A stretch of DNA of 64,000 nt from Alkalicoccus chagannorensis DSM 18086 (GTDB lineage: Bacteria > Bacillota > Bacilli > Bacillales > Salisediminibacteriaceae). Position numbers and translations under genes: made by a program. Location of the stretch: NCBI RefSeq assembly GCF_000429725.1, contig NZ_AUCK01000016.1, forward strand, positions 1-64,000, read 5' to 3'. Below, piece after piece: positions 1-64,000 of the stretch (positions within the stretch are counted from its first letter, which is position 1; each line of letters starts with the position of its first letter). The notes beneath the pieces were generated by a model. It did no database searches. It saw only the letters and a list, made by a program, of their open reading frames with translations, and was not told where the DNA came from.

Positions 1-210
1 GGTTTTATGAAACGATGTTTTCAGTTGAGTCACCCATTCCAACAAAGCACGGAATCCAGAATACCTGTTATCGAACCGAAAGGCTTCGGCAAGATCAATA
101 CCGCGGTCATCCTGAGCCCGGGCGTAGTTGGTTTTTTTCGCAATATCAACACCGATAATCAATGTCTCTGAATGGATTTGCTTGATGTTTTCGTTTCGGT
201 TATAATTCAT
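1..210 (-). CDS. IS110-family transposase, N-terminal fragment cut by window edge
   Basis: The frame is open from an ATG at 208-210 to the left edge (70 codons, no stop). It encodes the start of a DEDD transposase: the segment LIIGVDIAKKTNYARAQD (about residues 17-34) is the RuvC-like first strand with the leading catalytic Asp typical of IS110 elements. A good Shine-Dalgarno (AAGGAGG on the minus strand, 220-226) precedes the start. IS110 transposases normally run to about 400 residues, so the rest lies outside the window and intactness cannot be judged. A host repeat begins by about 343, so the element end must lie between 211 and roughly 332. Confidence 0.85.
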   Translation of the reverse strand, partial: MNYNRNENIKQIHSETLIIGVDIAKKTNYARAQDDRGIDLAEAFRFDNRYSGFRALLEWVTQLKTSFHKT

Positions 211-332
211 TCGTGAGTCCTCCTTGGAAGTAGTTAGGGGTCCTTTTCGCTGATCAGCTTTGGACACCTTGTATCCTACCAGGAGGGCTCTTTTTTTGAC
301 AAACCCCAAATTACTTCAATACAGGAATGCTT
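211..332 (-). mobile_element. Putative IS110 left-end noncoding region
   Basis: This stretch lies between the transposase start and the host repeat at about 343. It holds the transposase ribosome binding site and small inverted segments (for example the AGCCCTCCTGG area near 283-293). In the IS110 group the noncoding end upstream of the transposase is known to encode the bridge RNA that pairs with donor and target DNA; this segment is therefore the place to look for one. No boundary repeat is visible, because IS110 elements usually lack terminal inverted repeats. The exact end is unknown. Confidence 0.4.
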
Positions 333-342
333 TCTTATACTA

Positions 343-487
343 GAACAAAAACGCGCAGCGTCTTTTGGTCGGAACGGCGTGCATCGTCGCTGCAGGCTTT
401 TCAAGGGAAGAACAGGTTCTACGTTCTTCCCGCGCAGCGTAAGATGCCGCCGTCCCCTTGTATGAAAACTTATACATTACATTCTGT
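343..487 (+). repeat. Family A intergenic repeat, copy A1
   Basis: First copy of a ~140-bp repeat seen at ten places in the window. Landmarks in order: GAACAAAA at 343, a small AAAA...CGC/GCG...TTTT hairpin, TCGGAACGGCGTGC, a perfect 9-bp hairpin GGGAAGAAC/GTTCTTCCC at 405-431, GCGCAGCG, GCCGCCGTC, then a TGTATGAAAACTTATACATT tail. It lies downstream of the AcoR-type regulator gene, just before that gene's terminator. Confidence 0.8.
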
Positions 488-526
488 AAAAAAGGAAGAA
501 AATAGTGCTTGCGCACAATTTTCTTC
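487..526 (-). terminator. Intrinsic terminator of the AcoR-type regulator
   Basis: Hairpin at 494-526 with GGAAGAAAAT paired to ATTTTCTTCC and a GTGC/GCAC upper stem. Read on the minus strand it is followed by a run of T (487-493). It lies about 130 nt past the regulator stop codon. Confidence 0.75.
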
Positions 527-655
527 CTATACAAATCCGGGTTTTATGCCTTATTCCTTTGTTATTTCTCTTCATTATACGGCGAAATATCCTCTACAGC
601 AATGTTTTTGTAATCTGACGAGAGATCCTTCTTCGTCATCCGGCTGTACCGCTTC

Positions 656-2374
656 TCACAGTTCAATTTCGTATTTCTCGATCTTTTTGTACAACGTGCT
701 TCTCGTGATGCCGAGAATCTCTGCCGCCTTCGAAATCGTCCCGCTCTCCTGGAGCGCTTGGACGATGGTACTCTTCTCCACTTCATGCAGATCCAGCGAA
801 GTGCCGGCGCTTCGTTCATACGGTGCTTCCAGCTGAATGGCCTCCGGTCCGATGAACGGCTCATCTGTATAGAACAGCGCCTGCATCAGGACACTTTGAA
901 GTTCCCGTACATTCCCTGGCCAGCGGTGGGCTTCCAGCTTTTCGAGCGCTTCGGGACAGAGCGTTCTGCTGCCCTCGCCGAGCTGTTCCAGCAGCACCCC
1001 GCACAGCGTCTGCAGGTCCGTGCGCTCCCTCAGTGGCGGCAGCGTTAAATGAATCCCTTTCAGACGGTAGTATAAATCTTCCCGGAAGCGCCCTTCCTCG
1101 ACTTCCCTGCGGAGGTTTTTGTTCGTTGCGGAAATAATCCGGACATCGATCGGAATCGGCTTGATCCCTCCGATGCGGGTGATGGTTTTCTCCTGGATCA
1201 CCCGCAGCAGTGCCCCCTGGGAATGAAGGGGCAGATCGGCGATTTCATCGAGAAAGATTGTTCCTTGATGAGCGGCCTCAAATTTCCCTGTGCTGCGCTG
1301 GGCTGCACCGGTAAAGGCCCCTTTCTCATAGCCGAAGAGCTCGCTCTCCACCAGCTGCTCGGGGATCGCACTGCAGTTGAGCGCGACAAACGGGCGCATG
1401 GCCCGTATTCCGGCAGTATGTACTGCCTGTGCCAGCAATTCTTTCCCGGTTCCGCTCTCTCCGTAGATGATCACAGGATAATCCGAACCGGCTGCCCGCT
1501 CCGCCAGCTGTTTCACCCGAAGAATGGAGGGACAGCTTCCGGCGATATCATGGAAAGTGTAAAGATCGCTGCGCGTTTCTGGATGCAGAATCATAAGCGA
1601 GCGCCGGGAGATCGTGCTGCCGGACATACCTTTATATCCCGCCGGCAGTTCTTTACCGATAATGTGGCTGCCGAGCATTGCTTTAGCGCGGTCATTGGCT
1701 CGGATGACATACCGGTTGTCTTTCAGGGTCACAAGGGGAAGCCCGGCGAGCTTGGATGTTTCCTCCAGTTCCCGGAGTAGAAACTGCTCTTCTTCGGAAC
1801 GGCTGTCCGCCCGCATGTGTGCCTGCAGGGCATCTGAGATGGTGCTCGTCAGACTGAGCAGCAGCGGATGATAATTTTCTTTCTGGGTGCTGATATTCAC
1901 GGCGCCGCAGAACGTACCGTCCGGTGCATACACTGGACTCGCTGCACATGTCAAAAAATGATGATCCTGATAAAAATGGTGCTCTCCATGGATGACGACC
2001 GGCTGTTTTTCCTGCAGGACTAGCCCCATCGCATTCGTTCCTTTCGATTCTTCCGACCAGTTGGTGCCGACATCCAGTGCCTCATCCGCGGCAGCATCGC
2101 CAATTCTGCCGGCTCTTAATAAAATCCAGCCTCGGTAGTTCACCAGAACTGCGGTATACGCCCGGCCGGCCATCGCCTGCTCGAGATGTTCGAAAATAGG
2201 CCTTGCGTGGAGCAGAAGCGGCTCGTGCCTTTCCAGTACGGCAGCCAGCCGCTCCCCTGCCAGCTTTTCTTTATCAACGGAATCCAACGGAGATAATCCT
2301 GACTGCTCACAACGTCTGCGGGATGCTTCGATCAGCGCTCGGTCCAACCAGATATCCTCCTTTAGGTGACGCAA
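656..2374 (-). CDS. Sigma-54-dependent transcriptional activator, AcoR type
   Basis: 572 residues. An N-terminal AcoR-like GAF sensor region (about 60-180) precedes a sigma-54 interaction AAA+ domain with Walker A GESGTGKE (305-312), the GAFTGA loop that contacts sigma-54 (352-357) and Walker B IFLDE (373-377). A Fis-type helix-turn-helix is at the C-terminus (about 535-570). Length and order fit AcoR, the activator of acetoin catabolism in Bacillus, but the neighbouring target here is a formaldehyde/alcohol dehydrogenase. It is divergent from that gene with a ~190-bp intergenic region holding a -24/-12 promoter, so it is most likely that gene's activator, responding to an alcohol, aldehyde or ketone bound by the GAF domain. 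The inducer is not deducible. Confidence 0.92.
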   Translation of the reverse strand: MRHLKEDIWLDRALIEASRRRCEQSGLSPLDSVDKEKLAGERLAAVLERHEPLLLHARPIFEHLEQAMAGRAYTAVLVNYRGWILLRAGRIGDAAADEALDVGTNWSEESKGTNAMGLVLQEKQPVVIHGEHHFYQDHHFLTCAASPVYAPDGTFCGAVNISTQKENYHPLLLSLTSTISDALQAHMRADSRSEEEQFLLRELEETSKLAGLPLVTLKDNRYVIRANDRAKAMLGSHIIGKELPAGYKGMSGSTISRRSLMILHPETRSDLYTFHDIAGSCPSILRVKQLAERAAGSDYPVIIYGESGTGKELLAQAVHTAGIRAMRPFVALNCSAIPEQLVESELFGYEKGAFTGAAQRSTGKFEAAHQGTIFLDEIADLPLHSQGALLRVIQEKTITRIGGIKPIPIDVRIISATNKNLRREVEEGRFREDLYYRLKGIHLTLPPLRERTDLQTLCGVLLEQLGEGSRTLCPEALEKLEAHRWPGNVRELQSVLMQALFYTDEPFIGPEAIQLEAPYERSAGTSLDLHEVEKSTIVQALQESGTISKAAEILGITRSTLYKKIEKYEIEL

Positions 2375-2449
2375 GAAAATTCAGATAGTTCTGTATGATT
2401 ATTATACACCACTGTCTTTATTTTAAACATATAACCATACCTGCACAAA

Positions 2450-2463
2450 AGAAAGCGCTTACG
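2450..2463 (+). promoter_or_regulatory. Possible CcpA cre-like site
   Basis: AGAAAGCGCTTACG matches the CcpA cre consensus TGWNANCGNTNWCA except at the two outermost positions. It lies about 20 bp upstream of the -24 element, where a repressor could block activator-polymerase contact. Weak on its own. Confidence 0.3.
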
Positions 2464-2479
2464 AATGCGGCATTTCGGG

Positions 2480-2498
2480 TTGGCATGTATCTTGCATA
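2480..2498 (+). promoter_or_regulatory. Sigma-54 (-24/-12) promoter of fdhA
   Basis: TTGGCATGTATCTTGCATA carries the invariant GG and GC of the sigma-54 promoter with correct spacing (TGGCAY-N5-TTGCW). It lies 64 bp before the dehydrogenase start and faces it, matching the divergent sigma-54 activator gene. Confidence 0.85.
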
Positions 2499-2561
2499 AA
2501 TTATAGACAGTCGATCTCTGCCCAGTGGAGGTGGACAAACTATCCAGGAGGGTGATTATGC

Positions 2562-3779
2562 ATGGCAGGTAACCGCGGAGTTGCGTATATTGAACCAGGA
2601 AAAGTAGAAATTCAGAACATTGACTATCCGGATCTCGTACTGAGAGACGGCCCGGGGGTCAATCCGCTGAACGTCGGCAGAAAATGTGATCACGGGGTCA
2701 TTTTAAAAGTTGTTACAACAAACATCTGCGGCAGCGACCAGCACATGGTGCGTGGACGTACGACCGCACCGGCCGGGCTGATTCTCGGACATGAAATTAC
2801 CGGGGAGATTGTTGAATGCGGACGAGATGTTGAATTCATGAAAGTCGGCGACCTCGTTTCTGTTCCGTTTAATATCGCCTGTGGACGATGCCGCGCCTGT
2901 AAAGAACAGGACACGCATATCTGTCTGAACGTCAATCCGGAACGACCGGGTTCTGCGTACGGCTATGTTGATATGGGTGGCTGGGTCGGCGGTCAGTCGG
3001 AGTATGTCATGGTGCCATATGCAGATTTCCAGCTGCTTCGCTTCCCAGATAAAGATGCGGCGATGGATAAGATTCTCGATCTCACCATGCTCTCTGATAT
3101 CTTCCCGACTGGTTTCCACGGTTCCTATAGTGCCGGTGTCTCCCCGGGTAAAACGGTCTACATCGCTGGTGCAGGTCCGGTCGGCCTTGCTGCAGCTCAC
3201 TCCGCTCAGCTGCTGGGTGCTTCCACCGTTATCGTCGGCGACTTGATTCAGGAACGACTCGATCAGGCGAAGAGCTTCGGCTGTGAGGTCATCAACCTGC
3301 GTGATCACGACGATGTCGGGGAGCAGATTGAACAGATTCTCGGCACACCGGAAGTGGACTGTGCTGTCGATGCGGTTGGGTTTGAAGCCTCCGCACACGG
3401 GGCAGGAAACGTCGAAGCACCGGCAACCGTCCTCAACTCCATCATGCAGATTACCCGCGCCGGTGGTAAGCTCGGGATCCCAGGTCTGTATGTCACCGGC
3501 GACCCGGGTGCTTCGGATGACGATGCAAAAGAAGGTACGCTGAAAATCCGACTCGGCCTCGGCTGGGCAAAGGCGCATACGTTCGTGACGGGCCAGACAC
3601 CGGTGATGCAGTACCACCGCTACCTCATGAAGTCCATTATGAGCGGCAGAGCCCAGATCGCTAAAGCAGTCAATGCTACGGTGATCTCGCTCGACGATGC
3701 CCCACGCGGCTACCAGGAGTTTGACGGCGGTGCTTCCAAGAAATTTGTCATCGATCCGCACAACAACCTGCGCAAGTAA
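2562..3779 (+). CDS. fdhA: Glutathione-independent formaldehyde dehydrogenase (zinc MDR family)
   Basis: 405 residues, the usual length for the Pseudomonas-type glutathione-independent formaldehyde dehydrogenase, which oxidises formaldehyde to formate with NAD+. Visible features: catalytic zinc ligands Cys56 (in ICGSDQHMVRGRTT) and His77-Glu78; structural-zinc cysteines 107, 110, 113 and 121; a Rossmann GAGPVG motif near residue 204. The start at 2562 follows a GGAGG at 2547-2551; another ATG at 2558 is out of frame. Expression is predicted to be sigma-54 dependent. Related enzymes in this family also act on other aldehydes or alcohols (dismutation), so the physiological substrate is inferred. 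Confidence 0.9.
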   Translation: MAGNRGVAYIEPGKVEIQNIDYPDLVLRDGPGVNPLNVGRKCDHGVILKVVTTNICGSDQHMVRGRTTAPAGLILGHEITGEIVECGRDVEFMKVGDLVSVPFNIACGRCRACKEQDTHICLNVNPERPGSAYGYVDMGGWVGGQSEYVMVPYADFQLLRFPDKDAAMDKILDLTMLSDIFPTGFHGSYSAGVSPGKTVYIAGAGPVGLAAAHSAQLLGASTVIVGDLIQERLDQAKSFGCEVINLRDHDDVGEQIEQILGTPEVDCAVDAVGFEASAHGAGNVEAPATVLNSIMQITRAGGKLGIPGLYVTGDPGASDDDAKEGTLKIRLGLGWAKAHTFVTGQTPVMQYHRYLMKSIMSGRAQIAKAVNATVISLDDAPRGYQEFDGGASKKFVIDPHNNLRK

Positions 3780-3833
3780 GGGTACGATGGTCGTTGATCA
3801 ACATCTCGCAAAAACAGCTCTAAATAAGTGAAA

Positions 3834-3872
3834 AACGCTTCCGATGGTCCAACATGGATCATCGGAAGCGTT
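3834..3872. terminator. Family B hairpin B1 (bidirectional terminator)
   Basis: Eighteen-base-pair inverted repeat AACGCTTCCGATGGTCCA with arm partner TGGATCATCGGAAGCGTT around an ACA loop, flanked by A and T runs. It lies 55 nt after fdhA. The same hairpin family recurs at 24283, 32796, 36920 and 44396. Confidence 0.8.
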
Positions 3873-4210
3873 TCGTTTATCTACAGCCAACATAACACTG
3901 CCACCCATCGATATACCGGTGTTCCGCACAGCTGCATTCAGAATTCCAAACATGGCAGCGTTGAACGGCCTCTTTCTATCGCTTTTTCACGTTGGCGGCA
4001 CTCTATCCGTGACGCTGAAAAATACGTCAAAAGCTTGTTCTTATATAGATGCTGGGGGGGGTTGTTCACGGCGAAAATGGCTCCTCTGTCCGCCGTCGAA
4101 GAACTGCGTCGATCGCAGAACGATCTCGTTCATCCCGTCTCCAAAATGGATGGAGGACGAAACGACAACCATGCGGAAAGGAGGCCGTACAGCGGTTTTC
4201 GTGAAGGCGG
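3873..4210. other. Gene-free spacer after fdhA
   Basis: No convincing gene. A CTGCCA...TGGCAG inverted pair (about 3901-3956) resembles the region after family B hairpin B2, suggesting the B unit may extend past its hairpin. A run of eight or more G lies near 4052. No terminator for the converging P450 gene was recognised. Confidence 0.4.
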
Positions 4211-5497
4211 TCATGCGCGTTCCTGCACCAGTGCCTTCATCCCTTCCTGCATGCGAAGAGACACAAGCGGATCCGGTCGGATGCCGTGCGTCGGGCGGAA
4301 CCAGACGTGCCGGCCCAGTTCGGCGAGGATGATGACGGTTTCCATCAGAGCAAACCTGGAACCGATACAGCTTCTTGCCCCGCCGCCGAAAGGAAAATAC
4401 CCGAAGGCCGGCGGCTTCGCTGCGCCAGGCGCAAATCGTTCCGGCCGGAACTGATGCGGCGCTTCAAATACGCGCGGATTCCGGTGTATGGAGTACGGGC
4501 AGATCATCCATGTACTCCCGGCTGCAAACGTCTCTCCTCCAATCTGGACATCCTCGGCAGCTTCCCGGTATATGAGCCATGCCGGCGGATACAGACGCAG
4601 TGCTTCTTTGACGACCTGCTCTGTAAAGGGCAGTTCCTGCAGCTGCTCATACGGTTCTGTCAGTTCCACGCTCGACACCTCTTCTTGAAACCGGGCCCTC
4701 GCCTCCGGGTTTTGGGAAAGAAGATACCATGTCCAGGTAAGCAGATTGGCGGACGTTTCGTGTCCGGCAAGCAGCATCGTTACCATCTGGTCCCGGAGCT
4801 CCTGCCGCGGGAGTTCGGTCCCCGCTGCTTCTTCCAGTAGGTCCATCATCGTTCCCTTCCCTCTATTTTTTTCAATAAGCGGCTCTACGGTACGGTTCAG
4901 CGTGCGTACCGCTGCCTGATGGCGCAGATTGGAAGCTGTCGGCACAAACGAGGGAAGCAGTACCGGCGACATGAGATTGCCTGCTGTCTCTCGAATCGTC
5001 GTATCCACGGCTTCAGCAATTTCCTGTTTGCGGTCTTCAACGTCGGCATGGAACATGCACCGGCAGATGATGGTAAGTGTCAGCTGCATCATGTTTGCAT
5101 CGAGCTGGACCGTTTTTTGCCCGCGGATTTCTTCTGTCATTTTCTTTGCTTCTTCCAGCACGATCCGGCTGTAGCTGCGGATCCGCTCTTTGTAAAACAC
5201 CGGCTGAAACTGCCGGCGCTGCTCCTGGTGCTGCCTGCCCTCACTGGAGAGCACGCCGTGACCGATCGTTCTTTCCAGCACTTCAGACGTCCTTCCTTTT
5301 CTAAAGGAGCTTCCCTGCGTGACGAGTACCTCCTGGATCAAGTCCGGATCAGAGAGGACATACGACGGTGCTTTCCCGGTTCGCAGCCGCACCAGCCCTC
5401 CTTCTTCCTGCATACGCAGAAAGAATGCTAGTGGATCGCGGCGGAACTGCAGAAGATTTTCAATGCGGGACGTGGTTAATTCAGTGACGCTGCTCAT
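4211..5497 (-). CDS. Cytochrome P450
   Basis: 428 residues. All P450 hallmarks are present: I-helix AGHETS (244-249, oxygen activation), K-helix EALR (298-301, ExxR), PERF (352-355) and the heme-ligand loop FGGGARSCIG with Cys377. It is a soluble, stand-alone haem monooxygenase needing separate redox partners; none is encoded beside it (the nearest ferredoxin is at 58872). It resembles the bacterial fatty-acid/terpenoid hydroxylase branch rather than CYP102 fusions, as there is no reductase domain. Substrate unknown. A 24-codon basic ORF with a good Shine-Dalgarno overlaps its start (see 5481-5555). Confidence 0.92.
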   Translation of the reverse strand: MSSVTELTTSRIENLLQFRRDPLAFFLRMQEEGGLVRLRTGKAPSYVLSDPDLIQEVLVTQGSSFRKGRTSEVLERTIGHGVLSSEGRQHQEQRRQFQPVFYKERIRSYSRIVLEEAKKMTEEIRGQKTVQLDANMMQLTLTIICRCMFHADVEDRKQEIAEAVDTTIRETAGNLMSPVLLPSFVPTASNLRHQAAVRTLNRTVEPLIEKNRGKGTMMDLLEEAAGTELPRQELRDQMVTMLLAGHETSANLLTWTWYLLSQNPEARARFQEEVSSVELTEPYEQLQELPFTEQVVKEALRLYPPAWLIYREAAEDVQIGGETFAAGSTWMICPYSIHRNPRVFEAPHQFRPERFAPGAAKPPAFGYFPFGGGARSCIGSRFALMETVIILAELGRHVWFRPTHGIRPDPLVSLRMQEGMKALVQERA

Positions 5498-5555
5498 CTG
5501 GCTTTCTCCCCTTCCTCCTGTTCCTTATTCCCCGTTTGCGAAGAGATGAAGCCAT
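5481..5555 (-). CDS. Possible 24-residue basic leader ORF overlapping the P450 start
   Basis: ATG at 5553-5555 is preceded by AGGAGG about 6 nt upstream and reads 24 codons to a TGA at 5481-5483, beyond the P450 start at 5497 in another frame. The peptide is strongly basic (SLRKRGIRNRRKGRKP core). The overlap could couple translation of the P450. Not recognised; could be chance in purine-rich ribosome-binding sequence. Confidence 0.3.
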   Translation of the reverse strand: MASSLRKRGIRNRRKGRKPDEQRH

Positions 5556-5580
5556 CGTCTCCTCCTGTTGTTACTCAACG

Positions 5581-5726
5581 GAACAAAATCGCAAAGCGCC
5601 TTTTGGTCGGAACGGCGTGCGGAAGCGCTGCAAGCTTTTCGAGGGAAGAAAACGTTCTTTGTTTCTTCCCGAGCAGCGCATGGAGCCGCCGTCACACTAT
5701 ATGAAAACTTATATATTCCTATCATG
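5581..5726 (+). repeat. Family A intergenic repeat, copy A2
   Basis: Full copy in direct tandem with A3. Its central hairpin is GGGAAGAAA/TTTCTTCCC; compared with A1 (GGGAAGAAC/GTTCTTCCC) the ninth pair changes from C:G to A:T, a compensated change. It ends with the ATGAAAACTTATATATTCCT tail that leads directly into A3. Confidence 0.8.
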
Positions 5727-5824
5727 GAACAAAAGCGCAAAGCGCCTTTTGGTCGGAACGGCATGTGGAAGAGCTGCGGGCTTTTTGAGGGAAGAATGGG
5801 TTCCGCGCAGTGCACGAAGCGCCG
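5727..5824 (+). repeat. Family A intergenic repeat, copy A3 (truncated)
   Basis: Begins GGAACAAAAGCGCAAAGCGC directly after A2 and matches it through TTTTTGAGGGAAGAA. The right hairpin arm is lost and the copy runs into the double-hairpin element at 5821. Confidence 0.75.
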
Positions 5825-5934
5825 CCTTCTGTCCGGGCACACCAAAAAGCCGTATGTCTCTTTTATGAAGAGCGGCATACGGCTGCCGTGTCGAAAAAAG
5901 GTACTTCGGCTGAAAGACACGGCTTCTTTGATGC
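5821..5934. repeat. Double-hairpin element, copy 1
   Basis: Contains hairpin A (AGCCGTATG/CATACGGCT, 5848-5884) followed at once by hairpin B (GCCGTGTC/GACACGGC, 5885-5923). A ~115-bp direct repeat of this unit is at 6264-6376, where the hairpin B stem is GCCGTGCC/GGCACGGC. The paired change supports selection on structure. Confidence 0.75.
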
Positions 5935-6025
5935 TTACAAAGCGGGTCGGCCTGCTGCAAATGGGAGACGCTTGACCTCGGCAAGCGGGCGGCCTGGAAC
6001 TATGGCCGCGTCGCTTCCTGATTTT

Positions 6026-6116
6026 TTTGAGCCACATGCGTTTTTTTGAGCCGGCCCGCAGCAGATTTGGGCCGCTTCTTGTTTAGTTTGGGACGCTTAG
6101 CTCCCACGGTTGAGTC
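6026..6116 (+). repeat. Phased octamer array, TTTGRGNC at ~20-22 bp
   Basis: TTTGAGCC (6026), TTTGAGCC (6046), TTTGGGCC (6066), TTTGGGAC (6087) and GTTGAGTC (6109) recur at intervals of 20, 20, 21 and 22 bp, that is two helical turns. The first and last units are both followed by CACATGC, suggesting a decayed tandem repeat. Confidence 0.55.
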
Positions 6117-6263
6117 ACATGCCATAACCGCTCACCCATACCAGGCAGATGCTTTCTGCAGGACTTCCCTACATACGTCCATGCCTTGGGGAAGAAGAGA
6201 TGTTCCGACTGTGCTTCTGCGTTTACTCGTCCCAAGAAGCCCCACCCCCGCTGTTCCTGTGCC

Positions 6264-6376
6264 GCCGCCTTCTGTCCGGGCACGCCAAAAAGCCGTATGC
6301 CATGCTCTTTTATGGAGAGCGGCATACGGCTGCCGTGCCGAAAAAAGGTACCTCGACCAAAAGGCACGGCTTCTGT
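6264..6376. repeat. Double-hairpin element, copy 2; likely pur operon terminator
   Basis: Hairpin A (AGCCGTATGCC/GGCATACGGCT, 6291-6331) and hairpin B (GCCGTGCC/GGCACGGC, 6332-6370). On the minus strand hairpin A is followed by a short T run, and the unit begins 16 nt after the purD stop, so it can end the pur transcript. Direct repeat of 5821-5934. Confidence 0.7.
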
Positions 6377-6385
6377 GACGGTTTC

Positions 6386-7660
6386 TTATTTTTTCAGTGC
6401 GCGCTGGCCAATATCCTGGCGGTAGAACATGCCCGGCCAGTCTTTCTGCCGGAGGACGTCGTATGTCATCTGGAGCGCCTCCTGCAGCGTCGGAGCCTGA
6501 GAAGCCAGCAGAAGCACACGCCCGCCTTTCGTTTTCCAGCCGACTTCCTCGCTGTTGACGGTGGTGCCGGCATGGAAGAACTGCTGTATTTCATCCGAGC
6601 GTGTCATTGGCATCGTAAACGGAATGCCTTTTTCGTAAGTACCCGGATATCCTTCTGAAGCCAGAACGACGCCGGCACAGGCGTTGCTGCTCCACTGCAG
6701 CTCCGGCTCTTTTCCGTCCATGACATCCAGCAGCACCTGGACGAGGTCGCTCTCGAGCCGCGGCAGAATCACCTGGGTCTCCGGATCACCGAATCGGACA
6801 TTAAATTCAATGACCTTAGGACCTTCTTCCGTAATCATCAATCCTGCATAAAGAACCCCGGTAAAGGCAATCCCTTCCTGCTCCAGTGCTTCGGCCATCG
6901 GACGGAGAATCGTCTTTTCTGCCTGCTCGAGCCACGCCCCGTCCAGGTGAGGAACGGGCGAATAGGCGCCCATGCCGCCGGTGTTCGGACCGGTTCCTCC
7001 GTCAAAAGCCCGCTTATGGTCCTGGGCGGTCACCAGCGGGACGACACTGGTGCCGTGGACGAGAGCCATGAAGGAAAGCTCTTCTCCTTCAAGGTACTCT
7101 TCTACCACGACCGAGGATCCCGCCTCACCGAAGGCTTTCTCCGTCATGGCGGCATCGACCGCTTCGATGGCTTCATCCATGGTAGCGGCAACCGTCACCC
7201 CTTTCCCGGCTGCCAGACCATCCGCCTTGACGACGATAGGGGCTCCCTGCTCCCGAATGTAGGCTTTCGCCTCTTCGGCGTCCGTGAAAGCAGCGTAGGC
7301 TCCGGTCGGGATATTGTATTTGTGCATGATTTCTTTTGCGAACTGTTTGCTGCTCTCCAGCCGGGCCGCTTCCGCGGTGGGACCAAAGACGCGCAGGCCT
7401 GCCTGCTGCATCCGGTCGGTCAGCCCCGCTGCAAGCGGCGCTTCCGGACCGATGATCACCAGTTCCACCTCTTCATCCTGCGCTGTCTGGACGAGAGCCT
7501 CCTGATCCTCTTCTGCCACGTCCAGGACGCGGCAGTCCATGATTTGGCCCATCGCATCGCTTCCGGGTGCGATCAGTACTTCATCGATCACATCGGAATC
7601 CGCCATTTTCCATGCCAGCGCATGCTCGCGGCCGCCGCCGCCGACTATCAATACATTCAT
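6386..7660 (-). CDS. purD: Phosphoribosylamine-glycine ligase (GAR synthetase)
   Basis: 424 residues from the start at 7660 (MNVLIVGGGGREHALAW), which has AGGAGG 6 nt upstream; an upstream in-frame ATG at 7681 lacks this. ATP-grasp enzyme that joins glycine to 5-phosphoribosylamine in step 2 of purine synthesis. The N-terminal GGGGREHAL phosphate loop, the VVKADGLAAGKGV ATP-grasp segment and the EFNVRFGDPETQ metal-site motif are all visible. Last gene of the minus-strand pur operon, 35 nt after purH. Confidence 0.97.
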   Translation of the reverse strand: MNVLIVGGGGREHALAWKMADSDVIDEVLIAPGSDAMGQIMDCRVLDVAEEDQEALVQTAQDEEVELVIIGPEAPLAAGLTDRMQQAGLRVFGPTAEAARLESSKQFAKEIMHKYNIPTGAYAAFTDAEEAKAYIREQGAPIVVKADGLAAGKGVTVAATMDEAIEAVDAAMTEKAFGEAGSSVVVEEYLEGEELSFMALVHGTSVVPLVTAQDHKRAFDGGTGPNTGGMGAYSPVPHLDGAWLEQAEKTILRPMAEALEQEGIAFTGVLYAGLMITEEGPKVIEFNVRFGDPETQVILPRLESDLVQVLLDVMDGKEPELQWSSNACAGVVLASEGYPGTYEKGIPFTMPMTRSDEIQQFFHAGTTVNSEEVGWKTKGGRVLLLASQAPTLQEALQMTYDVLRQKDWPGMFYRQDIGQRALKK

Positions 7661-7695
7661 AGGGAACCTCCTGCTGTTCATTTCGGATTGAATTT

Positions 7696-9231
7696 TTAAT
7701 GTTTAAAGTGACGGACGCCGGTAAAGACCATGGCAATCCCGTACTCATTCGCCATATCAATCGACTCTTGATCCCGCTTCGATCCGCCGGGCTGGATGAC
7801 AGCCGCAACGCCGGCTTTGGCAGCAGCCTCCACGGTGTCGCCCATCGGGAAGAACGCATCCGAGGCCATGACACTGCCTTCCGCTTCTTCCCCTGCTTGT
7901 TTCAGTGCAATTTCCGCGGCCCCGATCCGGTTCATCTGACCGGCTCCGATACCGATGGTGCGGTCTTCTTTCGCCAGCACGATCGCATTGGATTTCACGT
8001 GCTTGACGACTTTCCACGCCATCTTCATCTGTTCCAGCTCCCGGTCCGATGGTTTCCGGTCCGTTGGGATCGTGACTTCCACGTCTTCGTACGTGAGCGT
8101 GTCCGTCTCCTGCATCAGCGCACCGCCGGATACTGTCGTCACTCGACTTTCTCCAGCATAGTGGCTCTCCAGGTCGATTTCAAGCAGACGAAGGTTCTTC
8201 TTCTCCATCAGAATCTTTTTTGCCTCCTCGGAGAACGAGGGAGCGAGAATGATTTCGAGGAAAATCTCTTTCATCTGAGCTGCAGTTTCTGCATCGACTT
8301 CCCGATTGCAGGCGACAATTCCTCCGAAAATCGAAGTCGAATCTGCGGCATAGGCTTTTTCATATGCCTGCTGGATGTCTCCGCCGACGCCGACCCCACA
8401 AGGATTCATGTGTTTAATCGCAGCGACTGCCGGCTCCTGAAAATCACGGATGACCGCAATGGCTGCATCGGCATCGTTGATGTTGTTATAGGAGAGCTCC
8501 TTCCCGTGCAGCTGTACCGATCGGGCAATGGAAGCTTTGCTGGAAAGCGGACGTTCATAGAAAGCCGCATTTTGATGCGGGTTCTCCCCGTACCGGAGGG
8601 TCTGCTTGAGATTGTAGGTGCGCGTTACCTTCTCCGGCGCTTCTTCCCCTACGTATTTCGTCATATACTCGGAAATCAGCGCATCGTAGGCAGCCGTGTG
8701 GCGGAATGCTTTCGCGGCCAGCTTCTGGCGTGTCCGGTGCATCGTTTCTCCTGTTTCCCGAATTTCATGGAGGACCGGTTCGTAATCGTCGGCATCGACG
8801 ATGATGGTGACGTCTTCGTGGTTTTTGGCCGCTGAACGGATCATGGACGGCCCGCCGATATCAATGTTTTCTACGGCATCCTGGAAAGTAGACGCAGGAT
8901 CCTCAATGGTCTGCTGGAACGGATAGAGATTCACGATCACGTAATCAATCAGACCGATCTCTTCCTGTTCCAGCGCCGCCATATGCGATTCGTTGCTGCG
9001 GACACCGAGAAGGCCGCCATGGATCGCCGGATGCAGGGTCTTCACCCGTCCGTCCATCATTTCCGGAAATCCGGTCACTGCCTCGATGCCGATGACTGGA
9101 ATGCCGGCTTCCTGCAGCATGTTCTTCGTGCCGCCGGTAGAGATGATCTCCACGCCGGCATCGGCAAGTCCCTGCACAAAAGCGGTAATATTCGTCTTAT
9201 CCGATACACTAACTAATGCTCGTTTCGTCAC
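7696..9231 (-). CDS. purH: Bifunctional AICAR transformylase / IMP cyclohydrolase
   Basis: 511 residues, standard length. The N-terminal third (MTKRALVSVSDKTNI, STGGT near residue 35) is the MGS-like IMP cyclohydrolase; the remainder is AICAR transformylase with KHMNPCGVG (the family's K-H catalytic segment) near residue 270. It carries out the last two steps to IMP. Its start overlaps the purN stop by 4 nt, indicating translational coupling. Confidence 0.97.
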   Translation of the reverse strand: MTKRALVSVSDKTNITAFVQGLADAGVEIISTGGTKNMLQEAGIPVIGIEAVTGFPEMMDGRVKTLHPAIHGGLLGVRSNESHMAALEQEEIGLIDYVIVNLYPFQQTIEDPASTFQDAVENIDIGGPSMIRSAAKNHEDVTIIVDADDYEPVLHEIRETGETMHRTRQKLAAKAFRHTAAYDALISEYMTKYVGEEAPEKVTRTYNLKQTLRYGENPHQNAAFYERPLSSKASIARSVQLHGKELSYNNINDADAAIAVIRDFQEPAVAAIKHMNPCGVGVGGDIQQAYEKAYAADSTSIFGGIVACNREVDAETAAQMKEIFLEIILAPSFSEEAKKILMEKKNLRLLEIDLESHYAGESRVTTVSGGALMQETDTLTYEDVEVTIPTDRKPSDRELEQMKMAWKVVKHVKSNAIVLAKEDRTIGIGAGQMNRIGAAEIALKQAGEEAEGSVMASDAFFPMGDTVEAAAKAGVAAVIQPGGSKRDQESIDMANEYGIAMVFTGVRHFKH

Positions 9232-9812
9232 TGTTGTCCACGCTCCTTCAGGCTCTGTTGAAACTGTTGTACAGCCTGCGGATACAGTACATGCTCCACC
9301 TGCTGTATTTTCTTCTGGAGACTCTCTTCCGTCTCCGACTCTTCTATTGTAACAGGTTTCTGGGCAATAATTGGCCCCGTATCCATTCCTTCATCTACAA
9401 GATGAACCGTTGCTCCCGTGACTTTCACTCCTGCCTCCAGCGCCTGACGCACGGCATGAAGGCCCGGAAATGACGGCAGCAGCGAAGGATGGATGTTCAG
9501 CATCCGACCGCCAAACGCGCGCAGCAGCTCCGGTCCGGCAAGCCGCATGTAGCCGGCGAGCAGAATCAGCTCAACACCGATCCGCTTTAATTCAGCTGTA
9601 AGCGCTCGTTCATAGGCTGCTTTGTCCTTATAATCCGATGGCCGCACAGAAAAAAGCGGAAGGCCCAGCCGCTCCGCTCGCTTTTCCACTCCTGCGCCGG
9701 GCCGGTCACAGACGATCAGTACCGGCTCCAGGTTCACCTTACCTTCACGTGCAGCAGCGACGATGGCTTCAACGTTGCTGCCGGATCCAGAAGCAAAAAG
9801 TGCTGTTCTCAT
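9228..9812 (-). CDS. purN: Phosphoribosylglycinamide formyltransferase (10-formyl-THF dependent)
   Basis: 194 residues. GSGSNVEAI near the N-terminus binds GAR phosphate, NIHPSLLPSFPG near residue 106 holds the catalytic Asn-His pair, and the later DTGPI motif supplies the catalytic Asp. It adds a formyl group in step 3. It overlaps purM by 4 nt upstream and purH by 4 nt downstream. There is no purT in the operon. Confidence 0.97.
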   Translation of the reverse strand: MRTALFASGSGSNVEAIVAAAREGKVNLEPVLIVCDRPGAGVEKRAERLGLPLFSVRPSDYKDKAAYERALTAELKRIGVELILLAGYMRLAGPELLRAFGGRMLNIHPSLLPSFPGLHAVRQALEAGVKVTGATVHLVDEGMDTGPIIAQKPVTIEESETEESLQKKIQQVEHVLYPQAVQQFQQSLKERGQQ

Positions 9813-10843
9813 GAAAAATCCTCCCCGTCGGTGATGCGGAGTCCGCTTTTGTTCCGGACACGGCCGATAACGACCGGCTTCTCGCCGTTTTCCTCCAGCT
9901 TCTTCAGCACAGACTTCTGGTGATCACGGTCCACTGCGAGCACGAACCCGATGCCGAGATTGAACGTGCCCTGCATATCTTCCTGGCTCAGTCCTCCAGC
10001 TTCCTGCAGCCAGTCGAACACGCGGGGACGGGACACATCACTGAGATCGATATCCGCGCCATAATCGCCGAGCATCCTCGGAATATTCTCCACCAGGCCG
10101 CCGCCGGTAATGTGGGCCGCGGCATGGATAGAAGCATTCCCCAGCAGTCCTTCCAACGCCTGTTTATAAATTCTCGTCGGCGTCAGCAGCGCTTCCCCCA
10201 GCGACATATCTTTAGCGAAAGGGGCCGGATCATCCCACTGGAGCCCCTGTTCAGCAGTAATCCGGCGTACGAGGGAAAACCCGTTGCTGTGAATCCCGCT
10301 CGAGGCGAGCCCGATGAGTACGTCCCCGCGTCCGGCTGTCTGCCAAAGCGCTTTTTTATCGGCTGCTCCCGTGACAAAACCGGCTACATCATACTCCTGT
10401 TCTTCATACAAATCCGGCATCTCGGCAGTTTCGCCGCCGATCAGGGCACAGCCCGCTTCCCTGCAGCCGGCTGCGATGCCGGAGACAACAGCTTCCACGC
10501 GGGCCGGATCATTTTTGCCGAGCGCCAAATAGTCCAGGAAAAACAGCGGCTCCGCGCCCTGCGCGAGGATGTCATTGACACACATGGCCACGGCATCGAT
10601 CCCGATCGTGTCGTGCTTGTCGAGCTGCTGGGCAATGAGCAGCTTTGTCCCGACCCCGTCTGTTCCAGAAATGAGCACCGGTTCGTCATAGCCGAGCCGG
10701 CTGATATCAAACATACCACCGAAACCGCCGAGACTGCCGAGCACTTCCGGACGATGTGTGGAACGCACGTGACTGCCGATCCGCCGGACTCCTTCATACC
10801 CTGCTTCTACGTCAACGCCGGAGCGTTTATAGGCATCTACCAT
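9809..10843 (-). CDS. purM: Phosphoribosylformylglycinamidine cyclo-ligase (AIR synthetase)
   Basis: 344 residues. AIRS-family fold with GTDGVGTKLLIA (residues about 60-71), DIL-GAEPLFFLDY and GGETAEMPDLY signatures. It closes the imidazole ring in step 5 using ATP. Its start is directly against the purF stop (10844) and its end overlaps purN, so it sits in a tightly packed cistron series. Confidence 0.97.
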   Translation of the reverse strand: MVDAYKRSGVDVEAGYEGVRRIGSHVRSTHRPEVLGSLGGFGGMFDISRLGYDEPVLISGTDGVGTKLLIAQQLDKHDTIGIDAVAMCVNDILAQGAEPLFFLDYLALGKNDPARVEAVVSGIAAGCREAGCALIGGETAEMPDLYEEQEYDVAGFVTGAADKKALWQTAGRGDVLIGLASSGIHSNGFSLVRRITAEQGLQWDDPAPFAKDMSLGEALLTPTRIYKQALEGLLGNASIHAAAHITGGGLVENIPRMLGDYGADIDLSDVSRPRVFDWLQEAGGLSQEDMQGTFNLGIGFVLAVDRDHQKSVLKKLEENGEKPVVIGRVRNKSGLRITDGEDFS

Positions 10844-12268
10844 TTATCTGCCTCCCACTACTTTGTCGTACGGATGATCAGCTTCTGGAAAGATGTCTGT
10901 CGGATAATTCCCAGTGAAGCAGGCAAGGCACTGTCCGCAGTTCGGGGATGGATCATCCCGGCCGATCCCTTCTTTCAATCCGTCGATACTGAGATACGAG
11001 AGCGAATCAGCACCAAGTTCTTCCTGGATCTCCTGTACAGATTTCGTCGAGGCGATCAGCTCGCCCTTCGTCGATGTATCAATGCCGTAGTAGCACGGAT
11101 TGATGATCGGCGGGGAGCTGATACGGACGTGGACTTCCGCTGCGCCCGCTTCGCGAAGCAGTTTGACAATCCGTCGCGCCGTTGTTCCGCGTACGATGGA
11201 ATCGTCGACCATGACTACCCGTTTTCCTTCGACGACGCCGCGGACGGCAGACAGCTTCATCTTGACGCCTTGTTCGCGGAGGGCCTGGGAAGGCTGGATA
11301 AACGTCCTGCCGACGTACCGGTTTTTGATTAACCCGAGCTCATACGGCACGCCGGTTTCTTCTGCATAGCCGATGGCGGCAGAAATACTGGAATCCGGTA
11401 CACCGGTGATGACGTCGGCTTCTACAGGGTCTTCTTTTGCAAGCTGCCGGCCGAGATTCTTTCGTGCCATGTGAATGTTCACGCCGTCGACATTGCTGTC
11501 CGGACGGGCAAAATAAACATACTCCATGGAACAGAGCGAGCGTTCTTTCGGAATGGAGAAACGATCGATCTGCATTCCGTCGTCGTCGATGGTGATCAGC
11601 TCACCGGGCTGCACTTCATGAATGAATTCAGCACCGATGATATCGAATGCACACGTTTCCGAGGAGACGACGTACGCATCGCCGATCCGGCCGATCGACA
11701 GTGGACGCAGTCCGTCAGGATCCAGCGCCACGATCATGGCATCTTCAATCAGGCAGGCGAGGGCATAGGCCCCCTTGACCATCGACAGCGCGTTCTTGAT
11801 CGAATCACGCAGATCCGGATAGCCGCTCCGTTTGATCAAATGTGCGATGACTTCCGTGTCGGACGTTGTTTGAAAAATGCTTCCCTGATGCTCCAGCTGA
11901 TGTTTCAGCGCCGAGGCGTTTACGATATTGCCGTTATGGGCCAGGGCAAGACTGCCGGTCTGCGAATTGAACTGCAGTGGCTGGCAGTTGATAAAATCAC
12001 TGTCTCCTGCTGTCGTATAGCGGACATGGCCGATGGCGCCGTGACCTTTCATCCTGTCCAGCTTCTCCTCTGTAAACACGTCGTTGACCAGTCCCATGCC
12101 TTTCTGGACTTTCAGCTGCTCGCCGTCCGTGACAACAATACCGGCGCCTTCCTGACCGCGGTGCTGCAGACTGTGCAGCCCGTAGTATGTTAAATGGGAA
12201 GCTTCTACATGTCCCCAGACGCCGAATACGCCGCATTCTTCGTTCAGACCTTTGATTTCAGTGCGCAT
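10844..12268 (-). CDS. purF: Amidophosphoribosyltransferase (Fe-S type)
   Basis: 474 residues. An 11-residue propeptide ([11 protein letters not shown]) precedes Cys12, which becomes the N-terminal glutaminase nucleophile after cleavage, as in B. subtilis PurF. The phosphoribosyltransferase domain carries [13 protein letters not shown] (PRPP loop), and the C-terminal NCGQCLACF plus earlier Cys residues match the oxygen-sensitive [4Fe-4S] type. It performs the committed step, PRPP to phosphoribosylamine. Its start lies 25 nt inside purL. Confidence 0.97.
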
Positions 12269-14469
12269 GCAATCGCCCCTCTCCAGCTGTCTTCCAGCTG
12301 TGCTGCTTCTGTGTTGATGACGTTCTCTCCGCTGCTGCTTCTGATGATCAATCGGTTCTCGTCTGTCACTTGGCCAATCCGTTCCAGTCCCGGTACGGCT
12401 GCTGCAAGCGCCTCCCGCTGAGAAGCAGGGGCCGTCAGCAGATAGCCGTTCGTCCCTTCAGCAAACAGGGCAGCCAGTGTATCGTCATGCGGCAGGTCAA
12501 TCTCCATGCCGAGCGTTGTTCCGAACAGCTTCTCTGCGAGTGCACAGGCGGTACCGCCTTCGCTGATGTCATGCGCTGAGGAGATGCCTGTCCGCACAGC
12601 CTCCAGCACCCCGGCAATCCATGCTTTTTCCTGCTGCAGATCCACTTCCCGGACAGGCCCGAAAATCGAGCCTTCCTGCAGCTTCTGCAGTTCACTGCCG
12701 GCAAAATCCGGCGTGATGCGGCCGAGGAAATAGACATCATCCCCCGCCTGTTTCACGTGTTGGGTCGTAATATGATCGAGATGATGAATCAGCCCGACCA
12801 TGCCGATTACCGGCGTTGGATACACCGCTCCTTTGGCTGTTTCGTTATACAACGACACATTTCCGCCGACGACCGGCGCTTCCAGCTCCCGGCATGCCTC
12901 GCTCAGGCCGTCCGTGGACCGTTCGAGTTCCCAGAAGATCTCTGGGTTCTCCGGACTTCCGTAGTTGAGGCAGTCGGTCACGCCGAGCGGTTCGCCCCCG
13001 GAAGCGGCGATGTTCCGCGCTGCTTCAACTACTGCGCGCTTTCCGCCTTCGTACGGATCGAGATATAAAAACCGGGAGTTGCAGTCGGTCGTCATCGCGA
13101 GTGCTTTGTCTGTCCCGCGGAGCCGCAGAACCGCACTGTCTGATCCTGGCTGTACGACCGTATTCGTGCGTACCATGTAATCATACTGATCGTAGACCCA
13201 CTCCTTGCTGGCAATCGTCGGCTGCTGCAGCAGGGATTCGAGTACGGCTGCATAATCCGTTACTTCCGGACGGTAGTTCATCTGCTGAAAACGCGCGAAC
13301 CGTTCCGGTTCCTGTGAAGGCTGGTGGTACACAGGTGCTTCCTCTGCGAGGGCATCCACTGGTACGTCCGCAGCCGTCTTCCCTTCGTGGAGCAGTGTCA
13401 GCCGCTTATCATCGGTAACTTCTCCAACGTTGACGGCATGCAGGCCCCACCGAGCAAAAATATCATAGAATTCCTGCTCGCTTCCTTTTTCTACGACTAG
13501 CAGCATGCGTTCCTGGGATTCCGAGAGCATCATTTCATACGGCGTCATGTGCTGTTCCCGCTGGGGCACGAGGTCAAGGTTCATCGTGATGCCGGATCCA
13601 GCCTTACTCGCCATTTCCGCCGACGAAGAGGTGAGTCCGGCTGCCCCCATGTCCTGGATGCCGACGAGCTTCGGATGACGGACGGCTTCCAGACACGCTT
13701 CGATCAGCAGTTTTTCCATAAAGGGATCGCCGACCTGCACTGCCGGCCGCTTCGATTCCGAGTCTTCGCTCAACTCCTCCGACGCGAACGTCGCTCCGTG
13801 GATGCCGTCTCGGCCGGTGCTCGCGCCGACGTAGAGGACAGGGTTCCCGATTCCTTTGGCCTGGCCTTTCTGAATGTCCGCATGGTCGATCAGCCCGACG
13901 CACATCGCGTTGACGAGCGGATTGCCCTCATAGCATGGATCAAACTGGACTTCACCGCCGACTGTCGGAATTCCGACGCAGTTGCCATAGCCGGATATAC
14001 CTGCTGTTACGCCTTCGAACAAATAGTTCACACGGCCGGAGCCGAGTTCTCCGAATCGGAGGGAATTCAGCAGCGCGACCGGTCGGGCTCCCATCGAGAA
14101 GACGTCGCGGATGATCCCGCCGACCCCTGTCGCTGCACCCTCATATGGTTCCACGGCGGATGGATGGTTGTGGCTCTCGATCTTAAACACAACGGCCTGT
14201 TCATCATCGATGTCGATCACGCCGGCGCCTTCCCCGGGCCCCTGCAGCACGCGGGGTCCTTCGACCGGGAATTTCCGGAGCAGTACTTTGGAATTTTTGT
14301 AGCTGCAGTGTTCCGACCACATGACGGAGAACAAGCCGAGCTCCGTATAGTTCGGCAGACGGCCGAGAATGTCTGTAATCGATACGAACTCATCATCTTT
14401 GACGCCCATGTCGTGATACAGCTTGTCTTCCTGAATTTTTTCTGCCGATGGCTCATGTAGTAGCTGCAT
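12244..14469 (-). CDS. purL: FGAM synthase subunit PurL
   Basis: 741 residues, the short bacterial PurL that needs separate PurQ and Pur[19 protein letters not shown] (about 43-60), [20 protein letters not shown] and two AIRS-like halves are visible. With PurQ (glutaminase) and PurS it converts FGAR to FGAM using ATP and glutamine (step 4). It overlaps purQ by 17 nt and purF by 25 nt. Confidence 0.97.
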
Positions 14470-15136
14470 GGTTTTCCCTCCATTGTTTCACTATCGATGT
14501 AAACAAGCGCAGTCCGTCATCCGAGCCGAGCAGTTTTTCTACAGCCCGCTCCGGATGAGGCATCATGCCGAGGACATTTCCCTGTTCGTTCGTAATACCG
14601 GCAATGCTGCCGACGGAACCATTGATGTTGTCGTCGTACGTGAAGAGAATCCGGTTCTCCTCTTGAAGCTCCTCGAGCTGGTCCTCGCTGCAGTAATAGC
14701 TTCCTTCGCCGTGGGCCACTGGAATCCGGATATGTTCGCCTTTGTCATAGCCGGTCGTAAACATCGTATCTGCCTCTTCCACCTTCAGGGTTACCGTTCT
14801 GCAGATGAAGTGCAGCCCCTCGTTCCGTCGCATCGCTCCCGGCAGCAGGCGGCTTTCGAGAAGAATCTGGAATCCGTTGCATACACCGAGCACCGGCTTC
14901 CCTTCTTCCGCGAAACGCTGGACTTCGCTCATGATGGGGGCAAGGTGGGCAATCGCACCTCCTCGGAGGTAGTCGCCGTAGGAAAATCCGCCCGGGAGCA
15001 GAACCGCATCCATGCCTTCCAGGCTTGTTTCGTCATGGCGGACGTACACTGCTTCTTCACCGATCCCGTCGATGACCGCGTGGTACATATCGACATCACA
15101 GTTGGAGCCCGGGAAGAGAATCACTGCAAACTTCAT
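14453..15136 (-). CDS. purQ: FGAM synthase glutaminase subunit PurQ
   Basis: 227 residues. Class I glutamine amidotransferase with [16 protein letters not shown] (about 49-64), nucleophile Cys in [12 protein letters not shown] and C-terminal MPHPERAVE supplying the catalytic His and Glu. It supplies ammonia to PurL. It overlaps purS by 4 nt. Confidence 0.97.
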
Positions 15137-15396
15137 TGCGCGACAACCTCCTCCAGCTCAAACGTATAATCTTCAATGACCGGGTTGGCGAGCAGCTTTT
15201 CACACATCTCTTCCATCTGCTGCTCCGCCTGTCCTGGTTCGGCTTCGATCCGAAGCTGAATCATTTTCGAAATGGTGGTGCCGGATACATTGTCATAGCC
15301 GAGCTGCTGCAGAGAATCCTGTACGGCGCTGCCCTGCGGATCCAGAACACCGCTCTTCCACGTCACATACACCGTTGCATCATACGTTTTCGCCAT
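15133..15396 (-). CDS. purS: FGAM synthase subunit PurS
   Basis: 87 residues, close to the usual ~84. Short beta-alpha-beta protein bridging PurL and Pur[18 protein letters not shown] is the family start motif. AGGAGG lies 9 nt upstream of the ATG at 15396. It overlaps purC by 17 nt and purQ by 4 nt, which fixes its place in the PurSQL complex. Confidence 0.96.
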
Positions 15397-16105
15397 CAGG
15401 GGTTCCTCCTAGTCGTTGTAAAATCTGTTCATAGACGTCCTGCAGGCCGCCATCACCAAAGCGGAAGACATCTTTATCGAGTGATTCGCCTGTTTCCTGG
15501 TCCCAGAGACGGCACGTATCGGGGGACACTTCATCGGCCAGCATGAGTTCGCCGTCCGGTGTGCGGCCGAATTCCAATTTGAAATCAACCAGATCCAGGC
15601 CGGCATCGGCAAAGACATCAAGCAGGGCGCTGTTCACGGCCCGAGCCATGTCCTCCATGCTGCGCAGTTCCCAGGGCCATGCCAGCTGCAGCTGCGCAAT
15701 ATGGGCCTCGTTCAGCAGTGGATCGCCGAGGTCATCCTGCTTGTAGTAAAACTCGATCACCGGCGGCTGCAGCACAGTGCCGCGTGCCAGCCCGGTTCGC
15801 CGGACGATACTGCCGGCAGCGGTATTACGTACGACCACTTCGAGCGGGACGATATCCACACGGCGGACGAGCTGCTCCGTATCCGAGAGACGTCGGACAA
15901 AATGGCTCTGGATCCCTTTTTCCTGCAGAAGCTGGAACAGGCGGGAGCTGATTTCATTGTTCAGCCGGCCTTTCCCCTCCAGTACTTCCTTCTTCTCACC
16001 GTTGAATGCGGTCGCTTCGTCTTTGTAGACAATCCGCAGCACATCCGGCTCCTCTGTCTCAAACACCTGCTTGGCTTTTCCTTCATATAAACAACGCTGC
16101 CCCAT
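15380..16105 (-). CDS. purC: SAICAR synthetase
   Basis: 241 residues. LYEGKAKQVFETEEPDVL (6-23) is the nucleotide-binding start of SAICAR synthetases; VDFKLEFGR and LADEVSPDTCR match the family signatures. It adds aspartate to CAIR. It is 21 nt downstream of purB. Confidence 0.96.
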   Translation of the reverse strand: MGQRCLYEGKAKQVFETEEPDVLRIVYKDEATAFNGEKKEVLEGKGRLNNEISSRLFQLLQEKGIQSHFVRRLSDTEQLVRRVDIVPLEVVVRNTAAGSIVRRTGLARGTVLQPPVIEFYYKQDDLGDPLLNEAHIAQLQLAWPWELRSMEDMARAVNSALLDVFADAGLDLVDFKLEFGRTPDGELMLADEVSPDTCRLWDQETGESLDKDVFRFGDGGLQDVYEQILQRLGGTPDGENV

Positions 16106-16126
16106 TGTTGGTATGCCCCTTTCGTC

Positions 16127-17422
16127 TTAAGAGAGTCCGAGACGGTCAAAAATCATGTCGACTTGTTTCAAGTGATGCTTGTAATCGAAGCACTCGTCCA
16201 ATTCTTCGCTCGTTAATCGTGAGGTGACGGCTTCATCTGCCTCGACCAGTCCGCGGAACGGCCGGCCTTCTTCCCATGCCTGCATCGCTTTCGGCTGAAC
16301 GAGATCATACGCTTCTTCCCGGGACATGCCTTTATCGATCAATGTCAAAAGCACCCGCTGAGAGAAAATCAGCCCATACGTTGCGCCCATGTTGCGCTCC
16401 ATGTTCTCTGGGAAGACGGTCAGCTTCTCGACGATCCCTGCAAAGCGGTTGAGCATGTAGTTGATGGCTGTTGTCGCATCCGGGAGCATGATCCGCTCGG
16501 CGGAAGAATGGGAAATATCCCGCTCATGCCAGAGGGCGACGTTCTCATAAGCCGTAACAACATGGCCGCGGAGAATGCGGGCAAGACCGGTCATGTTTTC
16601 CGAGCCGATCGGATTCCGTTTGTGCGGCATCGCGGAGGAGCCTTTCTGCCCTTTCGCGAAAAACTCTTCCACTTCCCGCGTTTCGCTCTTCTGCAGGCCC
16701 CGGATCTCGACAGCCATCTTTTCAATAGAAGAAGCGATGAGAGACAGTGTCGCAATATAGTGGGCATGGCGGTCCCGCTGCAGCGTCTGTGTGGAAATAG
16801 GTGCTCGTTCCAGCCCGAGTCCGCTGCACACATATTCTTCGATGAATGGATCAATGTTGGCATACGTTCCGACGGCTCCGGAAAGCTTGCCGACGCGGAT
16901 CCCTTCTGCCGCCTGGCGGAAACGTTCCATGTTCCGCTTCATTTCTTCATACCAGAGGGCCAGTTTCAAGCCGAAGGTGGTCGGCTCGGCGTGAACGCCG
17001 TGCGTTCTCCCCATCATGACGGTGTACCGGTGCTCTTCGGCTTTCGCTTTCAACACGGCAAGGAAACGCTCCAGGTCCTTCTCGATGATGTCGTTTGCCT
17101 GTTTCAGTGTGTAGGAGAGGGCGGTGTCGACGACATCGGTGGACGTCAGGCCGTAGTGCACCCATTTTTTCTCTTCTCCGAGTGTTTCCGACACGGCTCT
17201 CGTGAAGGCAACCACATCGTGGCGCGTTTCTTCTTCAATCTCCAGAATACGCGCCGTATCAAACGAAGCGCTCTGCCGGATTTTCTGCACGTCCGCTTTT
17301 GGAATTTCTCCCAGCTCCGCCCAGGCTTCACAGGCGAGAATTTCTACTTCCAGCCACGCCTGATACCGGTTGTCATCCGTCCAAATCTGTCCCATCTCGG
17401 GTCTTGTATATCGTTCAATCAT
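16127..17422 (-). CDS. purB: Adenylosuccinate lyase
   Basis: 431 residues. Fumarase/aspartase superfamily with the signature [16 protein letters not shown] near residue 265 (the mobile catalytic-serine loop) and [14 protein letters not shown] for substrate binding. It acts twice in purine synthesis, on SAICAR and on adenylosuccinate. It lies 3 nt after purK. Confidence 0.97.
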
Positions 17423-17425
17423 GAT

Positions 17426-18571
17426 TTATGCCTCCTGATTTATGTCCATGTTCCATACCGGTGAAGCGTCGAGTTCTGCGAGGATGTCGCCGGTATGATC
17501 CGCCATAAAGGTGACGTGCCCCATTTTCCGGTTATGTTTCGCTTCTTTCTTTCCATACAAATGCAGATGGCCTGTCGGGAGCCGGCGGTGCTGCTCCAGA
17601 TAAGATTCGACGTGCTGTCCGAGCAGATTCACCATGACGACCGGCTTCAACAGCTCCGTCGACCCGAGCGGCCAGCCGCAGACAGCACGGATATGCTGTT
17701 CGAACTGCGACGTCTCGCAGGCATTGATCGTAAAATGGCCGGAATTATGCGGGCGGGGCGCTATTTCGTTCACATAGATGCTCCCGCCAGCAACGAACAT
17801 CTCCACCGCGAGTGTGCCAACCAGATCGATCGATGAGGCGAAGCGGAGCGCCAGTTCCTGGGCCTGTTCCTGCAGATCCTCCGAGAGACGCGCAGGGACG
17901 ATGGTTTGATGAAGAATGCCGCCGCGGTGCTTGTTTTCGGCTGTTGGGAACGTGGTGATTTCACCGTGGACACTGCGCGTGACGATGACGGAAATTTCAC
18001 AGTCGAAATCAAGCTTCTCCTCGATCACAAGTGGCGCCGCCGTGCAGAGGGCTTCCCACGCTGGAAGCAGCGCTTTTTCATCTTCTATGATGCGCTGGCC
18101 TTTCCCGTCATAACCGCCACGCGTGGTTTTCAGAACAGCCGGATACCCAATCTCTTCAACGGCCTCCAGCAGCTCCGCGTATGTGTGAATGCCTCGGTAA
18201 GGAACGACCGGTATATCGAACGACGTGATCGTTTCTTTTTCCGCGAGCCGGTCCTGGCTGATCCGAAGCAGGCGGCTGCCCTGCGGCAGGTATAGGGTCT
18301 CTTCTAAAAAATCAGCGGTCTCTGCGGTGATATTCTCAAATTCATAGGTGAGCACATCGCATTCATCCGCCAGTATCTCGGCTCCGCTGCGGTCGTCATA
18401 GCCTGCTGTGACTTCTTTGTCAGCGACCATGCCGGCAGGTGAGTCCGCATTCGGCTCCAGTACGGCGATCCGGTACCCCATCTCTCTGGCGGATAGCGCC
18501 ATCATCCGGCCGAGCTGACCTCCGCCGAGGATACCGATCACGGAGCCCGGTGCGATCCATCGTCCAGTCAT
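17426..18571 (-). CDS. purK: 5-(carboxyamino)imidazole ribonucleotide synthase
   Basis: 381 residues. [20 protein letters not shown] (13-32) nucleotide motif, ATP-grasp core ([16 protein letters not shown]) and the [12 protein letters not shown] metal motif are present. It makes N5-CAIR from AIR, ATP and bicarbonate, feeding PurE. It overlaps purE by 4 nt. Confidence 0.97.
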
Positions 18572-19053
18572 GACAGCTCCCCCGTTTCGAGCACTTCTTT
18601 TTCTTTCTCTTTTCTGCGTCGTTCCAGTGCATCGTGAATCTGTTCATCATGGACACTGAGCTGTCTGGCCGCAAGAAGTGCTGCATTGACGGCGCCGGCT
18701 CTGCCAATAGCCGTTGTGGCGACTGGTACGCCCGCCGGCATCTGCACGATCGACAGCAGGGAATCCATGCCCTGCAGTGCTTTGGACTCCACCGGTACGC
18801 CGATGACAGGAAGGCTGGTCTTCGCCGCTGTCATTCCGGGCAGGTGTGCGGCTCCTCCAGCTCCAGCAATGATGACCTCGAGCCCGCGGTCTTTCGCCTC
18901 TTCTGCATACGTGAACATTCTGTCCGGTGTCCGGTGCGCCGACACGACTTCCGTCTCGTGCGGAACGCCTAGCTCCTGAAGTGTATCCACGGTATGCTTC
19001 ATTGTTTCCCAATCCGATGTCGAACCCATGATCACGCCTACTTTTGCTTTCAT
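18568..19053 (-). CDS. purE: N5-CAIR mutase
   Basis: 161 residues from the start at 19053 ([18 protein letters not shown]), which has GGAGGG 6 nt upstream; the in-frame ATG at 19074 is not supported by one. GSTSDW and [12 protein letters not shown] (class I PurE) are visible. First gene of the twelve-gene operon. Confidence 0.97.
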
Positions 19054-19134
19054 ATTTACCCTCCAGACTTCCATTTACAGCAGACCAGACGCGCGCTTCG
19101 GTGATGCTGCGCAGCTGATTCTGCTTGATTCAAC

Positions 19135-19189
19135 AAAAAAAGTGTCCTATCATCCGCCTGCGCCTGAGCTTGAGGGAACGATAAGACAC
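19135..19189 (-). terminator. Riboswitch-controlled terminator of the pur operon
   Basis: On the minus strand GTGTCTTATC (19180-19189) pairs with GATAGGACAC (19142-19151) and is followed by a seven-T run. It lies between the aptamer and purE, so ligand binding should favour this terminator and lower pur expression when guanine is plentiful. Confidence 0.85.
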
Positions 19190-19284
19190 ATGCCTGTGAC
19201 AGAAAACCTGACGCCCGTCTGCGGGCATGAGGAGAGAGGAGACGCATATACGTCCCATCGCTGCTGTCGCTTTGTATCTCCGCT

Positions 19285-19351
19285 CCTCATAGTCTGCTGG
19301 TTATGGCCGCAGGTAGAGACTCTCGGGCCCGATTCCCGATATTATATGAGG
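19285..19351 (-). ncRNA. Purine (guanine-class) riboswitch aptamer, pur operon
   Basis: Matches the purine riboswitch three-way junction: CCTCATATAAT opening, conserved TCTACC, and closing GACTATGAGG paired with the opening strand. The specificity base in GACTATG is C, which selects guanine or hypoxanthine (adenine switches have T). Confidence 0.93.
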
Positions 19352-19372
19352 TGCTGTATGCAATCTGCTTCT

Positions 19373-19402
19373 ATCATAGCAGGAGCTGAATCAGCCGGTC
19401 AA
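19373..19402 (-). promoter_or_regulatory. Sigma-A promoter of the pur operon
   Basis: On the minus strand TTGACC (19397-19402) and TATGAT (19373-19378) are separated by 18 bp. The start point would fall just ahead of the riboswitch. Confidence 0.75.
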
Positions 19403-19404
19403 CT

Positions 19405-19449
19405 TTTTTCGAACATTTACACCTCTCCGGCGAATCATTGTTCGTATTT
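19405..19449. promoter_or_regulatory. Two inverted PurBoxes (PurR operator)
   Basis: AAATACGAACAAT (minus strand, 19437-19449) matches AWWWCCGAACWWT at 12 of 13 positions; AATGTTCGAAAAA (19405-19417) matches the inverted box at 11 of 13. The CGAAC and GTTCG cores are 25 nt apart. They lie directly upstream of the -35 box, consistent with repression by PurR when PRPP is low. No purR gene lies in the window. Confidence 0.75.
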
Positions 19450-19468
19450 AAGTGATGAAAAACCGCGA

Positions 19469-19666
19469 TCACTCGTCTGACAACCTTCCTTCAAACACAA
19501 TTTGCTGATAGGCCGTCTCCACTCCTTCTTTCGTCTCCTGCAGAACGGGCTCCTCCATGCGGCGCACCGGATGGTAGCCTTCCTTCTCCATTCTGGCCAG
19601 ACACTCCGTAATAGATTCACCTTTTTCCACGACGAACTTCTTCTTTTTTTTCTTCTTCTCTGTCAT
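19469..19666 (-). CDS. NETI-motif small protein (YebG-like)
   Basis: 65 residues. The lysine-rich start (MTEKKKKKKKFVVEKGESI) and CLARMEKEGYHPVRRMEEPV match the Bacillus NETI family, whose B. subtilis member yebG also sits just before purE. Here the eponymous NETI is GESI. AAAGGGG about 8 nt upstream of the ATG. Function unknown; the charged N-terminus suggests RNA or ribosome binding only by inference. Confidence 0.85.
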   Translation of the reverse strand: MTEKKKKKKKFVVEKGESITECLARMEKEGYHPVRRMEEPVLQETKEGVETAYQQIVFEGRLSDE

Positions 19667-19894
19667 CTTAACGCCCCTTTACGTAAAATCGCGCTCTGTC
19701 ATCTGCCTGTATTATACCGCACGCCCCTCCCTGCCGAAAATACCATTTCCGGCTGCAGCACCGGAAACGGCGGACAAGAGAGAATAGAAAAGCGCGGGGC
19801 GCTGCTGTCCAATCAGCGGAAAGCATGAGCACACCGTTTGTTACCGCAGCGGACGAAACTGTCGTGTTCCGCACGAGCACTTCTCCTCCATTCA
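19667..19894. other. Spacer between NETI gene and swrC-like gene
   Basis: About 230 bp without a supported gene. An 89-codon frame on the minus strand (19668-19937) runs through the swrC terminator and lacks a family match. Presumably holds the NETI promoter; none is clear. Confidence 0.4.
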
Positions 19895-19929
19895 CGAAAA
19901 AAAGCCCGCACCGGAAAATCCCGGTGCGG
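19895..19929 (-). terminator. Terminator of the swrC-like gene
   Basis: CCGCACCGG/CCGGTGCGG stem (19906-19929) followed on the minus strand by a run of T (19895-19903), about 55 nt after the stop codon. Confidence 0.85.
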
Positions 19930-19982
19930 ACGCTCACGAACAGAGGAAGCAGCCTTACATGATAACCTCTATTCCTGTTTTC

Positions 19983-22900
19983 TTATTTATCGTCTGGGCC
20001 TCTGCGGTTTTGCTTCATCCGCTCGAGAAGTTCTTCCATTTCATCGACGATATCTTCTTCGCTGCGCTGATCGCGCGGTTCTGGTTTTTCCTCCGGAAGC
20101 GGCTGCCGCTTCTCCTCACGGGAGAGGCTGCTGCGCTCTTCCGGCTCCGGCAGAATACGGTCTTCCGGTTCCTGCGCCGCAGTACCGGCTTCTACCTTCG
20201 GTTGGTCTTCTTCTTTTTCAAAAAGGTCCCTGCGGTAGACGATTTCTCCGTCCGGCGTCATATACTTCTTGTTCATGGATCTCGTTGTTTTATCAAAGAA
20301 ACTGTAGATCACTGGGATGACAAACAAAGTCAGGAACGTACTGCTGACCAGACCGCCGATGATGACAATCCCCATCGGTTGAATCAGTTCGGCCCCTTCT
20401 CCGATTCCAATGGCCAGCGGAAGTACACCGAGAATGGTCGTGAGCGCTGTAATAAGAATCGGCCGGGCACGGTCCTGTACTGCCATGACAATCGCATCAA
20501 GCGGGTGCATGCCCTGTTCCTTTTTCTGATTAATATAGTCAACAAGAACAATCGCATTGTTGACGACAATACCAGCAAGGACGATGATCCCGATGAATAC
20601 CATGACGCTCAGCGGGTTCTGCGTAATGGTCAAGGAGAGCAGCACCCCGATAATAAAGAGCGGCACCGTAAACATGACAACAAACGGATGCTTGAAGGAC
20701 TCAAACTGCGCTACCATCACGAGGTAGATAAAGATCAGTCCCAGTACGAAAGCGAGAATAATATCGTCAACAGCATCATCCAGCAGCTGCTGATCCCCGC
20801 CGACGATAAAGTCCGTTTCATCAGCAAGGTCCGCTTCATCGATGGCATCCTCCACGATAACTCCCGCTTCTGCCAGACTGAGATCGGAAGCGTAACGGAC
20901 ATCAATGTCCACGGCACGTTCCATATCCGATCGGTTGATGGTGGCCGGTCCTTCCCCTTCTTCCACGTCGGAGATGGAGGACAATTCAACGAAATCTCCC
21001 TCTGCTCCCGGGATCAGGATACTGCCGAAATCGTTGACGCTGCTCAGAACATCATCTGGATACAGCACCAGGACATTGGTTGTCCCGTTATCTTCTGTTT
21101 CCAGTGTGATTGCAGGCAGGCCGGACGTAGCATCGTTGACGGCCATGCCGACTTGAGCCGGTGTGAGGCCGACTTCTCCGGCTTCGTCCCGGTCGACCGT
21201 CACCTGAAGCTCAGGGGCTGTGTCATCCTCAGAAGAATCCACCTGACGAATATCGGCTTCATCTTCCAGAATCGAGACAACATCGGCTTCGGCTTCAAGC
21301 AGGCGTTCATCATCGCTGTCCTGCAGCGTGAACGAGAAGGTGTTCGGATCTCCACCGAGACCGGCCTGGGAAAAGGCGTTCACCGTAATGTCCGGCGTGT
21401 CATCGGTATCCTCAATATCCCCTTCAATCCGGTCGATCAGTTCAAACGAGCTGACGTCACGGTCCGAGGCGTCCACCATCGTGACGATGATCTCTGCCGT
21501 GTGGCTTTCTTCTGTAAAACCGCCCTGCGACGAGCTCGACCCGACGGTGCTGAGATACGACTCGATCTCAACGACATCATCTAATTCTTCTTCGATCAGC
21601 TCCACGGTTTCCAGGGTTCGGTTCAACAAGGTTCCCTGCTCATGTTCTACCTCAATAATGAAGGCACCTTCATCAGACTCCGGCAGGAAATCCACTCCCT
21701 GCGTCGTGAGGCCGAACACGCCGACAACCAAGGTTAAAATGGTAATGCCGAGCACAACAGCACGACGGCGCATCGTCCAACGGGAAGCTTTCTCCAGCTT
21801 CTGCATGTATGGCTTCTGCTTCCGTTCCGCTTCCATATCGTACTCCGGCGTCGTCAATATTCTGCTCGCCAGCATCGGCACGATGGTTAGAGCGACAAAC
21901 AGCGAGGCAAACAAACTGAATGCAACCGTGATCGCCAGCGGCGCAAACAAATCTCCGACAAATCCGCTGACAAAGACGATCGGCAGGAAGACAGAAGCTG
22001 TTGTCAGCGTAGACGCTGTAATCGCACCTGCCACTTCTTTCGTCCCGTCGGACGCTGCCTGTTTCGGCTCTTTGCGCATCGACAAATGCCGGTAGACGTT
22101 CTCAATAACGACGATGGCGTTGTCCACCAGCATCCCGATACCGAGCGCCAGACCACCGATGGTCATCAGATTCAGGCTGATGTCGGTAAAGAAGAAAAGC
22201 GCGAAGGTCGTAATCACGGATAATGGAATCGCCAGTCCGATGATTAATGGTGTCTTCAAGTTTCGAAGGAAAGCGAACAGGACAACCATCGCGAGAACCG
22301 CACCACTGATAAGAGCGAGAAGGACACTGTTGATCGCCTCGTCAATAAACTCCCCTTCATCGTAAAGAATGACGGCTTCCAAATCGTCATAATTATCGTC
22401 TTCCAACAGCGAATCCAGTTCTTCCCGGAAGGCTGTCGCCGCACCGGATGTATTCGCGTCTGATTCGAACATGACGTCAAGCTGAATCGATGGATCCTGA
22501 TTCAACCGGGTAATCACGGTCTGATTCTCTGTGTTTTCTTCTACATCCGCCGTGTCACCGACCGTGATCTCCTCACCGGTCTCCGGATTCTGCGTGACGA
22601 CAAGTTCTTCCATATCTTCGATGGATCCAATTTCACTGAGGATTCTCGTCGTAATCGTTTCTTCATCGTCCTCATCGATGATCGTTCCACCGGGAACAGA
22701 TGTCTCACTCGCCTGAATGGCTTCCGCGACATCGTTCTGGGTGATGCCGTTTTCCTCCATCACATCAAGATCAAGGATTACTTCCACTCGTTCTTCGAGC
22801 GTTCCGGCTTCATCCACCTGAGCAATATCATTTACTCTGGTCAACTCCTGCTGCAGATCCGCTACGGTATCCTGAAAATCCGTCACGTCCTCACCGGAGG

Positions 22901-23327
22901 AGGCAACCGCCAGCTGAACCGCCGGGAACATGGAAGGATCAAACTGCAGAAAGTTCGGTCGTCCGGCATCATCCGGCAGGTCGACCTGGTTGATCGTCGT
23001 ATTGATTTCGTTCTCCACTTCGCTCACAGATGTATCCGCAGAAAATTCCAGAATGATGATAGAGGAACCTTCCTGTGATTGGGAGCTCATGTCATTTAAA
23101 CCGGACACGGAGGATAAATTATTCTCCAGCGGTTCCGTGACATCTTCTGCCACCTCGTTCGGCCCTGCTCCCTGATACGTTGTTGCCACGGCAGCGACCG
23201 GTGCGTCTACGTCCGGTACGAGCTGCGTCGGCAGCCGCGTCAAGGACACACTCCCGACGAGCAGCAGGATGATCATCACTACAATGGTGAATTTCGGTCT
23301 TCGGATTGAAAAATCCCATAGCTTCAT
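19983..23327 (-). CDS. swrC: RND-family efflux transporter, SwrC-like
   Basis: 1114 residues from the start at 23327 (MKLWDFSIRRPKFTIVVMI, GGAGG 8 nt upstream; an earlier ATG at 23348 is less likely). AcrB/RND architecture: TM1 near residues 12-30, a large extracellular loop, a TM2-6 block after about residue 330, and the same repeated in the second half. B. subtilis SwrC exports surfactin and other amphiphiles and matters for swarming. The last ~95 residues are a charged cytoplasmic tail rich in E, P and R that is longer than in classic SwrC. Divergent from a TetR regulator with possible operators between. Confidence 0.88.
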   Translation of the reverse strand: MKLWDFSIRRPKFTIVVMIILLLVGSVSLTRLPTQLVPDVDAPVAAVATTYQGAGPNEVAEDVTEPLENNLSSVSGLNDMSSQSQEGSSIIILEFSADTSVSEVENEINTTINQVDLPDDAGRPNFLQFDPSMFPAVQLAVASSGEDVTDFQDTVADLQQELTRVNDIAQVDEAGTLEERVEVILDLDVMEENGITQNDVAEAIQASETSVPGGTIIDEDDEETITTRILSEIGSIEDMEELVVTQNPETGEEITVGDTADVEENTENQTVITRLNQDPSIQLDVMFESDANTSGAATAFREELDSLLEDDNYDDLEAVILYDEGEFIDEAINSVLLALISGAVLAMVVLFAFLRNLKTPLIIGLAIPLSVITTFALFFFTDISLNLMTIGGLALGIGMLVDNAIVVIENVYRHLSMRKEPKQAASDGTKEVAGAITASTLTTASVFLPIVFVSGFVGDLFAPLAITVAFSLFASLFVALTIVPMLASRILTTPEYDMEAERKQKPYMQKLEKASRWTMRRRAVVLGITILTLVVGVFGLTTQGVDFLPESDEGAFIIEVEHEQGTLLNRTLETVELIEEELDDVVEIESYLSTVGSSSSQGGFTEESHTAEIIVTMVDASDRDVSSFELIDRIEGDIEDTDDTPDITVNAFSQAGLGGDPNTFSFTLQDSDDERLLEAEADVVSILEDEADIRQVDSSEDDTAPELQVTVDRDEAGEVGLTPAQVGMAVNDATSGLPAITLETEDNGTTNVLVLYPDDVLSSVNDFGSILIPGAEGDFVELSSISDVEEGEGPATINRSDMERAVDIDVRYASDLSLAEAGVIVEDAIDEADLADETDFIVGGDQQLLDDAVDDIILAFVLGLIFIYLVMVAQFESFKHPFVVMFTVPLFIIGVLLSLTITQNPLSVMVFIGIIVLAGIVVNNAIVLVDYINQKKEQGMHPLDAIVMAVQDRARPILITALTTILGVLPLAIGIGEGAELIQPMGIVIIGGLVSSTFLTLFVIPVIYSFFDKTTRSMNKKYMTPDGEIVYRRDLFEKEEDQPKVEAGTAAQEPEDRILPEPEERSSLSREEKRQPLPEEKPEPRDQRSEEDIVDEMEELLERMKQNRRGPDDK

Positions 23328-23380
23328 GCTGTATGCCTCCATCTTCATCTCGTTTCAGTATTTTTTGGTTTCATTACCCA

Positions 23381-23447
23381 ACAACGTGTTGTACGATAAT
23401 AACAGTATCACAAAATAGTTGATGGGTTCAATCATCATACCTTGAAC
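23381..23447. promoter_or_regulatory. Candidate TetR-type operators in swrC/tetR divergent region
   Basis: Two inverted repeats lie between the divergent genes: ACAAC-GT-GTTGT (23381-23392) and GTTCAA-N10-TTGAAC (23426-23447). Either could be the operator of the adjacent TetR protein controlling both promoters. Confidence 0.45.
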
Positions 23448-23490
23448 AATTCATGACAATATAGACAGGCTTTTAGGAGGCGGGACCAAC

Positions 23491-24069
23491 GTGGGAAAAG
23501 GGAACAGCACTCAGACGAAAGAACACCTGCTTGATGCTTTCTGGTACGTCTACTGCCGGAAGCCGATCGAGAAAATCACGGTGAGAGACATCACAGAACG
23601 AGCGGGCTACAACCGGGGCACCTTTTATGTTTATTTCCGGGATGTATATGAGGCACTGGAAACGATCGAATTAGCCATTCTCCCGGAGGAACTTATTTAC
23701 GAAGCTTACACCGAAGTGCAGCGGGACGGCCTCAATTTCGAAAAAAGCTTTCAGGATTTTATGGCTTTTTATGAAGAACATGGAGACAAACTCCGGGTAC
23801 TGCTCGGCCCGAATGGTGATCCCACCTTCGGACACCGCATGAAGGATCGAATGCGGGAGCTGCTGATCCGCGCCTCGGGCGTTGAGGACGAAGACAAGCG
23901 GATTTTAATGGAATATGCTCTGGAAGCAGAGCTTTCTGCGAGGCTCGGAGTATTAACGCTGTGGTTCAACAGGGAAAAAGATCTCCCGATCGCCTCCCTG
24001 CACCGGTTGTTTTATGACCTATCCATGCAGGGTGGAACGGAAGTGCTGCATCAATTGACGAATGAGTAA
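23491..24069 (+). CDS. TetR/AcrR-family transcriptional regulator
   Basis: 192 residues with a GTG start; AGGAGG at 23475-23480. The N-terminal helix-turn-helix (residues 10-55) includes KITVRDITERAGYNRGTFYVYF, the TetR DNA-binding signature. The ligand-binding half has a TetR_C-like acid-rich helix set (LPEELIYEAYTEV). Divergent from the RND exporter, so probably its local repressor. Confidence 0.88.
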   Translation: MGKGNSTQTKEHLLDAFWYVYCRKPIEKITVRDITERAGYNRGTFYVYFRDVYEALETIELAILPEELIYEAYTEVQRDGLNFEKSFQDFMAFYEEHGDKLRVLLGPNGDPTFGHRMKDRMRELLIRASGVEDEDKRILMEYALEAELSARLGVLTLWFNREKDLPIASLHRLFYDLSMQGGTEVLHQLTNE

Positions 24070-24165
24070 TATACTCCTGTTCCCGTTTTATCTGCTGATC
24101 AGTCCTGAATCGTAAGGAGTCGTAAAGACAACAAGCACAGCGAGCGGCTGTACGGGAATCATCAT

Positions 24166-24275
24166 TTAGTCGGAACGACCTGCATCGCTGGCTTTTGAAG
24201 GGGGAAGAGGTCATGTTTCTTCCCGCGCAGCGCACGAGGCGGTCTGCTTCGATGAAAACGGATAGGTTCTTATCA
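24166..24275 (+). repeat. Family A intergenic repeat, copy A4
   Basis: Matches from GTCGGAACG through the GGGAAGA/TCTTCCC hairpin, GCGCAGCGCACGA and GATGAAAAC tail; the left quarter is degenerate. It lies between convergent tetR and pbuG and directly before family B hairpin B2. Confidence 0.7.
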
Positions 24276-24282
24276 CATAAAC

Positions 24283-24321
24283 AACGCTTCCGATCATCCA
24301 AAATGGATGATCGGAAGCGTT
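24283..24321. terminator. Family B hairpin B2 (bidirectional terminator)
   Basis: Perfect 18-bp inverted repeat AACGCTTCCGATCATCCA / TGGATGATCGGAAGCGTT around AAA, followed by TTTT. It is placed between the convergent tetR and pbuG genes, so it can terminate both. Confidence 0.85.
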
Positions 24322-24460
24322 TTGTCTGTACATAGAAATATCGAAGCTGACTCTGCCTTTCAGCAGCAGGCTGATACGACTAGCTGTCTCCAAAATTCAA
24401 AGGTGGCAGTGCCGTTAAGTCGGTGCGCTTTGCTGTGCGTCCGCAGACAGCGTTCCGCAT
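24322..24460. other. Spacer between hairpin B2 and pbuG
   Basis: No gene. Contains CTGCCTTT...AAAGGTGGCAG (about 24355-24409), a partial inverted repeat also hinted after hairpin B1. Confidence 0.35.
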
Positions 24461-25774
24461 TCATTCTCCAAGATAGATGAAGTACAGCACAAACACGACG
24501 AGGAGAACATACATGACGGGGTGAACTTCTTTCGCCCGGCCTTTACACACCATCGTGATCGGATACATGATAAAGCCGAGCGCAATCCCGGTGGCGATGC
24601 TGTAGGTTAAAGGCATAGCAATAATCGTGAAAAACGCCGGCACGGCAATTTCAAACTGTTTCCAGTCAATGTTCGACAGCGCTGCGGCCATCAAGACACC
24701 GACGATAATCAGGGCAGGCGCCGTCACGGATTCTGTTACAACCGCCAGCAGCGGAGAGAACAGCAGCGCTACGAGAAAGAGTGCACCTGTGACCAGCGAG
24801 GCAAATCCTGTCCTCGCTCCGGCCGCAATACCGGATGCTGATTCGATGTAAGCAGTCGTCGTCGGTGTCCCGAGCACAGCTCCAAGCGAAGAAGCGCTGG
24901 AGTCGGCGAAAAGCGCCCGTTTGGCACGCGGCAGCTTATTATCTTTCGTAAAGCCGGCCTGGTTCGCTACGGCAAACAACGTACCGGCCGTGTCGAAAAA
25001 GTCAACAAACAGGAAGGTGAGCACGACAATCATGAGCTGTAAGGTGAAAATCTCACCGAGAGACATCTCTCCGAACGGCGCAAAAGCAGCACCAAACGTC
25101 GGCTCCAGGCTGGGAACAGCGCCGACAATCGCCGTTGGCGTAGGTACGACACCGGTGATCACCCCGACAGCGGCAGTCAGAAGCATACCATAGAAGATAC
25201 CGCCTTTAAATCCCAGTGTCATCAGAATGACGGTAATCAATATACCGAAAATAGCCAACAGGGTATCAGGAGTTCCGAGATTTCCGATTTCGACCAATGT
25301 TGCTTCGGATTCTACAACGATCTCAGCATTCTGAAGTCCGATGAATGCGATGAAAAGTCCAATCCCAGCTCCCACGGCATACTTTAATTCGGCAGGGATG
25401 GCATTAATGATAAATTCCCTTACTCCCACAAGCGTAATAATCATAAAGATAATACCAGAAATAAAGACACCAAGCAGGGCTGTTTCCCAAGGAATCCCCA
25501 TGCCGATGACAACCGAGTAAGTAAAGAAGGCGTTCAGGCCCATCCCCGGTGCAAGGCCGATCGGGTAGCGGGCAACGACACCCATGATGATGGTTCCTGC
25601 CGCTGCCGCGAGTGCCGTGGCGACATACACCGCATCCAGGTCCATCCCCGTCGGCTCCAGTACCGAAGGGTTCACAAACAAAATGTAGGCCATCGCCAAA
25701 AACGTGGTCAGTCCTCCGAGAATCTCTTTCGTGTACGTCGTGTTATGTTCTTCAAATTGAAAATAACGCTGCAT
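24461..25774 (-). CDS. pbuG: Hypoxanthine/guanine permease (NCS2/AzgA type)
   Basis: 437 residues, ~12 membrane segments. GGLTTFLAMAYILFVNP (20-36), APGMGLNAFFTYSVV and FVDFFDTAGTLFAVA are hallmarks of the AzgA/PbuG branch. Imports hypoxanthine and guanine by proton symport. It has its own promoter, guanine-class riboswitch and terminator upstream, so it is shut off when guanine is plentiful. Same position relative to guaA as in B. subtilis. Confidence 0.93.
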   Translation of the reverse strand: MQRYFQFEEHNTTYTKEILGGLTTFLAMAYILFVNPSVLEPTGMDLDAVYVATALAAAAGTIIMGVVARYPIGLAPGMGLNAFFTYSVVIGMGIPWETALLGVFISGIIFMIITLVGVREFIINAIPAELKYAVGAGIGLFIAFIGLQNAEIVVESEATLVEIGNLGTPDTLLAIFGILITVILMTLGFKGGIFYGMLLTAAVGVITGVVPTPTAIVGAVPSLEPTFGAAFAPFGEMSLGEIFTLQLMIVVLTFLFVDFFDTAGTLFAVANQAGFTKDNKLPRAKRALFADSSASSLGAVLGTPTTTAYIESASGIAAGARTGFASLVTGALFLVALLFSPLLAVVTESVTAPALIIVGVLMAAALSNIDWKQFEIAVPAFFTIIAMPLTYSIATGIALGFIMYPITMVCKGRAKEVHPVMYVLLVVFVLYFIYLGE

Positions 25775-25855
25775 CTTCTACTACCTCCCGAAAAACTGTA
25801 TGTATGCATCCTAGCTGAAGTGTCAGCCAACCGCACCGAACATCGTTTACCGATA

Positions 25856-25923
25856 ACTTGTTGAGAAAAGAAAGGATTCTTCTTTCTTTCCGAACAGCCC
25901 GGAACGCCGTCTCCTCAGACACG
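25856..25923 (+). repeat. Family A intergenic repeat, copy A5 (right half, diverged)
   Basis: TTGAGAAAAGAAAGGATTC, CTTTCTTTCC and GGAACGCCGTCTC correspond to the central hairpin and right part of the family A unit. It sits inside the pbuG mRNA leader, between the riboswitch terminator and the pbuG start, on the opposite strand sense to the gene. Confidence 0.5.
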
Positions 25924-25964
25924 AAAAAAAGGCTGTATGATTCCATGACGGAATAATACAGCCT
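25924..25964 (-). terminator. Riboswitch terminator of pbuG
   Basis: GGCTGTATTATTCC pairs with GGAATCATACAGCC (25931-25964) and is followed by a T run on the minus strand. Confidence 0.85.
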
Positions 25965-26004
25965 GCTGCTCTTGATAGAAAAGCACACGTTGCGTGTGTA
26001 TTAA

Positions 26005-26071
26005 TCCGTAGTCAGACCGTTTACGGCGGTCCGGTAGAAACCGTCGGGCCCTATTCCCGACATTATACGAA
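26005..26071 (-). ncRNA. Purine (guanine-class) riboswitch aptamer, pbuG
   Basis: TTCGTATAATG opening, central TTTCTACCGGACC...GGTCTGACTACG. P1 pairs TTCGTA with TACGGA. The specificity base in GACTACG is C, so guanine/hypoxanthine class. Confidence 0.92.
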
Positions 26072-26098
26072 CATTCGACTATTCAACTGTCATTCCTT

Positions 26099-26127
26099 AT
26101 ACTAACAGCCGAATTCACGTCAGTCAA
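26099..26127 (-). promoter_or_regulatory. Sigma-A promoter of pbuG
   Basis: Minus-strand TTGACT (26122-26127), 17-bp spacer, TAGTAT (26099-26104), upstream of the riboswitch and downstream of the guaA stop, making pbuG a separate transcription unit. Confidence 0.75.
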
Positions 26128-26172
26128 TAATCAAAAGCGTACGTTATTTATTTAATTACAACAAAACGTTCG

Positions 26173-27708
26173 TTATTCCCACTCGATGGTACTCGGCGGC
26201 TTCGACGTAACGTCATACACGACGCGGTTGACGTGTTTGACCTCGTTAACAATGCGGGTCGAAATGATTTCAAGCACATCATAAGGAATCCGTGCCCAGT
26301 CGGACGTCATCCCGTCTACAGAGGTGACTGCCCGGACACCCACGGTATAGTCATACGTGCGCTCATCGCCCATCACACCTACACTACGCATGTCCGGCAG
26401 CGCCGTGAAGTACTGCCAGATGTGCCTGTCAAGTCCAGCTTTTTTGATCTCATCGCGAAGAATCTGATCCGATTCCCGAACGATCTCCAGCTTTTCCGGC
26501 GTGATTTCGCCCAGAACGCGGATGCCAAGACCCGGCCCCGGGAATGGCTGACGCCAGACGATTTCATCTGGAAGCCCGAGCTCCGTACCGACTTTACGAA
26601 CTTCGTCCTTGAACAGCGTATTCAGCGGCTCAATCAGATCAAATTTCATGTCTTCCGGCAGACCACCGACGTTATGGTGGGATTTGATCGTCTGTGCCGT
26701 ATCGGTTCCACTCTCGATGATGTCCGTGTAGAGCGTACCTTGAGCAAGAAAGTCGACGTTTTCCATACTGCCTGCTTCTTCTTCAAACACATAGATGAAT
26801 TCGTTCCCGATAATTTTACGCTTCTCTTCTGGATCACTGACCCCTTCAAGCCGGCCGAGGAAACGTTCCTGTGCATCAATTTTGATCAGGTTCATATCGA
26901 ATTCATCCCCGAATGTTTTTACGACGCTGTCCGCTTCCCCTTTGCGGAGCAGACCATGATCGATGAACATACAGATCAGCTGATCGCCGATTGCTTTATG
27001 GACGAGCGCGGCAACAACAGAAGAGTCCACGCCCCCGCTGAGTGCACAGAGCACTTTCCTGCTGCCGACGTTCTCTTTGATTTTCTCGACTTCCATGTCG
27101 ATGTAATTTTCCATCGACCAGTTTCCTTCACAGCCGCATACTCGATAGACGAAGTTATGGAGCATATCCTCCCCGTGATCGGTATTACGGACTTCCGGAT
27201 GGAATTGGACCCCATAGATACCGCGTTCTGCATGGGACATCGCTGCGACAGGGCAGGATTCATTGACTGCATTCACAGTAAAGCCTTCCGGCGGTGCTTT
27301 CACCAAATCGCCATGACTCATCCAGACAGATTGTTCCGCCGGCGTGCCGGCAAAGAAATCAGAGTCCCCCTGCAGACGGATCTGCGCCTTTCCGTACTCC
27401 CGGTGATTAGCGGCTTCGACGGTGCCGCTGAAATGGTGTGTCAACAGCTGCATCCCGTAGCAGATACCGAGAACCGGTATGTCCAGATCAAAAATAGCCG
27501 GATCGCACTGCGGTGCTCCTTCGGCGTAGACACTTCCCGGTCCTCCGGAAAAGATGATCCCCTGTGGATTCATTTCTTTGATTTCCTCTGCGGTAATTCT
27601 GCTGCTGATCAGCTCACTGAAGACGCCCAGATCCCGGATCCGGCGTGCAATCAGCTGATTGTACTGACCGCCGAAATCAAGTACGATGATTTTTTCATTG
27701 ATTTCCAT
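26173..27708 (-). CDS. guaA: GMP synthase (glutamine-hydrolysing)
   Basis: 511 residues from the start at 27708 ([18 protein letters not shown]); an upstream in-frame ATG at 27810 would place the riboswitch terminator inside the gene and is rejected. N-terminal class I glutaminase with LGICYGMQ nucleophile (about 80-87); ATP pyrophosphatase loop [12 protein letters not shown] near 230; C-terminal [11 protein letters not shown] dimerisation segment. Converts XMP to GMP. Confidence 0.96.
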
Positions 27709-27734
27709 GCCTGTCTGCCCCTTTCTCCTGTTCA

Positions 27735-27776
27735 AAAATAAAAAAAGCTGCCTTCGTATAAAAAATACGAAGGCAG
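27735..27776 (-). terminator. Riboswitch terminator of guaA
   Basis: CTGCCTTCGTAT/ATACGAAGGCAG (27748-27776) followed by a long T-rich run on the minus strand, just ahead of the guaA ribosome binding site. Confidence 0.87.
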
Positions 27777-27804
27777 AATTTCGCTGCGTTGACGAAAATA
27801 CTAC

Positions 27805-27871
27805 CTTCATAGTCAGACCATTCCGGTGGTCCGGTAGAGACTCCCGGGCCGATTCCCGGGGATATATGAAG
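27805..27871 (-). ncRNA. Purine (guanine-class) riboswitch aptamer, guaA
   Basis: CTTCATATAT opening, TCTCTACCGGACC and closing GACTATGAAG. The specificity base is C. Its presence on a synthase that makes GMP gives guanine feedback on guaA itself. Confidence 0.9.
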
Positions 27872-27898
27872 CCGTTCTATCGAAATTTGCACTGCATC

Positions 27899-27927
27899 AT
27901 TGTAGCAGTGCCCTTACAGGAGGTCAA
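27899..27927 (-). promoter_or_regulatory. Sigma-A promoter of guaA
   Basis: TTGACC (27922-27927), 17-bp spacer, TACAAT (27899-27904) on the minus strand. The -35 box overlaps the stop codon of the upstream yebA-like gene. Confidence 0.75.
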
Positions 27928-30200
27928 GCGTTCAACGCCTTGACAATTTCCTCCCAGTCGTGGCTTCTTGCTTCCCATTCTCCCTGCGGCGGACGTCCGC
28001 CGTAATACACCTGCTCATAGGCTTTGGTTAGTTTCATCATCGCCTGCGAACTGAGGGCAAGGTCCACCCGGCGGGCATACTCCCGCAGCGTTTCTCCCTC
28101 TGCTCTCGGCAGCCCTTCATTACGCAGGATCCACAGCAGGCGTTCATAGGCCGCAGGGAAAGAGATATCCCGGCCGAACATTTTGTAGCGGATCAGGAAA
28201 AATTGATTCTGCAGGAAACTCTGTCTGGAGTACGCGATAGCGGTCAGAAAGAGGATCGGCAGGGCGGTAAGCATCCCCCGCATCGAGAACAGCCCGGCGC
28301 TTCCTTCCTCCTCTTCATCTGCAGCGCCACCGGTACCTTCCTCGTCCGTGCCTTCTTCCAGCAGATCGTCGGAGCTGTCCGGTGTATCCGGCATGTCCGG
28401 TTCTTCCATATCCGGCTCTTCCCCGTCAACGTCTACGTCGATATCCGGCGATTCTTCTTCGAATTCCGCATAGTTGGTAAATCCCTGCGTCGGCTCAAAC
28501 GGTACCCAGCCGACATCCGGGAAATACACTTCAACCCATGAATGCGCGTTGCCGTTTCGTACTTCATAGACCGACCGGCCATCTTCGAGCTCTTCTACTT
28601 CTTCTCCCGACGTGAAGCCTTTCACCCATCTCGTAGGTATGTCGAGGGACCGCAGCATCACCGCCATGGCCGTAGAATAGTTGTCGCAGTACCCGACCTG
28701 CGTCTCAAAAAGAAACTGGTCCACGTAGTCTTCGTCGTCTCCGGGAATCGGTACGTCTGTGGTACTGTATTCAAAATCATTTTGATTAAAATACTGCTCC
28801 ACCGCTTCCGCTATATCGTAGCGGTTATCATGCTCGGCAGTAATTTCTTCTGCCAGATCGCCGACTCGTTCCGGAAGGTCATCGGGCAGCTGCAGGTAAC
28901 GGTCCGTCACTTCTTCCGGATCATTGTCCCCCGTCTCTCTCAATGCATTGACATCGAAGACCGGATCTTCATAGGATGTCACATAGCTGTCGAGGCGGAG
29001 ATCCTCTCCTGCCATTGTTTCCGCCTGAAGTCGGCCGCCGATGACATCGGTATAAAACTGGACTTCTCCTTCATCCAGCGCTGCATCGTCTGCTTCCGCC
29101 TGAATGTCTGTGATGTCAAGCGGCTGGCCGGGATAGAATGCCAGATCGAAATCCGCTTCTTCATCCATCGTGATCTCAGCAGAGCTGCTCTCGACCTCCT
29201 GCGTTTCGCTGAAGAGCCGATAGTCGATGCCGCTTCCATAGACCATGTCGGATTCGATATATTCTGGGTCCGACTGCCATCCGCTCCCCGTATATACATC
29301 TTTTGATTCTCCGCGCCAATACGTTTCCCGGTCGGTAACCGCTTCGAAAACGGGCGCTTCATTCTGGACAAAGCCGCCGCCAAGCTGATCATCGTTTTCT
29401 CCGTAGCCGACACGACGGACCGTGCCACCACCGCCGCTGCCGGGAAGTGCTTCACTGCCGACAATCGTTCTCATAGCAGGCACGGGATCATTCCACTGCG
29501 GATCATCCGGTTTAGGCAGGAACAAGCCTGCGGCGACAGCGGTCGTGACGACACCGATCAAGGTATACATCCAGGCGGGCGAGATAAACGTCCCCCGCCG
29601 CCTGCCGATCCGCCGCTCTTCTTCCTGCACCCGGAGCATATGAAGCAGCGCAAGAATAAAGAAGCCGATGACAACAATCCGCACAACCGCCTGCGACGCG
29701 TCTACGAGCGTGAAGGTATCCAGCACGGTGATGTAGATGAGCGTGGCTGCAAGAAAGAAAAACACTTTCCTTGTATGAAGCACCCAGAAGTACATCAGGT
29801 AGGCCAGCAGCGCGAGCAGCAAAAAGAGCAAAAACGTCCGGAAAAAATCAGTCAGATCCGCGAAATTACCGGACAGGATCATGGCAGCATTCTGCTGAAA
29901 ATCCGTTAAAAAAGCACGGAAGGTACTGCCGCCGCCACGGTCAGCAATAAAACGCCCTTCTCCAAAAATACGATGAAGCCCATACAGCATCCCGGCTCCC
30001 GCAATCGGAACCGCAGCCCAGGCCGGGGGTCTGAAATAAACAAGAACCGCAGCAGCGAACATGAAGATGACAAATACTTCAATCGATCCGGTCGCTGTAA
30101 TGACCGGAACAGGCCGCAGCCATTCCCACAACAGCAGCATCGTCAGTGCATAAATAAAGAAGTGAGTGACGGTTTTCTTCGGTGTCTGTCCCTTTTCCAA
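27924..30200 (-). CDS. Membrane transglutaminase-like protein (YebA family)
   Basis: 758 residues. About six N-terminal membrane segments (residues 10-230), a large extracytoplasmic part with a transglutaminase-like core whose triad is visible (GYCDNYS, NGNAHSWVEV, DVGWVPFEPT; about 505-575), an acidic linker, another membrane segment near 650 and a C-terminal DUF4129-like tail. It is the third gene of a MoxR-DUF58-transglutaminase operon, a widespread set proposed to act in protein maturation or cell-envelope quality control. Same order as yeaC-yeaD-yebA in B. subtilis. Confidence 0.87.
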   Translation of the reverse strand: MEKGQTPKKTVTHFFIYALTMLLLWEWLRPVPVITATGSIEVFVIFMFAAAVLVYFRPPAWAAVPIAGAGMLYGLHRIFGEGRFIADRGGGSTFRAFLTDFQQNAAMILSGNFADLTDFFRTFLLFLLLALLAYLMYFWVLHTRKVFFFLAATLIYITVLDTFTLVDASQAVVRIVVIGFFILALLHMLRVQEEERRIGRRRGTFISPAWMYTLIGVVTTAVAAGLFLPKPDDPQWNDPVPAMRTIVGSEALPGSGGGGTVRRVGYGENDDQLGGGFVQNEAPVFEAVTDRETYWRGESKDVYTGSGWQSDPEYIESDMVYGSGIDYRLFSETQEVESSSAEITMDEEADFDLAFYPGQPLDITDIQAEADDAALDEGEVQFYTDVIGGRLQAETMAGEDLRLDSYVTSYEDPVFDVNALRETGDNDPEEVTDRYLQLPDDLPERVGDLAEEITAEHDNRYDIAEAVEQYFNQNDFEYSTTDVPIPGDDEDYVDQFLFETQVGYCDNYSTAMAVMLRSLDIPTRWVKGFTSGEEVEELEDGRSVYEVRNGNAHSWVEVYFPDVGWVPFEPTQGFTNYAEFEEESPDIDVDVDGEEPDMEEPDMPDTPDSSDDLLEEGTDEEGTGGAADEEEEGSAGLFSMRGMLTALPILFLTAIAYSRQSFLQNQFFLIRYKMFGRDISFPAAYERLLWILRNEGLPRAEGETLREYARRVDLALSSQAMMKLTKAYEQVYYGGRPPQGEWEARSHDWEEIVKALNA

Positions 30201-30206
30201 TCGATA

Positions 30207-31433
30207 TCACCCTTTTTCCTGCTGTCCGGTCCAGTGGCCGTCCCGGAATAAATAAGCTTCAGCACCGGCGCTTCGGAGCTCTTTAAGCCGCTTGTACTCC
30301 CAGGCGTCCACTCCGGTCCCTTTATCCATTAAGGCAAAAATCAGCTTTACCCGGCGGCCGAGAAGCTGTTTCATCCGTTCGAGCATGCTGTCGTCCAGCG
30401 TCACCGACACGAGCACCATGGTTACACCAGCCGGGATGTCATCCTCGCCCGCTTTGAATCTCGCAGCAAATACGTCTGCTTCGCCGGGCCTCATCTCAGC
30501 CAGATACGTAATCATGCTCTTTTGACGGTCTACCGCCGGCCCCGTCGGGAAATACTTATCCTCTGCCCCGATAGACCAGAGGCCGACCTCCAGATGCTCT
30601 TTGTAGGCGTACATGATCAAGGATGTAATTAATTCAATTCCTTTCTCATAAGCATCGGAGGAAGCAAACGTCTCGTCCGGAACAAAATTGTGAAACACGA
30701 GAAGAAAGTTCCGTCCGACGTACTCTTCGAATTCTTTGGTCATCAGTTTATCCGACCGGGCACTTGCTTTCCAGTCGAGGCTGGTAAGCTTATCTCCCGG
30801 GACATATTCCCGCGCACCGGCAATGGAGCTCTGATCCTCAATAAAATCCTGCAGCGACATCTTCGTCTCCGTATCATGCCGTTCATACGCTTCCCACCGC
30901 TCAATGTTGTGATACCGGGGATACACGAGCAGTTCAGACGATTTCGGCACAAACGTACGTCTCTCAAAGAAGCCAAACATATCACTCGTCGACATCTCTA
31001 CGCCGTAGCGCTGATAGCGCCCCCGTTTCAACTCAGGAATCACATAGGTGTAACGGAGCGTCCGCTCCATCGTCGGATAGAAAATCATGCGGGCAGCCTG
31101 AAAAGGCAGCTGCCTCGTCAGCGCCTCTTCGGCACGGTCCTCCACTGTCAGGTAAAGAAAAGGAAACCGCCACTTCCGTTCGATGACCACCTCTGTCGTA
31201 AGCTCTTCTCCCGCGGGCATCGCCCCCGTTCCGCTCTGCCGCTCAACGTGAAACCTGCCGAGCGGGATCAACGCATAAAGGCCCATCAACAGCAGAAGAA
31301 TGACGACACTGTAGAAAAGAAACCAGCTGACAAAGTTCCCCTGAAACATCGCATAGCTGAAGAGAGAGAGAAGGACGGCCGCTGCGAGCAGCACTTTCAG
31401 TGAGAGTGTCAGCCATTTCCAGACTCGTCTCAT
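30207..31433 (-). CDS. DUF58 (vWA-like) membrane-anchored protein (YeaD family)
   Basis: 408 residues. Two hydrophobic segments at the N-terminus (10-60), then a DUF58 core with the typical REYVPGDKLTSLDWKASARS (about 217-236) and a vWA-like C-terminal part. It overlaps the MoxR gene upstream by 4 nt and is 6 nt before the transglutaminase gene. Such proteins partner MoxR ATPases; the substrate is unknown. Confidence 0.87.
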   Translation of the reverse strand: MRRVWKWLTLSLKVLLAAAVLLSLFSYAMFQGNFVSWFLFYSVVILLLLMGLYALIPLGRFHVERQSGTGAMPAGEELTTEVVIERKWRFPFLYLTVEDRAEEALTRQLPFQAARMIFYPTMERTLRYTYVIPELKRGRYQRYGVEMSTSDMFGFFERRTFVPKSSELLVYPRYHNIERWEAYERHDTETKMSLQDFIEDQSSIAGAREYVPGDKLTSLDWKASARSDKLMTKEFEEYVGRNFLLVFHNFVPDETFASSDAYEKGIELITSLIMYAYKEHLEVGLWSIGAEDKYFPTGPAVDRQKSMITYLAEMRPGEADVFAARFKAGEDDIPAGVTMVLVSVTLDDSMLERMKQLLGRRVKLIFALMDKGTGVDAWEYKRLKELRSAGAEAYLFRDGHWTGQQEKG

Positions 31434-32404
31434 TGGGCCTTTTCGTTCCCGGCCGGAATGCGCACCTGGTCGATGACATCCCGGATCACTTTCCCGTTCG
31501 TCGTATCGGACAGCTTCGCATCGGAATTCAGCATCAGACGGTGCTCCAGAGCAAAGGGAGCGAGGTATTTGATGTCATCGGGAATCACGTAATCCCGATC
31601 CTGAATGTAGGCGTACGCCTGTCCTGCTTTCATCAGGGCAATGGACGCACGTGGACTGCCTCCGAGGTAGACAGCGTGATGCTGGCGGGTCGCACTGACA
31701 ATATTAATGATATATTCCTTCACCGCATCCTGTACGTACACCTCTTTGATTTCCTCCTGCATACGCAGAAGCGTGCTGAGTTCCATGACCGGGGTGATTG
31801 ACTCGATTGGATGCTGCTTTTCGACCCGCTTCAATACGTCCAGCTCTTCTGCTTTCGTTGGATAACCAATCTGGAACTTGAACAGGAAACGATCCAGCTG
31901 AGCTTCCGGAAGCGGGTAAGTCCCGCCGTATTCGATCGGGTTTTGAGTCGCCATCACAAAAAACGGCTTCTCCAGCTCCCTCGTTTCCCCATCGGTAGTG
32001 ACACTACCTTCTTCGAGTGCTTCAAGCAGCGCGGCCTGCGTTTTCGGCGAGGTGCGGTTGATTTCATCAGCAAGGACAATGTTGGCCATCACCGGTCCGG
32101 GACGGAATTGGAACTCCATCGTTTTCTGATTATAAACGGACACCCCCGTGACATCCGAGGGAAGCAGGTCCGGCGTAAACTGGATTCGTTTGAAGTCTGC
32201 ACCGAGCGACTTGGCAATGGCGCGGACCATCATCGTTTTTCCGACGCCGGGGACGTCTTCGAGCAGCACATGCCCTCCGCTCAGAATGGCAATGAGACTG
32301 AGTTCAATCTCTCTCCGCTTCCCGACGACCACCGTTTCCACATTATCAATTAATTCCTGTATTTGAGGATGTTCTACAGACGTAGGCTGTCTGGTTTTCA
32401 TCAT
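31430..32404 (-). CDS. MoxR-family AAA+ ATPase (YeaC family)
   Basis: 324 residues. Walker A GVGKTMM (near 54), Walker B NIVLADEINR, and sensor segment MATQNPIEYGGTYPLPEAQLDRF are classic MoxR motifs. AGGAGG lies 6 nt before the ATG at 32404 (a second ATG follows directly). First gene of the three-gene operon, probably a chaperone or motor for the DUF58 partner. Confidence 0.92.
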   Translation of the reverse strand: MMKTRQPTSVEHPQIQELIDNVETVVVGKRREIELSLIAILSGGHVLLEDVPGVGKTMMVRAIAKSLGADFKRIQFTPDLLPSDVTGVSVYNQKTMEFQFRPGPVMANIVLADEINRTSPKTQAALLEALEEGSVTTDGETRELEKPFFVMATQNPIEYGGTYPLPEAQLDRFLFKFQIGYPTKAEELDVLKRVEKQHPIESITPVMELSTLLRMQEEIKEVYVQDAVKEYIINIVSATRQHHAVYLGGSPRASIALMKAGQAYAYIQDRDYVIPDDIKYLAPFALEHRLMLNSDAKLSDTTNGKVIRDVIDQVRIPAGNEKAQ

Positions 32405-32566
32405 TCGTTACCTCCTTATGCTGCCTGCGCATATCTTTTTTCATTCTATCACGAACATTCGAAAATATCTGTTCTCAGCTGATAGAAACTGGGCTGTTCT
32501 TCTGCGTCCGACTGTCTTCCGCTTTCGTCAATTTCCTTTTTCTTCCATTATCCTATACATCGTCAG

Positions 32567-32690
32567 GAACAAAAGCGAAAAGCGTCTTTGGGTCGGAACG
32601 GCGTGCGGTATCGCTGCAGGTGCTTGAAAAGAAGAACAAGTTCCTGGTTTTTCCTGAGCAGGGCGCGGTGCCGTTTCGCTGGAAGAGAGG
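32567..32690 (+). repeat. Family A intergenic repeat, copy A6
   Basis: GGAACAAAAGCG, GGTCGGAACGGCGTGCGG and CGCTGCAGG match the consensus; the right half is diverged. It lies upstream of the MoxR operon. Confidence 0.7.
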
Positions 32691-32795
32691 GTCGCCCTTG
32701 ATATCACCTGACAAAAACCGGACGAGGCTTTCAACTGCAGAAGAGTTCAGCGTGGAGGAAGCCGCCGGTATGGGCTGTTCGTAAGGAAAGACAAA

Positions 32796-32832
32796 ACGCT
32801 TCCGGCTATCCACCTTGGATAATCGGAAGCGT
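32796..32832. terminator. Family B hairpin B3 (terminator)
   Basis: ACGCTTCCGGCTATCCA / TGGATAATCGGAAGCGT arms with flanking A and T runs, 113 nt after the YflT-like gene, which it probably terminates. It is close to repeat A6. Confidence 0.8.
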
Positions 32833-32944
32833 CTTTTCTTTATACAGCACGTAAGGTTCCAGCTTTGTCCAAAGCTGATGGTCCGTTTTCTTCCATTCCA
32901 GTGAACGAGAGGCCTCTTGGTCCAGCAGTCAAGCTGATCTCCGC

Positions 32945-33235
32945 TTAGAGCCCCTGTTTGATCTGGTGATGCGGCATATGATGATGCCCTTTCGGCGTTC
33001 GATGCTCATCAAGTGTATCTTCTTCCTCAACGGGAATTCGTCCGATCTCCTTCTCTACTTCAATGACGACGATATAGTCTCCCTGTTTAAAGAAGGGCGT
33101 ATATTCGGAGGCGTCTTCATCATCACGGTGGATGATTTGAATTTGATCTTCTTCCACCCCTTTGACCTCGAGTTCCCGGAGGACGCCTTCCTTCTGCTTC
33201 ATTGACTGCAGGACAGCCACGACTTGCTTATCCAT
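32945..33235 (-). CDS. YflT-like small protein (general stress protein 17M type)
   Basis: 96 residues from ATG 33235, with AGGAGG 8 nt upstream. An alternate GTG start overlaps that Shine-Dalgarno and is unlikely. VVAVLQSMKQKEGVLREL and QIQIIHRDDEDASEY resemble the YflT/GsiB-neighbour fold in which a short alpha-beta unit begins 'detect-and-adjust' stress proteins. His-rich C-terminus (GHHHMPHH). It starts 47 nt after the selenoprotein candidate stop, on the same strand, so may be co-transcribed. Family assignment is from pattern only. Confidence 0.55.
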   Translation of the reverse strand: MDKQVVAVLQSMKQKEGVLRELEVKGVEEDQIQIIHRDDEDASEYTPFFKQGDYIVVIEVEKEIGRIPVEEEDTLDEHRTPKGHHHMPHHQIKQGL

Positions 33236-33282
33236 ATTCAGCACCTCCTGTCGTGCTTGACATTACTGAATAGTTCCCGATT

Positions 33283-33846
33283 CTATCTCCCGGCAAACAC
33301 ATGCTGGCGGAAGACTTCGGCGATTTTCTCCGGGGAAGCATGCTTGTCCGGCGAAGGATCAATGTGTCTCCAGATCGGCTGCAGTGACGTATCAAATATC
33401 CACGTGCCACCCTGGATGTAGACGTCCTGTGTTTTCATGGATTTCATAACCACCTGCCGCTGGGTTTCTTCTTTCGGCAGAAAAGGACCTAGCCTGCCGG
33501 ACAGTGCTCCAGCTCCGACGAGTGCAAGCATCTTCAATTTCGGCATCGTGACATGCCCCATATCGTAGTAGAGCTCTCTGCCCGGATCCGTGTATACCGG
33601 GAACGGCAGCGGACCGAATGCCTCCATAAATTCCTGCACCAGAGCGGTGTCAGAAGGAAAAACAACGAATAGATCGCCGCCTGCACGGCGGATGTTCTCA
33701 TACTGCTCGCGCAACTGCGCGAGGTGCCTCCGGCAGATGGGTCAGCCGGGGTGACGGACGAATACAGCAGCGGTAGGTCTGTCGCCGAGCAGGGAACCGA
33801 ACGTTACCCGTTCGCGCTGCGGCGTTTCCAGTTTATGATCATACAT
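33283..33846 (-). CDS. Peroxiredoxin-like selenoprotein candidate (TGA = selenocysteine, SelL/PRXL2-related)
   Basis: Reading from ATG 33846 (AAAGGAG 9 nt upstream) gives 187 codons to the stop at 33283, interrupted only by an in-frame TGA at 33742-33744, codon 35. The surrounding protein is continuous: AAVFVRHPG-U-PICRRHLAQL. In the AhpC/TSA-like PRXL2/SelL-related redox family this position is the first Cys of CxxC, so TGA replaces the active cysteine, giving UPIC. Downstream, EQYENIRRAGGDLFVVFPSD and FGPLPFPVYTDPGRELY match the family. A 7-bp hairpin with an AGUU loop starts 21 nt after the U of TGA. Alternative: a nonsense-mutated pseudogene restarting at ATG 33714, which would lack the active site. 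No selA/B/C/D genes are in the window. Confidence 0.8.
33706..33744 (-). promoter_or_regulatory. Candidate bacterial SECIS element
   Basis: Runs from the TGA (33742-33744) into the coding sequence. CTCGCGC pairs with GCGCGAG (33706-33723) around a four-base AGTT loop at positions 29-32 counted from the T of TGA. A G among the first two loop bases, 16-37 nt from the UGA, is the pattern used for bacterial SECIS elements recognised by SelB. A weaker competing hairpin (GAG-GCAC-CTC) is at positions 15-24. Confidence 0.65.
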
Positions 33847-33912
33847 CTTTACCGACTCCTTTCGATTCTCCATTCTCATTCCACCGCAGAGGTAGAATCA
33901 AACACGCTCTCT

Positions 33913-33941
33913 TTGACACAGGAGGAAAGACGTCGTACAAT
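33913..33941 (+). promoter_or_regulatory. Sigma-A promoter of the YeeE/YedE gene
   Basis: Perfect TTGACA (33913-33918), 17-bp spacer, TACAAT (33936-33941), 55 bp before the start codon. On the opposite strand a TTGATT (33896-33901) only 11 bp away may be the -35 of the divergent selenoprotein gene. Confidence 0.8.
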
Positions 33942-33995
33942 GATGCTTGCAATTCTCATCTGTCTACTAAGAATAAAACATAGGAGGAACACATT

Positions 33996-35249
33996 ATGTC
34001 CACATACGTTCAGTCAGCAGGCGCACAGGAAGATATCGAGAAAACATCGGACATGCAGCTCAACCGGCCGCAGATGAAGCTCGTCATCGGCGCGCTGATC
34101 GTTTCAGCACTGCTTGCTGTTTATTTAATTGTCAGTCAGGAACCGATGCATCCCATTCTGCTGCTGCTCGGCCTGCTGCTCGGCTACACCCTCTTTCACG
34201 CACGCTTCGGTTTCACCTCTGCTTTCCGCCGGTTCATGGCCGTCGGTAACGGCAAAGCCATCCGCTCTCATATGGTGATGCTCGCCGTCGCGGTTACCTT
34301 ATTTGCACCTATTCTTGCTTTTGGCATCTCCTTTTTTGATGTGGAAGTGAGCGGGTATGTCTTTCCAATCGGAACAGCGGTCATCGTCGGTTCTTTCCTG
34401 TTCGGCATCGGCATGCAGCTCGGCGGCGGCTGTGCTTCCGGTACCCTTTTCGCTGTTGGTGCTGGACGAACAGTGATGATGATCACGTTGATTTTCTTCA
34501 TTATTGGTTCTGTCATTGGTGCGGCCCACCTGCCGTTCTGGACCGATCAAATGCCGAATGGCGAGGCGGTTTCTCTCGCGGAAACGACCGGCCTCGGCTA
34601 TGGCGGCGCCTGGCTCATCTCCATTGCTTTATTCGGGTTGATTGCCTGGATTACCCTCGTCGTGGAACGGAAGCGGAAAGCCCCTAAAATGGCGCCCCTC
34701 CCTTCATCTCAAGGTTGGAAACGCGTGCTGCGTGGTTCCTGGCCGCTGTTTGCCGCTGCGATTGCTCTGGCCGTGTTGAATGCGTTGACGCTGATGACCC
34801 GGGGAGAGCCTTGGGGAGTGACGTTTGCGTTTGCGCTGTGGGGCTCTCAGGCAGCGGAACTGCTCGGCTTCAACGTGGCAGCCTGGGATTTCTGGCAGGG
34901 GGATAACGCGGATGCGCTCCAGGCATCCATCTTCGCAGACACCACGACGGTCCTGAACTTCGGTGTGATTCTCGGCGCGTTCATGGCTTCTGCTGCAGGC
35001 GGGCTGTTCCGTTTCGACGGCATCAAGCCGGGCAACGTCGCTGCAGCTGTTATTGGTGGTCTCCTCATGGGATACGGTGCCCGCCTGGCTTTCGGTTGTA
35101 ATATCGGTGCGTACTTCGGAGGGATTGCCTCCTTTAGTCTGCACGGCTATATCTGGGCAATCATGGCCCTGCTCGGTACCTTTCTCGCCTTGTACCTGCG
35201 GCCGCTTTTCGGTCTCAGCGTACCAAAGTCCAAAGATACCTTCTGCTGA
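33996..35249 (+). CDS. YeeE/YedE-family transporter (sulfur/selenium type)
   Basis: 417 residues with about ten membrane segments and two internal YeeE/YedE halves. The pore-type motifs are GIGMQLGGGCASGTLFAVGAG-like (about 144-163) and GYGARLAFGCNIGAYFGG (about 363-380), each with a conserved Cys; the TsuA member passes thiosulfate past such cysteines. YedE branches occur in selenium-utilisation clusters. AGGAGG 8 nt before the ATG. Divergent from the selenoprotein candidate with a 149-bp shared region, so supply of sulfur or selenium to that pathway is a reasonable inference. Substrate not proven. Confidence 0.88.
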   Translation: MSTYVQSAGAQEDIEKTSDMQLNRPQMKLVIGALIVSALLAVYLIVSQEPMHPILLLLGLLLGYTLFHARFGFTSAFRRFMAVGNGKAIRSHMVMLAVAVTLFAPILAFGISFFDVEVSGYVFPIGTAVIVGSFLFGIGMQLGGGCASGTLFAVGAGRTVMMITLIFFIIGSVIGAAHLPFWTDQMPNGEAVSLAETTGLGYGGAWLISIALFGLIAWITLVVERKRKAPKMAPLPSSQGWKRVLRGSWPLFAAAIALAVLNALTLMTRGEPWGVTFAFALWGSQAAELLGFNVAAWDFWQGDNADALQASIFADTTTVLNFGVILGAFMASAAGGLFRFDGIKPGNVAAAVIGGLLMGYGARLAFGCNIGAYFGGIASFSLHGYIWAIMALLGTFLALYLRPLFGLSVPKSKDTFC

Positions 35250-35526
35250 TGCTGCCGTTCTTCGTCTGATCGGATGCAAGTCTGCAGAGGAACTTGAAAG
35301 CAACAGCACACTTTCTAATCATCGACGACCCTCTTCTCTCCCATAGCGGGAGGAAGGGGGTTTTCATGTTTCATGGTCTCCTCTTTATAGCCCAGTGCAG
35401 ATCTTTCGTTTTTCTTCCAGGAAAAAAGCAATGATCGAACGGATGTGATTTTTCCCTCAAAATGGTTACGATCCTTATAAACGGGGTATAGGGATAGTTC
35501 AGGATACATAGAAGGGAGGTTATGCC

Positions 35527-36843
35527 ATGCAGGAGCAGGATAGAGAATACCGGGATGACAAAATAGATGAGGAAAAGTCTGAGTACCAGCAGGAGATGGA
35601 AGAAGAACAAGAAGAAGAAATGCCGGACAGTAAGTCGTCAGACGAATCAAAACCGGAGCTTCGTGTCGGTATCATACCGGCTCCGGAAGCGGCTTCTGAC
35701 TTATCAGACAAGCTTGCTGAATCTCTGTCAGATCTTCTGCAGTATTACGTCAGCGATGAATATACGTGGCAGGTCGACGTTGTAGTCGACTCCTACATCG
35801 GCGCGGAAGAAGATGCTGACAAAACGCTGAAACAAGCGTACAACATTGCATCGAACTATAAGTGGGACTATACGGTCGCAATTACGGATATCCCGCTATA
35901 TAAAAACGGAGATTTCATCGTTGCCGAAGTCGATGACAAAGGAGAGCTTGCGCAGATTTCCTTCCCGGCACTCGGGATGATTCCCATTTACCGCAGAACT
36001 CGGGAAGCTGTACTTCAGCTGCTGAGTGAAATGCACCACGGCACTTCGGATGCTGCCCGGGAACGCGAACAGGAACGTGTTAATCAGTCTAGTGATGTCA
36101 TCAAGGAAGAAGTAAAGAATACCGATACACGTGAATTGATCCAGCGCGGACCCCAGCGGCACCTGCTGCCGATTAAGCGGGAAGTCATGGAGGACGATAA
36201 TGAAACTTCCGTCCGGTTTACCGCGAAGCCGAAGTGGAGTGGGTACTTTCGGCTGACCACGGGGATGGTAAGAGCCAATCGCCCGTGGAGAGTTATCCTG
36301 ACATTTAAAAGTATCATTGCCATTGCATTTGCGACTGGAGCTTATGCGCTCATTTTTCCGAGCATGTGGATGCTCGCTGACGAATATGAGCTCTTCCGTG
36401 CAGTAGCCATGATGTTCATCTCCATCATCGCTATGACTGCCTGGATCATTGTCGCTCACCACCTTTGGGAGAATGCAGAGGCCACCTCTGAGAGGAAGAG
36501 CTTGATCCTTCTCCATAATCTCTCTACGATGATGACAATTGCGCTAGGTGTTATCGTTTACTATGCGACGTTACTGGTCGCCTTTCTGTTTGCCGTCTTC
36601 ATTTTCCTTCCACCGGACATGATTGCTTCAGAAGAAGGCATCAACAGGGAACCGAACCCACTTTATTTCGTATACCTGGCCTGGATTGTTACAAGTATGG
36701 CCACCGTCGTAGGTGCTATCGGTGCCGGTCTGGAAGACGAGGAAACCGTACTGAAAGGAACATACGGATACCGGCAGCGGAAACGAAAAGAATATTTGCA
36801 GGAGAAAGAAAAAGAAGAGGAAAAGAAGCAGGAAGGCGAATAG
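35527..36843 (+). CDS. Conserved membrane protein of unknown function, acidic N-terminus
   Basis: 438 residues, with GGGAGG 10 nt upstream of the ATG. Residues 1-45 are extremely acidic (runs of E and D). Residues 45-165 form a soluble alpha-beta part (LRVGIIPAPEAASDL, WDYTVAITDIPLYKNG). Four hydrophobic segments follow (about 258-280, 290-312, 335-360, 380-405), then a K/E-rich cytoplasmic tail. I do not recognise the family with certainty. Monocistronic, ending before terminator hairpin B4. The soluble domain, with a conserved-looking AITD and VAEVDDKG, may bind a small ligand; that is speculation. Confidence 0.8.
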   Translation: MQEQDREYRDDKIDEEKSEYQQEMEEEQEEEMPDSKSSDESKPELRVGIIPAPEAASDLSDKLAESLSDLLQYYVSDEYTWQVDVVVDSYIGAEEDADKTLKQAYNIASNYKWDYTVAITDIPLYKNGDFIVAEVDDKGELAQISFPALGMIPIYRRTREAVLQLLSEMHHGTSDAAREREQERVNQSSDVIKEEVKNTDTRELIQRGPQRHLLPIKREVMEDDNETSVRFTAKPKWSGYFRLTTGMVRANRPWRVILTFKSIIAIAFATGAYALIFPSMWMLADEYELFRAVAMMFISIIAMTAWIIVAHHLWENAEATSERKSLILLHNLSTMMTIALGVIVYYATLLVAFLFAVFIFLPPDMIASEEGINREPNPLYFVYLAWIVTSMATVVGAIGAGLEDEETVLKGTYGYRQRKRKEYLQEKEKEEEKKQEGE

Positions 36844-36919
36844 TCATCGAACGTCTTCAACTCGATGCTCAACAGATGCCTGCGTGATGGCTGGGTCAAC
36901 AACCCTCCAAATAGGAAAG

Positions 36920-36954
36920 AACGCTTCCGATGATCCAACGTGGACCGGAAGCCT
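36920..36954. terminator. Family B hairpin B4 (terminator, 4-nt deletion in one arm)
   Basis: AACGCTTCCGATGATCCA left arm; the right arm TGGACCGGAAGCC lacks TGAT relative to other copies. It lies 77 nt after the upstream membrane-protein gene and just before repeat A7. Confidence 0.7.
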
Positions 36955-36960
36955 TTTATC

Positions 36961-37050
36961 TGCCTGCGGGAAGAAAGAGGTTTTCTTTCTTCCCGTGCAG
37001 CGCATGAAGCCGCCGTCTTCTTGTATGAGAACTTATACATTCCTATACTT
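36961..37050 (+). repeat. Family A intergenic repeat, copy A7 (right half)
   Basis: GGGAAGAAAG/CTTTCTTCCC hairpin (10 bp), GTGCAGCGCATGAAGCCGCC and TGTATGAGAACTTATACATT tail. It leads directly into A8 in tandem. Confidence 0.8.
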
Positions 37051-37165
37051 GAACAAAAGCGCGGAGCGCCTTTTGATCGGAACGGCGTGCGCCGTCGCTG
37101 CAGCTTTTTTGAAGGAAGCATAGGTTCTTCCTGCTCCCCGAGCAGCCGGCTACGCCGTCCGTCTT
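37051..37165 (+). repeat. Family A intergenic repeat, copy A8
   Basis: GAACAAAAGCGCGGAGCGCC, GATCGGAACGGCGTGCGCCG and CGCTGCAG match; the hairpin is shortened to GGAAG/CTTCC. Tandem with A7. Confidence 0.75.
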
Positions 37166-37204
37166 CCTGCTGTGATCTCTGATGCTTTCCTACAAAGGTA
37201 CAAA

Positions 37205-37246
37205 GAACGAAGGCGGCTCCACTAATCCGTGGAGCCGCCTTCGTTC
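37205..37246. terminator. Strong bidirectional terminator hairpin
   Basis: Perfect 18-bp stem GAACGAAGGCGGCTCCAC / GTGGAGCCGCCTTCGTTC with a six-base loop, between the convergent membrane-protein gene and the cydDC cluster. Confidence 0.8.
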
Positions 37247-37299
37247 TGGATAATTCTTCATCAGGTACAGGCTGATATTCCTTATGCCTGCACTCCCTC

Positions 37300-37395
37300 T
37301 CAATGATTCAACCTGTCCCGCCAGAGCAGGTAGGAAACACCGGTTGTCAGCAGTGCCATAATCGATAAGATAATGATCCAGACAAGCATGTACAT
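37300..37395 (-). CDS. Possible 31-residue single-pass membrane peptide after cydC
   Basis: From ATG 37395 the frame gives 31 residues, MYMLVWIIILSIMALLTTGV plus a short basic end, i.e. one transmembrane helix. A second ATG at 37389 has GGGG 6 nt upstream. It lies 195 nt after cydC on the same strand. Its size and placement recall the CydS/CydX subunits of cytochrome bd oxidase, but the sequence is not a clear match. A longer 92-codon frame from TTG 37578 has no ribosome binding site. Confidence 0.45.
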   Translation of the reverse strand: MYMLVWIIILSIMALLTTGVSYLLWRDRLNH

Positions 37396-37589
37396 CCCCG
37401 CTTTCTTCTCCTGGAAAATCAAGACGAACGACCTTCCCCGGTGTTCTGTTCGACCGAAGCTCCAGCGTCTTTCTGCTTCCGCTGCTGCGGCTTGCGGCAG
37501 CGCTGCACGTGCCGTTACTGCTCCATTTCCTTTTTGCGGAACGGCAAAACTTCCGGAACCGGCGCCCCCCTGGTTCAAGGACCGAGGGT

Positions 37590-39308
37590 TCAGCCGGTCC
37601 CCTGCATCACCTGTGCCTCTACCTGCTTCATGTCATGGAAAAGGCCGCGCCGCTGCATCAGTGTCTCATACGTACCGACCTCTTGGATTTCTCCCTGATC
37701 CATGACGACGATGCAATCCATCTCTTCCAGCCCCTGCAGATCATGACTGACCAGGATCAGTGTTGCTTCTCCGGCCGCTTCATATACGTCTCTCATCACT
37801 TCCCGCGATGTAAGCGGATCTACTGAAGACACCGGTTCATCCAGCAGCCACAGATCCGCACGGCGCAGCAGCGCCCGTGCAAGAGCGAGACGCTGCCGCT
37901 CTCCCCCCGACAGGTTCGCCGCCCCTTCCTGCAGATCGCTCTCAAGCGGAATGTACGCCAGCTGAACCTGCTCCATTGCCCGGATCATGTCCGACTTTCC
38001 TGCAGTGGCGGATGCCAGACGCAGATTGTCTTCGACCGTCCCGTAGAAAAAGTGCTGTTCCTGGAGAACGGCATTCGTCCGCTCCCAGAGAGCTTCTTCC
38101 TGTACATTTGCGAGGGGGATACCGGACGCTTTCACCTCTCCTTTTTCAGGCAGAGAAAAACGGAGGGCCAGCTGCAGCAGGGTGGATTTCCCGGATCCAC
38201 TTGCTCCGACAACCGCTGTCTTCGATCCCGGCTCTACGTCAAGCCACACGTCGTGTAACGCAGGCCGGACCGCATGTTCATACTGAAGGGATACACCTTC
38301 CCACGACAATGGGATAGCGCCGGATGGCAGCTGGACCGGCTCTGCGGCTTCCGGCAGCTTCAAGCTGTCATCGGACAGCACTTCGTCCAGACGATTCGCT
38401 GCTTCCGTTGTTTCTTTTTTATAAGAGGCGTAAGCTGCCATCGGTACGGTGTTTTCGAAGACGGTCAGACTGATCATGACGAGCATGGCCAGGAATACGC
38501 CCTCGAGGTTTCCGGCTGCTGTCATCGCAGCACCGGCAGCAAGAATTACCCATGTCACGACAAAGGACGTGAGCTGACTGAAAGTCTGGCTTCTCAGCCT
38601 TTCTTCAGCCGCCTGCTGCTTTAATTTTTCATACGCTGTGCTCCGCTGCAGGATCTCTTCCTCCTGGCGGGAAAGCTGATTGTTCAGCGCCAGGTCACGG
38701 AAGCCGGCAAAAAATTCCGAAAGGGAGCTGGACAGTTCGCCTCGCTCTGCCCGCATCTGCGGCAGGCGCCGCTTCTCTCGGCTCTCGTGCCAAAGCGGAA
38801 TCAGCAGTCCGGTTACGACGAGACCAGCGACTAAAATCAGGGCGGTTACCGGCGAGAAGAACAAAGTAAAAGCAATAGTCGCCAAGAAAACCGTAACCAT
38901 CACCAGCGGAGGATAAAACACACGAAGGAAATAATCCTGCATCGCTTCGACATCCCCTACAACTCTTGCAAGCAGATCCCCGCTCCGGAACTGCTGGGAC
39001 AAACGGGGTGCCAGCGGGATGAGACGTTCAAAAAAGTGTGTCCTCACCCGGCTGAGCATCGTAAAGGTTGCCCGGTGGGAATACAGCCGCTCGCCATAGC
39101 GGCTCAGAGCTCTCGTGAAGCTGAACAGCTTCAGCAGTGCGATCGTCACCGTCAATACATACAACGGCGGCACGACAGCCGCACGCGAAATCAGATAGCC
39201 GCTGTTTGCAAATAAAGCGACAGCCCCGATGCCGGCGAGAAAGCCGAACAGAATGCTGAGCGCGATATCTTTTTTTTCCTTTAACAACAGCGTCCTCACG
39301 ACATTCAT
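37590..39308 (-). CDS. cydC: Thiol reductant ABC exporter subunit CydC
   Basis: 572 residues. Six-helix ABC membrane domain (1-310) with GYLISRAA and FTRALSRYGERLYSHRATF, typical of CydC; nucleotide domain with GASGSGKSTL (about 372-381), LSGGERQR and LWLLDEPVSSVD. With CydD it exports cysteine/glutathione to the outer side of the membrane and is needed for cytochrome bd assembly. It overlaps cydD by 4 nt. Confidence 0.93.
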   Translation of the reverse strand: MNVVRTLLLKEKKDIALSILFGFLAGIGAVALFANSGYLISRAAVVPPLYVLTVTIALLKLFSFTRALSRYGERLYSHRATFTMLSRVRTHFFERLIPLAPRLSQQFRSGDLLARVVGDVEAMQDYFLRVFYPPLVMVTVFLATIAFTLFFSPVTALILVAGLVVTGLLIPLWHESREKRRLPQMRAERGELSSSLSEFFAGFRDLALNNQLSRQEEEILQRSTAYEKLKQQAAEERLRSQTFSQLTSFVVTWVILAAGAAMTAAGNLEGVFLAMLVMISLTVFENTVPMAAYASYKKETTEAANRLDEVLSDDSLKLPEAAEPVQLPSGAIPLSWEGVSLQYEHAVRPALHDVWLDVEPGSKTAVVGASGSGKSTLLQLALRFSLPEKGEVKASGIPLANVQEEALWERTNAVLQEQHFFYGTVEDNLRLASATAGKSDMIRAMEQVQLAYIPLESDLQEGAANLSGGERQRLALARALLRRADLWLLDEPVSSVDPLTSREVMRDVYEAAGEATLILVSHDLQGLEEMDCIVVMDQGEIQEVGTYETLMQRRGLFHDMKQVEAQVMQGTG

Positions 39309-41035
39309 CGGCCTGCTCCTCCCTGCTGTACCTCCAGCATGTTCTGATAGTTCCGGCTGCTCTGCCTCAGCTCCTCGTGACGCCCCTGCGCTTCCAGTGC
39401 GCCTTCCTCCATCAGAAAGATACGGTCCGCTTCCCGGATCGTATGCAGCCGATGAGCGACGGTAATCACGGTCGCCCGCTCGGACAACTCGTTCATGGCG
39501 CGCTGAAGAATACGCTCGGTTTCAATATCGAGACCTGTTGTCGGCTCATCATACAGCAGAAGAGACGGCTGTTTTAAATAGGCACGTGCAAGAGCCGTAC
39601 GCTGTTTTTCGCCGCCGGAAATTCCTCGTCCGCCTTCTCCGATGACCGTGTCCAGCCCCTCCGGCATCTCCTGCATCAGCGGTGTCAATCCTGCCCATGC
39701 TGCTGCTCGTTCGACTTCCTCATCCGAAGCATCTGGAGAACCGAGACGAAGGTTATCACGGAAGGTGCCGGCGAACAAGTACGGGTGCTGCGTCACGTAG
39801 GCCATGTCAGCGTACCACTGCTCCTGTTCGTACTCCTGTATGGCTCTTCCATCGACGCCAACCGTTCCCTCCCCTGCTTCGTACAGGCCGGAAAAGAGAT
39901 GAAGCAGCGTGGATTTCCCTGAACCACTCGGTCCAATAACTGCTGCATGCTCCCCGGCATTCACCGTCAGATCCAGCGGTCCAAGGGCGAACCGGCTCTC
40001 GCCGTAATCAAACGTGACGCTGCGGAACGTGAAGGCCGGTGGTCCTTTCCGCTCCAGATCTCCCCTGGCAGCAGTTTCGCTTCCGCTGTCGAGCTCCTCG
40101 TAAATCCGTTCCGCCGCTCCCATGCTTCCACGGCCTGAATGAAAGGCACTGCCCATTTCCTTTAACGAGGCGAAAAATTCCGGCGCCAGAATCAAGACGA
40201 AAAAGGCCGTGAAGAAGGACAATTGATCGTAGACCACCATGCGCAGCCCGACTTCGAGTGCGACCAGGGAAATACTCAGCATCGAAATGAATTCAAGCAT
40301 CAATGCTGATAAAAAAGCAACTTTCAACACCGTCATCGTAGCATCGCGGTAAGCATTGCTGTCCGCTTCAATAACGGCGGCCTGCTTTCCCGCCTGGTTG
40401 AATAAACGCAGGGTCGTCAATCCACGCAGCAGATCCAGAAAGGTGCCGGCAAATCGATTCAGTTTTTCCATCTGCTCCTCTGATTTCCGCTCCGTGTTTC
40501 TGCCGATGACCGCCATCATGATGGGAACAAACGGGGCTGTCACGAGCAGAATCAGGCCGGAAACCCAGTTCATGTAGAAAACAGCTCCGAGAACAATCAG
40601 CGGCACGAGAGAAGACTGCATCATGACGACGTAGTAGTGCCTGAAATACGGCTCCAGCTCATCAACCGCGTCCAGTGCGAGGCTGATCCTGCCGCCGGAT
40701 TGTCCTTCGCCGGCCGCCCGGACAGGACTGCTCCGGAAATGACGGAGAATGTCGGTCCTGAATTCCTGCTTCACGTCGGCAGCAAGCCGGATACCTGTTA
40801 GGTTATTCACATACTGCAGGATGCTCCGGGCCCCAAGCGCCAGCATGACCCCCGCCAGCTCCGGAAGGACCTCCTGAAATGAGGCGCCCTGCAGAAAAAC
40901 GTTGTCCACCACTGCCACAATCAGCCACGCCTGTGCAATAATAGTCAGGCCGATCAGGACGGATATTATCATTAACAACCGCCTGGATGTCTTTTTTTGT
41001 TTCGATATCTCTTTCAGCCGTTCTTTAGCCGACAT
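39305..41035 (-). CDS. cydD: Thiol reductant ABC exporter subunit CydD
   Basis: 576 residues. Membrane domain with the CydD-type IAQAWLIVAVVDNVFLQG start, nucleotide domain with GPSGSGKSTL (near 376), ISGGEKQRTALARA and LLYDEPTTGLD. Partner of CydC, translated first. No cydAB lies in the window, unlike the cydABCD operon of B. subtilis. Confidence 0.93.
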   Translation of the reverse strand: MSAKERLKEISKQKKTSRRLLMIISVLIGLTIIAQAWLIVAVVDNVFLQGASFQEVLPELAGVMLALGARSILQYVNNLTGIRLAADVKQEFRTDILRHFRSSPVRAAGEGQSGGRISLALDAVDELEPYFRHYYVVMMQSSLVPLIVLGAVFYMNWVSGLILLVTAPFVPIMMAVIGRNTERKSEEQMEKLNRFAGTFLDLLRGLTTLRLFNQAGKQAAVIEADSNAYRDATMTVLKVAFLSALMLEFISMLSISLVALEVGLRMVVYDQLSFFTAFFVLILAPEFFASLKEMGSAFHSGRGSMGAAERIYEELDSGSETAARGDLERKGPPAFTFRSVTFDYGESRFALGPLDLTVNAGEHAAVIGPSGSGKSTLLHLFSGLYEAGEGTVGVDGRAIQEYEQEQWYADMAYVTQHPYLFAGTFRDNLRLGSPDASDEEVERAAAWAGLTPLMQEMPEGLDTVIGEGGRGISGGEKQRTALARAYLKQPSLLLYDEPTTGLDIETERILQRAMNELSERATVITVAHRLHTIREADRIFLMEEGALEAQGRHEELRQSSRNYQNMLEVQQGGAGR

Positions 41036-41165
41036 GTGCGCCGCTCCCCTCTACAAACGTTCCATATTCCAGTATAAGCGATGTTCTCCCCTCTTCTCAA
41101 AGAAGAGCGTTTCTCCCTTCCAATAACCAGCAGCTCAGGCCGACGGTTCCCTCTGCGGATCGAAT

Positions 41166-41215
41166 GATCGGAACGGCGTGCGCCGTCACCTTGTACGAAA
41201 ACTCCTCCATCTTAT
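41166..41215 (+). repeat. Family A remnant A9 with internal deletion
   Basis: GATCGGAACGGCGTGCGCCG is joined through CGCCGTC directly to the distal CCTTGTACGAAAACT tail, so the central hairpin is missing. CGCCGTC-like sequence occurs at both ends of the lost segment in full copies, which suggests a deletion by short homology. Confidence 0.6.
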
Positions 41216-41219
41216 CAGC

Positions 41220-41254
41220 AAAAAAAGACTGCGCACGGCGGCAGCCATGCACAG
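41220..41254 (-). terminator. Terminator of the ypjP-like gene
   Basis: CTGTGCATGGC pairs with GCCGTGCGCAG (41229-41254) and is followed by a T run on the minus strand. Confidence 0.75.
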
Positions 41255-41282
41255 ACTCATTTCATGTTCGATGCGGACGATC

Positions 41283-41876
41283 CTAATGCGTCATCCACTT
41301 CGGCGGTGTGTTTTTATCCCAGTAGACACTGCCGATGTCGTGATGCGTCTCAAACCCATCGTCCGCCCGGTGATAGTGGAAATTAAAATAATAGCCCTGT
41401 TTCGGCTTCATGTCCCGGCGAACGTGAAAGCGGAGGACATCTTCCCCATCCTTTGCATCGTATATATGAAAGATTTTCTCGCCATAGCCGGTATCCGGAT
41501 GTTCGGAAATCGCCAGGGAAGGAAGATCTCCCTCGTCTTCAGCGTCATAGATCGAAGCGATCACTTCTTCCACCTGCGGCAGAATATCCTCTTCCACGTC
41601 CTCTTCCACCTTCGTCAGGATTTTCGGTCCGAGTTTGGAGTACAGCTGTTCCCGGGCGGTGCCGGTGAGCATTTCAATGGATTCCTCCACCGACCAGATC
41701 TCTTCCAGATCAGCTTCGCTGTCATCCACCAGATCGGAAAGGTCCGTCTGAGGCTCCTTGTCCGGCAGTTTTTCATCTTTCTCGTCGTTTTTACTCCACT
41801 CCGGGAACGGGACATAGGCACCGAGCGTGACGATCGAGAGTAACACCATCGCGGTGCGTCTAATCCATACAGCCAT
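41283..41876 (-). CDS. YpjP-family protein
   Basis: 197 residues from ATG 41876 (GGAGGAG 9 nt upstream); a TTG start 9 nt earlier is possible. N-terminal hydrophobic helix (about 3-22) suggests membrane anchoring or export. The C-terminal YYFNFHYHRADDGFETHHDI and VYWDKNTPPKWM are strongly conserved in Bacillus YpjP proteins. Function unknown. Downstream of it is the cydDC unit, with a terminator in between. Confidence 0.85.
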   Translation of the reverse strand: MAVWIRRTAMVLLSIVTLGAYVPFPEWSKNDEKDEKLPDKEPQTDLSDLVDDSEADLEEIWSVEESIEMLTGTAREQLYSKLGPKILTKVEEDVEEDILPQVEEVIASIYDAEDEGDLPSLAISEHPDTGYGEKIFHIYDAKDGEDVLRFHVRRDMKPKQGYYFNFHYHRADDGFETHHDIGSVYWDKNTPPKWMTH

Positions 41877-41985
41877 GTCTGCCAACTCCTCCCCTGTCTG
41901 CTGTCTCTATTTTATCATGCGTGCAGCAGAAAAACAGAGCGAATCCTGAATATTGTGCAAAGTCACACGATTGTCATCCAGCTGC

Positions 41986-42882
41986 CTAGTCCTGTGGGAT
42001 CGGTTCCCCTGCCTCTGCCAGAGTCGTCCACGTCTCTCCACCGTCTTCAGAAAGGTACACGTTCTCCCCACCACTGCCGCCAGCAATCCGGTCTTCGTTT
42101 TCCGGGTCAACGGCAATCTGGGTGACAGCATCTTCTTCCAATTCGAGTGGAAGGGCTTCCCACGTCTCACCGAAGTCCTCGGACACGCTCAGCCGGCTGC
42201 CTTCTTCATCCAACATGTAGGCGTAGAGGCGGTCATGGGCAGCAGCGGCACTGACAATCGTCCCGTCATCTTTGATCATCTCCCACGAGTCGCCGCCGTC
42301 TTCAGACCGGTGAATACCATCCTGAACGCCTGCCAGAAGGACGTCCGGCTCGTCCGGATTGGAAATCAGCGTAAAAATATCAGGATAGTCGAGCATCATG
42401 TTTTCCATTTCGGCCGTATCCCAGCTGTTTCCTCCGTCATCCGTCCGCATCATCTCTCCGTCCGCGGCATTGATGCCATACTGCACCTCTTCCTCTCCCC
42501 GGTTGAGATCAAAAACGTGAAAATCAACTTCCGCTTCCAGCGATGTCTGCTCCCATGACTCCCCCTGGTCGGTACTCTCCATCATGCCAAGCGGGTCGGG
42601 CAGACTGGAAGCTTCAGCCGGGTGACCGCTCGAGAGCATCCGATTGTCTTCTGTCATCGTGAAGCCCATCAAATCATGACGCACGTCTTCCTCTCCAACG
42701 TGCTGCCACTCGCCTTCTTCGATTTCCATCAGACCATGGTGGGTCGCTGCATATAAAATCTCTGGGTTTTCTCTGTCAAACTCCAGTCCGTGTACGTGCA
42801 TGAAGGACTCTACTTCCATCCCATCGGCACTGCATGCCCCGAGAAGTAGAAGCGAGCCTATATACCAAATGCCTTTTTTCAT
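41986..42882 (-). CDS. Lipoprotein with BNR/sialidase-like repeats
   Basis: 298 residues. Signal peptide with lipobox LLGAC (15-19; Cys19 lipidated). At least five BNR-type Asp-box motifs of the S-x-D-x-G-x-x-W form (MESTDQGESW, MRTDDGGNSW, HRSEDGGDSW, SVSEDFGETW, YLSEDGGETW), the pattern of F510_1955-type glycosylhydrolase-like beta-propellers. Very acidic. Surface location is expected; enzymatic activity is not established because Asp boxes are structural. 100 nt after nothing else on this strand; monocistronic. Confidence 0.82.
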   Translation of the reverse strand: MKKGIWYIGSLLLLGACSADGMEVESFMHVHGLEFDRENPEILYAATHHGLMEIEEGEWQHVGEEDVRHDLMGFTMTEDNRMLSSGHPAEASSLPDPLGMMESTDQGESWEQTSLEAEVDFHVFDLNRGEEEVQYGINAADGEMMRTDDGGNSWDTAEMENMMLDYPDIFTLISNPDEPDVLLAGVQDGIHRSEDGGDSWEMIKDDGTIVSAAAAHDRLYAYMLDEEGSRLSVSEDFGETWEALPLELEEDAVTQIAVDPENEDRIAGGSGGENVYLSEDGGETWTTLAEAGEPIPQD

Positions 42883-43136
42883 TTTACTCTCTCCCCTTTC
42901 CGCTTCTAGTATAGCACCAGGACCTGTCTTCCGGGGAGTGCTGTTATCTTTTGTCGGGATATTGTCACTGCATTGTCATGTCTGAAGCCGACGAGCGGAC
43001 TTACGGAGTTTCATTTGACTCCAACATAAGCTTTCTTCAGAGCAGAAACGGGAATAGTTGGCTGGCACTATTGAAATTCGCGTTCACTTCGGGCAGTATA
43101 GGAACAGGTACGTAACACGAAATGAGGTAGCAGTTG

Positions 43137-44306
43137 ATGATCAATGAAGAACATATAACGAGGCTGGAGCGTAATGGCAGAGAGATCATCCTGATCGGTA
43201 CAGCCCACGTATCAAAAGAAAGTGCACAGGAAGTCAAAGCCGTCATCGACGCAGAACAGCCGGATACCGTCTGTGTCGAACTGGATGAGCAGCGGTATCA
43301 ATCCGTCATCCAGAGTGACCGGTGGCGGAATATGGACATCTTCAAAGTAATTAAAGAGAAAAAAGCCACCCTGCTCTTCATGAATCTTGCCATCTCCTCG
43401 TTTCAGAATCGGATCGCAAAGCAGTTCGGCATCAAACCCGGCCAGGAGATGATCCAAGGCATTGATTCTGCGGAGGAGAACGGTGCGGAACTGGTGCTTG
43501 CTGACCGCAACATTCAGAAGACGTTCGCCCGGATCTGGGGCAACCTCGGCTTCTTCGGCAAAGGAAAGCTGATCACCTCGATCTTCGGCGGTATTCTCGT
43601 ACAGGAGAAGGTCTCGGAGGAAGAGCTCGAGCGGATGAAAAAGCAGGACACGTTAAACGCGGCGATGCACGAATTTTCTCAGGCCTTCCCCAAATTAAAA
43701 GAACCGCTCATCGACGAGCGGGATCAGTATCTGGCTCAAAAAATCAAAGAAGCACCGGGTAAGAAAATCGTAGCCGTCCTTGGAGCGGCACACGTACCGG
43801 GGATACTGAAGGAAATTGATCGTGATCACGATCTGGCGAAATTGGAGGAAACCCCTCCAAAGTCCCCGATTCCAAAGATGATCGGCTGGGCGATTCCCGT
43901 TCTGATCCTCTCGATCATTGCTTATACGTTTTTCAACAACCCCGCCGCCGGGGTGAATCAGATGATCAGCTGGCTTTTATGGAACGGATCTTTTTCAGCT
44001 CTCGGCGCAGCTATCGCATTCGGCCACCCACTGGCTGTTGTTACGGCGTTTTTGATTGCTCCGTTAAGTTCCCTGAACCCACTCATGGCAGCAGGCTGGT
44101 TCTCCGGCATTGTCCAGGCTTACATGCGCCGGCCGAGCGTAGGGGACCTGGAAGTACTGTCTGATGATGTTCAGAGTCTGAAAGGGTTCTGGAACAATAA
44201 AGTGACCCGCATTCTACTCGTGGTCATCCTGACCAATATTGGTTCAACCATCGGTACCATGATCGGCGGAGCCGATGTCCTGCGTGTTTTCTTCGAGAAT
44301 TTGTAG
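43137..44306 (+). CDS. TraB/PrgY-family membrane protein
   Basis: 389 residues from ATG 43137 (GAGG 9 nt upstream; a TTG directly before it is possible). The N-terminal domain has LIGTAHVSKES (about 19-29) and DTVCVELDEQRY (about 42-53), the GX2H and E motifs of the TraB/TIKI protease-like superfamily. Four to five membrane helices fill the C-terminal third. Relatives inhibit pheromones in Enterococcus (PrgY/TraB) or cleave Wnt; in Bacillus the role is unknown. Confidence 0.87.
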   Translation: MINEEHITRLERNGREIILIGTAHVSKESAQEVKAVIDAEQPDTVCVELDEQRYQSVIQSDRWRNMDIFKVIKEKKATLLFMNLAISSFQNRIAKQFGIKPGQEMIQGIDSAEENGAELVLADRNIQKTFARIWGNLGFFGKGKLITSIFGGILVQEKVSEEELERMKKQDTLNAAMHEFSQAFPKLKEPLIDERDQYLAQKIKEAPGKKIVAVLGAAHVPGILKEIDRDHDLAKLEETPPKSPIPKMIGWAIPVLILSIIAYTFFNNPAAGVNQMISWLLWNGSFSALGAAIAFGHPLAVVTAFLIAPLSSLNPLMAAGWFSGIVQAYMRRPSVGDLEVLSDDVQSLKGFWNNKVTRILLVVILTNIGSTIGTMIGGADVLRVFFENL

Positions 44307-44395
44307 CACCCGCTCTTTTCCCGAAGACAAATGGAGATTCGCACCAAAACCAGCCATCAAAGAAAAGCTGGAACAAAATAGCTCCCCAGCACGTA

Positions 44396-44439
44396 AAAAC
44401 GCTTTCGAGGATCCGATTTAGGATCCTCGAAAGCGTTTT
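44396..44439. terminator. Family B-related hairpin B5 (terminator)
   Basis: AAAACGCTTTCGAGGATCC / GGATCCTCGAAAGCGTTTT with a six-base loop and flanking A/T runs, 89 nt after the TraB-family gene. Same outer AACGCTT.C arms as hairpins B1-B3 but a different inner stem. Confidence 0.85.
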
Positions 44440-44927
44440 GTTTGTATATAACGATGAAAAACTTGTCTCACTCAAGTTCACTCCCATGAGTGGCAGATCT
44501 CCGTACCTGTTTTACTTTATTGCATGCACAACATTCGAGTGCTCGTTCGTGCATATCAGGGTGAACACGGCATCGATTCATGGTCCGGCAGGTCAGGGTA
44601 TACCCTTGAGCGAGGCACAGCATACGAATACGGTCATGCAGCATGGCCTCTATTTTTCGTCCAGAAAAAGTGGATTGCGTATACGTGCACAAAAGGAGTG
44701 TCATCATCATTTTCAAATGATAGGAAAGCCATCAGCTGCTCGTATAAAAAGCATCAAAGGTTTATTCCGGTATGATTCAACAAGGTCATTCACCGCGAAT
44801 GGCCCCTCATGTTTTTGTCATGGAATGGATACATCCATCGGCAGCGCGTTTCCCTTACCCGCCATTTTCTGCCCGACCTTCGTCAAGGGTCCTTATTCGG
44901 AATGCGCTTCTTGTATTCGAAACAGGA
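44440..44927. other. Gene-free spacer
   Basis: About 490 bp with no supported gene; a 173-codon plus-strand frame (44438-44959) has no Shine-Dalgarno or recognisable domain and runs into the next gene. A small CACTCA/TGAGTG inverted repeat lies near 44470-44492. Confidence 0.5.
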
Positions 44928-45563
44928 TTAATCAAACTTCCAGTTCTTTTCTTTATTAAACCCATACGGGACCGTATAAAACCAGCCTTCCGTTTTCTTG
45001 TATTCCTGCACAAATCCTTTTCTGCCGCCCGCCATTTCCTTCTGCGTGTACGTTCGTCCGAGCAGCTTTTCCATTTTACTCATGACAGAAAGCGGAGAGG
45101 ATTTACGTGCCAGTACGTCGGCAACAAGACCCATCGACAGCTTGTCATCGAGCTGCTGGCGGATCTGCCGGATGGAGAGGAACGGATGCCCGTTTTTTCC
45201 CGCATAGACATTCAACAAGAAGAGCAGTTCATAGTCCAGCCGCATCAATTCAGAAAAAAGTGCAACACGGACCTTCTGTCTCGCGGTAGTGCGGAGCTGT
45301 TCATACACATGGTCCGCACGGACGAAGCGGTTCATCATCTCTGCTTCGAGCCACTGCAGCGTTTCTTCCATATAAACTTTTGGAGGACGGTTGGATGGTC
45401 CTTCTTTTTCTACTTCCCATATATAGTAGCCGCCTGCATCGCGCTCGATCTGTCCTTGTCTGTACATACGTCTCAAGTCGATATCGTGACAGCGTCTCAC
45501 TGTGTAAAGAGTATCGAGATCCGGTGGTCCGGATCCTAGAGCAGCATGAATCGGCATCAGCAT
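44928..45563 (-). CDS. Hypothetical cytosolic protein
   Basis: 211 residues from ATG 45563 (AGGAG about 8 nt upstream). No signal peptide or membrane helix. Mostly helical, basic/acidic mix, with a YYIWEVEKEG strand near 46 and YELLFLLNVYAGKNGHPFLS near 110. I do not recognise the family. It is isolated: a gene-free spacer follows it and a MITE-like element lies upstream, about 65 bp before the start. Confidence 0.65.
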   Translation of the reverse strand: MLMPIHAALGSGPPDLDTLYTVRRCHDIDLRRMYRQGQIERDAGGYYIWEVEKEGPSNRPPKVYMEETLQWLEAEMMNRFVRADHVYEQLRTTARQKVRVALFSELMRLDYELLFLLNVYAGKNGHPFLSIRQIRQQLDDKLSMGLVADVLARKSSPLSVMSKMEKLLGRTYTQKEMAGGRKGFVQEYKKTEGWFYTVPYGFNKEKNWKFD

Positions 45564-45628
45564 ACCCCTTTCTCCTGTATATCCTTAGTATAATAAGGCT
45601 TCAAGAGATGAACAAGCAAGATGCTTAC

Positions 45629-45920
45629 GTAGGGGCTACTGAATAACCTATTCTACATAGCCGAGGTGCCACCTGCACCGCTTCGCTTTCCGTGGATAAG
45701 CTGCCGAGCCTCCTCAGGCATTCGCCCTGCGGGGTCTCGTCTCGCTTCCATTTCCGCAGGAGTCTCGCGATTCCGGCGGCACCTCTTTCGCAGACCATCA
45801 TTTTCTTCTAAAAGATGCAAGGTTTTTCATGGCATTGCCACATTCGCTTGCATCTCCTTCGGAAAGAGGTGCTTTTATTCTTGTCACATTCCTGTTTATC
45901 GGTTATTCAGTAAGCCCTAC
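45629..45920. mobile_element. MITE-like element with 20-bp terminal inverted repeats
   Basis: GTAGGGGCTACTGAATAACC (45629-45648) and GGTTATTCAGTAAGCCCTAC (45901-45920) are inverted copies with two mismatches. A nested GAGGTGCC/GGCACCTC pair (45663-45785) encloses GCTTCGCTTTCCGTGG and GCGGGGTCTCG sequences that I know as widespread in Bacillaceae genomes near IS ends. No transposase frame inside, so it would depend on a full-length IS. The right end supplies the TAG stop of the acyl-CoA dehydrogenase gene. Confidence 0.7.
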
Positions 45921-47038
45921 ATATCCAGCATATCGGCGGCAAGCTGTTCAAGGACAGCATCATCCATCGGCGGATTGTGAAGGCCCGCACGGATGTCCCG
46001 ATGATAGCGTTGGAGTGGGCTCGAGGCCGACAAGCTGCCGGCGCCGCAGATCCGCATAGCGAGGTCCACAATATCCACCGCTTCGTTCACTATCGTCATC
46101 TTGGCAGATCCGAGTTCCCCTTTCATCCTGCTGCGTGCTTCTGCATCCGCTTTTTCCCACTTTTCCGCAGTGTAATACAGAACCGATTCAGCTGTGTGCA
46201 GCTTCCGGTATGCTTCTCCTGTTTTGTAGCGGATATGGGGCAGGGCTGCAATGGTGGTATCCAGACTGTTCGGCGAATGATGACGGCTGAATGCCACAGC
46301 TTCTTCCAGCGCAGCCTGGGCAATGCCGAGGTAGCAGGCCGGGATGTGGAGCAGCCATCCGGTCGAGGGCGGACTCTGCTGCTCGGTATAGTTAATCCGA
46401 AAATGATCGGGTATTTCCACTCCATGCAGCACGAGGTCATGACTTGCCGTCCCCCGCATCGCTGTCAGATCCCATGTTTCATCCATCGCCACGCCCGGGA
46501 GGTCCATCGGCACGAGAAACAGCGACGCCTGCGCCTCTCCCTGCGGCACGGCACTGACCTGCACATAATCCAGCATCGGAATCATCGACGTAAACGCCTT
46601 CCGCCCTTCCAGCCGCCATCCCGCTTCTGTCGGGACGGCAGTCGTTTCCGGGAGGCCTCCGCGGGTCGGACTGCCTGTTGCCCGTTCAGTTGCAGCCGCA
46701 TTGAACAGGGCACCGTGCTGCACGACTTCTTCCGCGAGACGGGGAAACAGCTCCCCCTTCCATAATCGATATTCCTGTATGTGATACATCAGACCCACAT
46801 GCCAGCCGATGCAAAGCGCTGTCGCTCCATCCGCCACGGCAAGCTGCTGCTGCAGGCGGAGCATCTCTGTCAGCCCTAGTCCCCCTCCGCCAATGTCCTG
46901 CGGCAGTGTGATTGCAGGATATCCCGCTTCCTGCAGCCGTTGTAGATTCGACGCTGGAAGCTCCTGCTCCCGATCGCTTTCAAATCCCTGCTTCCGAAAC
47001 GCCGGCGTCTGTTCGTTGATCCACGCTTGCCATTCCAT
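45917..47038 (-). CDS. Acyl-CoA dehydrogenase family protein (YdbM-like)
   Basis: 373 residues from ATG 47038 (GAGGTG about 7 nt upstream); an upstream in-frame ATG at 47113 is not supported. Acyl-CoA dehydrogenase N domain (LPQDIGGGGLGLTEMLRL), middle domain and C-terminal helical domain ending YHRDIRAGLHNPPMDD, as in flavin-dependent YdbM/SfnB-like dehydrogenases or desulfurising monooxygenases. The final codons DMLDM are followed by a stop that lies within the terminal repeat of the MITE-like element, so the original C-terminus may have differed by a few residues. Confidence 0.83.
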   Translation of the reverse strand: MEWQAWINEQTPAFRKQGFESDREQELPASNLQRLQEAGYPAITLPQDIGGGGLGLTEMLRLQQQLAVADGATALCIGWHVGLMYHIQEYRLWKGELFPRLAEEVVQHGALFNAAATERATGSPTRGGLPETTAVPTEAGWRLEGRKAFTSMIPMLDYVQVSAVPQGEAQASLFLVPMDLPGVAMDETWDLTAMRGTASHDLVLHGVEIPDHFRINYTEQQSPPSTGWLLHIPACYLGIAQAALEEAVAFSRHHSPNSLDTTIAALPHIRYKTGEAYRKLHTAESVLYYTAEKWEKADAEARSRMKGELGSAKMTIVNEAVDIVDLAMRICGAGSLSASSPLQRYHRDIRAGLHNPPMDDAVLEQLAADMLDM

Positions 47039-47187
47039 CACCTTCACCTCGTTCTTTTTCATGATCTGCATCTGCCCCCCATTATTACGTAGGAACGACA
47101 GCCTGTACAGCACGAGCGCTTATCCATGTTTTTTCGCCTCGGGCCGCTTCATGATATGATCACAGGAGAAGGAAAGGGGAGAGTTCA

Positions 47188-47724
47188 ATGACAGAAAAAG
47201 AGAATATGCTGCAGGGCAGGCCGTATCAGCCCGCAGATGAAGCATTGGAGGCAGACCGGTATGCCATGGTCCGCATGCTCGGGCAGCTCCATGACTATCA
47301 CGAGGAGCATACCGTCGACCGGCTGCTTCTACTGAAAGAAATTCTCGGTTCCTGCCCCGATCAGATCACCGTCGGGGATGGATTCCGCGCGCTCTACGGC
47401 TACAATATTCATATCGAAGGTGCGTTTGCTGCTGCGGCAGATTGTTACATTCAGGACGCTGCTCCAGTCACATTTGGAAGCCGGTGCACCCTCGGCCCCG
47501 GCGTTCACCTCTATACGTCCCTTCCATTAGCTCAGGCAGGCGAGAAAAATACCGGCATCGAGTCCGCCTCGCCAGTCAGCATCGGCGATGATGTACGCAT
47601 CGGCGGGCGGGCTCTTTTATATCCAGGTATCCACATCGGAAGCCGCTCGATTGTCGACCCGGGCGTCGTGCTGACGAGCGATGTTCCAGCCGATACCCAC
47701 GTTTCTATCGGAAGCAGATCTTGA
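47188..47724 (+). CDS. Maltose/galactoside O-acetyltransferase family protein, catalytic His missing
   Basis: 178 residues, slightly short for the ~185 of Maa/LacA enzymes. N-terminal Maa cap (MLQGRPYQPADEALEADRY) and left-handed beta-helix (LGPGVHLYTS, VRIGGRALLYPGIHIGSR). In active members the motif is TxTHPLD, with His as the base that activates the acceptor hydroxyl; here it reads YTSLPLAQ, with no His at that place. The C-terminus stops at VSIGSRS before the usual AGNPA loop. It may have changed or lost activity. Converges on the GGDEF gene. Confidence 0.8.
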   Translation: MTEKENMLQGRPYQPADEALEADRYAMVRMLGQLHDYHEEHTVDRLLLLKEILGSCPDQITVGDGFRALYGYNIHIEGAFAAAADCYIQDAAPVTFGSRCTLGPGVHLYTSLPLAQAGEKNTGIESASPVSIGDDVRIGGRALLYPGIHIGSRSIVDPGVVLTSDVPADTHVSIGSRS

Positions 47725-47766
47725 TCTCCCGCGTCGGGCATGCGGAGCTGCGTTCCTCGTAGACGT

Positions 47767-47807
47767 AGAAAGTCCGCCGGAAGAGGAGCTCTTCTGACGG
47801 ACTTTCT
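47767..47807. terminator. Bidirectional terminator between acetyltransferase and GGDEF genes
   Basis: AGAAAGTCCG / CGGACTTTCT arms with an inner GGAAGAG/CTCTTC stem, between two convergent genes. Confidence 0.7.
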
Positions 47808-47855
47808 GCCACTGCTGCTGACATTCTTCGGTGATGACCCACGCGTCCGGCGTCA

Positions 47856-48815
47856 TTATAATACGGAATAGGAGACGCGGTTTCTCCCGGCTTCTTTCGA
47901 TTCATATAACGCATCATCTACTCGGGAAAGGATCCCGGCTGCGGTATCCCCAACATGATACGCCGTCACACCGGCACTGACCGTGATCGGCGTCAGCTCC
48001 CACGCATGCTGCTCTACATCCCGGCAGATCCGCTCTGCCACGAGTGCGGCTTCTTTTCCGGTCGTCGACGGAAGCAGCAGCATGAATTCTTCTCCTCCCA
48101 TCCGAGCCGCAACATCTTCCCCTCGGGAGGATCGCTGAAAGATTTGCGCGAGCGCTTTCAGCACCTCGTCCCCCTTGGCATGACCAAAGTGATCGTTCAC
48201 CTTTTTAAAATGATCAATATCAAGCAGAATCAAGGAAAAAGGAACCTCATCGTTCTCGGCGCTGTACAGCAGCTGCTTTATTTTTTCTTCCAGAAAACGC
48301 CGGTTCTTCAATCCGGTCAGGGCGTCCGTGATGGACAGTTCGTGCAGATTTTCGTTCAGCGCTGTCAGTTCCCGACGCTTCTGCTCATACTCCGTCATCA
48401 CCTGCTGAAGCTGTTTGTACGCTTCATCTGTGTCCTCGAGAATTTCTTCTGCATGATGTTTCGCCTGTAAAATATCTCTCTCATATTCTTCCCGGACCGT
48501 CATTTTCAGCAGCGTACAGTGTACGCGGTCCCCTTCCATACGGGCATTGGCAAGCACCGGCACCCTTCCCCTGCCGTCTTTTTCAAGCGTCAGGTATAGT
48601 TCCTGAACTTCCTTCTGGACGAATACCATTGGAGCGAAGTAGGTCTGATAGTAGATACGGGAAGTTCGTGTCAGCAGATCATGAATATGCATCCCCTGCC
48701 ATTCTCCTGCCTGCATCTGCAGCATGTCCGCCAAGGCTTGATTCAAGTGCATGATTCTCCCGTCCCGGTCGAGGATGAGAAAGCCGCACGGCAGGCGATC
48801 GACATTCACTTCCAT
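47856..48815 (-). CDS. PAS-GGDEF diguanylate cyclase
   Basis: 319 residues. PAS domain 5-105 (FLILDRDGRIMHLNQALADM), coiled coil 110-158, GGDEF domain 160-319 with active-site GGEEF (240-244) and an inhibitory-site RGED (231-234) five residues before it, so c-di-GMP synthesis with product feedback is expected. No membrane segment. It is 15 nt downstream of an RsbQ-type hydrolase gene on the same strand. In B. subtilis RsbQ works with the PAS domain of RsbP, so this PAS may sense the hydrolase or its product. Confidence 0.9.
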   Translation of the reverse strand: MEVNVDRLPCGFLILDRDGRIMHLNQALADMLQMQAGEWQGMHIHDLLTRTSRIYYQTYFAPMVFVQKEVQELYLTLEKDGRGRVPVLANARMEGDRVHCTLLKMTVREEYERDILQAKHHAEEILEDTDEAYKQLQQVMTEYEQKRRELTALNENLHELSITDALTGLKNRRFLEEKIKQLLYSAENDEVPFSLILLDIDHFKKVNDHFGHAKGDEVLKALAQIFQRSSRGEDVAARMGGEEFMLLLPSTTGKEAALVAERICRDVEQHAWELTPITVSAGVTAYHVGDTAAGILSRVDDALYESKEAGRNRVSYSVL

Positions 48816-48830
48816 ATCTCCGCCTCCTTT

Positions 48831-49628
48831 TTATACCAAGTGATGCCGGATATGTTTCGTGATTTCCGCCGGACTGCTCAAATGGGGGTTATGCCCTTTG
48901 CCTTTTAAGTAAAAAATGCTTGAATCCGGAATCGCCTGATGCAGATATTCACCGGCTTCCACCGGAGCGATGATATCCTCCATCGCCTGAAGAATCACAA
49001 CAGGCACATGCAGCTGCTTCACCCGCTCCCGCATGTCGAGCTTGAACGTCACATCGGCAAACTGACGGGTAATCAGTGCGTCATTGCGGGTGAGGCGTTC
49101 GGCAAAATCTTCAGAGAGCTCCGGCCTCTCCGGATTGGCCATCGCAATAGGTGCGAGTGTCTGAGCCCACTGCTTATAATTTCTTTCCATCATCTGCATG
49201 AGCTCATCGATTTCATGCTGATCAAAGCCGCCGTAGTAGTTCCCATCATTCAAATAGTGTGCGGATGGACCAATCATGATGATTTTGCGGAATAGTTCCG
49301 GCCGCTGAATCGCCGCTTCGGCAGCGATCATGCCGCTGACAGAGTGCCCGACAAACAGCACCTCTGACCAGCCCAGCTCATCCAGCAGTTCGAGTACATC
49401 GTCCGCATATCCTTTAATGGAATGGTATCTTTCCGGATCGTAGGAGCTTACGTCCGAAGCACCAGCACCGGTATAATCAAATGTCATTACTTCCGCATGA
49501 GAGCTCAGCTCCGGCATGATTTCGAACCATACCTGCTGGTCCGTTCCAAAACCATGGGCAAGCACCACTCTACTGCCCCCCTGTCCAAATACCTGTGCTG
49601 CATTCCGCTCTTGATACCTTGTGCCCAT
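48831..49628 (-). CDS. RsbQ-like alpha/beta hydrolase
   Basis: 265 residues from ATG 49628 (AAAGGAG 11 nt upstream; a GTG six nt earlier is possible). Oxyanion AHGFGTDQQVW (24-34), nucleophile Ser96 in GHSVSG, Asp218 in MEDIIAP, His246 in GKGHNPHLSSP. These match the Ser96-Asp219-His247 triad of RsbQ almost position for position. RsbQ hydrolyses or carries a small hydrophobic ligand that activates RsbP through its PAS domain in the energy-stress branch of sigma-B control. Here the neighbour is a PAS-GGDEF protein. Confidence 0.85.
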   Translation of the reverse strand: MGTRYQERNAAQVFGQGGSRVVLAHGFGTDQQVWFEIMPELSSHAEVMTFDYTGAGASDVSSYDPERYHSIKGYADDVLELLDELGWSEVLFVGHSVSGMIAAEAAIQRPELFRKIIMIGPSAHYLNDGNYYGGFDQHEIDELMQMMERNYKQWAQTLAPIAMANPERPELSEDFAERLTRNDALITRQFADVTFKLDMRERVKQLHVPVVILQAMEDIIAPVEAGEYLHQAIPDSSIFYLKGKGHNPHLSSPAEITKHIRHHLV

Positions 49629-49792
49629 AACCACGTCCACTCCTTTACTATATCTCTTTACATTATACCACACAGCCTGGTCAATACGTACTTTTTGATT
49701 CCCTTATCCGGGGCTGAATACACAATTTTATGTAACCTCTACAGAGCTTTCTTTTATATACTAAAAAAAACAAAAACAAGGAGGCCTCTGTC

Positions 49793-52700
49793 TTGAAGAG
49801 TGTCATCATAACGGTCGGAATCTTCTCCAGTCTTCTGCTTCTGCCCTGGCTCGTCTGGCTCATGCAGGACGAAACGCCGCTGTCTGTCGCTGTTATCAAT
49901 AAAACGGTCGCCGAGGAGGATTACCGGGAACACCAAGCCGTCCACTGGCTGTTGAATCACAGAAAATATACCCAGCCGGACGGGAGCGGGTACAAAGCCG
50001 GAACCGATTATTACGGGGTGCATCCGGACAATACGGCAGAGACGTATGAAACGTCCGCTGTTCCTGACGAGCTGGCCGGCCACGATCTCATCTACATCGC
50101 CGATACATACGGCGTGTACCAGGCGGACGTCCCGTGGCATCAGGGAGAAGCAGCCCCTCCCCCGGAAGACCGCCTTTACGGAGGATGGGAGGCAGAGGAA
50201 TGGGCCGCCGTTTCCGATGCCGTAGATCAATCACCGGCAGACCTCGTGATGGAATTCAACACCTTCGCCTCGCCTACTGCTCCGGCGATACGGGACGACA
50301 TCCTCGATAAGATGCAGATGAACTGGGACGGCTGGACCGGCCGCTGGTTTCATCAGCTGGAGCCGGAGGAAGAGGAGGTTCCGCCGTGGTTGATTTCCCA
50401 ATATGAAGCGCAGGGGGAATCCTGGAACTTCGAAGGAGGGGGATTTGCTTTCGTACAGGATTTCGATCATTCGGTCGTGATCATGCCTGAGTCGTATCTG
50501 GAAACGCCGGGGATCCATCTGTCCTTTCGTGAACGGGGTGAAGCGATGTTCGGCGTCAGCTCGAGCCCTTCTTATTCCTATTGGTTTGATATCGTCGAGC
50601 CGTTTTCCGACGAACAAGTGCTGGCCGACTACACGTGGGATACGACGGAGGAAGGCAGGTCTTTCCTCGCGCAGCATGATATTCCTGCCTCCTTTCCCGC
50701 GGTTCTCCATCATGAAATCACCGGGTCTAATCTGTACTATTTTGCCGGTGATTTCACGGACTTGAACGCCCTCCCTCCAGTGGAAAGCTACGCTGGCTAT
50801 GCAGGGATCCGGCAATGGGTCTCTCCGGAGTTTCTCTTTCCCGAATCGAGTTTCTTCTGGCAGACCATGCGTCCGATGATGGATTCGATATTCGCTCAGG
50901 CAGCCGAACCGTTCGAGCCGCCTGCCACCGCGTCGGAGAAAGCTTCTGCTGAAACTTTCAACTACAGTGCGAGAATGGGGGAGGACCTGCTCGAAGTGTA
51001 CCGTGACGGCTCCTGGGAACCGATGATTGTTCAGGGAATCAACCTAGGTATGGGACGCCCCGGCACGTTTCCTGGTGAAGCATCGATCCAGCGGGAAGAA
51101 TACCAGCGCTGGTTTGAGCAGATTGCAGCGATGCATGCCAATACGATCCGGATCTATACGATTCATCCTCCGGCATTTTACGAAGAACTGCTCGCCTTCA
51201 ATCAAGAAGCCGACGAGCCGATTTACGTCATGCATGGCGTCTGGATTGATGAGTATCCGCTTGAAGACACACTGGATGCCTTTGACCCCGATATCGTGGA
51301 GGAATTCGAATCCGAACTGCGCGACGCGGTAGACGTCATCCACGGCGATGCGATTCTCCCGACCCGTCCGGGACATGCTTCCGGTCTGTATACTGCTGAC
51401 ATCTCGCCGTATGTAACGTCGTGGATGCTCGGTATTGAATGGTATCCTTTTATGGTCGATCACATGCTGCAGGAGTATCCGGATCTCGGCGACTATGATG
51501 GAACATATGTAGAAACGAAAGGGGCCGCACCTTTTGAGCACTGGATGGCTGCAAGGATGGACCATCTATATGACTATGAGAAAGACCGCTACGAGACGAT
51601 GCGTCCGATGAGCTTTACGAACTGGGTCACAACCGATAACCTGGATCAGCCTTCCGAGCCGCATGACCAGGAAAACCTTGCCCAGATTGACCCTAATACG
51701 ATTTATACGAAAGCCGAAGCAGAAGAAACCGGAATGTTTGCATCGTATCACATTTATCCGTATTATCCGGACTTTTTGAATCTGGAAGAGAAGTATTTAA
51801 CGTACGAAGACCACGAAGGCAGATTAAACAGCTATGCCGGATACTTGAACGACCTGCGGGATAATCACCGCCTGCCGATTCTCGCAGCGGAGTTCGGCAT
51901 TCCTGCATCCAGAGGAAAAACACACAGCAATGTCTACGGATGGGATCAAGGATTCATGTCCGAGAAAGAGCAAGGCGACGTCGTCTCTATGTTGTATGAG
52001 ACAATTCTGGCCGAAGATTACATGGGCGGTCTTGTCTTCACCTGGCAGGACGAATGGTTTAAGCGAACGTGGAATACGATGGACTACGACAATCCGGACC
52101 GCCGGCCATTCTGGTCGAATGCGCAGACACCCGAGCAGCAGTTTGGTCTGTTAAGTTTTGATCGTCATGCCGTCAGGGTGAATGGAGACGACGACTGGCA
52201 GGACGGCACCCTCCTTGCCGAGGGCAGCGCGCCGCTGACATCTCTGGAGATGCATCACGATGAACGTTACTTGTACTTGAAATGGGAAGGAGATTTTGAG
52301 GAAGGAGACACGATCGAAGCAGGTCTCCGTATCCGGGACGAGAACGGCATCGATGTCCACGGAGAAAAAGCCGACTTCCTTCTCCGGCTCCATGCAGAAG
52401 AAGGGGAGCTGCGCGTAGCTGGTGATTATGACCCTTTTTTCTACGACTACGTGCAGAAGCATGAAATGCTCGACGCACCTGACGCTGCAATAGACAAGAA
52501 GCATGAACGTTTCCACCCTATTTACCAGGCTTTAAACAAAGAGATGATGCGGCCCGATACAGGCGAAGTTTTCCCTATGGAATACCACCACACTGGTAAA
52601 CTGCGGGAAGGAGTGGCAGATCCGGACCACGAGCAATACGATTCACTGAATGACTTTGTCTTCAACGCAGAGGATGGCGTCGTGGAAGTCCGCCTCGCAT

Positions 52701-52984
52701 GGATGCTCCTCAATGCGAGAGATCCAAGTTCTCTGGAATTCATCGGCAATATCGACGAAGACGACGTCACAAGTGCTGTGACGGTGGATGGGATCGGGGT
52801 CCACTCTGCACTCATCCGGGACGAAGAAGCTCCCGTCCTGCTGGAAGCAGAAACGGATTATGCCTGGGATCCGTGGAATGAACCTCAGTACGAAGAACGG
52901 CTGAAAGAGTCATATCAGATCATTCAGGATACGTTTGCAGCACAGTCGAAGAAACAGAAAAGCTTGACCAGCCAGGACGAATAA
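49793..52984 (+). CDS. Large membrane-anchored glycosidase-like protein
   Basis: 1063 residues with a TTG start; AAGGAGG at 49778-49784, 8 nt upstream. A single N-terminal membrane helix (about 4-22) anchors an extracytoplasmic protein. Residues ~30-390 form a domain with WLLNHRKY and YIADTYGVY; residues ~400-800 look like a GH-A clan TIM barrel (IVQGINLGMGRPGTFP, HANTIRIYTIHPPAFYEEL, LAAEFGIPASRG with a Glu that could be the nucleophile, VFTWQDEWFKRTW); the last ~250 form a beta-rich domain (YLYLKWEGDFEEGDTIEAGL). Highly acidic, as in salt-adapted secreted enzymes. Substrate not predictable. Confidence 0.75.
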   Translation: MKSVIITVGIFSSLLLLPWLVWLMQDETPLSVAVINKTVAEEDYREHQAVHWLLNHRKYTQPDGSGYKAGTDYYGVHPDNTAETYETSAVPDELAGHDLIYIADTYGVYQADVPWHQGEAAPPPEDRLYGGWEAEEWAAVSDAVDQSPADLVMEFNTFASPTAPAIRDDILDKMQMNWDGWTGRWFHQLEPEEEEVPPWLISQYEAQGESWNFEGGGFAFVQDFDHSVVIMPESYLETPGIHLSFRERGEAMFGVSSSPSYSYWFDIVEPFSDEQVLADYTWDTTEEGRSFLAQHDIPASFPAVLHHEITGSNLYYFAGDFTDLNALPPVESYAGYAGIRQWVSPEFLFPESSFFWQTMRPMMDSIFAQAAEPFEPPATASEKASAETFNYSARMGEDLLEVYRDGSWEPMIVQGINLGMGRPGTFPGEASIQREEYQRWFEQIAAMHANTIRIYTIHPPAFYEELLAFNQEADEPIYVMHGVWIDEYPLEDTLDAFDPDIVEEFESELRDAVDVIHGDAILPTRPGHASGLYTADISPYVTSWMLGIEWYPFMVDHMLQEYPDLGDYDGTYVETKGAAPFEHWMAARMDHLYDYEKDRYETMRPMSFTNWVTTDNLDQPSEPHDQENLAQIDPNTIYTKAEAEETGMFASYHIYPYYPDFLNLEEKYLTYEDHEGRLNSYAGYLNDLRDNHRLPILAAEFGIPASRGKTHSNVYGWDQGFMSEKEQGDVVSMLYETILAEDYMGGLVFTWQDEWFKRTWNTMDYDNPDRRPFWSNAQTPEQQFGLLSFDRHAVRVNGDDDWQDGTLLAEGSAPLTSLEMHHDERYLYLKWEGDFEEGDTIEAGLRIRDENGIDVHGEKADFLLRLHAEEGELRVAGDYDPFFYDYVQKHEMLDAPDAAIDKKHERFHPIYQALNKEMMRPDTGEVFPMEYHHTGKLREGVADPDHEQYDSLNDFVFNAEDGVVEVRLAWMLLNARDPSSLEFIGNIDEDDVTSAVTVDGIGVHSALIRDEEAPVLLEAETDYAWDPWNEPQYEERLKESYQIIQDTFAAQSKKQKSLTSQDE

Positions 52985-52991
52985 GTTGAGA

Positions 52992-53030
52992 AGAAAGCGC
53001 CCATGCCGGATAATGGCAGGAGCGCTTTCT
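52992..53030. terminator. Terminator of the glycosidase-like gene
   Basis: AGAAAGCGC (52992) pairs with GCGCTTTCT (53030) plus an inner TGCC/GGCA stem, followed by TTTAAG. Confidence 0.8.
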
Positions 53031-53289
53031 TTAAGAGCTTTTCTCAACTGGAGCAGTACCTCCCACTGTTTACGAACAACAGCGGTATGGTGCGCCAAGC
53101 GCATCCCACGGTCCGCCTGAACAGGCAGCGGACAGCGCCGGCGCCCTGCCTCTTTATTTCATCAATAAGGGGGACCCTGCTTTTTCAAGCGCCTTGTTCC
53201 CGCTTAAGAACGAGCGGAGACGATCGTATCCCCCGCAGGAAAAGGCGTTCTGCGCTTTTGGCCGATGCGGAAGACTGGAGGTGCCTCCC
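53031..53289. other. Leader region of the TauE-like gene
   Basis: About 260 bp with no supported gene. An in-frame extension of the next gene to ATG 53194 has no ribosome binding site. GGAGGTGCCTCC at 53277-53288 is self-complementary and covers the Shine-Dalgarno of the TauE gene. Confidence 0.45.
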
Positions 53290-54036
53290 ATGCCTGAACT
53301 GGATACCGGCTCCTGGCTGCTCGTCGCTGCGGCGGCGCTGCTGATCGGGATGTCCAAAACAGCCCTGCCGACTCTCGGTATCTTCGTCGCAGCTCTGATG
53401 GCAACGGTGTTCCCGGCCAGAGAGTCCATTGGTATTGTCCTGCCGATGCTGCTGACGGCGGATGTCGTGGCGGTCCTGTATTATCGTAGAAACGCGGACT
53501 GGAAAACACTGTTCCGGTTAATCCCATGGGTGAGCGGAGGACTCGCCGGAGGATTTATCTTTCTCTTTATCTTTACTGTCAGCAGGCCGGTGGAAATTGC
53601 GATCGGCTCCATAGTTCTTGCCATGGTGCTGCTGCAGCTCTGGAACACTTACAGAGGAAGTCCGGAAGTGAGAGGAGCTTCGAAACTCTTTACGGCCGTC
53701 TTAGGCACCCTTGCCGGTTTTACTACGATGATCGGCAATGCAGCCGGTCCCGTTATGGCCGTCTTTCTCTTGTCTGCAGGATTGACGAAAAAAGGATTCG
53801 TCGGTACCGGAGCCTGGTTCTTTCTCACGGTCAACCTGATTAAAATTCCTTTATACACGTCTCTCGGCCTGATCACCACATCCACCCTGCAGCTGAATCT
53901 TGCCATGATTCCGCTTATTCTGATCGGCACGCTCGCGGGTATTGTCTTTCTGAAAAAACTGCCGCAGCGTCTGTTTAACATCATCATTCTTCTCTTGTCC
54001 GTCCTCGGCGCCCTGCAGCTCCTTTTCGGAACATGA
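53290..54036 (+). CDS. TauE/SafE-family sulfite or organosulfonate exporter
   Basis: 248 residues from ATG 53290 (GGAGG 9-10 nt upstream). Eight membrane helices; LLIGMSKTALPTLGI (near 15-29) and the second-half GFTTMIGNAAGPVMAVFLLS (near 140-159) are the paired TauE/SafE repeat motifs. Export of a small sulfur or carboxylate anion is likely. The Shine-Dalgarno lies in a small palindrome, which may reduce translation. Confidence 0.87.
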   Translation: MPELDTGSWLLVAAAALLIGMSKTALPTLGIFVAALMATVFPARESIGIVLPMLLTADVVAVLYYRRNADWKTLFRLIPWVSGGLAGGFIFLFIFTVSRPVEIAIGSIVLAMVLLQLWNTYRGSPEVRGASKLFTAVLGTLAGFTTMIGNAAGPVMAVFLLSAGLTKKGFVGTGAWFFLTVNLIKIPLYTSLGLITTSTLQLNLAMIPLILIGTLAGIVFLKKLPQRLFNIIILLLSVLGALQLLFGT

Positions 54037-54111
54037 AACGAAGCGGAACGCTCACGCGCTGGGGTCAACCCGAGGTTCTCCTGCAGGCAGAACACAGACA
54101 CTTGCAGGCTC

Positions 54112-54245
54112 GAACAACAGCGCCGAGCGCCTTGAGACCGGAATGGCTTGTGACGCAGGTTTTTGAGGGAAGAACAGATTCTTCCTTCTTCCCTTGCAGC
54201 GCACGAAGCTTCCGCCTCCTTCGATGAAAATCCAGACACGCTGCT
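54112..54245 (+). repeat. Family A intergenic repeat, copy A10
   Basis: GAACAACAGCGCCGAGCGCC, GTTTTTGAGGGAAGAAC, TTCTTCCC right arm, GCAGCGCACGAAG and TTCGATGAAAA tail match the family. It lies between the codirectional tauE-like and nei genes, so here the repeat separates two plus-strand genes. Confidence 0.7.
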
Positions 54246-54319
54246 CACCTGACACAAAGAGGCGTACCTGCCTCTTGAGAAACGACACACGTCCAACGAT
54301 AGAAAGGTAGGAGATCCCT

Positions 54320-55138
54320 ATGCCTGAAGGTCCGGAAATTCGAAAAGCGGCAGATCAAGTGGAAAAAGCGCTTCGCGGCCGGACTGCACTCGATATCCAT
54401 TTCGGCCTGGAACGTCTCACCGGTTATGAAGACCTGCTGAGAGGCGCCTCGATTACGCGTGTGGACACTAAAGGAAAAGCGATGCTCACCCGTTTTGATC
54501 ACGGGTGGACGGTTTATTCCCACAACCAGCTGTACGGCAAGTGGATCATCCGCAATGCCTATAATTACCCGCAGACAAAGCGCCAGCTCCGTTTCGCTGT
54601 GCATAATGAGAAGAAATCCGCGCTGCTTTACAGCGCATCGGACATTGAGGTGCTGCGGGACGAGGAAGCAGCAGATCATCCCTTCATCCGGAAAATCGGT
54701 CCGGACGTGCTCTCGGAGCAGGTGACGGAAGACATGCTGCTGGATCGGTTCGATGACCGGCGTTTTCACCGGAGAAAATGGGCTTCCCTGCTGCTGGAGC
54801 AGGGGTTCATCGCCGGAGTCGGCAACTATCTCCGCAGTGAAATCATGTTCGCCGCCGGCATCCCGCCTCATGCAAGACCTGCCGACGTATCGGAAGAACA
54901 GCTGCACCAGGCCGCCCGGGCCGTGCTTCAGATGATCGAGCAGTCCTACCGTCATCAAGGAATTACTAATGACCTCGCTCTTGCGGAAAAATTAAAGAAG
55001 CAGGGCTGGAAGCGAAACCAGTATCGGCACTGGGTGTTCTCCAGAGCAGGCGGACATTGTCATCTGTGTGGCACGCCGATTGATAAAATCACGGCTGCCT
55101 CCAGGAGGCTTTATTTCTGCCCCTCCTGCCAGTCATGA
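54320..55138 (+). CDS. nei: Endonuclease VIII (Nei, Fpg/Nei family DNA glycosylase)
   Basis: 272 residues. MPEGPEIRKAADQVEKAL gives catalytic Pro2 and Glu3 and matches Nei rather than MutM (MutM has MPELPEVE). The H2TH region (GVGNYLRSEIMFAAGI, about 173-188) and a C-terminal zinc finger (HCHLCGT...FCPSC) are present. It removes oxidised pyrimidines by base excision and AP-lyase cleavage. Followed by a strong terminator. Confidence 0.92.
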   Translation: MPEGPEIRKAADQVEKALRGRTALDIHFGLERLTGYEDLLRGASITRVDTKGKAMLTRFDHGWTVYSHNQLYGKWIIRNAYNYPQTKRQLRFAVHNEKKSALLYSASDIEVLRDEEAADHPFIRKIGPDVLSEQVTEDMLLDRFDDRRFHRRKWASLLLEQGFIAGVGNYLRSEIMFAAGIPPHARPADVSEEQLHQAARAVLQMIEQSYRHQGITNDLALAEKLKKQGWKRNQYRHWVFSRAGGHCHLCGTPIDKITAASRRLYFCPSCQS

Positions 55139-55148
55139 CGAACAGCGA

Positions 55149-55184
55149 AAGGCCCTCCCAAAACATCTGGGAGGGCCTTCTTTC
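55149..55184 (+). terminator. Terminator of nei
   Basis: AAGGCCCTCCCA / TGGGAGGGCCTT (55149-55179) followed by CTTT, 11 nt after the stop codon. It also faces the converging gene. Confidence 0.88.
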
Positions 55185-55197
55185 ATGTCAGGTGAGG

Positions 55198-55860
55198 TCA
55201 GTCTACCATGTGATCGACTCTGTCACAGTGCGAATCGATAACTTCCCCTTCCACTACACGAACGACCAGGACGTTTTCGTTGATTTCCGCCTTAAACAAC
55301 CCGGTAAGAAAATCTGTGTGTCGATGTGGATAAAACGTACCCGGATAGTACATTCGTTTCTCAGGAATGGACAAATGAAGTTCATAGCCGCCTTCTACCG
55401 GCGTCAAATAGGCAGCTGTACCACGGTCATACTGCGATTCTTCCGCTGCGGAATCCCGTGTGACCTTATGAATCGTGATATCCACTTCATCCAGCTCCTG
55501 AAACAGTTCGTTGATGAGGGAGCCGTGGACCAGCAAATCCCACCGGCTTTTCTTGGCCTGACCAAGAATAATATGACTGATGTCATACTGCTTTGCTGTC
55601 AGTCCGATCATCCGGCTGTTCCGTCTCCCTTTTTCCCTTGGAAGAAAGATCATCTCCGCTCCGGCTCGATCGGCGGCCTCCTGTATTTTCTCCCGTTCTT
55701 CCACACGCTCCACGTCCTCTCCCTCCGATTCAGGATCAAACACGTGAAGCGCAAGCAGTTCTCCCTGGAACAGTGACTTTTCCCTGCGTCCACGTTCGAG
55801 AAGCAGTTCTGCATGCGAGGCTCTTGATATACATACGAGTATGTTTTCCTTCTCCAGCAT
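55198..55860 (-). CDS. Universal stress protein-like (KdpD-type USP domain)
   Basis: 220 residues. ILVCISRASHAELLLERGRR (7-26) and LLALHVFDP match the USP domain that lies in KdpD sensor kinases, and SHIILGQAKKSRW resembles its nucleotide-binding end. No kinase domain follows, so it is a stand-alone protein with a ~100-residue C-terminal extension of unknown type. AAAGGA lies 7-8 nt before the ATG. It follows a DUF2188 gene with a terminator between. Confidence 0.72.
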   Translation of the reverse strand: MLEKENILVCISRASHAELLLERGRREKSLFQGELLALHVFDPESEGEDVERVEEREKIQEAADRAGAEMIFLPREKGRRNSRMIGLTAKQYDISHIILGQAKKSRWDLLVHGSLINELFQELDEVDITIHKVTRDSAAEESQYDRGTAAYLTPVEGGYELHLSIPEKRMYYPGTFYPHRHTDFLTGLFKAEINENVLVVRVVEGEVIDSHCDRVDHMVD

Positions 55861-55895
55861 ATGGATCTTCCTTTCCCTGCGTCATCATCATTTCT

Positions 55896-55932
55896 AAAAG
55901 AAGCTGTCCCTGTAAATTACAGGTGACAGCTT
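55896..55932 (-). terminator. Terminator of the DUF2188 gene
   Basis: GAAGCTGTC-ACCTGTAAT / ATTACAG-GGACAGCTTC (55900-55932) and a short T run on the minus strand. Confidence 0.75.
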
Positions 55933-55952
55933 CCATTCAACGATTGCACAGC

Positions 55953-56150
55953 TTAAAAATCACGCTGCTCCTCTACTTCCATCTTGCTGTTGTAGATCAG
56001 CACCCTCGCCGGGCTGTGTTCTTTCGCCATCTCTTCTGCATGTCTGATGGCTTCATCTTTTCCATCGAAAGAGGTCTCTGGTGCGACATCCTCGATTTTT
56101 ACCATCCATTCGGTCAAGTCTTTGTCTGGTCGTACGGAATATTCTTTCAT
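55953..56150 (-). CDS. DUF2188 small protein
   Basis: 65 residues. YSVRPDKDLTEWMVKIEDV, SFDGKDEAIRHAEEMAKE and ARVLIYNSKMEVEEQRDF follow the DUF2188 pattern (a small alpha-beta protein resembling a double-stranded-RNA-binding fold only by size). AAGGGG lies upstream. A sigma-B-like promoter precedes it (56188-56213), consistent with a general-stress role. Function unknown. Confidence 0.82.
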   Translation of the reverse strand: MKEYSVRPDKDLTEWMVKIEDVAPETSFDGKDEAIRHAEEMAKEHSPARVLIYNSKMEVEEQRDF

Positions 56151-56187
56151 TGTTCAAAACGCCCCTTTCCATTGGTCTACTCTGACT

Positions 56188-56213
56188 ATATCCTTTCCAC
56201 TACCGGCTCAAAC
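56188..56213 (-). promoter_or_regulatory. Sigma-B-like promoter of the DUF2188 gene
   Basis: Minus strand GTTTGA (56208-56213), 14-bp spacer, GGATAT (56188-56193); consensus GTTTAA-N12-14-GGGWAW. One mismatch in each box. Confidence 0.5.
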
Positions 56214-56286
56214 GAGAAATTCACGCTTCGTTCCACTTTTTCCCTTCAGCATGGCCGAACTCGGGATCCGTTCCCGCTGATGGCGT

Positions 56287-56312
56287 GTTTCAAAGAAGGA
56301 AATAATGGTAAT
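56287..56312 (+). promoter_or_regulatory. Sigma-B-like promoter of the SDR gene
   Basis: GTTTCA (56287-56292), 14-bp spacer, GGTAAT (56307-56312). Divergent from and similar to the DUF2188 promoter; weaker -10 match. Confidence 0.35.
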
Positions 56313-56358
56313 AGAGAGAAGTAGTTGAGCACGTTGATGATGGAAGGAGATAGAGACG

Positions 56359-57240
56359 ATGAGATATGAAGAAATAAAAAAACTGCAGACAGACGGACAG
56401 CCGCAGCAGAAGCAGCGCCGGCAGCCGGGTCTCGAAGATGCTGAAATGGACCCAATGCCGATTTTCGATGATCCGGATTACCTCGGCAGTCGTAAATTAG
56501 CGGGACGTACGGTGATCATCACCGGCGGCGACAGCGGGATCGGCCGGGCGGTAGCTGTGGCCGCGGCGAAAGAGGAGGCCAATGTTGTCATCTCTTATAA
56601 AAATGAGCATGAGGACGCTGCAGTCACGAAACAGCTGGTGGAAGACAAAGGGGCTTCCTGCATCGTGATTGCGGGAGATATCGGCGATGAAGTTCACTGC
56701 CAGCACATTGTAGATCAAGCTGTCGAAACATATGGAAGTCTCGATTCCCTCATTAATAATGCTGCCGAACAGCATTTCGCCGAAAGTGCCGGGGACATTT
56801 CCACTGAACAGATGGAGCAGACGTTCCGGACGAATTTTTATGGCGCGGTCCACATGACAAAAGCAGCGCTGGAGGTCATGAAACCCGGCAGCTCCATCGT
56901 GAATTCCGTCTCCGTCGTAGCGTATCAGGGAATGCCTGTGCTCATGGATTACGCCGCTACCAAAGGTGCCCTTGTGGCCTGGACAAGGTCTTTGTCTGAA
57001 AATGTTTCACCAGGAGGCATCCGTGTCAACGGCGTCGCACCCGGCCCCATTTGGACCCCGCTGATTCCGGCATCGTTCCCGGAAGTAAATGTCGCCGAAT
57101 TCGGCACCTCCACTCCCATGGGGCGCCCGGGTCAGCCGGCCGAGCTGGCACCGGCCTATATATTCCTTGCTTCTGACGACGCATCCTATGTATCAGGCCA
57201 GGTCATTCATGTAAATGGCGGGACCATCGTAAACGGATGA
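56359..57240 (+). CDS. Short-chain dehydrogenase/reductase (GSP39-like)
   Basis: 293 residues. The N-terminal extension of ~45 residues (rich in Q and P, ending DDPDYLGSRKLAG) is typical of the GSP39/YhdF/YhxC general-stress SDRs. TGGDSGIG (about 55-62, NADP binding), NNAA (134-137), catalytic Ser in VNSVSVVAYQG and YAATK (about 194-198) are visible. Substrate unknown; several relatives are sigma-B controlled, and a sigma-B-like promoter is 47 nt upstream. Confidence 0.88.
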   Translation: MRYEEIKKLQTDGQPQQKQRRQPGLEDAEMDPMPIFDDPDYLGSRKLAGRTVIITGGDSGIGRAVAVAAAKEEANVVISYKNEHEDAAVTKQLVEDKGASCIVIAGDIGDEVHCQHIVDQAVETYGSLDSLINNAAEQHFAESAGDISTEQMEQTFRTNFYGAVHMTKAALEVMKPGSSIVNSVSVVAYQGMPVLMDYAATKGALVAWTRSLSENVSPGGIRVNGVAPGPIWTPLIPASFPEVNVAEFGTSTPMGRPGQPAELAPAYIFLASDDASYVSGQVIHVNGGTIVNG

Positions 57241-57521
57241 TGGTACCCGTCCGACCTGTCACTTGAAAAAATAAGTAGAGAGCCGGGAAGTCGATTTTCT
57301 CTGTTCTCGACGCCGGTGTGCCGCCGCTCTTTGACCGCTGCCTTGTCGGCGGCAGAAAACGTTGTCTACCCCTGGCACATGCATAATAAAAGGGAGACCA
57401 TGCACGCAGATCCTCTCCTTCTACCTTGTTACTAGACATCTCAAGCATGGAGGATCAAGAGGGATATGCGTGCTTTTGTGCGAATCGTTCTCCCGCCCGA
57501 ACATATATGTTGGAGCTGCTA
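57241..57521. other. Spacer between SDR and terminator
   Basis: No gene recognised. TGCCGCCG/CGGCGGCA (about 57317-57354) is an 8-bp inverted repeat that may fold. Confidence 0.4.
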
Positions 57522-57573
57522 AAAGAGCAGAAGCCCTCCGTCAGTAGAATCTGATAGAGGGCTTCTGCTCTTT
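57522..57573. terminator. Bidirectional terminator between SDR and squalene-synthase-like genes
   Basis: AAAGAGCAGAAGCCCTC / GAGGGCTTCTGCTCTTT, 17-bp perfect stem. It serves the convergent genes on both sides. Confidence 0.85.
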
Positions 57574-57620
57574 GGAGCAGTCTCTTCTACCGGAAGGTGA
57601 TCCCGGTAGAAAAAACATCC

Positions 57621-58439
57621 TTATTTGTTTTGAATATCTGCGACCGTTTCTTCTACTTCGGACCGGGTCATCTTCTCCCGCCCTTCCTTCATCGCTTTCA
57701 GCGTCTTTTCTGCGAGTGCCAGCGGGATGCGGCAGAAGAGCAGGATCGAACGCGTGTGGATGTCGTCCATGTACCGGCGTCCATATTCCAAGTTTTCTTC
57801 TGCATAGTCGAAGAGATCTTCTCTCGTCCAGCCATCCGGAATGAAGGAGACACCGCGCTCAGCGTCTTCTTCTACGTTTCTCAGAATATTGACTGCCTGC
57901 AGACCGCGGCCGTAACCAACGGCGAGTTCATCGTCGGTTTCCGTTCCGTTGTGCCATCTCCAAATATCCGAGAGCATTTCTCCGACGAGGCCGGCTACAT
58001 AATATGTGTAGCTGTCCAGGTCTTCACGGGACTGGATGTTCCAGTCTTTTTCTGACCAGTACGCCATGCCTCCGGCCATGACAGCTGTAAATTCACGAAC
58101 TTTATGCTCGTAGCCTTCTGGACAAGTTGCCAGCCACGCGCCGATCCGGCGGGAGACTTCCGGAAGTTTATCCTTATACGGTTCCACCACAGCGTCAAAA
58201 GCTTCCTGGTCAAATCCTTCTTCAAGCAGGGTTTTCGTTTCCCGCAGCAGATGCGATTTAATGCCGTTGTCCAGCTCTTCATTGTCTTCAATTTCATCAA
58301 TGGCCCGCATGCACAAATAAGCAGATGCCACCGTCTTCTTCAGTTCCTGATTCAGCATCGTAATCGGGATGTAAAACGTTCTGCTCGTGTCTTTCAGCAT
58401 CTTCATTGCTTCTTTCTGCCGCTGCTTTTCTGTCTGCAC
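57621..58439 (-). CDS. Squalene/phytoene synthase family protein
   Basis: 272 residues. SRTFYIPITML start, first Asp-rich motif DEIED (about 47-51), second region NILRNVEEDAERG (about 184-196), which in condensing enzymes is DxxxD; here the first Asp is Asn (NVEED). Head-to-head prenyl synthases (CrtB/CrtM, squalene synthase) use both motifs to bind diphosphates through Mg2+, so the change may alter the reaction, as reported for the Bacillus YisP branch, which acts as a farnesyl diphosphate phosphatase. No carotenoid genes lie nearby. Confidence 0.82.
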   Translation of the reverse strand: MQTEKQRQKEAMKMLKDTSRTFYIPITMLNQELKKTVASAYLCMRAIDEIEDNEELDNGIKSHLLRETKTLLEEGFDQEAFDAVVEPYKDKLPEVSRRIGAWLATCPEGYEHKVREFTAVMAGGMAYWSEKDWNIQSREDLDSYTYYVAGLVGEMLSDIWRWHNGTETDDELAVGYGRGLQAVNILRNVEEDAERGVSFIPDGWTREDLFDYAEENLEYGRRYMDDIHTRSILLFCRIPLALAEKTLKAMKEGREKMTRSEVEETVADIQNK

Positions 58440-58561
58440 AAAAACGCCTCCTTTTGTCCGTTTCGTGATGTAGAAGTCTCTATTGTAAAAGTCACGAATG
58501 TTCTAAATTATTTACCTTGCTGCACACTGTACAAGTATAGCGGATAATGAGGTAGAATGCT

Positions 58562-58837
58562 ATGTCTACAGCGAAAATCCTCCCTTTTTTGACTTACAGA
58601 TTGTCACACATTATGCAGCCACCGCGGAACGTCCTGAACGAAGACATGCCTGGGGCTCTCAGCGGGAGAGCCGGTTCGCGAATCCGGAGATTTGTCCCAC
58701 TCATGAAAGCGGCAGCCGCGCTGGAAGCATGTACGAAGCTTGAACAAAGCCATGAAGAGGAAGCAGCAGCGCTTGCTGCAAGGGCTGCTGCTCTCAGACG
58801 GAAGGCAAGGTTTGAGACTCACCCGGAAAAGGAATAG
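58562..58837 (+). CDS. Small hypothetical protein upstream of ferredoxin
   Basis: 91 residues; GAGGT lies 8 nt before the ATG. N-terminal part is hydrophobic/basic; C-terminal 45 residues are an Ala/Glu/Arg-rich helix (EEEAAALAARAAALRRKA). It ends 34 nt before the ferredoxin gene. No family recognised; coding status is plausible from the ribosome binding site and spacing. Confidence 0.45.
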   Translation: MSTAKILPFLTYRLSHIMQPPRNVLNEDMPGALSGRAGSRIRRFVPLMKAAAALEACTKLEQSHEEEAAALAARAAALRRKARFETHPEKE

Positions 58838-58871
58838 AACACTATTCTACTCATAAAAGGAGGGTTCGCTG

Positions 58872-59111
58872 ATGGCTTTCGTGATTACAAGTCCCTGTCA
58901 GGGGGAAAAGGCCGGCGAGTGCGTCGATGTCTGCCCTGTAGACTGCATCGAAGAAGGAAAAGATCAATATTATATTGACCCGGATATCTGCATCGACTGC
59001 GGAGCCTGTGTGGTCGTCTGTCCTGTAGACGCAATCGTGGATGAACATGAACTTGCTCCGAAAGATGAGGTATACCTCAAGAAAGCAGAAGAATTTTTCC
59101 AGAACGGATAA
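58872..59111 (+). CDS. Ferredoxin, seven-iron (3Fe-4S/4Fe-4S) type
   Basis: 79 residues. Cysteines at 9, 17, 21, 25, 40, 43, 46 and 50: CQGEKAGECVDVCPVDC then CIDCGACVVVCP. The long C9-x7-C17 spacing is that of Bacillus-type FdxA with a 3Fe-4S plus a 4Fe-4S cluster (Cys25 being extra). It carries low-potential electrons and could serve the P450 far upstream. AGGAGG precedes the ATG. Confidence 0.9.
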   Translation: MAFVITSPCQGEKAGECVDVCPVDCIEEGKDQYYIDPDICIDCGACVVVCPVDAIVDEHELAPKDEVYLKKAEEFFQNG

Positions 59112-59129
59112 TGACAGAGGAGGATCACC

Positions 59130-59429
59130 GTGGAGCTGAATATTACAGACCAGGCAGCAGCATGGTTCAAGGATGAAATTGACCTCAATCAAGGGGACTA
59201 CATTAAATTTTTTGCTAAATACGGCGGAACCAGCCCCATTCAAAGCGGATTCTCTCTTGCGTTTGAACCGTACCAGGAACCGATGAAAACAGGCGTTTCC
59301 ACGGAAAAGGACGGCATTAAGTTTTTCGTTGAAGATGGCGACCTCTGGTATTTCGACGGCCATGATCTTACGGTGGATTACGATCAGAACAAAGAAGAAA
59401 TCGTATTCGATTACCACGAATCGTCGTAA
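59130..59429 (+). CDS. HesB/IscA-like small protein (YneR family)
   Basis: 99 residues with a GTG start; AGAGGAGG lies 6 nt upstream. MELNITDQAAAWFKDEIDL and YIKFFAKYGGTSPIQSGFSLA match the HesB-like YneR/YqgN-type fold. The C-terminal cysteines of true IscA Fe-S scaffolds are absent (no Cys in the protein), so it is not a typical scaffold. Next to ferredoxin, which may suggest cluster-related biology. Confidence 0.8.
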   Translation: MELNITDQAAAWFKDEIDLNQGDYIKFFAKYGGTSPIQSGFSLAFEPYQEPMKTGVSTEKDGIKFFVEDGDLWYFDGHDLTVDYDQNKEEIVFDYHESS

Positions 59430-59525
59430 AGCAGAACCGTCTGCCGGAAGACCCGCAGCAGACAGTGCCAAAGCCTATATAGACGCCTTTTGTTCTGAAA
59501 AAATCAAGACAGTACGGTCTCTATC

Positions 59526-59557
59526 AGGGGGCTGATCCTGAAAAGGCAAGCCCCCTT
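59526..59557. terminator. Hairpin after the HesB-like gene
   Basis: AGGGGGCT / AGCCCCCT arms around a 16-nt loop, followed by TTTC. Confidence 0.5.
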
Positions 59558-59566
59558 TCACACAGA

Positions 59567-59602
59567 AAGCCCTCACCAAAAGTGGTAAGGGCTTCTTTTT
59601 TA
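59567..59602 (+). terminator. Terminator of the ferredoxin/HesB unit
   Basis: AAGCCCTCACC / GGTAAGGGCTT followed by C and a run of six T. Confidence 0.85.
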
Positions 59603-59665
59603 TTCTGTTTTTGTCCCAGCCTCTTTCTGTTTCCTGGAACGGGGCGGACAGCCCCGTTTTCCGGG

Positions 59666-60346
59666 TTAAGTAAACAAATGCCACGGTGCTGTCTTCGGAG
59701 GCCGGGATTCGAAATGAAGCGGTTCCCGGCGGACGGGGTGTTCAAAAGAGAGAGACGAGGCCCATAATGCAATCTGCATCCCCTTCTCCGTCACTTCCGA
59801 TCCATACTTCTGATCACCAGCGATGGGGGTACCAGCGTGCGCAAGCTGAACCCGAATCTGATGCGGCCGGCCGGTATACAAGTCGACATCCACGAGGGAA
59901 TATCCTTCCGCCTTGGATAGACAGCAGTACTTCAGCCGGGCTTCCTTGGCTTCCGGATGGTTTTCGTCTACAACATAGACTTGGTTGTTCTGCCTGTCTT
60001 TGTATAAGTAATTCGTCAATACTTCTTCCTGCTGCCGTGGCGTGCCGTGAACGACAGCTTTATACTGCTTATCGAACGCATGACGACGCACCGCATCGGA
60101 TAATCGGGAAGCGGCTTTTGATGTCTTCGCAAAAACCATAACGCCGCCGACAGGACGGTCCAGCCGGTGAACGAGTCCCAGGTAGACATTGCCCGGCTTC
60201 TCATAGCGCTCTTTAATGTCCTCTTTGAGCATCGTCAGCATATCTCTGTCCCTGGATGCATCCTCCTGTACGGGAATGTTGATTGGTTTATCTACGACAA
60301 GCAGATGATTATCTTCATAGATTACGGGAATGTTTGGATTCGGCAT
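59666..60346 (-). CDS. RluA-family RNA pseudouridine synthase
   Basis: 226 residues. YEDNHLLVVDKP start (10-21), catalytic loop HRLDRPVGG (60-68, Asp63), YLYK and GRPHQIRVQLAHAGTPIAGD near 160-180. No S4 domain, so short type (YhcT/YlyB/YjbO side branch). Its start codon is 1 nt after the MOSC gene stop, so the two are co-transcribed. Confidence 0.9.
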   Translation of the reverse strand: MPNPNIPVIYEDNHLLVVDKPINIPVQEDASRDRDMLTMLKEDIKERYEKPGNVYLGLVHRLDRPVGGVMVFAKTSKAASRLSDAVRRHAFDKQYKAVVHGTPRQQEEVLTNYLYKDRQNNQVYVVDENHPEAKEARLKYCCLSKAEGYSLVDVDLYTGRPHQIRVQLAHAGTPIAGDQKYGSEVTEKGMQIALWASSLSFEHPVRREPLHFESRPPKTAPWHLFT

Positions 60347-60347
60347 A

Positions 60348-60989
60348 TCAGTTCCTCTCTTTCCATCGCTTCAGAAGATCCCTGCGGCACGAAGCAGCAA
60401 GCCGGTCGTCCTCGCTGAGTGCCTTTACTTCTTCAGGGTCCGCGTGTCTATTGTAGAGGAGATGGTTGACATGCTCAATAGTCGATGCCTCTTTCCGATG
60501 CAGCACGCGCTGCAGTTCCATTCCTTCTTCAATCGTCCCAGGCTGCAAGACGCGGAAATACCACCCTGTACGACCTTCTTCTTTTACGATCGCGGGCAGT
60601 TCATTCATATTGTATTTTGCCGCGAGTTTATAGCACGGCTGCCTCGGTTGGGTTACTTCGAGCAGCGCCTCCCCTGCGGCAAATTGATCGCCGATGTGAA
60701 CCTCCTGCTCGGTCAAACCGCTGAGTGTCAAGTTTTCCCCGAAAGCAGCATCCGGCAGTCCGCGCTGCAGTTTTTCATCCCAGAATGCATAGTGCTCATA
60801 AGGATACGCGCAGAGCGCTTTATCCGCGCCGCCGTGATTTTCCTTATCGGCCTGTTCATCTGATTCAAGGCCATGTTCCTCTACCATTACCGCACCATAA
60901 ATGCGTTTTTTCTTGATTGCAGTGGATACTGCCTTCCCGTTAAAGTCGATTTCCTGCGGCTTGCCGGCTTGAATCTGTTTGATTTCCAT
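60348..60989 (-). CDS. MOSC-domain protein (YiiM family)
   Basis: 213 residues from ATG 60989 (GAGAGGAG 8 nt upstream); a longer frame to 61088 is not supported. QADKENHGGADKALCAYPYEHYAFW (about 49-73, part only visible as conserved YiiM start) and QPRQPCYKL with the conserved Cys are MOSC/YiiM hallmarks. Relatives with molybdenum cofactor reduce N-hydroxylated bases such as 6-hydroxylaminopurine. First gene of a two-gene unit with rluA-like. Confidence 0.87.
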   Translation of the reverse strand: MEIKQIQAGKPQEIDFNGKAVSTAIKKKRIYGAVMVEEHGLESDEQADKENHGGADKALCAYPYEHYAFWDEKLQRGLPDAAFGENLTLSGLTEQEVHIGDQFAAGEALLEVTQPRQPCYKLAAKYNMNELPAIVKEEGRTGWYFRVLQPGTIEEGMELQRVLHRKEASTIEHVNHLLYNRHADPEEVKALSEDDRLAASCRRDLLKRWKERN

Positions 60990-61134
60990 CAGCACCACTC
61001 CTCTCCATCCAGCATAGCAGAAATGGCGGAGCGACGCATATTCCATGGAGGGACGACTTCTTGCAGCGCTCCTGAACGCCCGGCGCACGTTTCATTTTCG
61101 CTTTGAAGCAGAGGGATGAATACCGTTGTATCCA

Positions 61135-61164
61135 AAGAAAAAAGCCGGCGCTGCTGCACCGGCT
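61135..61164 (-). terminator. Terminator of the first NlpC/P60 gene
   Basis: AGCCGGTG ... CGCCGGCT stem (61143-61164) followed by a T run on the minus strand, about 60 nt after the stop. Confidence 0.8.
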
Positions 61165-61227
61165 GCTTACTCTATTTTTTAGGGGGGAATAGAGTGTTAT
61201 AAACATAGCATAGCATTGAATCAAGAA

Positions 61228-62085
61228 TTAGTTGGTTTCAATGATAACAGCGTTTTCCTGGTCATCCCAGTCTACATCAGCCCCAAGCGATTCACCGACA
61301 AAGCGGAGAGGTACCATGGTTCGTTCATTCATCAGCTCAGCCGGCTGATCAAGCAGGACAGATTCTCCGGAAACAAACGCTTCTTCCTCGTCAATTGTAA
61401 GCTCAACGGTTGTATTGCCGAGTTCGCCTTTTACGAGTGAAGCAGACTCATCCCAGTCGACTTCTGCACCAAGTTCTTCAAAAATCGCTCTCATCGGTAC
61501 GAGTGTTCTTTCATTTTCTGTTATTTCTGCTCCTTGATCAACATCCAGCGGAGTACCATCAACGTAGACTTCTACGGAAGAAGAACCGGTAGTTGTTGAC
61601 TCACCCATAACATCCTGGGATGCGGTTTCAGCGTGTGTTTCATCTAGAACACGTCTTGCGCCAATGTAACGTGGTTCCCAGTATACATTATCCATGCTGT
61701 CAATACTGACGCCATTAGAACTGGAAGAATGAATGAATTGGTTGTCTCCGATATATATACCGTTATGCGTTGGTCCTCCGCGGGTATCGAAGAACACAAG
61801 GTCTCCCGGCTGCAGTTGGGAACGTTCTACCGACTCTCCCACGTTATACTGCTCTGCAGCCGTTCTCGGCAGGTCGATGCCCACGTGACTGAATGCATAC
61901 TGCGTAAAACCTGAGCAGTCAAAACCGGTGGTCGTGGTTCCTCCCCATTCATAAGGTGTCCCTAGAACACTTTCACCGGCTTCGATAACGTCTCCGGCTG
62001 CTGCTGCTTCTACTTCTTCTGCGCCAAATACACTGCTGAATGCGAAAAGAGCTGCTGCTCCCACCACAAAAATGCTTTTTTTCAT
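61228..62085 (-). CDS. Secreted NlpC/P60 peptidase with copper-amine-oxidase-like repeat domain
   Basis: 285 residues from ATG 62085 (MKKSIFVVGAAALF, GGGGG upstream). Signal peptide with a cut near AEEVEA. NlpC/P60 domain about 35-155: catalytic Cys in FDCSGFTQYAF, His in PTHNGIYIGDNQFIHS. The C-terminal part carries two related half-repeats, RTLVPMRAIFEELGAEVDW and RTMVPLRFVGESLGADVDW (stalk-like CuAO_N1 domain). Cleaves peptide stems of peptidoglycan. Paralogue of the next gene. Confidence 0.9.
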   Translation of the reverse strand: MKKSIFVVGAAALFAFSSVFGAEEVEAAAAGDVIEAGESVLGTPYEWGGTTTTGFDCSGFTQYAFSHVGIDLPRTAAEQYNVGESVERSQLQPGDLVFFDTRGGPTHNGIYIGDNQFIHSSSSNGVSIDSMDNVYWEPRYIGARRVLDETHAETASQDVMGESTTTGSSSVEVYVDGTPLDVDQGAEITENERTLVPMRAIFEELGAEVDWDESASLVKGELGNTTVELTIDEEEAFVSGESVLLDQPAELMNERTMVPLRFVGESLGADVDWDDQENAVIIETN

Positions 62086-62317
62086 CTCTGAAATCCCCCA
62101 ACAACTGATATGATTTATTGACTCACAAAGCACAGTGTACCAGCTGTTAAATCGCATTGAGTTACAAAACGATAACAAATCCATGTTATTTTATTAACAT
62201 TCGGTTACATCACGTTTCATTTTCGATGACATCGGGTAAGTTTACCAAGTCCATCCAGAGACGATGCCGGCAGTTTTCTCTAACGTAACCGCGCGTATGT
62301 ACTCTCAGAAATAACGA

Positions 62318-62347
62318 AAGGAGCACCCCTGACTTCGGGATGCTCCT
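62318..62347 (-). terminator. Terminator of the second NlpC/P60 gene
   Basis: AAGGAGCATCCC / GGGGTGCTCCTT stem followed by TTCG on the minus strand, about 20 nt after the stop. T run weak. Confidence 0.6.
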
Positions 62348-62364
62348 TACAGAATCTCTTTTGT

Positions 62365-63207
62365 TTAATGCTGGATGACCGCCGTCTGCTGACTGCCGTT
62401 CCAGTCTACAGAAGCTCCAAGCGACTCCCCTACGAAACGGAGCGGCACCATAGTGCGGCCGTTAATAATCTCTGCCGGCTGGTCGAGAGATACCGTCGTT
62501 ACGGAGGTATAGGCGGTGGAGCTGCCAATAGTGAGTGACACTTTCTGTCCGTTGAGCGTTCCGGAAACCGTCTGACTGCTGCTATTCCACTGAACCGATG
62601 CCCCGAGCTCTTCAAAGATCGCCCGCATCGGTACTAACGTACGTCCATTTTTCAGGATCGCCGCCTGATCTGTATCAATACCGCTGCCGTTGACCTGAAC
62701 ATTTACTTCTTCATAAGAAGGGGTGCTGCTGGATACAGACGCGACTTCTTGTGACTGGTTCTGAATTACACGCCGTGCGCCTATATATCTTGGATTCCAA
62801 TAAACGTTGCTGAGACTTGCAATCGATACGCCTCTGGAAGAAGCTGAATGAATAAATTGATTGTTCCCTATGTATATGCCGTTGTGCGTAGGGCCGCCTC
62901 GAGTATCAAAGAAAACCATATCTCCAGGCTGCAGATTGGAACGGGAAACCCGCTGTCCTACCTGATACTGCTGTGCTGCTGTCCGCGGAAGATCAATACC
63001 TACAGATTTGAAAGCGTACTGCGTAAATCCGGAGCAGTCAAATCCTCTTGTTGTTGTTCCACCCCAACGATACGGTGTTCCGAGCTGAGACTTCCCTGTT
63101 TCAATGACCCTGTCTGCTGTACTGGAAGCACCAGCCTGCTGATGTTCCCAAAATGGTACAGAAGCGAAGATCATAACCACCACAATCATGATAAACTTCT
63201 TCATCAT
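62365..63207 (-). CDS. Secreted NlpC/P60 peptidase, paralogue
   Basis: 280 residues; two adjacent ATGs (63207, 63204), GGGAG about 7 nt upstream. Signal peptide (about 1-28), NlpC/P60 domain 35-155 with FDCSGFTQYAF and PTHNGIYIGNNQFIHS, then the same two CuAO-type half-repeats (RTLVPMRAIFEELGASVQW, RTMVPLRFVGESLGASVDW). Near-identical layout to the upstream-coordinate paralogue shows a tandem duplication. This copy is less acidic (Ser, Asn and Gln replace Glu and Asp). Confidence 0.9.
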   Translation of the reverse strand: MMKKFIMIVVVMIFASVPFWEHQQAGASSTADRVIETGKSQLGTPYRWGGTTTRGFDCSGFTQYAFKSVGIDLPRTAAQQYQVGQRVSRSNLQPGDMVFFDTRGGPTHNGIYIGNNQFIHSASSRGVSIASLSNVYWNPRYIGARRVIQNQSQEVASVSSSTPSYEEVNVQVNGSGIDTDQAAILKNGRTLVPMRAIFEELGASVQWNSSSQTVSGTLNGQKVSLTIGSSTAYTSVTTVSLDQPAEIINGRTMVPLRFVGESLGASVDWNGSQQTAVIQH

Positions 63208-63380
63208 ATGTCTCTCCCTACTTTCTCTTTATCTATTTTGACCCCGTTCTTTTTTCTCTATCTGTTTCGTCCACGAGTAATACTGTATCATGAGGAATTA
63301 CGCTTTAGGTTACAACAAGATAACAAACTGATGTTATTCCTATAACGCTTTATATCAGAAGAATAGAGAAGGAGCTGATT

Positions 63381-63587
63381 ATGCTTCCATTAAAACAGCG
63401 CCACCAGTACATGATGCAGACCGCTTTGTTTCTTGAAAAACACTATCATATCAACGAAAGGCAGGCTTACAGATGGATGAAGGGAGCTGATATTCATCCG
63501 AAGTCGGACTATTTTATTGAACAATCTCCACTGCCTCCGCCAAAGGCAGCAGCCGGGACATTATATGCCAAAAACAATAATCTGTAA
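63381..63587 (+). CDS. Small hypothetical protein
   Basis: 68 residues; GAAGGAG 6 nt before the ATG. Helical, basic N-terminal half (HQYMMQTALFLEKHYHINER, QAYRWMKGADIHP) and a Pro/Ala-rich tail. It resembles a short helix-turn-helix in spacing but no family is recognised. Divergent from the NlpC/P60 genes. Confidence 0.6.
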   Translation: MLPLKQRHQYMMQTALFLEKHYHINERQAYRWMKGADIHPKSDYFIEQSPLPPPKAAAGTLYAKNNNL

Positions 63588-63808
63588 TGTAAATGTCATC
63601 GTTGTATTAATTCTGTATTGGTGTAAAGAAATAATCATATGAAACACGGACAGAAAGAAAAACGATGGCCTTCTCCTGCATAGGGAGCAGAGACCCGCGC
63701 ACCAGTACGACAGGATTTTCTCTCCCCTGCCGCGGGCACTGCCTGTTTCCCTCTGAACAAAAACAGGCTTTGTCGATACTCAAAGGAGCCTGGGACAAAA
63801 ACCATAAT
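63588..63808. other. Spacer after the small hypothetical gene
   Basis: No gene; short AT- and GC-mixed sequence without a clear promoter or repeat. Confidence 0.5.
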
Positions 63809-63846
63809 AAAAAGAGGCCCTCCACTTTTCGTGGGGGCCTCTTTTT
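63809..63846. terminator. Bidirectional terminator near right edge
   Basis: AAAGAGGCCC...CCA / GTGGGGGCCTCTTT with A and T runs on both sides. Confidence 0.85.
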
Positions 63847-64000
63847 ATTATGATTGATCCTTCCAATGACAATCGCCTGCTGTGTGCAGAACGTAAAGAA
63901 TCAAAGGAAAAACGAAACAAAATGAATGGTTTCAACAAACGAAAAAATACGAGCTGAAAAAACCTTGCAATCCTCGCTGATCGAAACAGCTCCTCCTAAA

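Follow-up and report, generated by a model that had tools for sequence, protein, structure and literature searches.

The locus considered here lies in a 64,000-nucleotide stretch of Alkalicoccus chagannorensis DNA, called the window below, and the question that it raises is whether a TGA at codon 35 of a peroxiredoxin-like (Prx-like) gene ends translation or encodes selenocysteine (Sec). On the minus strand, a frame runs from the ATG at 33846 over 187 codons to a terminal TAG (33285-33283), and its sole further in-frame stop is this TGA, at the first position of a UxxC motif (RHPG-U-P-I-C in the translated frame). The hallmark of a selenoprotein gene, an in-frame UGA at the position of a redox Cys with coding sequence on both sides, is therefore present. 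A preliminary description of this DNA had already pointed to a single 187-codon frame with a lone TGA at codon 35, in a CxxC-type motif, and to a good Shine-Dalgarno sequence, and reading of the minus strand confirmed both (Table 1). It had also expected gene callers to report only the piece from 33714, and the standard list of open reading frames indeed holds nothing of the gene except a 143-aa piece from TTG 33714; such truncation is expected from ordinary gene calling because the in-frame stop codon would be recoded. From the comparisons below we consider it very probable that UGA 35 is decoded as Sec through SelB and a hairpin downstream, yielding a PRXL2-type Prx-like enzyme.

Table 1. 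Positions of the predicted selenoprotein gene, its signals and its neighbours in the window.
Feature	Position	Strand	Remarks
Predicted selenoprotein gene	33283..33846	minus	187-residue PRXL2/AhpC-TSA_2-type Prx-like protein; predicted Sec residue 35, Cys residue 38
In-frame TGA (UGA), codon 35, predicted to be read as Sec	33742..33744	minus	TGA in 50/50 loci; Cys in 4/4 stop-less matches read
Shine-Dalgarno AAAGGAG	33856..33862	minus	Read directly; 9 nt 5' of the ATG
Predicted SECIS hairpin	33706..33723	minus	7-bp stem 33723-33717 / 33712-33706; loop AGUU 33716-33713; 25 nt from UGA to loop
SigB-like promoter candidate GTTTGA-14 nt-TGGAAT	33878..33903	minus	Weak, putative; read directly
Divergently oriented gene of a membrane protein, YeeE/YedE sulphur-transport family	33996..35249	plus	Association only
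Small downstream protein, 97 aa	32945..33238	minus	Possibly co-transcribed

TGA occupies the codon-35 column in 50 of 50 homologous loci, the window's own included, and Cys stands at +3 from it in every one. From this set, which may count a few species twice, the repeats L061, L073 and L076 were dropped and L057 and L058, members of another Prx-like group, were excluded. The preliminary description had argued that a TGA falling on the catalytic Cys is unlikely by chance, which this column bears out, and that relatives with a different residue or a decayed gene would speak against Sec; in the stretches read of the 50 close loci, neither another residue nor an extra in-frame stop was seen. When GTDB contigs were scanned, 16 loci encoding a relative were detected, each (16/16) with TGA at this codon; their records are titled Cytobacillus, Mesobacillus and Bacillus, with some further names besides. 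Among 60 near-kin genomes (the own genome is counted here, as it is in the 398 Bacilli genomes and the 50 loci), 26 had a match, and one TGA was present in 25 of the 27 matches, L057 and L058 being two of these 25; the remaining two were weak and stop-less (E 1.2e-4 and 5.2e-4) and lie outside the four stop-less matches read that are described below. When the best 8 candidates per genome were scored in 398 Bacilli genomes, 12 genomes matched the family profile at E <= 1e-15, each (12/12) with one TGA. A plasmid search with the protein returned 3 records, none covering 80% of the query. As a side observation, the titles of three loci look wrong (L020, Chryseobacterium; L032, Pseudomonas; L022, Paenibacillus), as their genes nearly match those of Cytobacillus/Mesobacillus.

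It had further been proposed that homologues with Cys should align it with the TGA. A SelL-related model, with the best 8 candidates per genome scored in 398 Bacillota genomes, found 22 matches in 17 genomes, and the four stop-less ones (L074, L075, L086 and L088), all distant, were read and carry Cys in the TGA column. This count rests on segments read separately, the tree sequences having been chosen by a motif that requires a stop or Cys. In the tree, the 50 Bacilli loci separate from all other sequences with a support of 1.000, and a Cys orthologue within this group was not found in the 60 relatives and the 398 Bacilli genomes. The branch is apparently Sec-only in Bacilli.

The sequence on both sides of the TGA evolves as coding sequence. 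In 17 close relatives (window gene excluded), single-base codon differences numbered 802 synonymous to 193 not on the 5' side and 2207 to 716 on the 3' side, and the read-through product of 187 aa (TGA taken as C) scores above the cut-offs of three Pfam families: PF13911 AhpC-TSA_2, the best match (47.8 bits, cut-off 27, residues 44-164), PF00578 AhpC-TSA (36 bits, cut-off 26, residues 5-100) and PF08534 Redoxin (30.3 bits, cut-off 26.6, residues 21-104). The family-like character of both flanks, noted beforehand from the letters, is thus upheld. That the TGA arose recently by nonsense mutation in a decaying gene, as the lone downstream fragment in the reading-frame list might suggest, is barely conceivable with the codon fixed throughout the 50 loci, with the other 38 proteins of the alignment (A2) 32-51% identical to the window protein, and with mainly synonymous differences on both sides; the pseudogene reading was rejected, the TGA being conserved across families.

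Directly behind the UGA, the transcript can form an 18-nt hairpin of -12.0 kcal/mol. According to PMC13188914, a bacterial SECIS has a loop of 3-9 nt with G in one of its first two places and a spacing of 16-37 nt, and the window hairpin, with G second in its AGUU loop and a spacing of 25 nt, agrees with this model. Energetically, the 44-nt stretch on its own does not stand out from its shuffles (z -1.28; 24 of 200 shuffles were as good), and the case for a SECIS is therefore carried by the comparative evidence. In 39 sequences (one of which is a duplicate), 99.2% of pair cells hold standard pairs, and two of the seven pairs show changes on both sides; pairing falls to 64.7% or less when the partners are slid by 1-3 columns. 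The covariation score of these sequences was reached by 0 of 500 shuffles, although relatedness can inflate it, while their number of pairs changed on both sides was reached by 6/500 and their number of pair types by 21/500. All seven pairs are intact in 48 of 50 loci, with compensatory changes present. The codons are also held: Gln is CAG and Leu is TTG (CAG-TTG) in 50/50 loci, and over the six stem-loop codons the third-position differences among the 17 close relatives amount to 0.118, whereas they reach 0.479 on the upstream and 0.477 on the downstream side. Judged from these nucleotide comparisons, the hairpin is conserved beyond the need of the protein.

The same data bear on a restart at TTG 33714, in which the first 34 codons would be a leader and the product would be devoid of its first redox residue. 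A 143-aa frame does begin there, but the proposed start overlies the hairpin loop, the residues just 5' of the TGA are Arg in 50/50, His in 49/50 and Gly in 50/50 loci, and the differences in this supposed leader are mainly synonymous. The AhpC-TSA and Redoxin matches also cross the TGA (the AhpC-TSA_2 match begins only at residue 44), and we regard a restart as extremely improbable.

The host genome (3.52 Mb in 38 contigs, 99.92% complete) contains the components that Sec insertion would need. One tRNA-Sec exceeds the gathering score (58.2 bits, cut-off 47) and has the anticodon tca, and SelB (336.5, cut-off 242.25), SelA (462, cut-off 267.9, TIGR00474 on the locus protein), SelD (393.9, cut-off 125) and selenouridine synthase (338, cut-off 241) were found with it, all within roughly 8 kb. 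All four of selA, selB, selD and tRNA-Sec, for which the preliminary description had recommended a search, are thus present at one locus, as in a genome that makes selenoproteins. A PF00266 match had been considered as a pointer to SelA and was set aside as too broad, TIGR00474 identifying SelA instead. The SelD frame has an in-frame TGA of its own at the active site (AGUGCKI), followed by a hairpin with the loop GUC, and it therefore holds a second predicted Sec codon of this genome. In the standard list of open reading frames this selD (L017:10747-11799) begins late, at a TTG.

The TGA form also keeps company with SelB. In the 60 relatives it is present in 25 of the 43 genomes with SelB over the cut-off and in 0 of the 17 without (one-sided Fisher 1.2e-5, relatedness ignored). 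When the best 3 candidates per genome were scored in the 398 Bacilli genomes, SelB was found at E <= 1e-75 in 85, and these carriers include 11 of the 12 TGA genomes (Fisher 2.4e-7, relatedness again ignored). The association is one-way, since 18 of the 43 SelB genomes among the relatives have no copy of the gene. An exception is G165, which has the TGA gene (L062, hairpin intact) and tRNA-Sec, and in which neither the family model nor the SelB of a congener found SelB; its assembly has 30 contigs and is rated 100% complete, and our guess is an assembly gap or a recent loss.

Low-level readthrough of UGA by Trp occurs in Bacillus, and UGA 35 might accordingly be passed without selenium, by near-cognate Trp or leaky termination. 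G165 is the only case that fits such readthrough; against it, TGG is found at this codon in 0/50 loci, the stop-less matches read carry Cys, the hairpin is kept at the nucleotide level, and the TGA form was found in none of the 17 SelB-lacking genomes among the 60 relatives. Selenium-free readthrough is for these reasons highly improbable. The original proposal that the TGA means Sec is supported by the machinery, the Cys homologues, the conserved hairpin and the co-occurrence with SelB, with one exception.

With UGA 35 taken as a Sec codon, the following course can be proposed. At the ribosome, SelB carrying Sec-tRNA(Sec) would bind the hairpin just 3' of the UGA, and Sec would go in at codon 35 in place of termination. 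The product would be a PRXL2-type Prx-like enzyme with the active site Sec35-Pro-Ile-Cys38, in which, because of the UxxC motif, Sec35 may be the nucleophile and Cys38 the resolving residue. Attack of the selenolate on a peroxide (or a disulfide) is most likely; Cys38 would then resolve Sec35 by forming a selenenylsulfide, from which a thioredoxin-like reductant would regenerate the enzyme. The coding, machinery and SECIS steps of this course lean on sequence evidence, and the chemistry, the reductant and the substrate are suggested by family relations.

Those relations came from comparison of the A2 profile with solved sequences, of which 4 matched. The nearest is the prostamide/prostaglandin F synthase of PDB 9us9, which we take to be PRXL2B (E 8.7e-10, profile positions 9-178), with its CxxC opposite the UxxC; a thiol peroxidase and ResA matched more weakly. 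The relation to PRXL2 named in the preliminary description is borne out by this match, although 9us9 is a Cys form and a distant relative, the likeness being one of sequence profile. Enzymes of the prostamide/prostaglandin F synthase family reduce peroxides or endoperoxides. By analogy, we infer reduction of a peroxide/endoperoxide or a disulfide, with thioredoxin as the reductant.

An alternative that accepts Sec recoding makes the protein mainly a thiol:disulfide oxidoreductase, or a protein of selenium/sulphur handling, and not a peroxidase. The motif is UxxC instead of the TxxU of Sec peroxiredoxins, the weak matches include thiol-disulfide oxidoreductases of the ResA type, and a YeeE/YedE-type sulphur transporter gene is divergent from the gene in the window and in four same-genus genomes (beside the homologues L035, L037, L038 and L040, 4/7 of the same-genus genomes). 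This neighbour has no in-frame TGA, and it scores 150.8 bits with the selenium-metabolism YedE/FdhT model, below the cut-off of 350. The AhpC-TSA_2 match and the prostamide/prostaglandin F synthase likeness favour peroxide/endoperoxide reduction instead, and we hold the oxidoreductase role to be possible, if on the doubtful side. On the other flank, the gene of the 97-aa protein, which had no match in Pfam or NCBIfam, also lies next to the homologue at 5 further loci (L035, L037, L038, L039 and L040).

Upstream of the Shine-Dalgarno sequence, the candidate promoter is called SigB-like on what we take to be the SigB consensus. A stricter SigB pattern, picked after the window had been inspected, is present 5' of 10 of the 50 homologues, against a mean of 1.12 and a maximum of 5 in 200 mononucleotide shuffles; the site in the window fails this stricter pattern. 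The SigB-like site is thus a weak hint of possible stress control.

Prx-like selenoproteins with UxxC have been on record since at least 2005 (PMC1088965), and several described families come close to the protein in the window. The nearest is the SelL-related redox protein (NF040769), which is matched by 39 of 39 A2 proteins (best E 6.2e-36); the two genes that exceed its cut-off among the 398 Bacillota genomes both have a TGA as well. However, the window protein scores 73.8 bits, below the cut-off of 120, as do 9 of 10 other members tested, and the tree sets the Bacilli loci apart. The catalogue of PMC13188914 covers 119 families and includes PF00578 UxxC/UxxU, PF08534 UxxC and cd02970 UxxS, and a PF13911 UxxC row does not appear in its family table. 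The Prx-like thiol:disulfide oxidoreductase selenoprotein listed there (PF00578, UxxC/UxxU) shares Sec in the first place of UxxC and the PF00578 match, but the best Pfam family of the window protein is PF13911. Conversely, the Prx-like (AhpC/TSA) selenoprotein (PF13911 in PMC9312934, cd02970 in PMC13188914) has the same Pfam family PF13911 with UxxS, whereas Cys at +3 makes UxxC here. The Sec peroxiredoxin (PF00578, TxxU, from the table of PMC13188914) has selenium in a Prx-type active site, as predicted here, although the window protein has no TxxU and its Sec comes first in UxxC. A published description of the Bacilli branch was not found in the literature searched. Because NF040769 is matched but mostly below its cut-off, the Bacilli branch is a new one within the known Prx-like selenoproteins, and the mechanism is not new.

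These results add a well-supported predicted selenoprotein branch to Bacilli, for which an early survey gives 3 selenoproteins in Bacillales (PMC1794560), compared with SelB in 85 of the 398 Bacilli genomes here. Annotation may miss the family because the gene is expected to be truncated and because, of 11 members scored one by one (the window protein included), 10 fall below the cut-off of NF040769, the one specific NCBIfam model found. To hypothesize, this PRXL2-type family may exist in Bacilli only as a selenoprotein, with an invariant coding SECIS core GCAGUUGC behind its active site and, in some members of the group, SigB-type stress control, and may be lost, and not converted to Cys, when the Sec machinery is lost; we regard this proposal as evenly balanced between right and wrong. 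An apparently Sec-only family would offer a clean case for asking why sulphur does not replace selenium.

Several further Prx-like genes with an in-frame TGA were seen in relatives. A second Prx-like group (L057, L058 and L092) has the TGA in RGT-(W/F)-U-P-N-C, while loci of other Bacillota (L077-L084, L087 and L091) have NRGF-x-U-P-(F/Y)-C with a TGA in each; L084, which has an additional in-frame stop, is possibly a decayed gene or a misreading. In two genomes, Prx-like genes are paired and adjacent, each with its own in-frame TGA (L071/L089 in G677 and L072/L090 in G806), and one of the pair in G806 has UxxG, so that it is without the usual second Cys.
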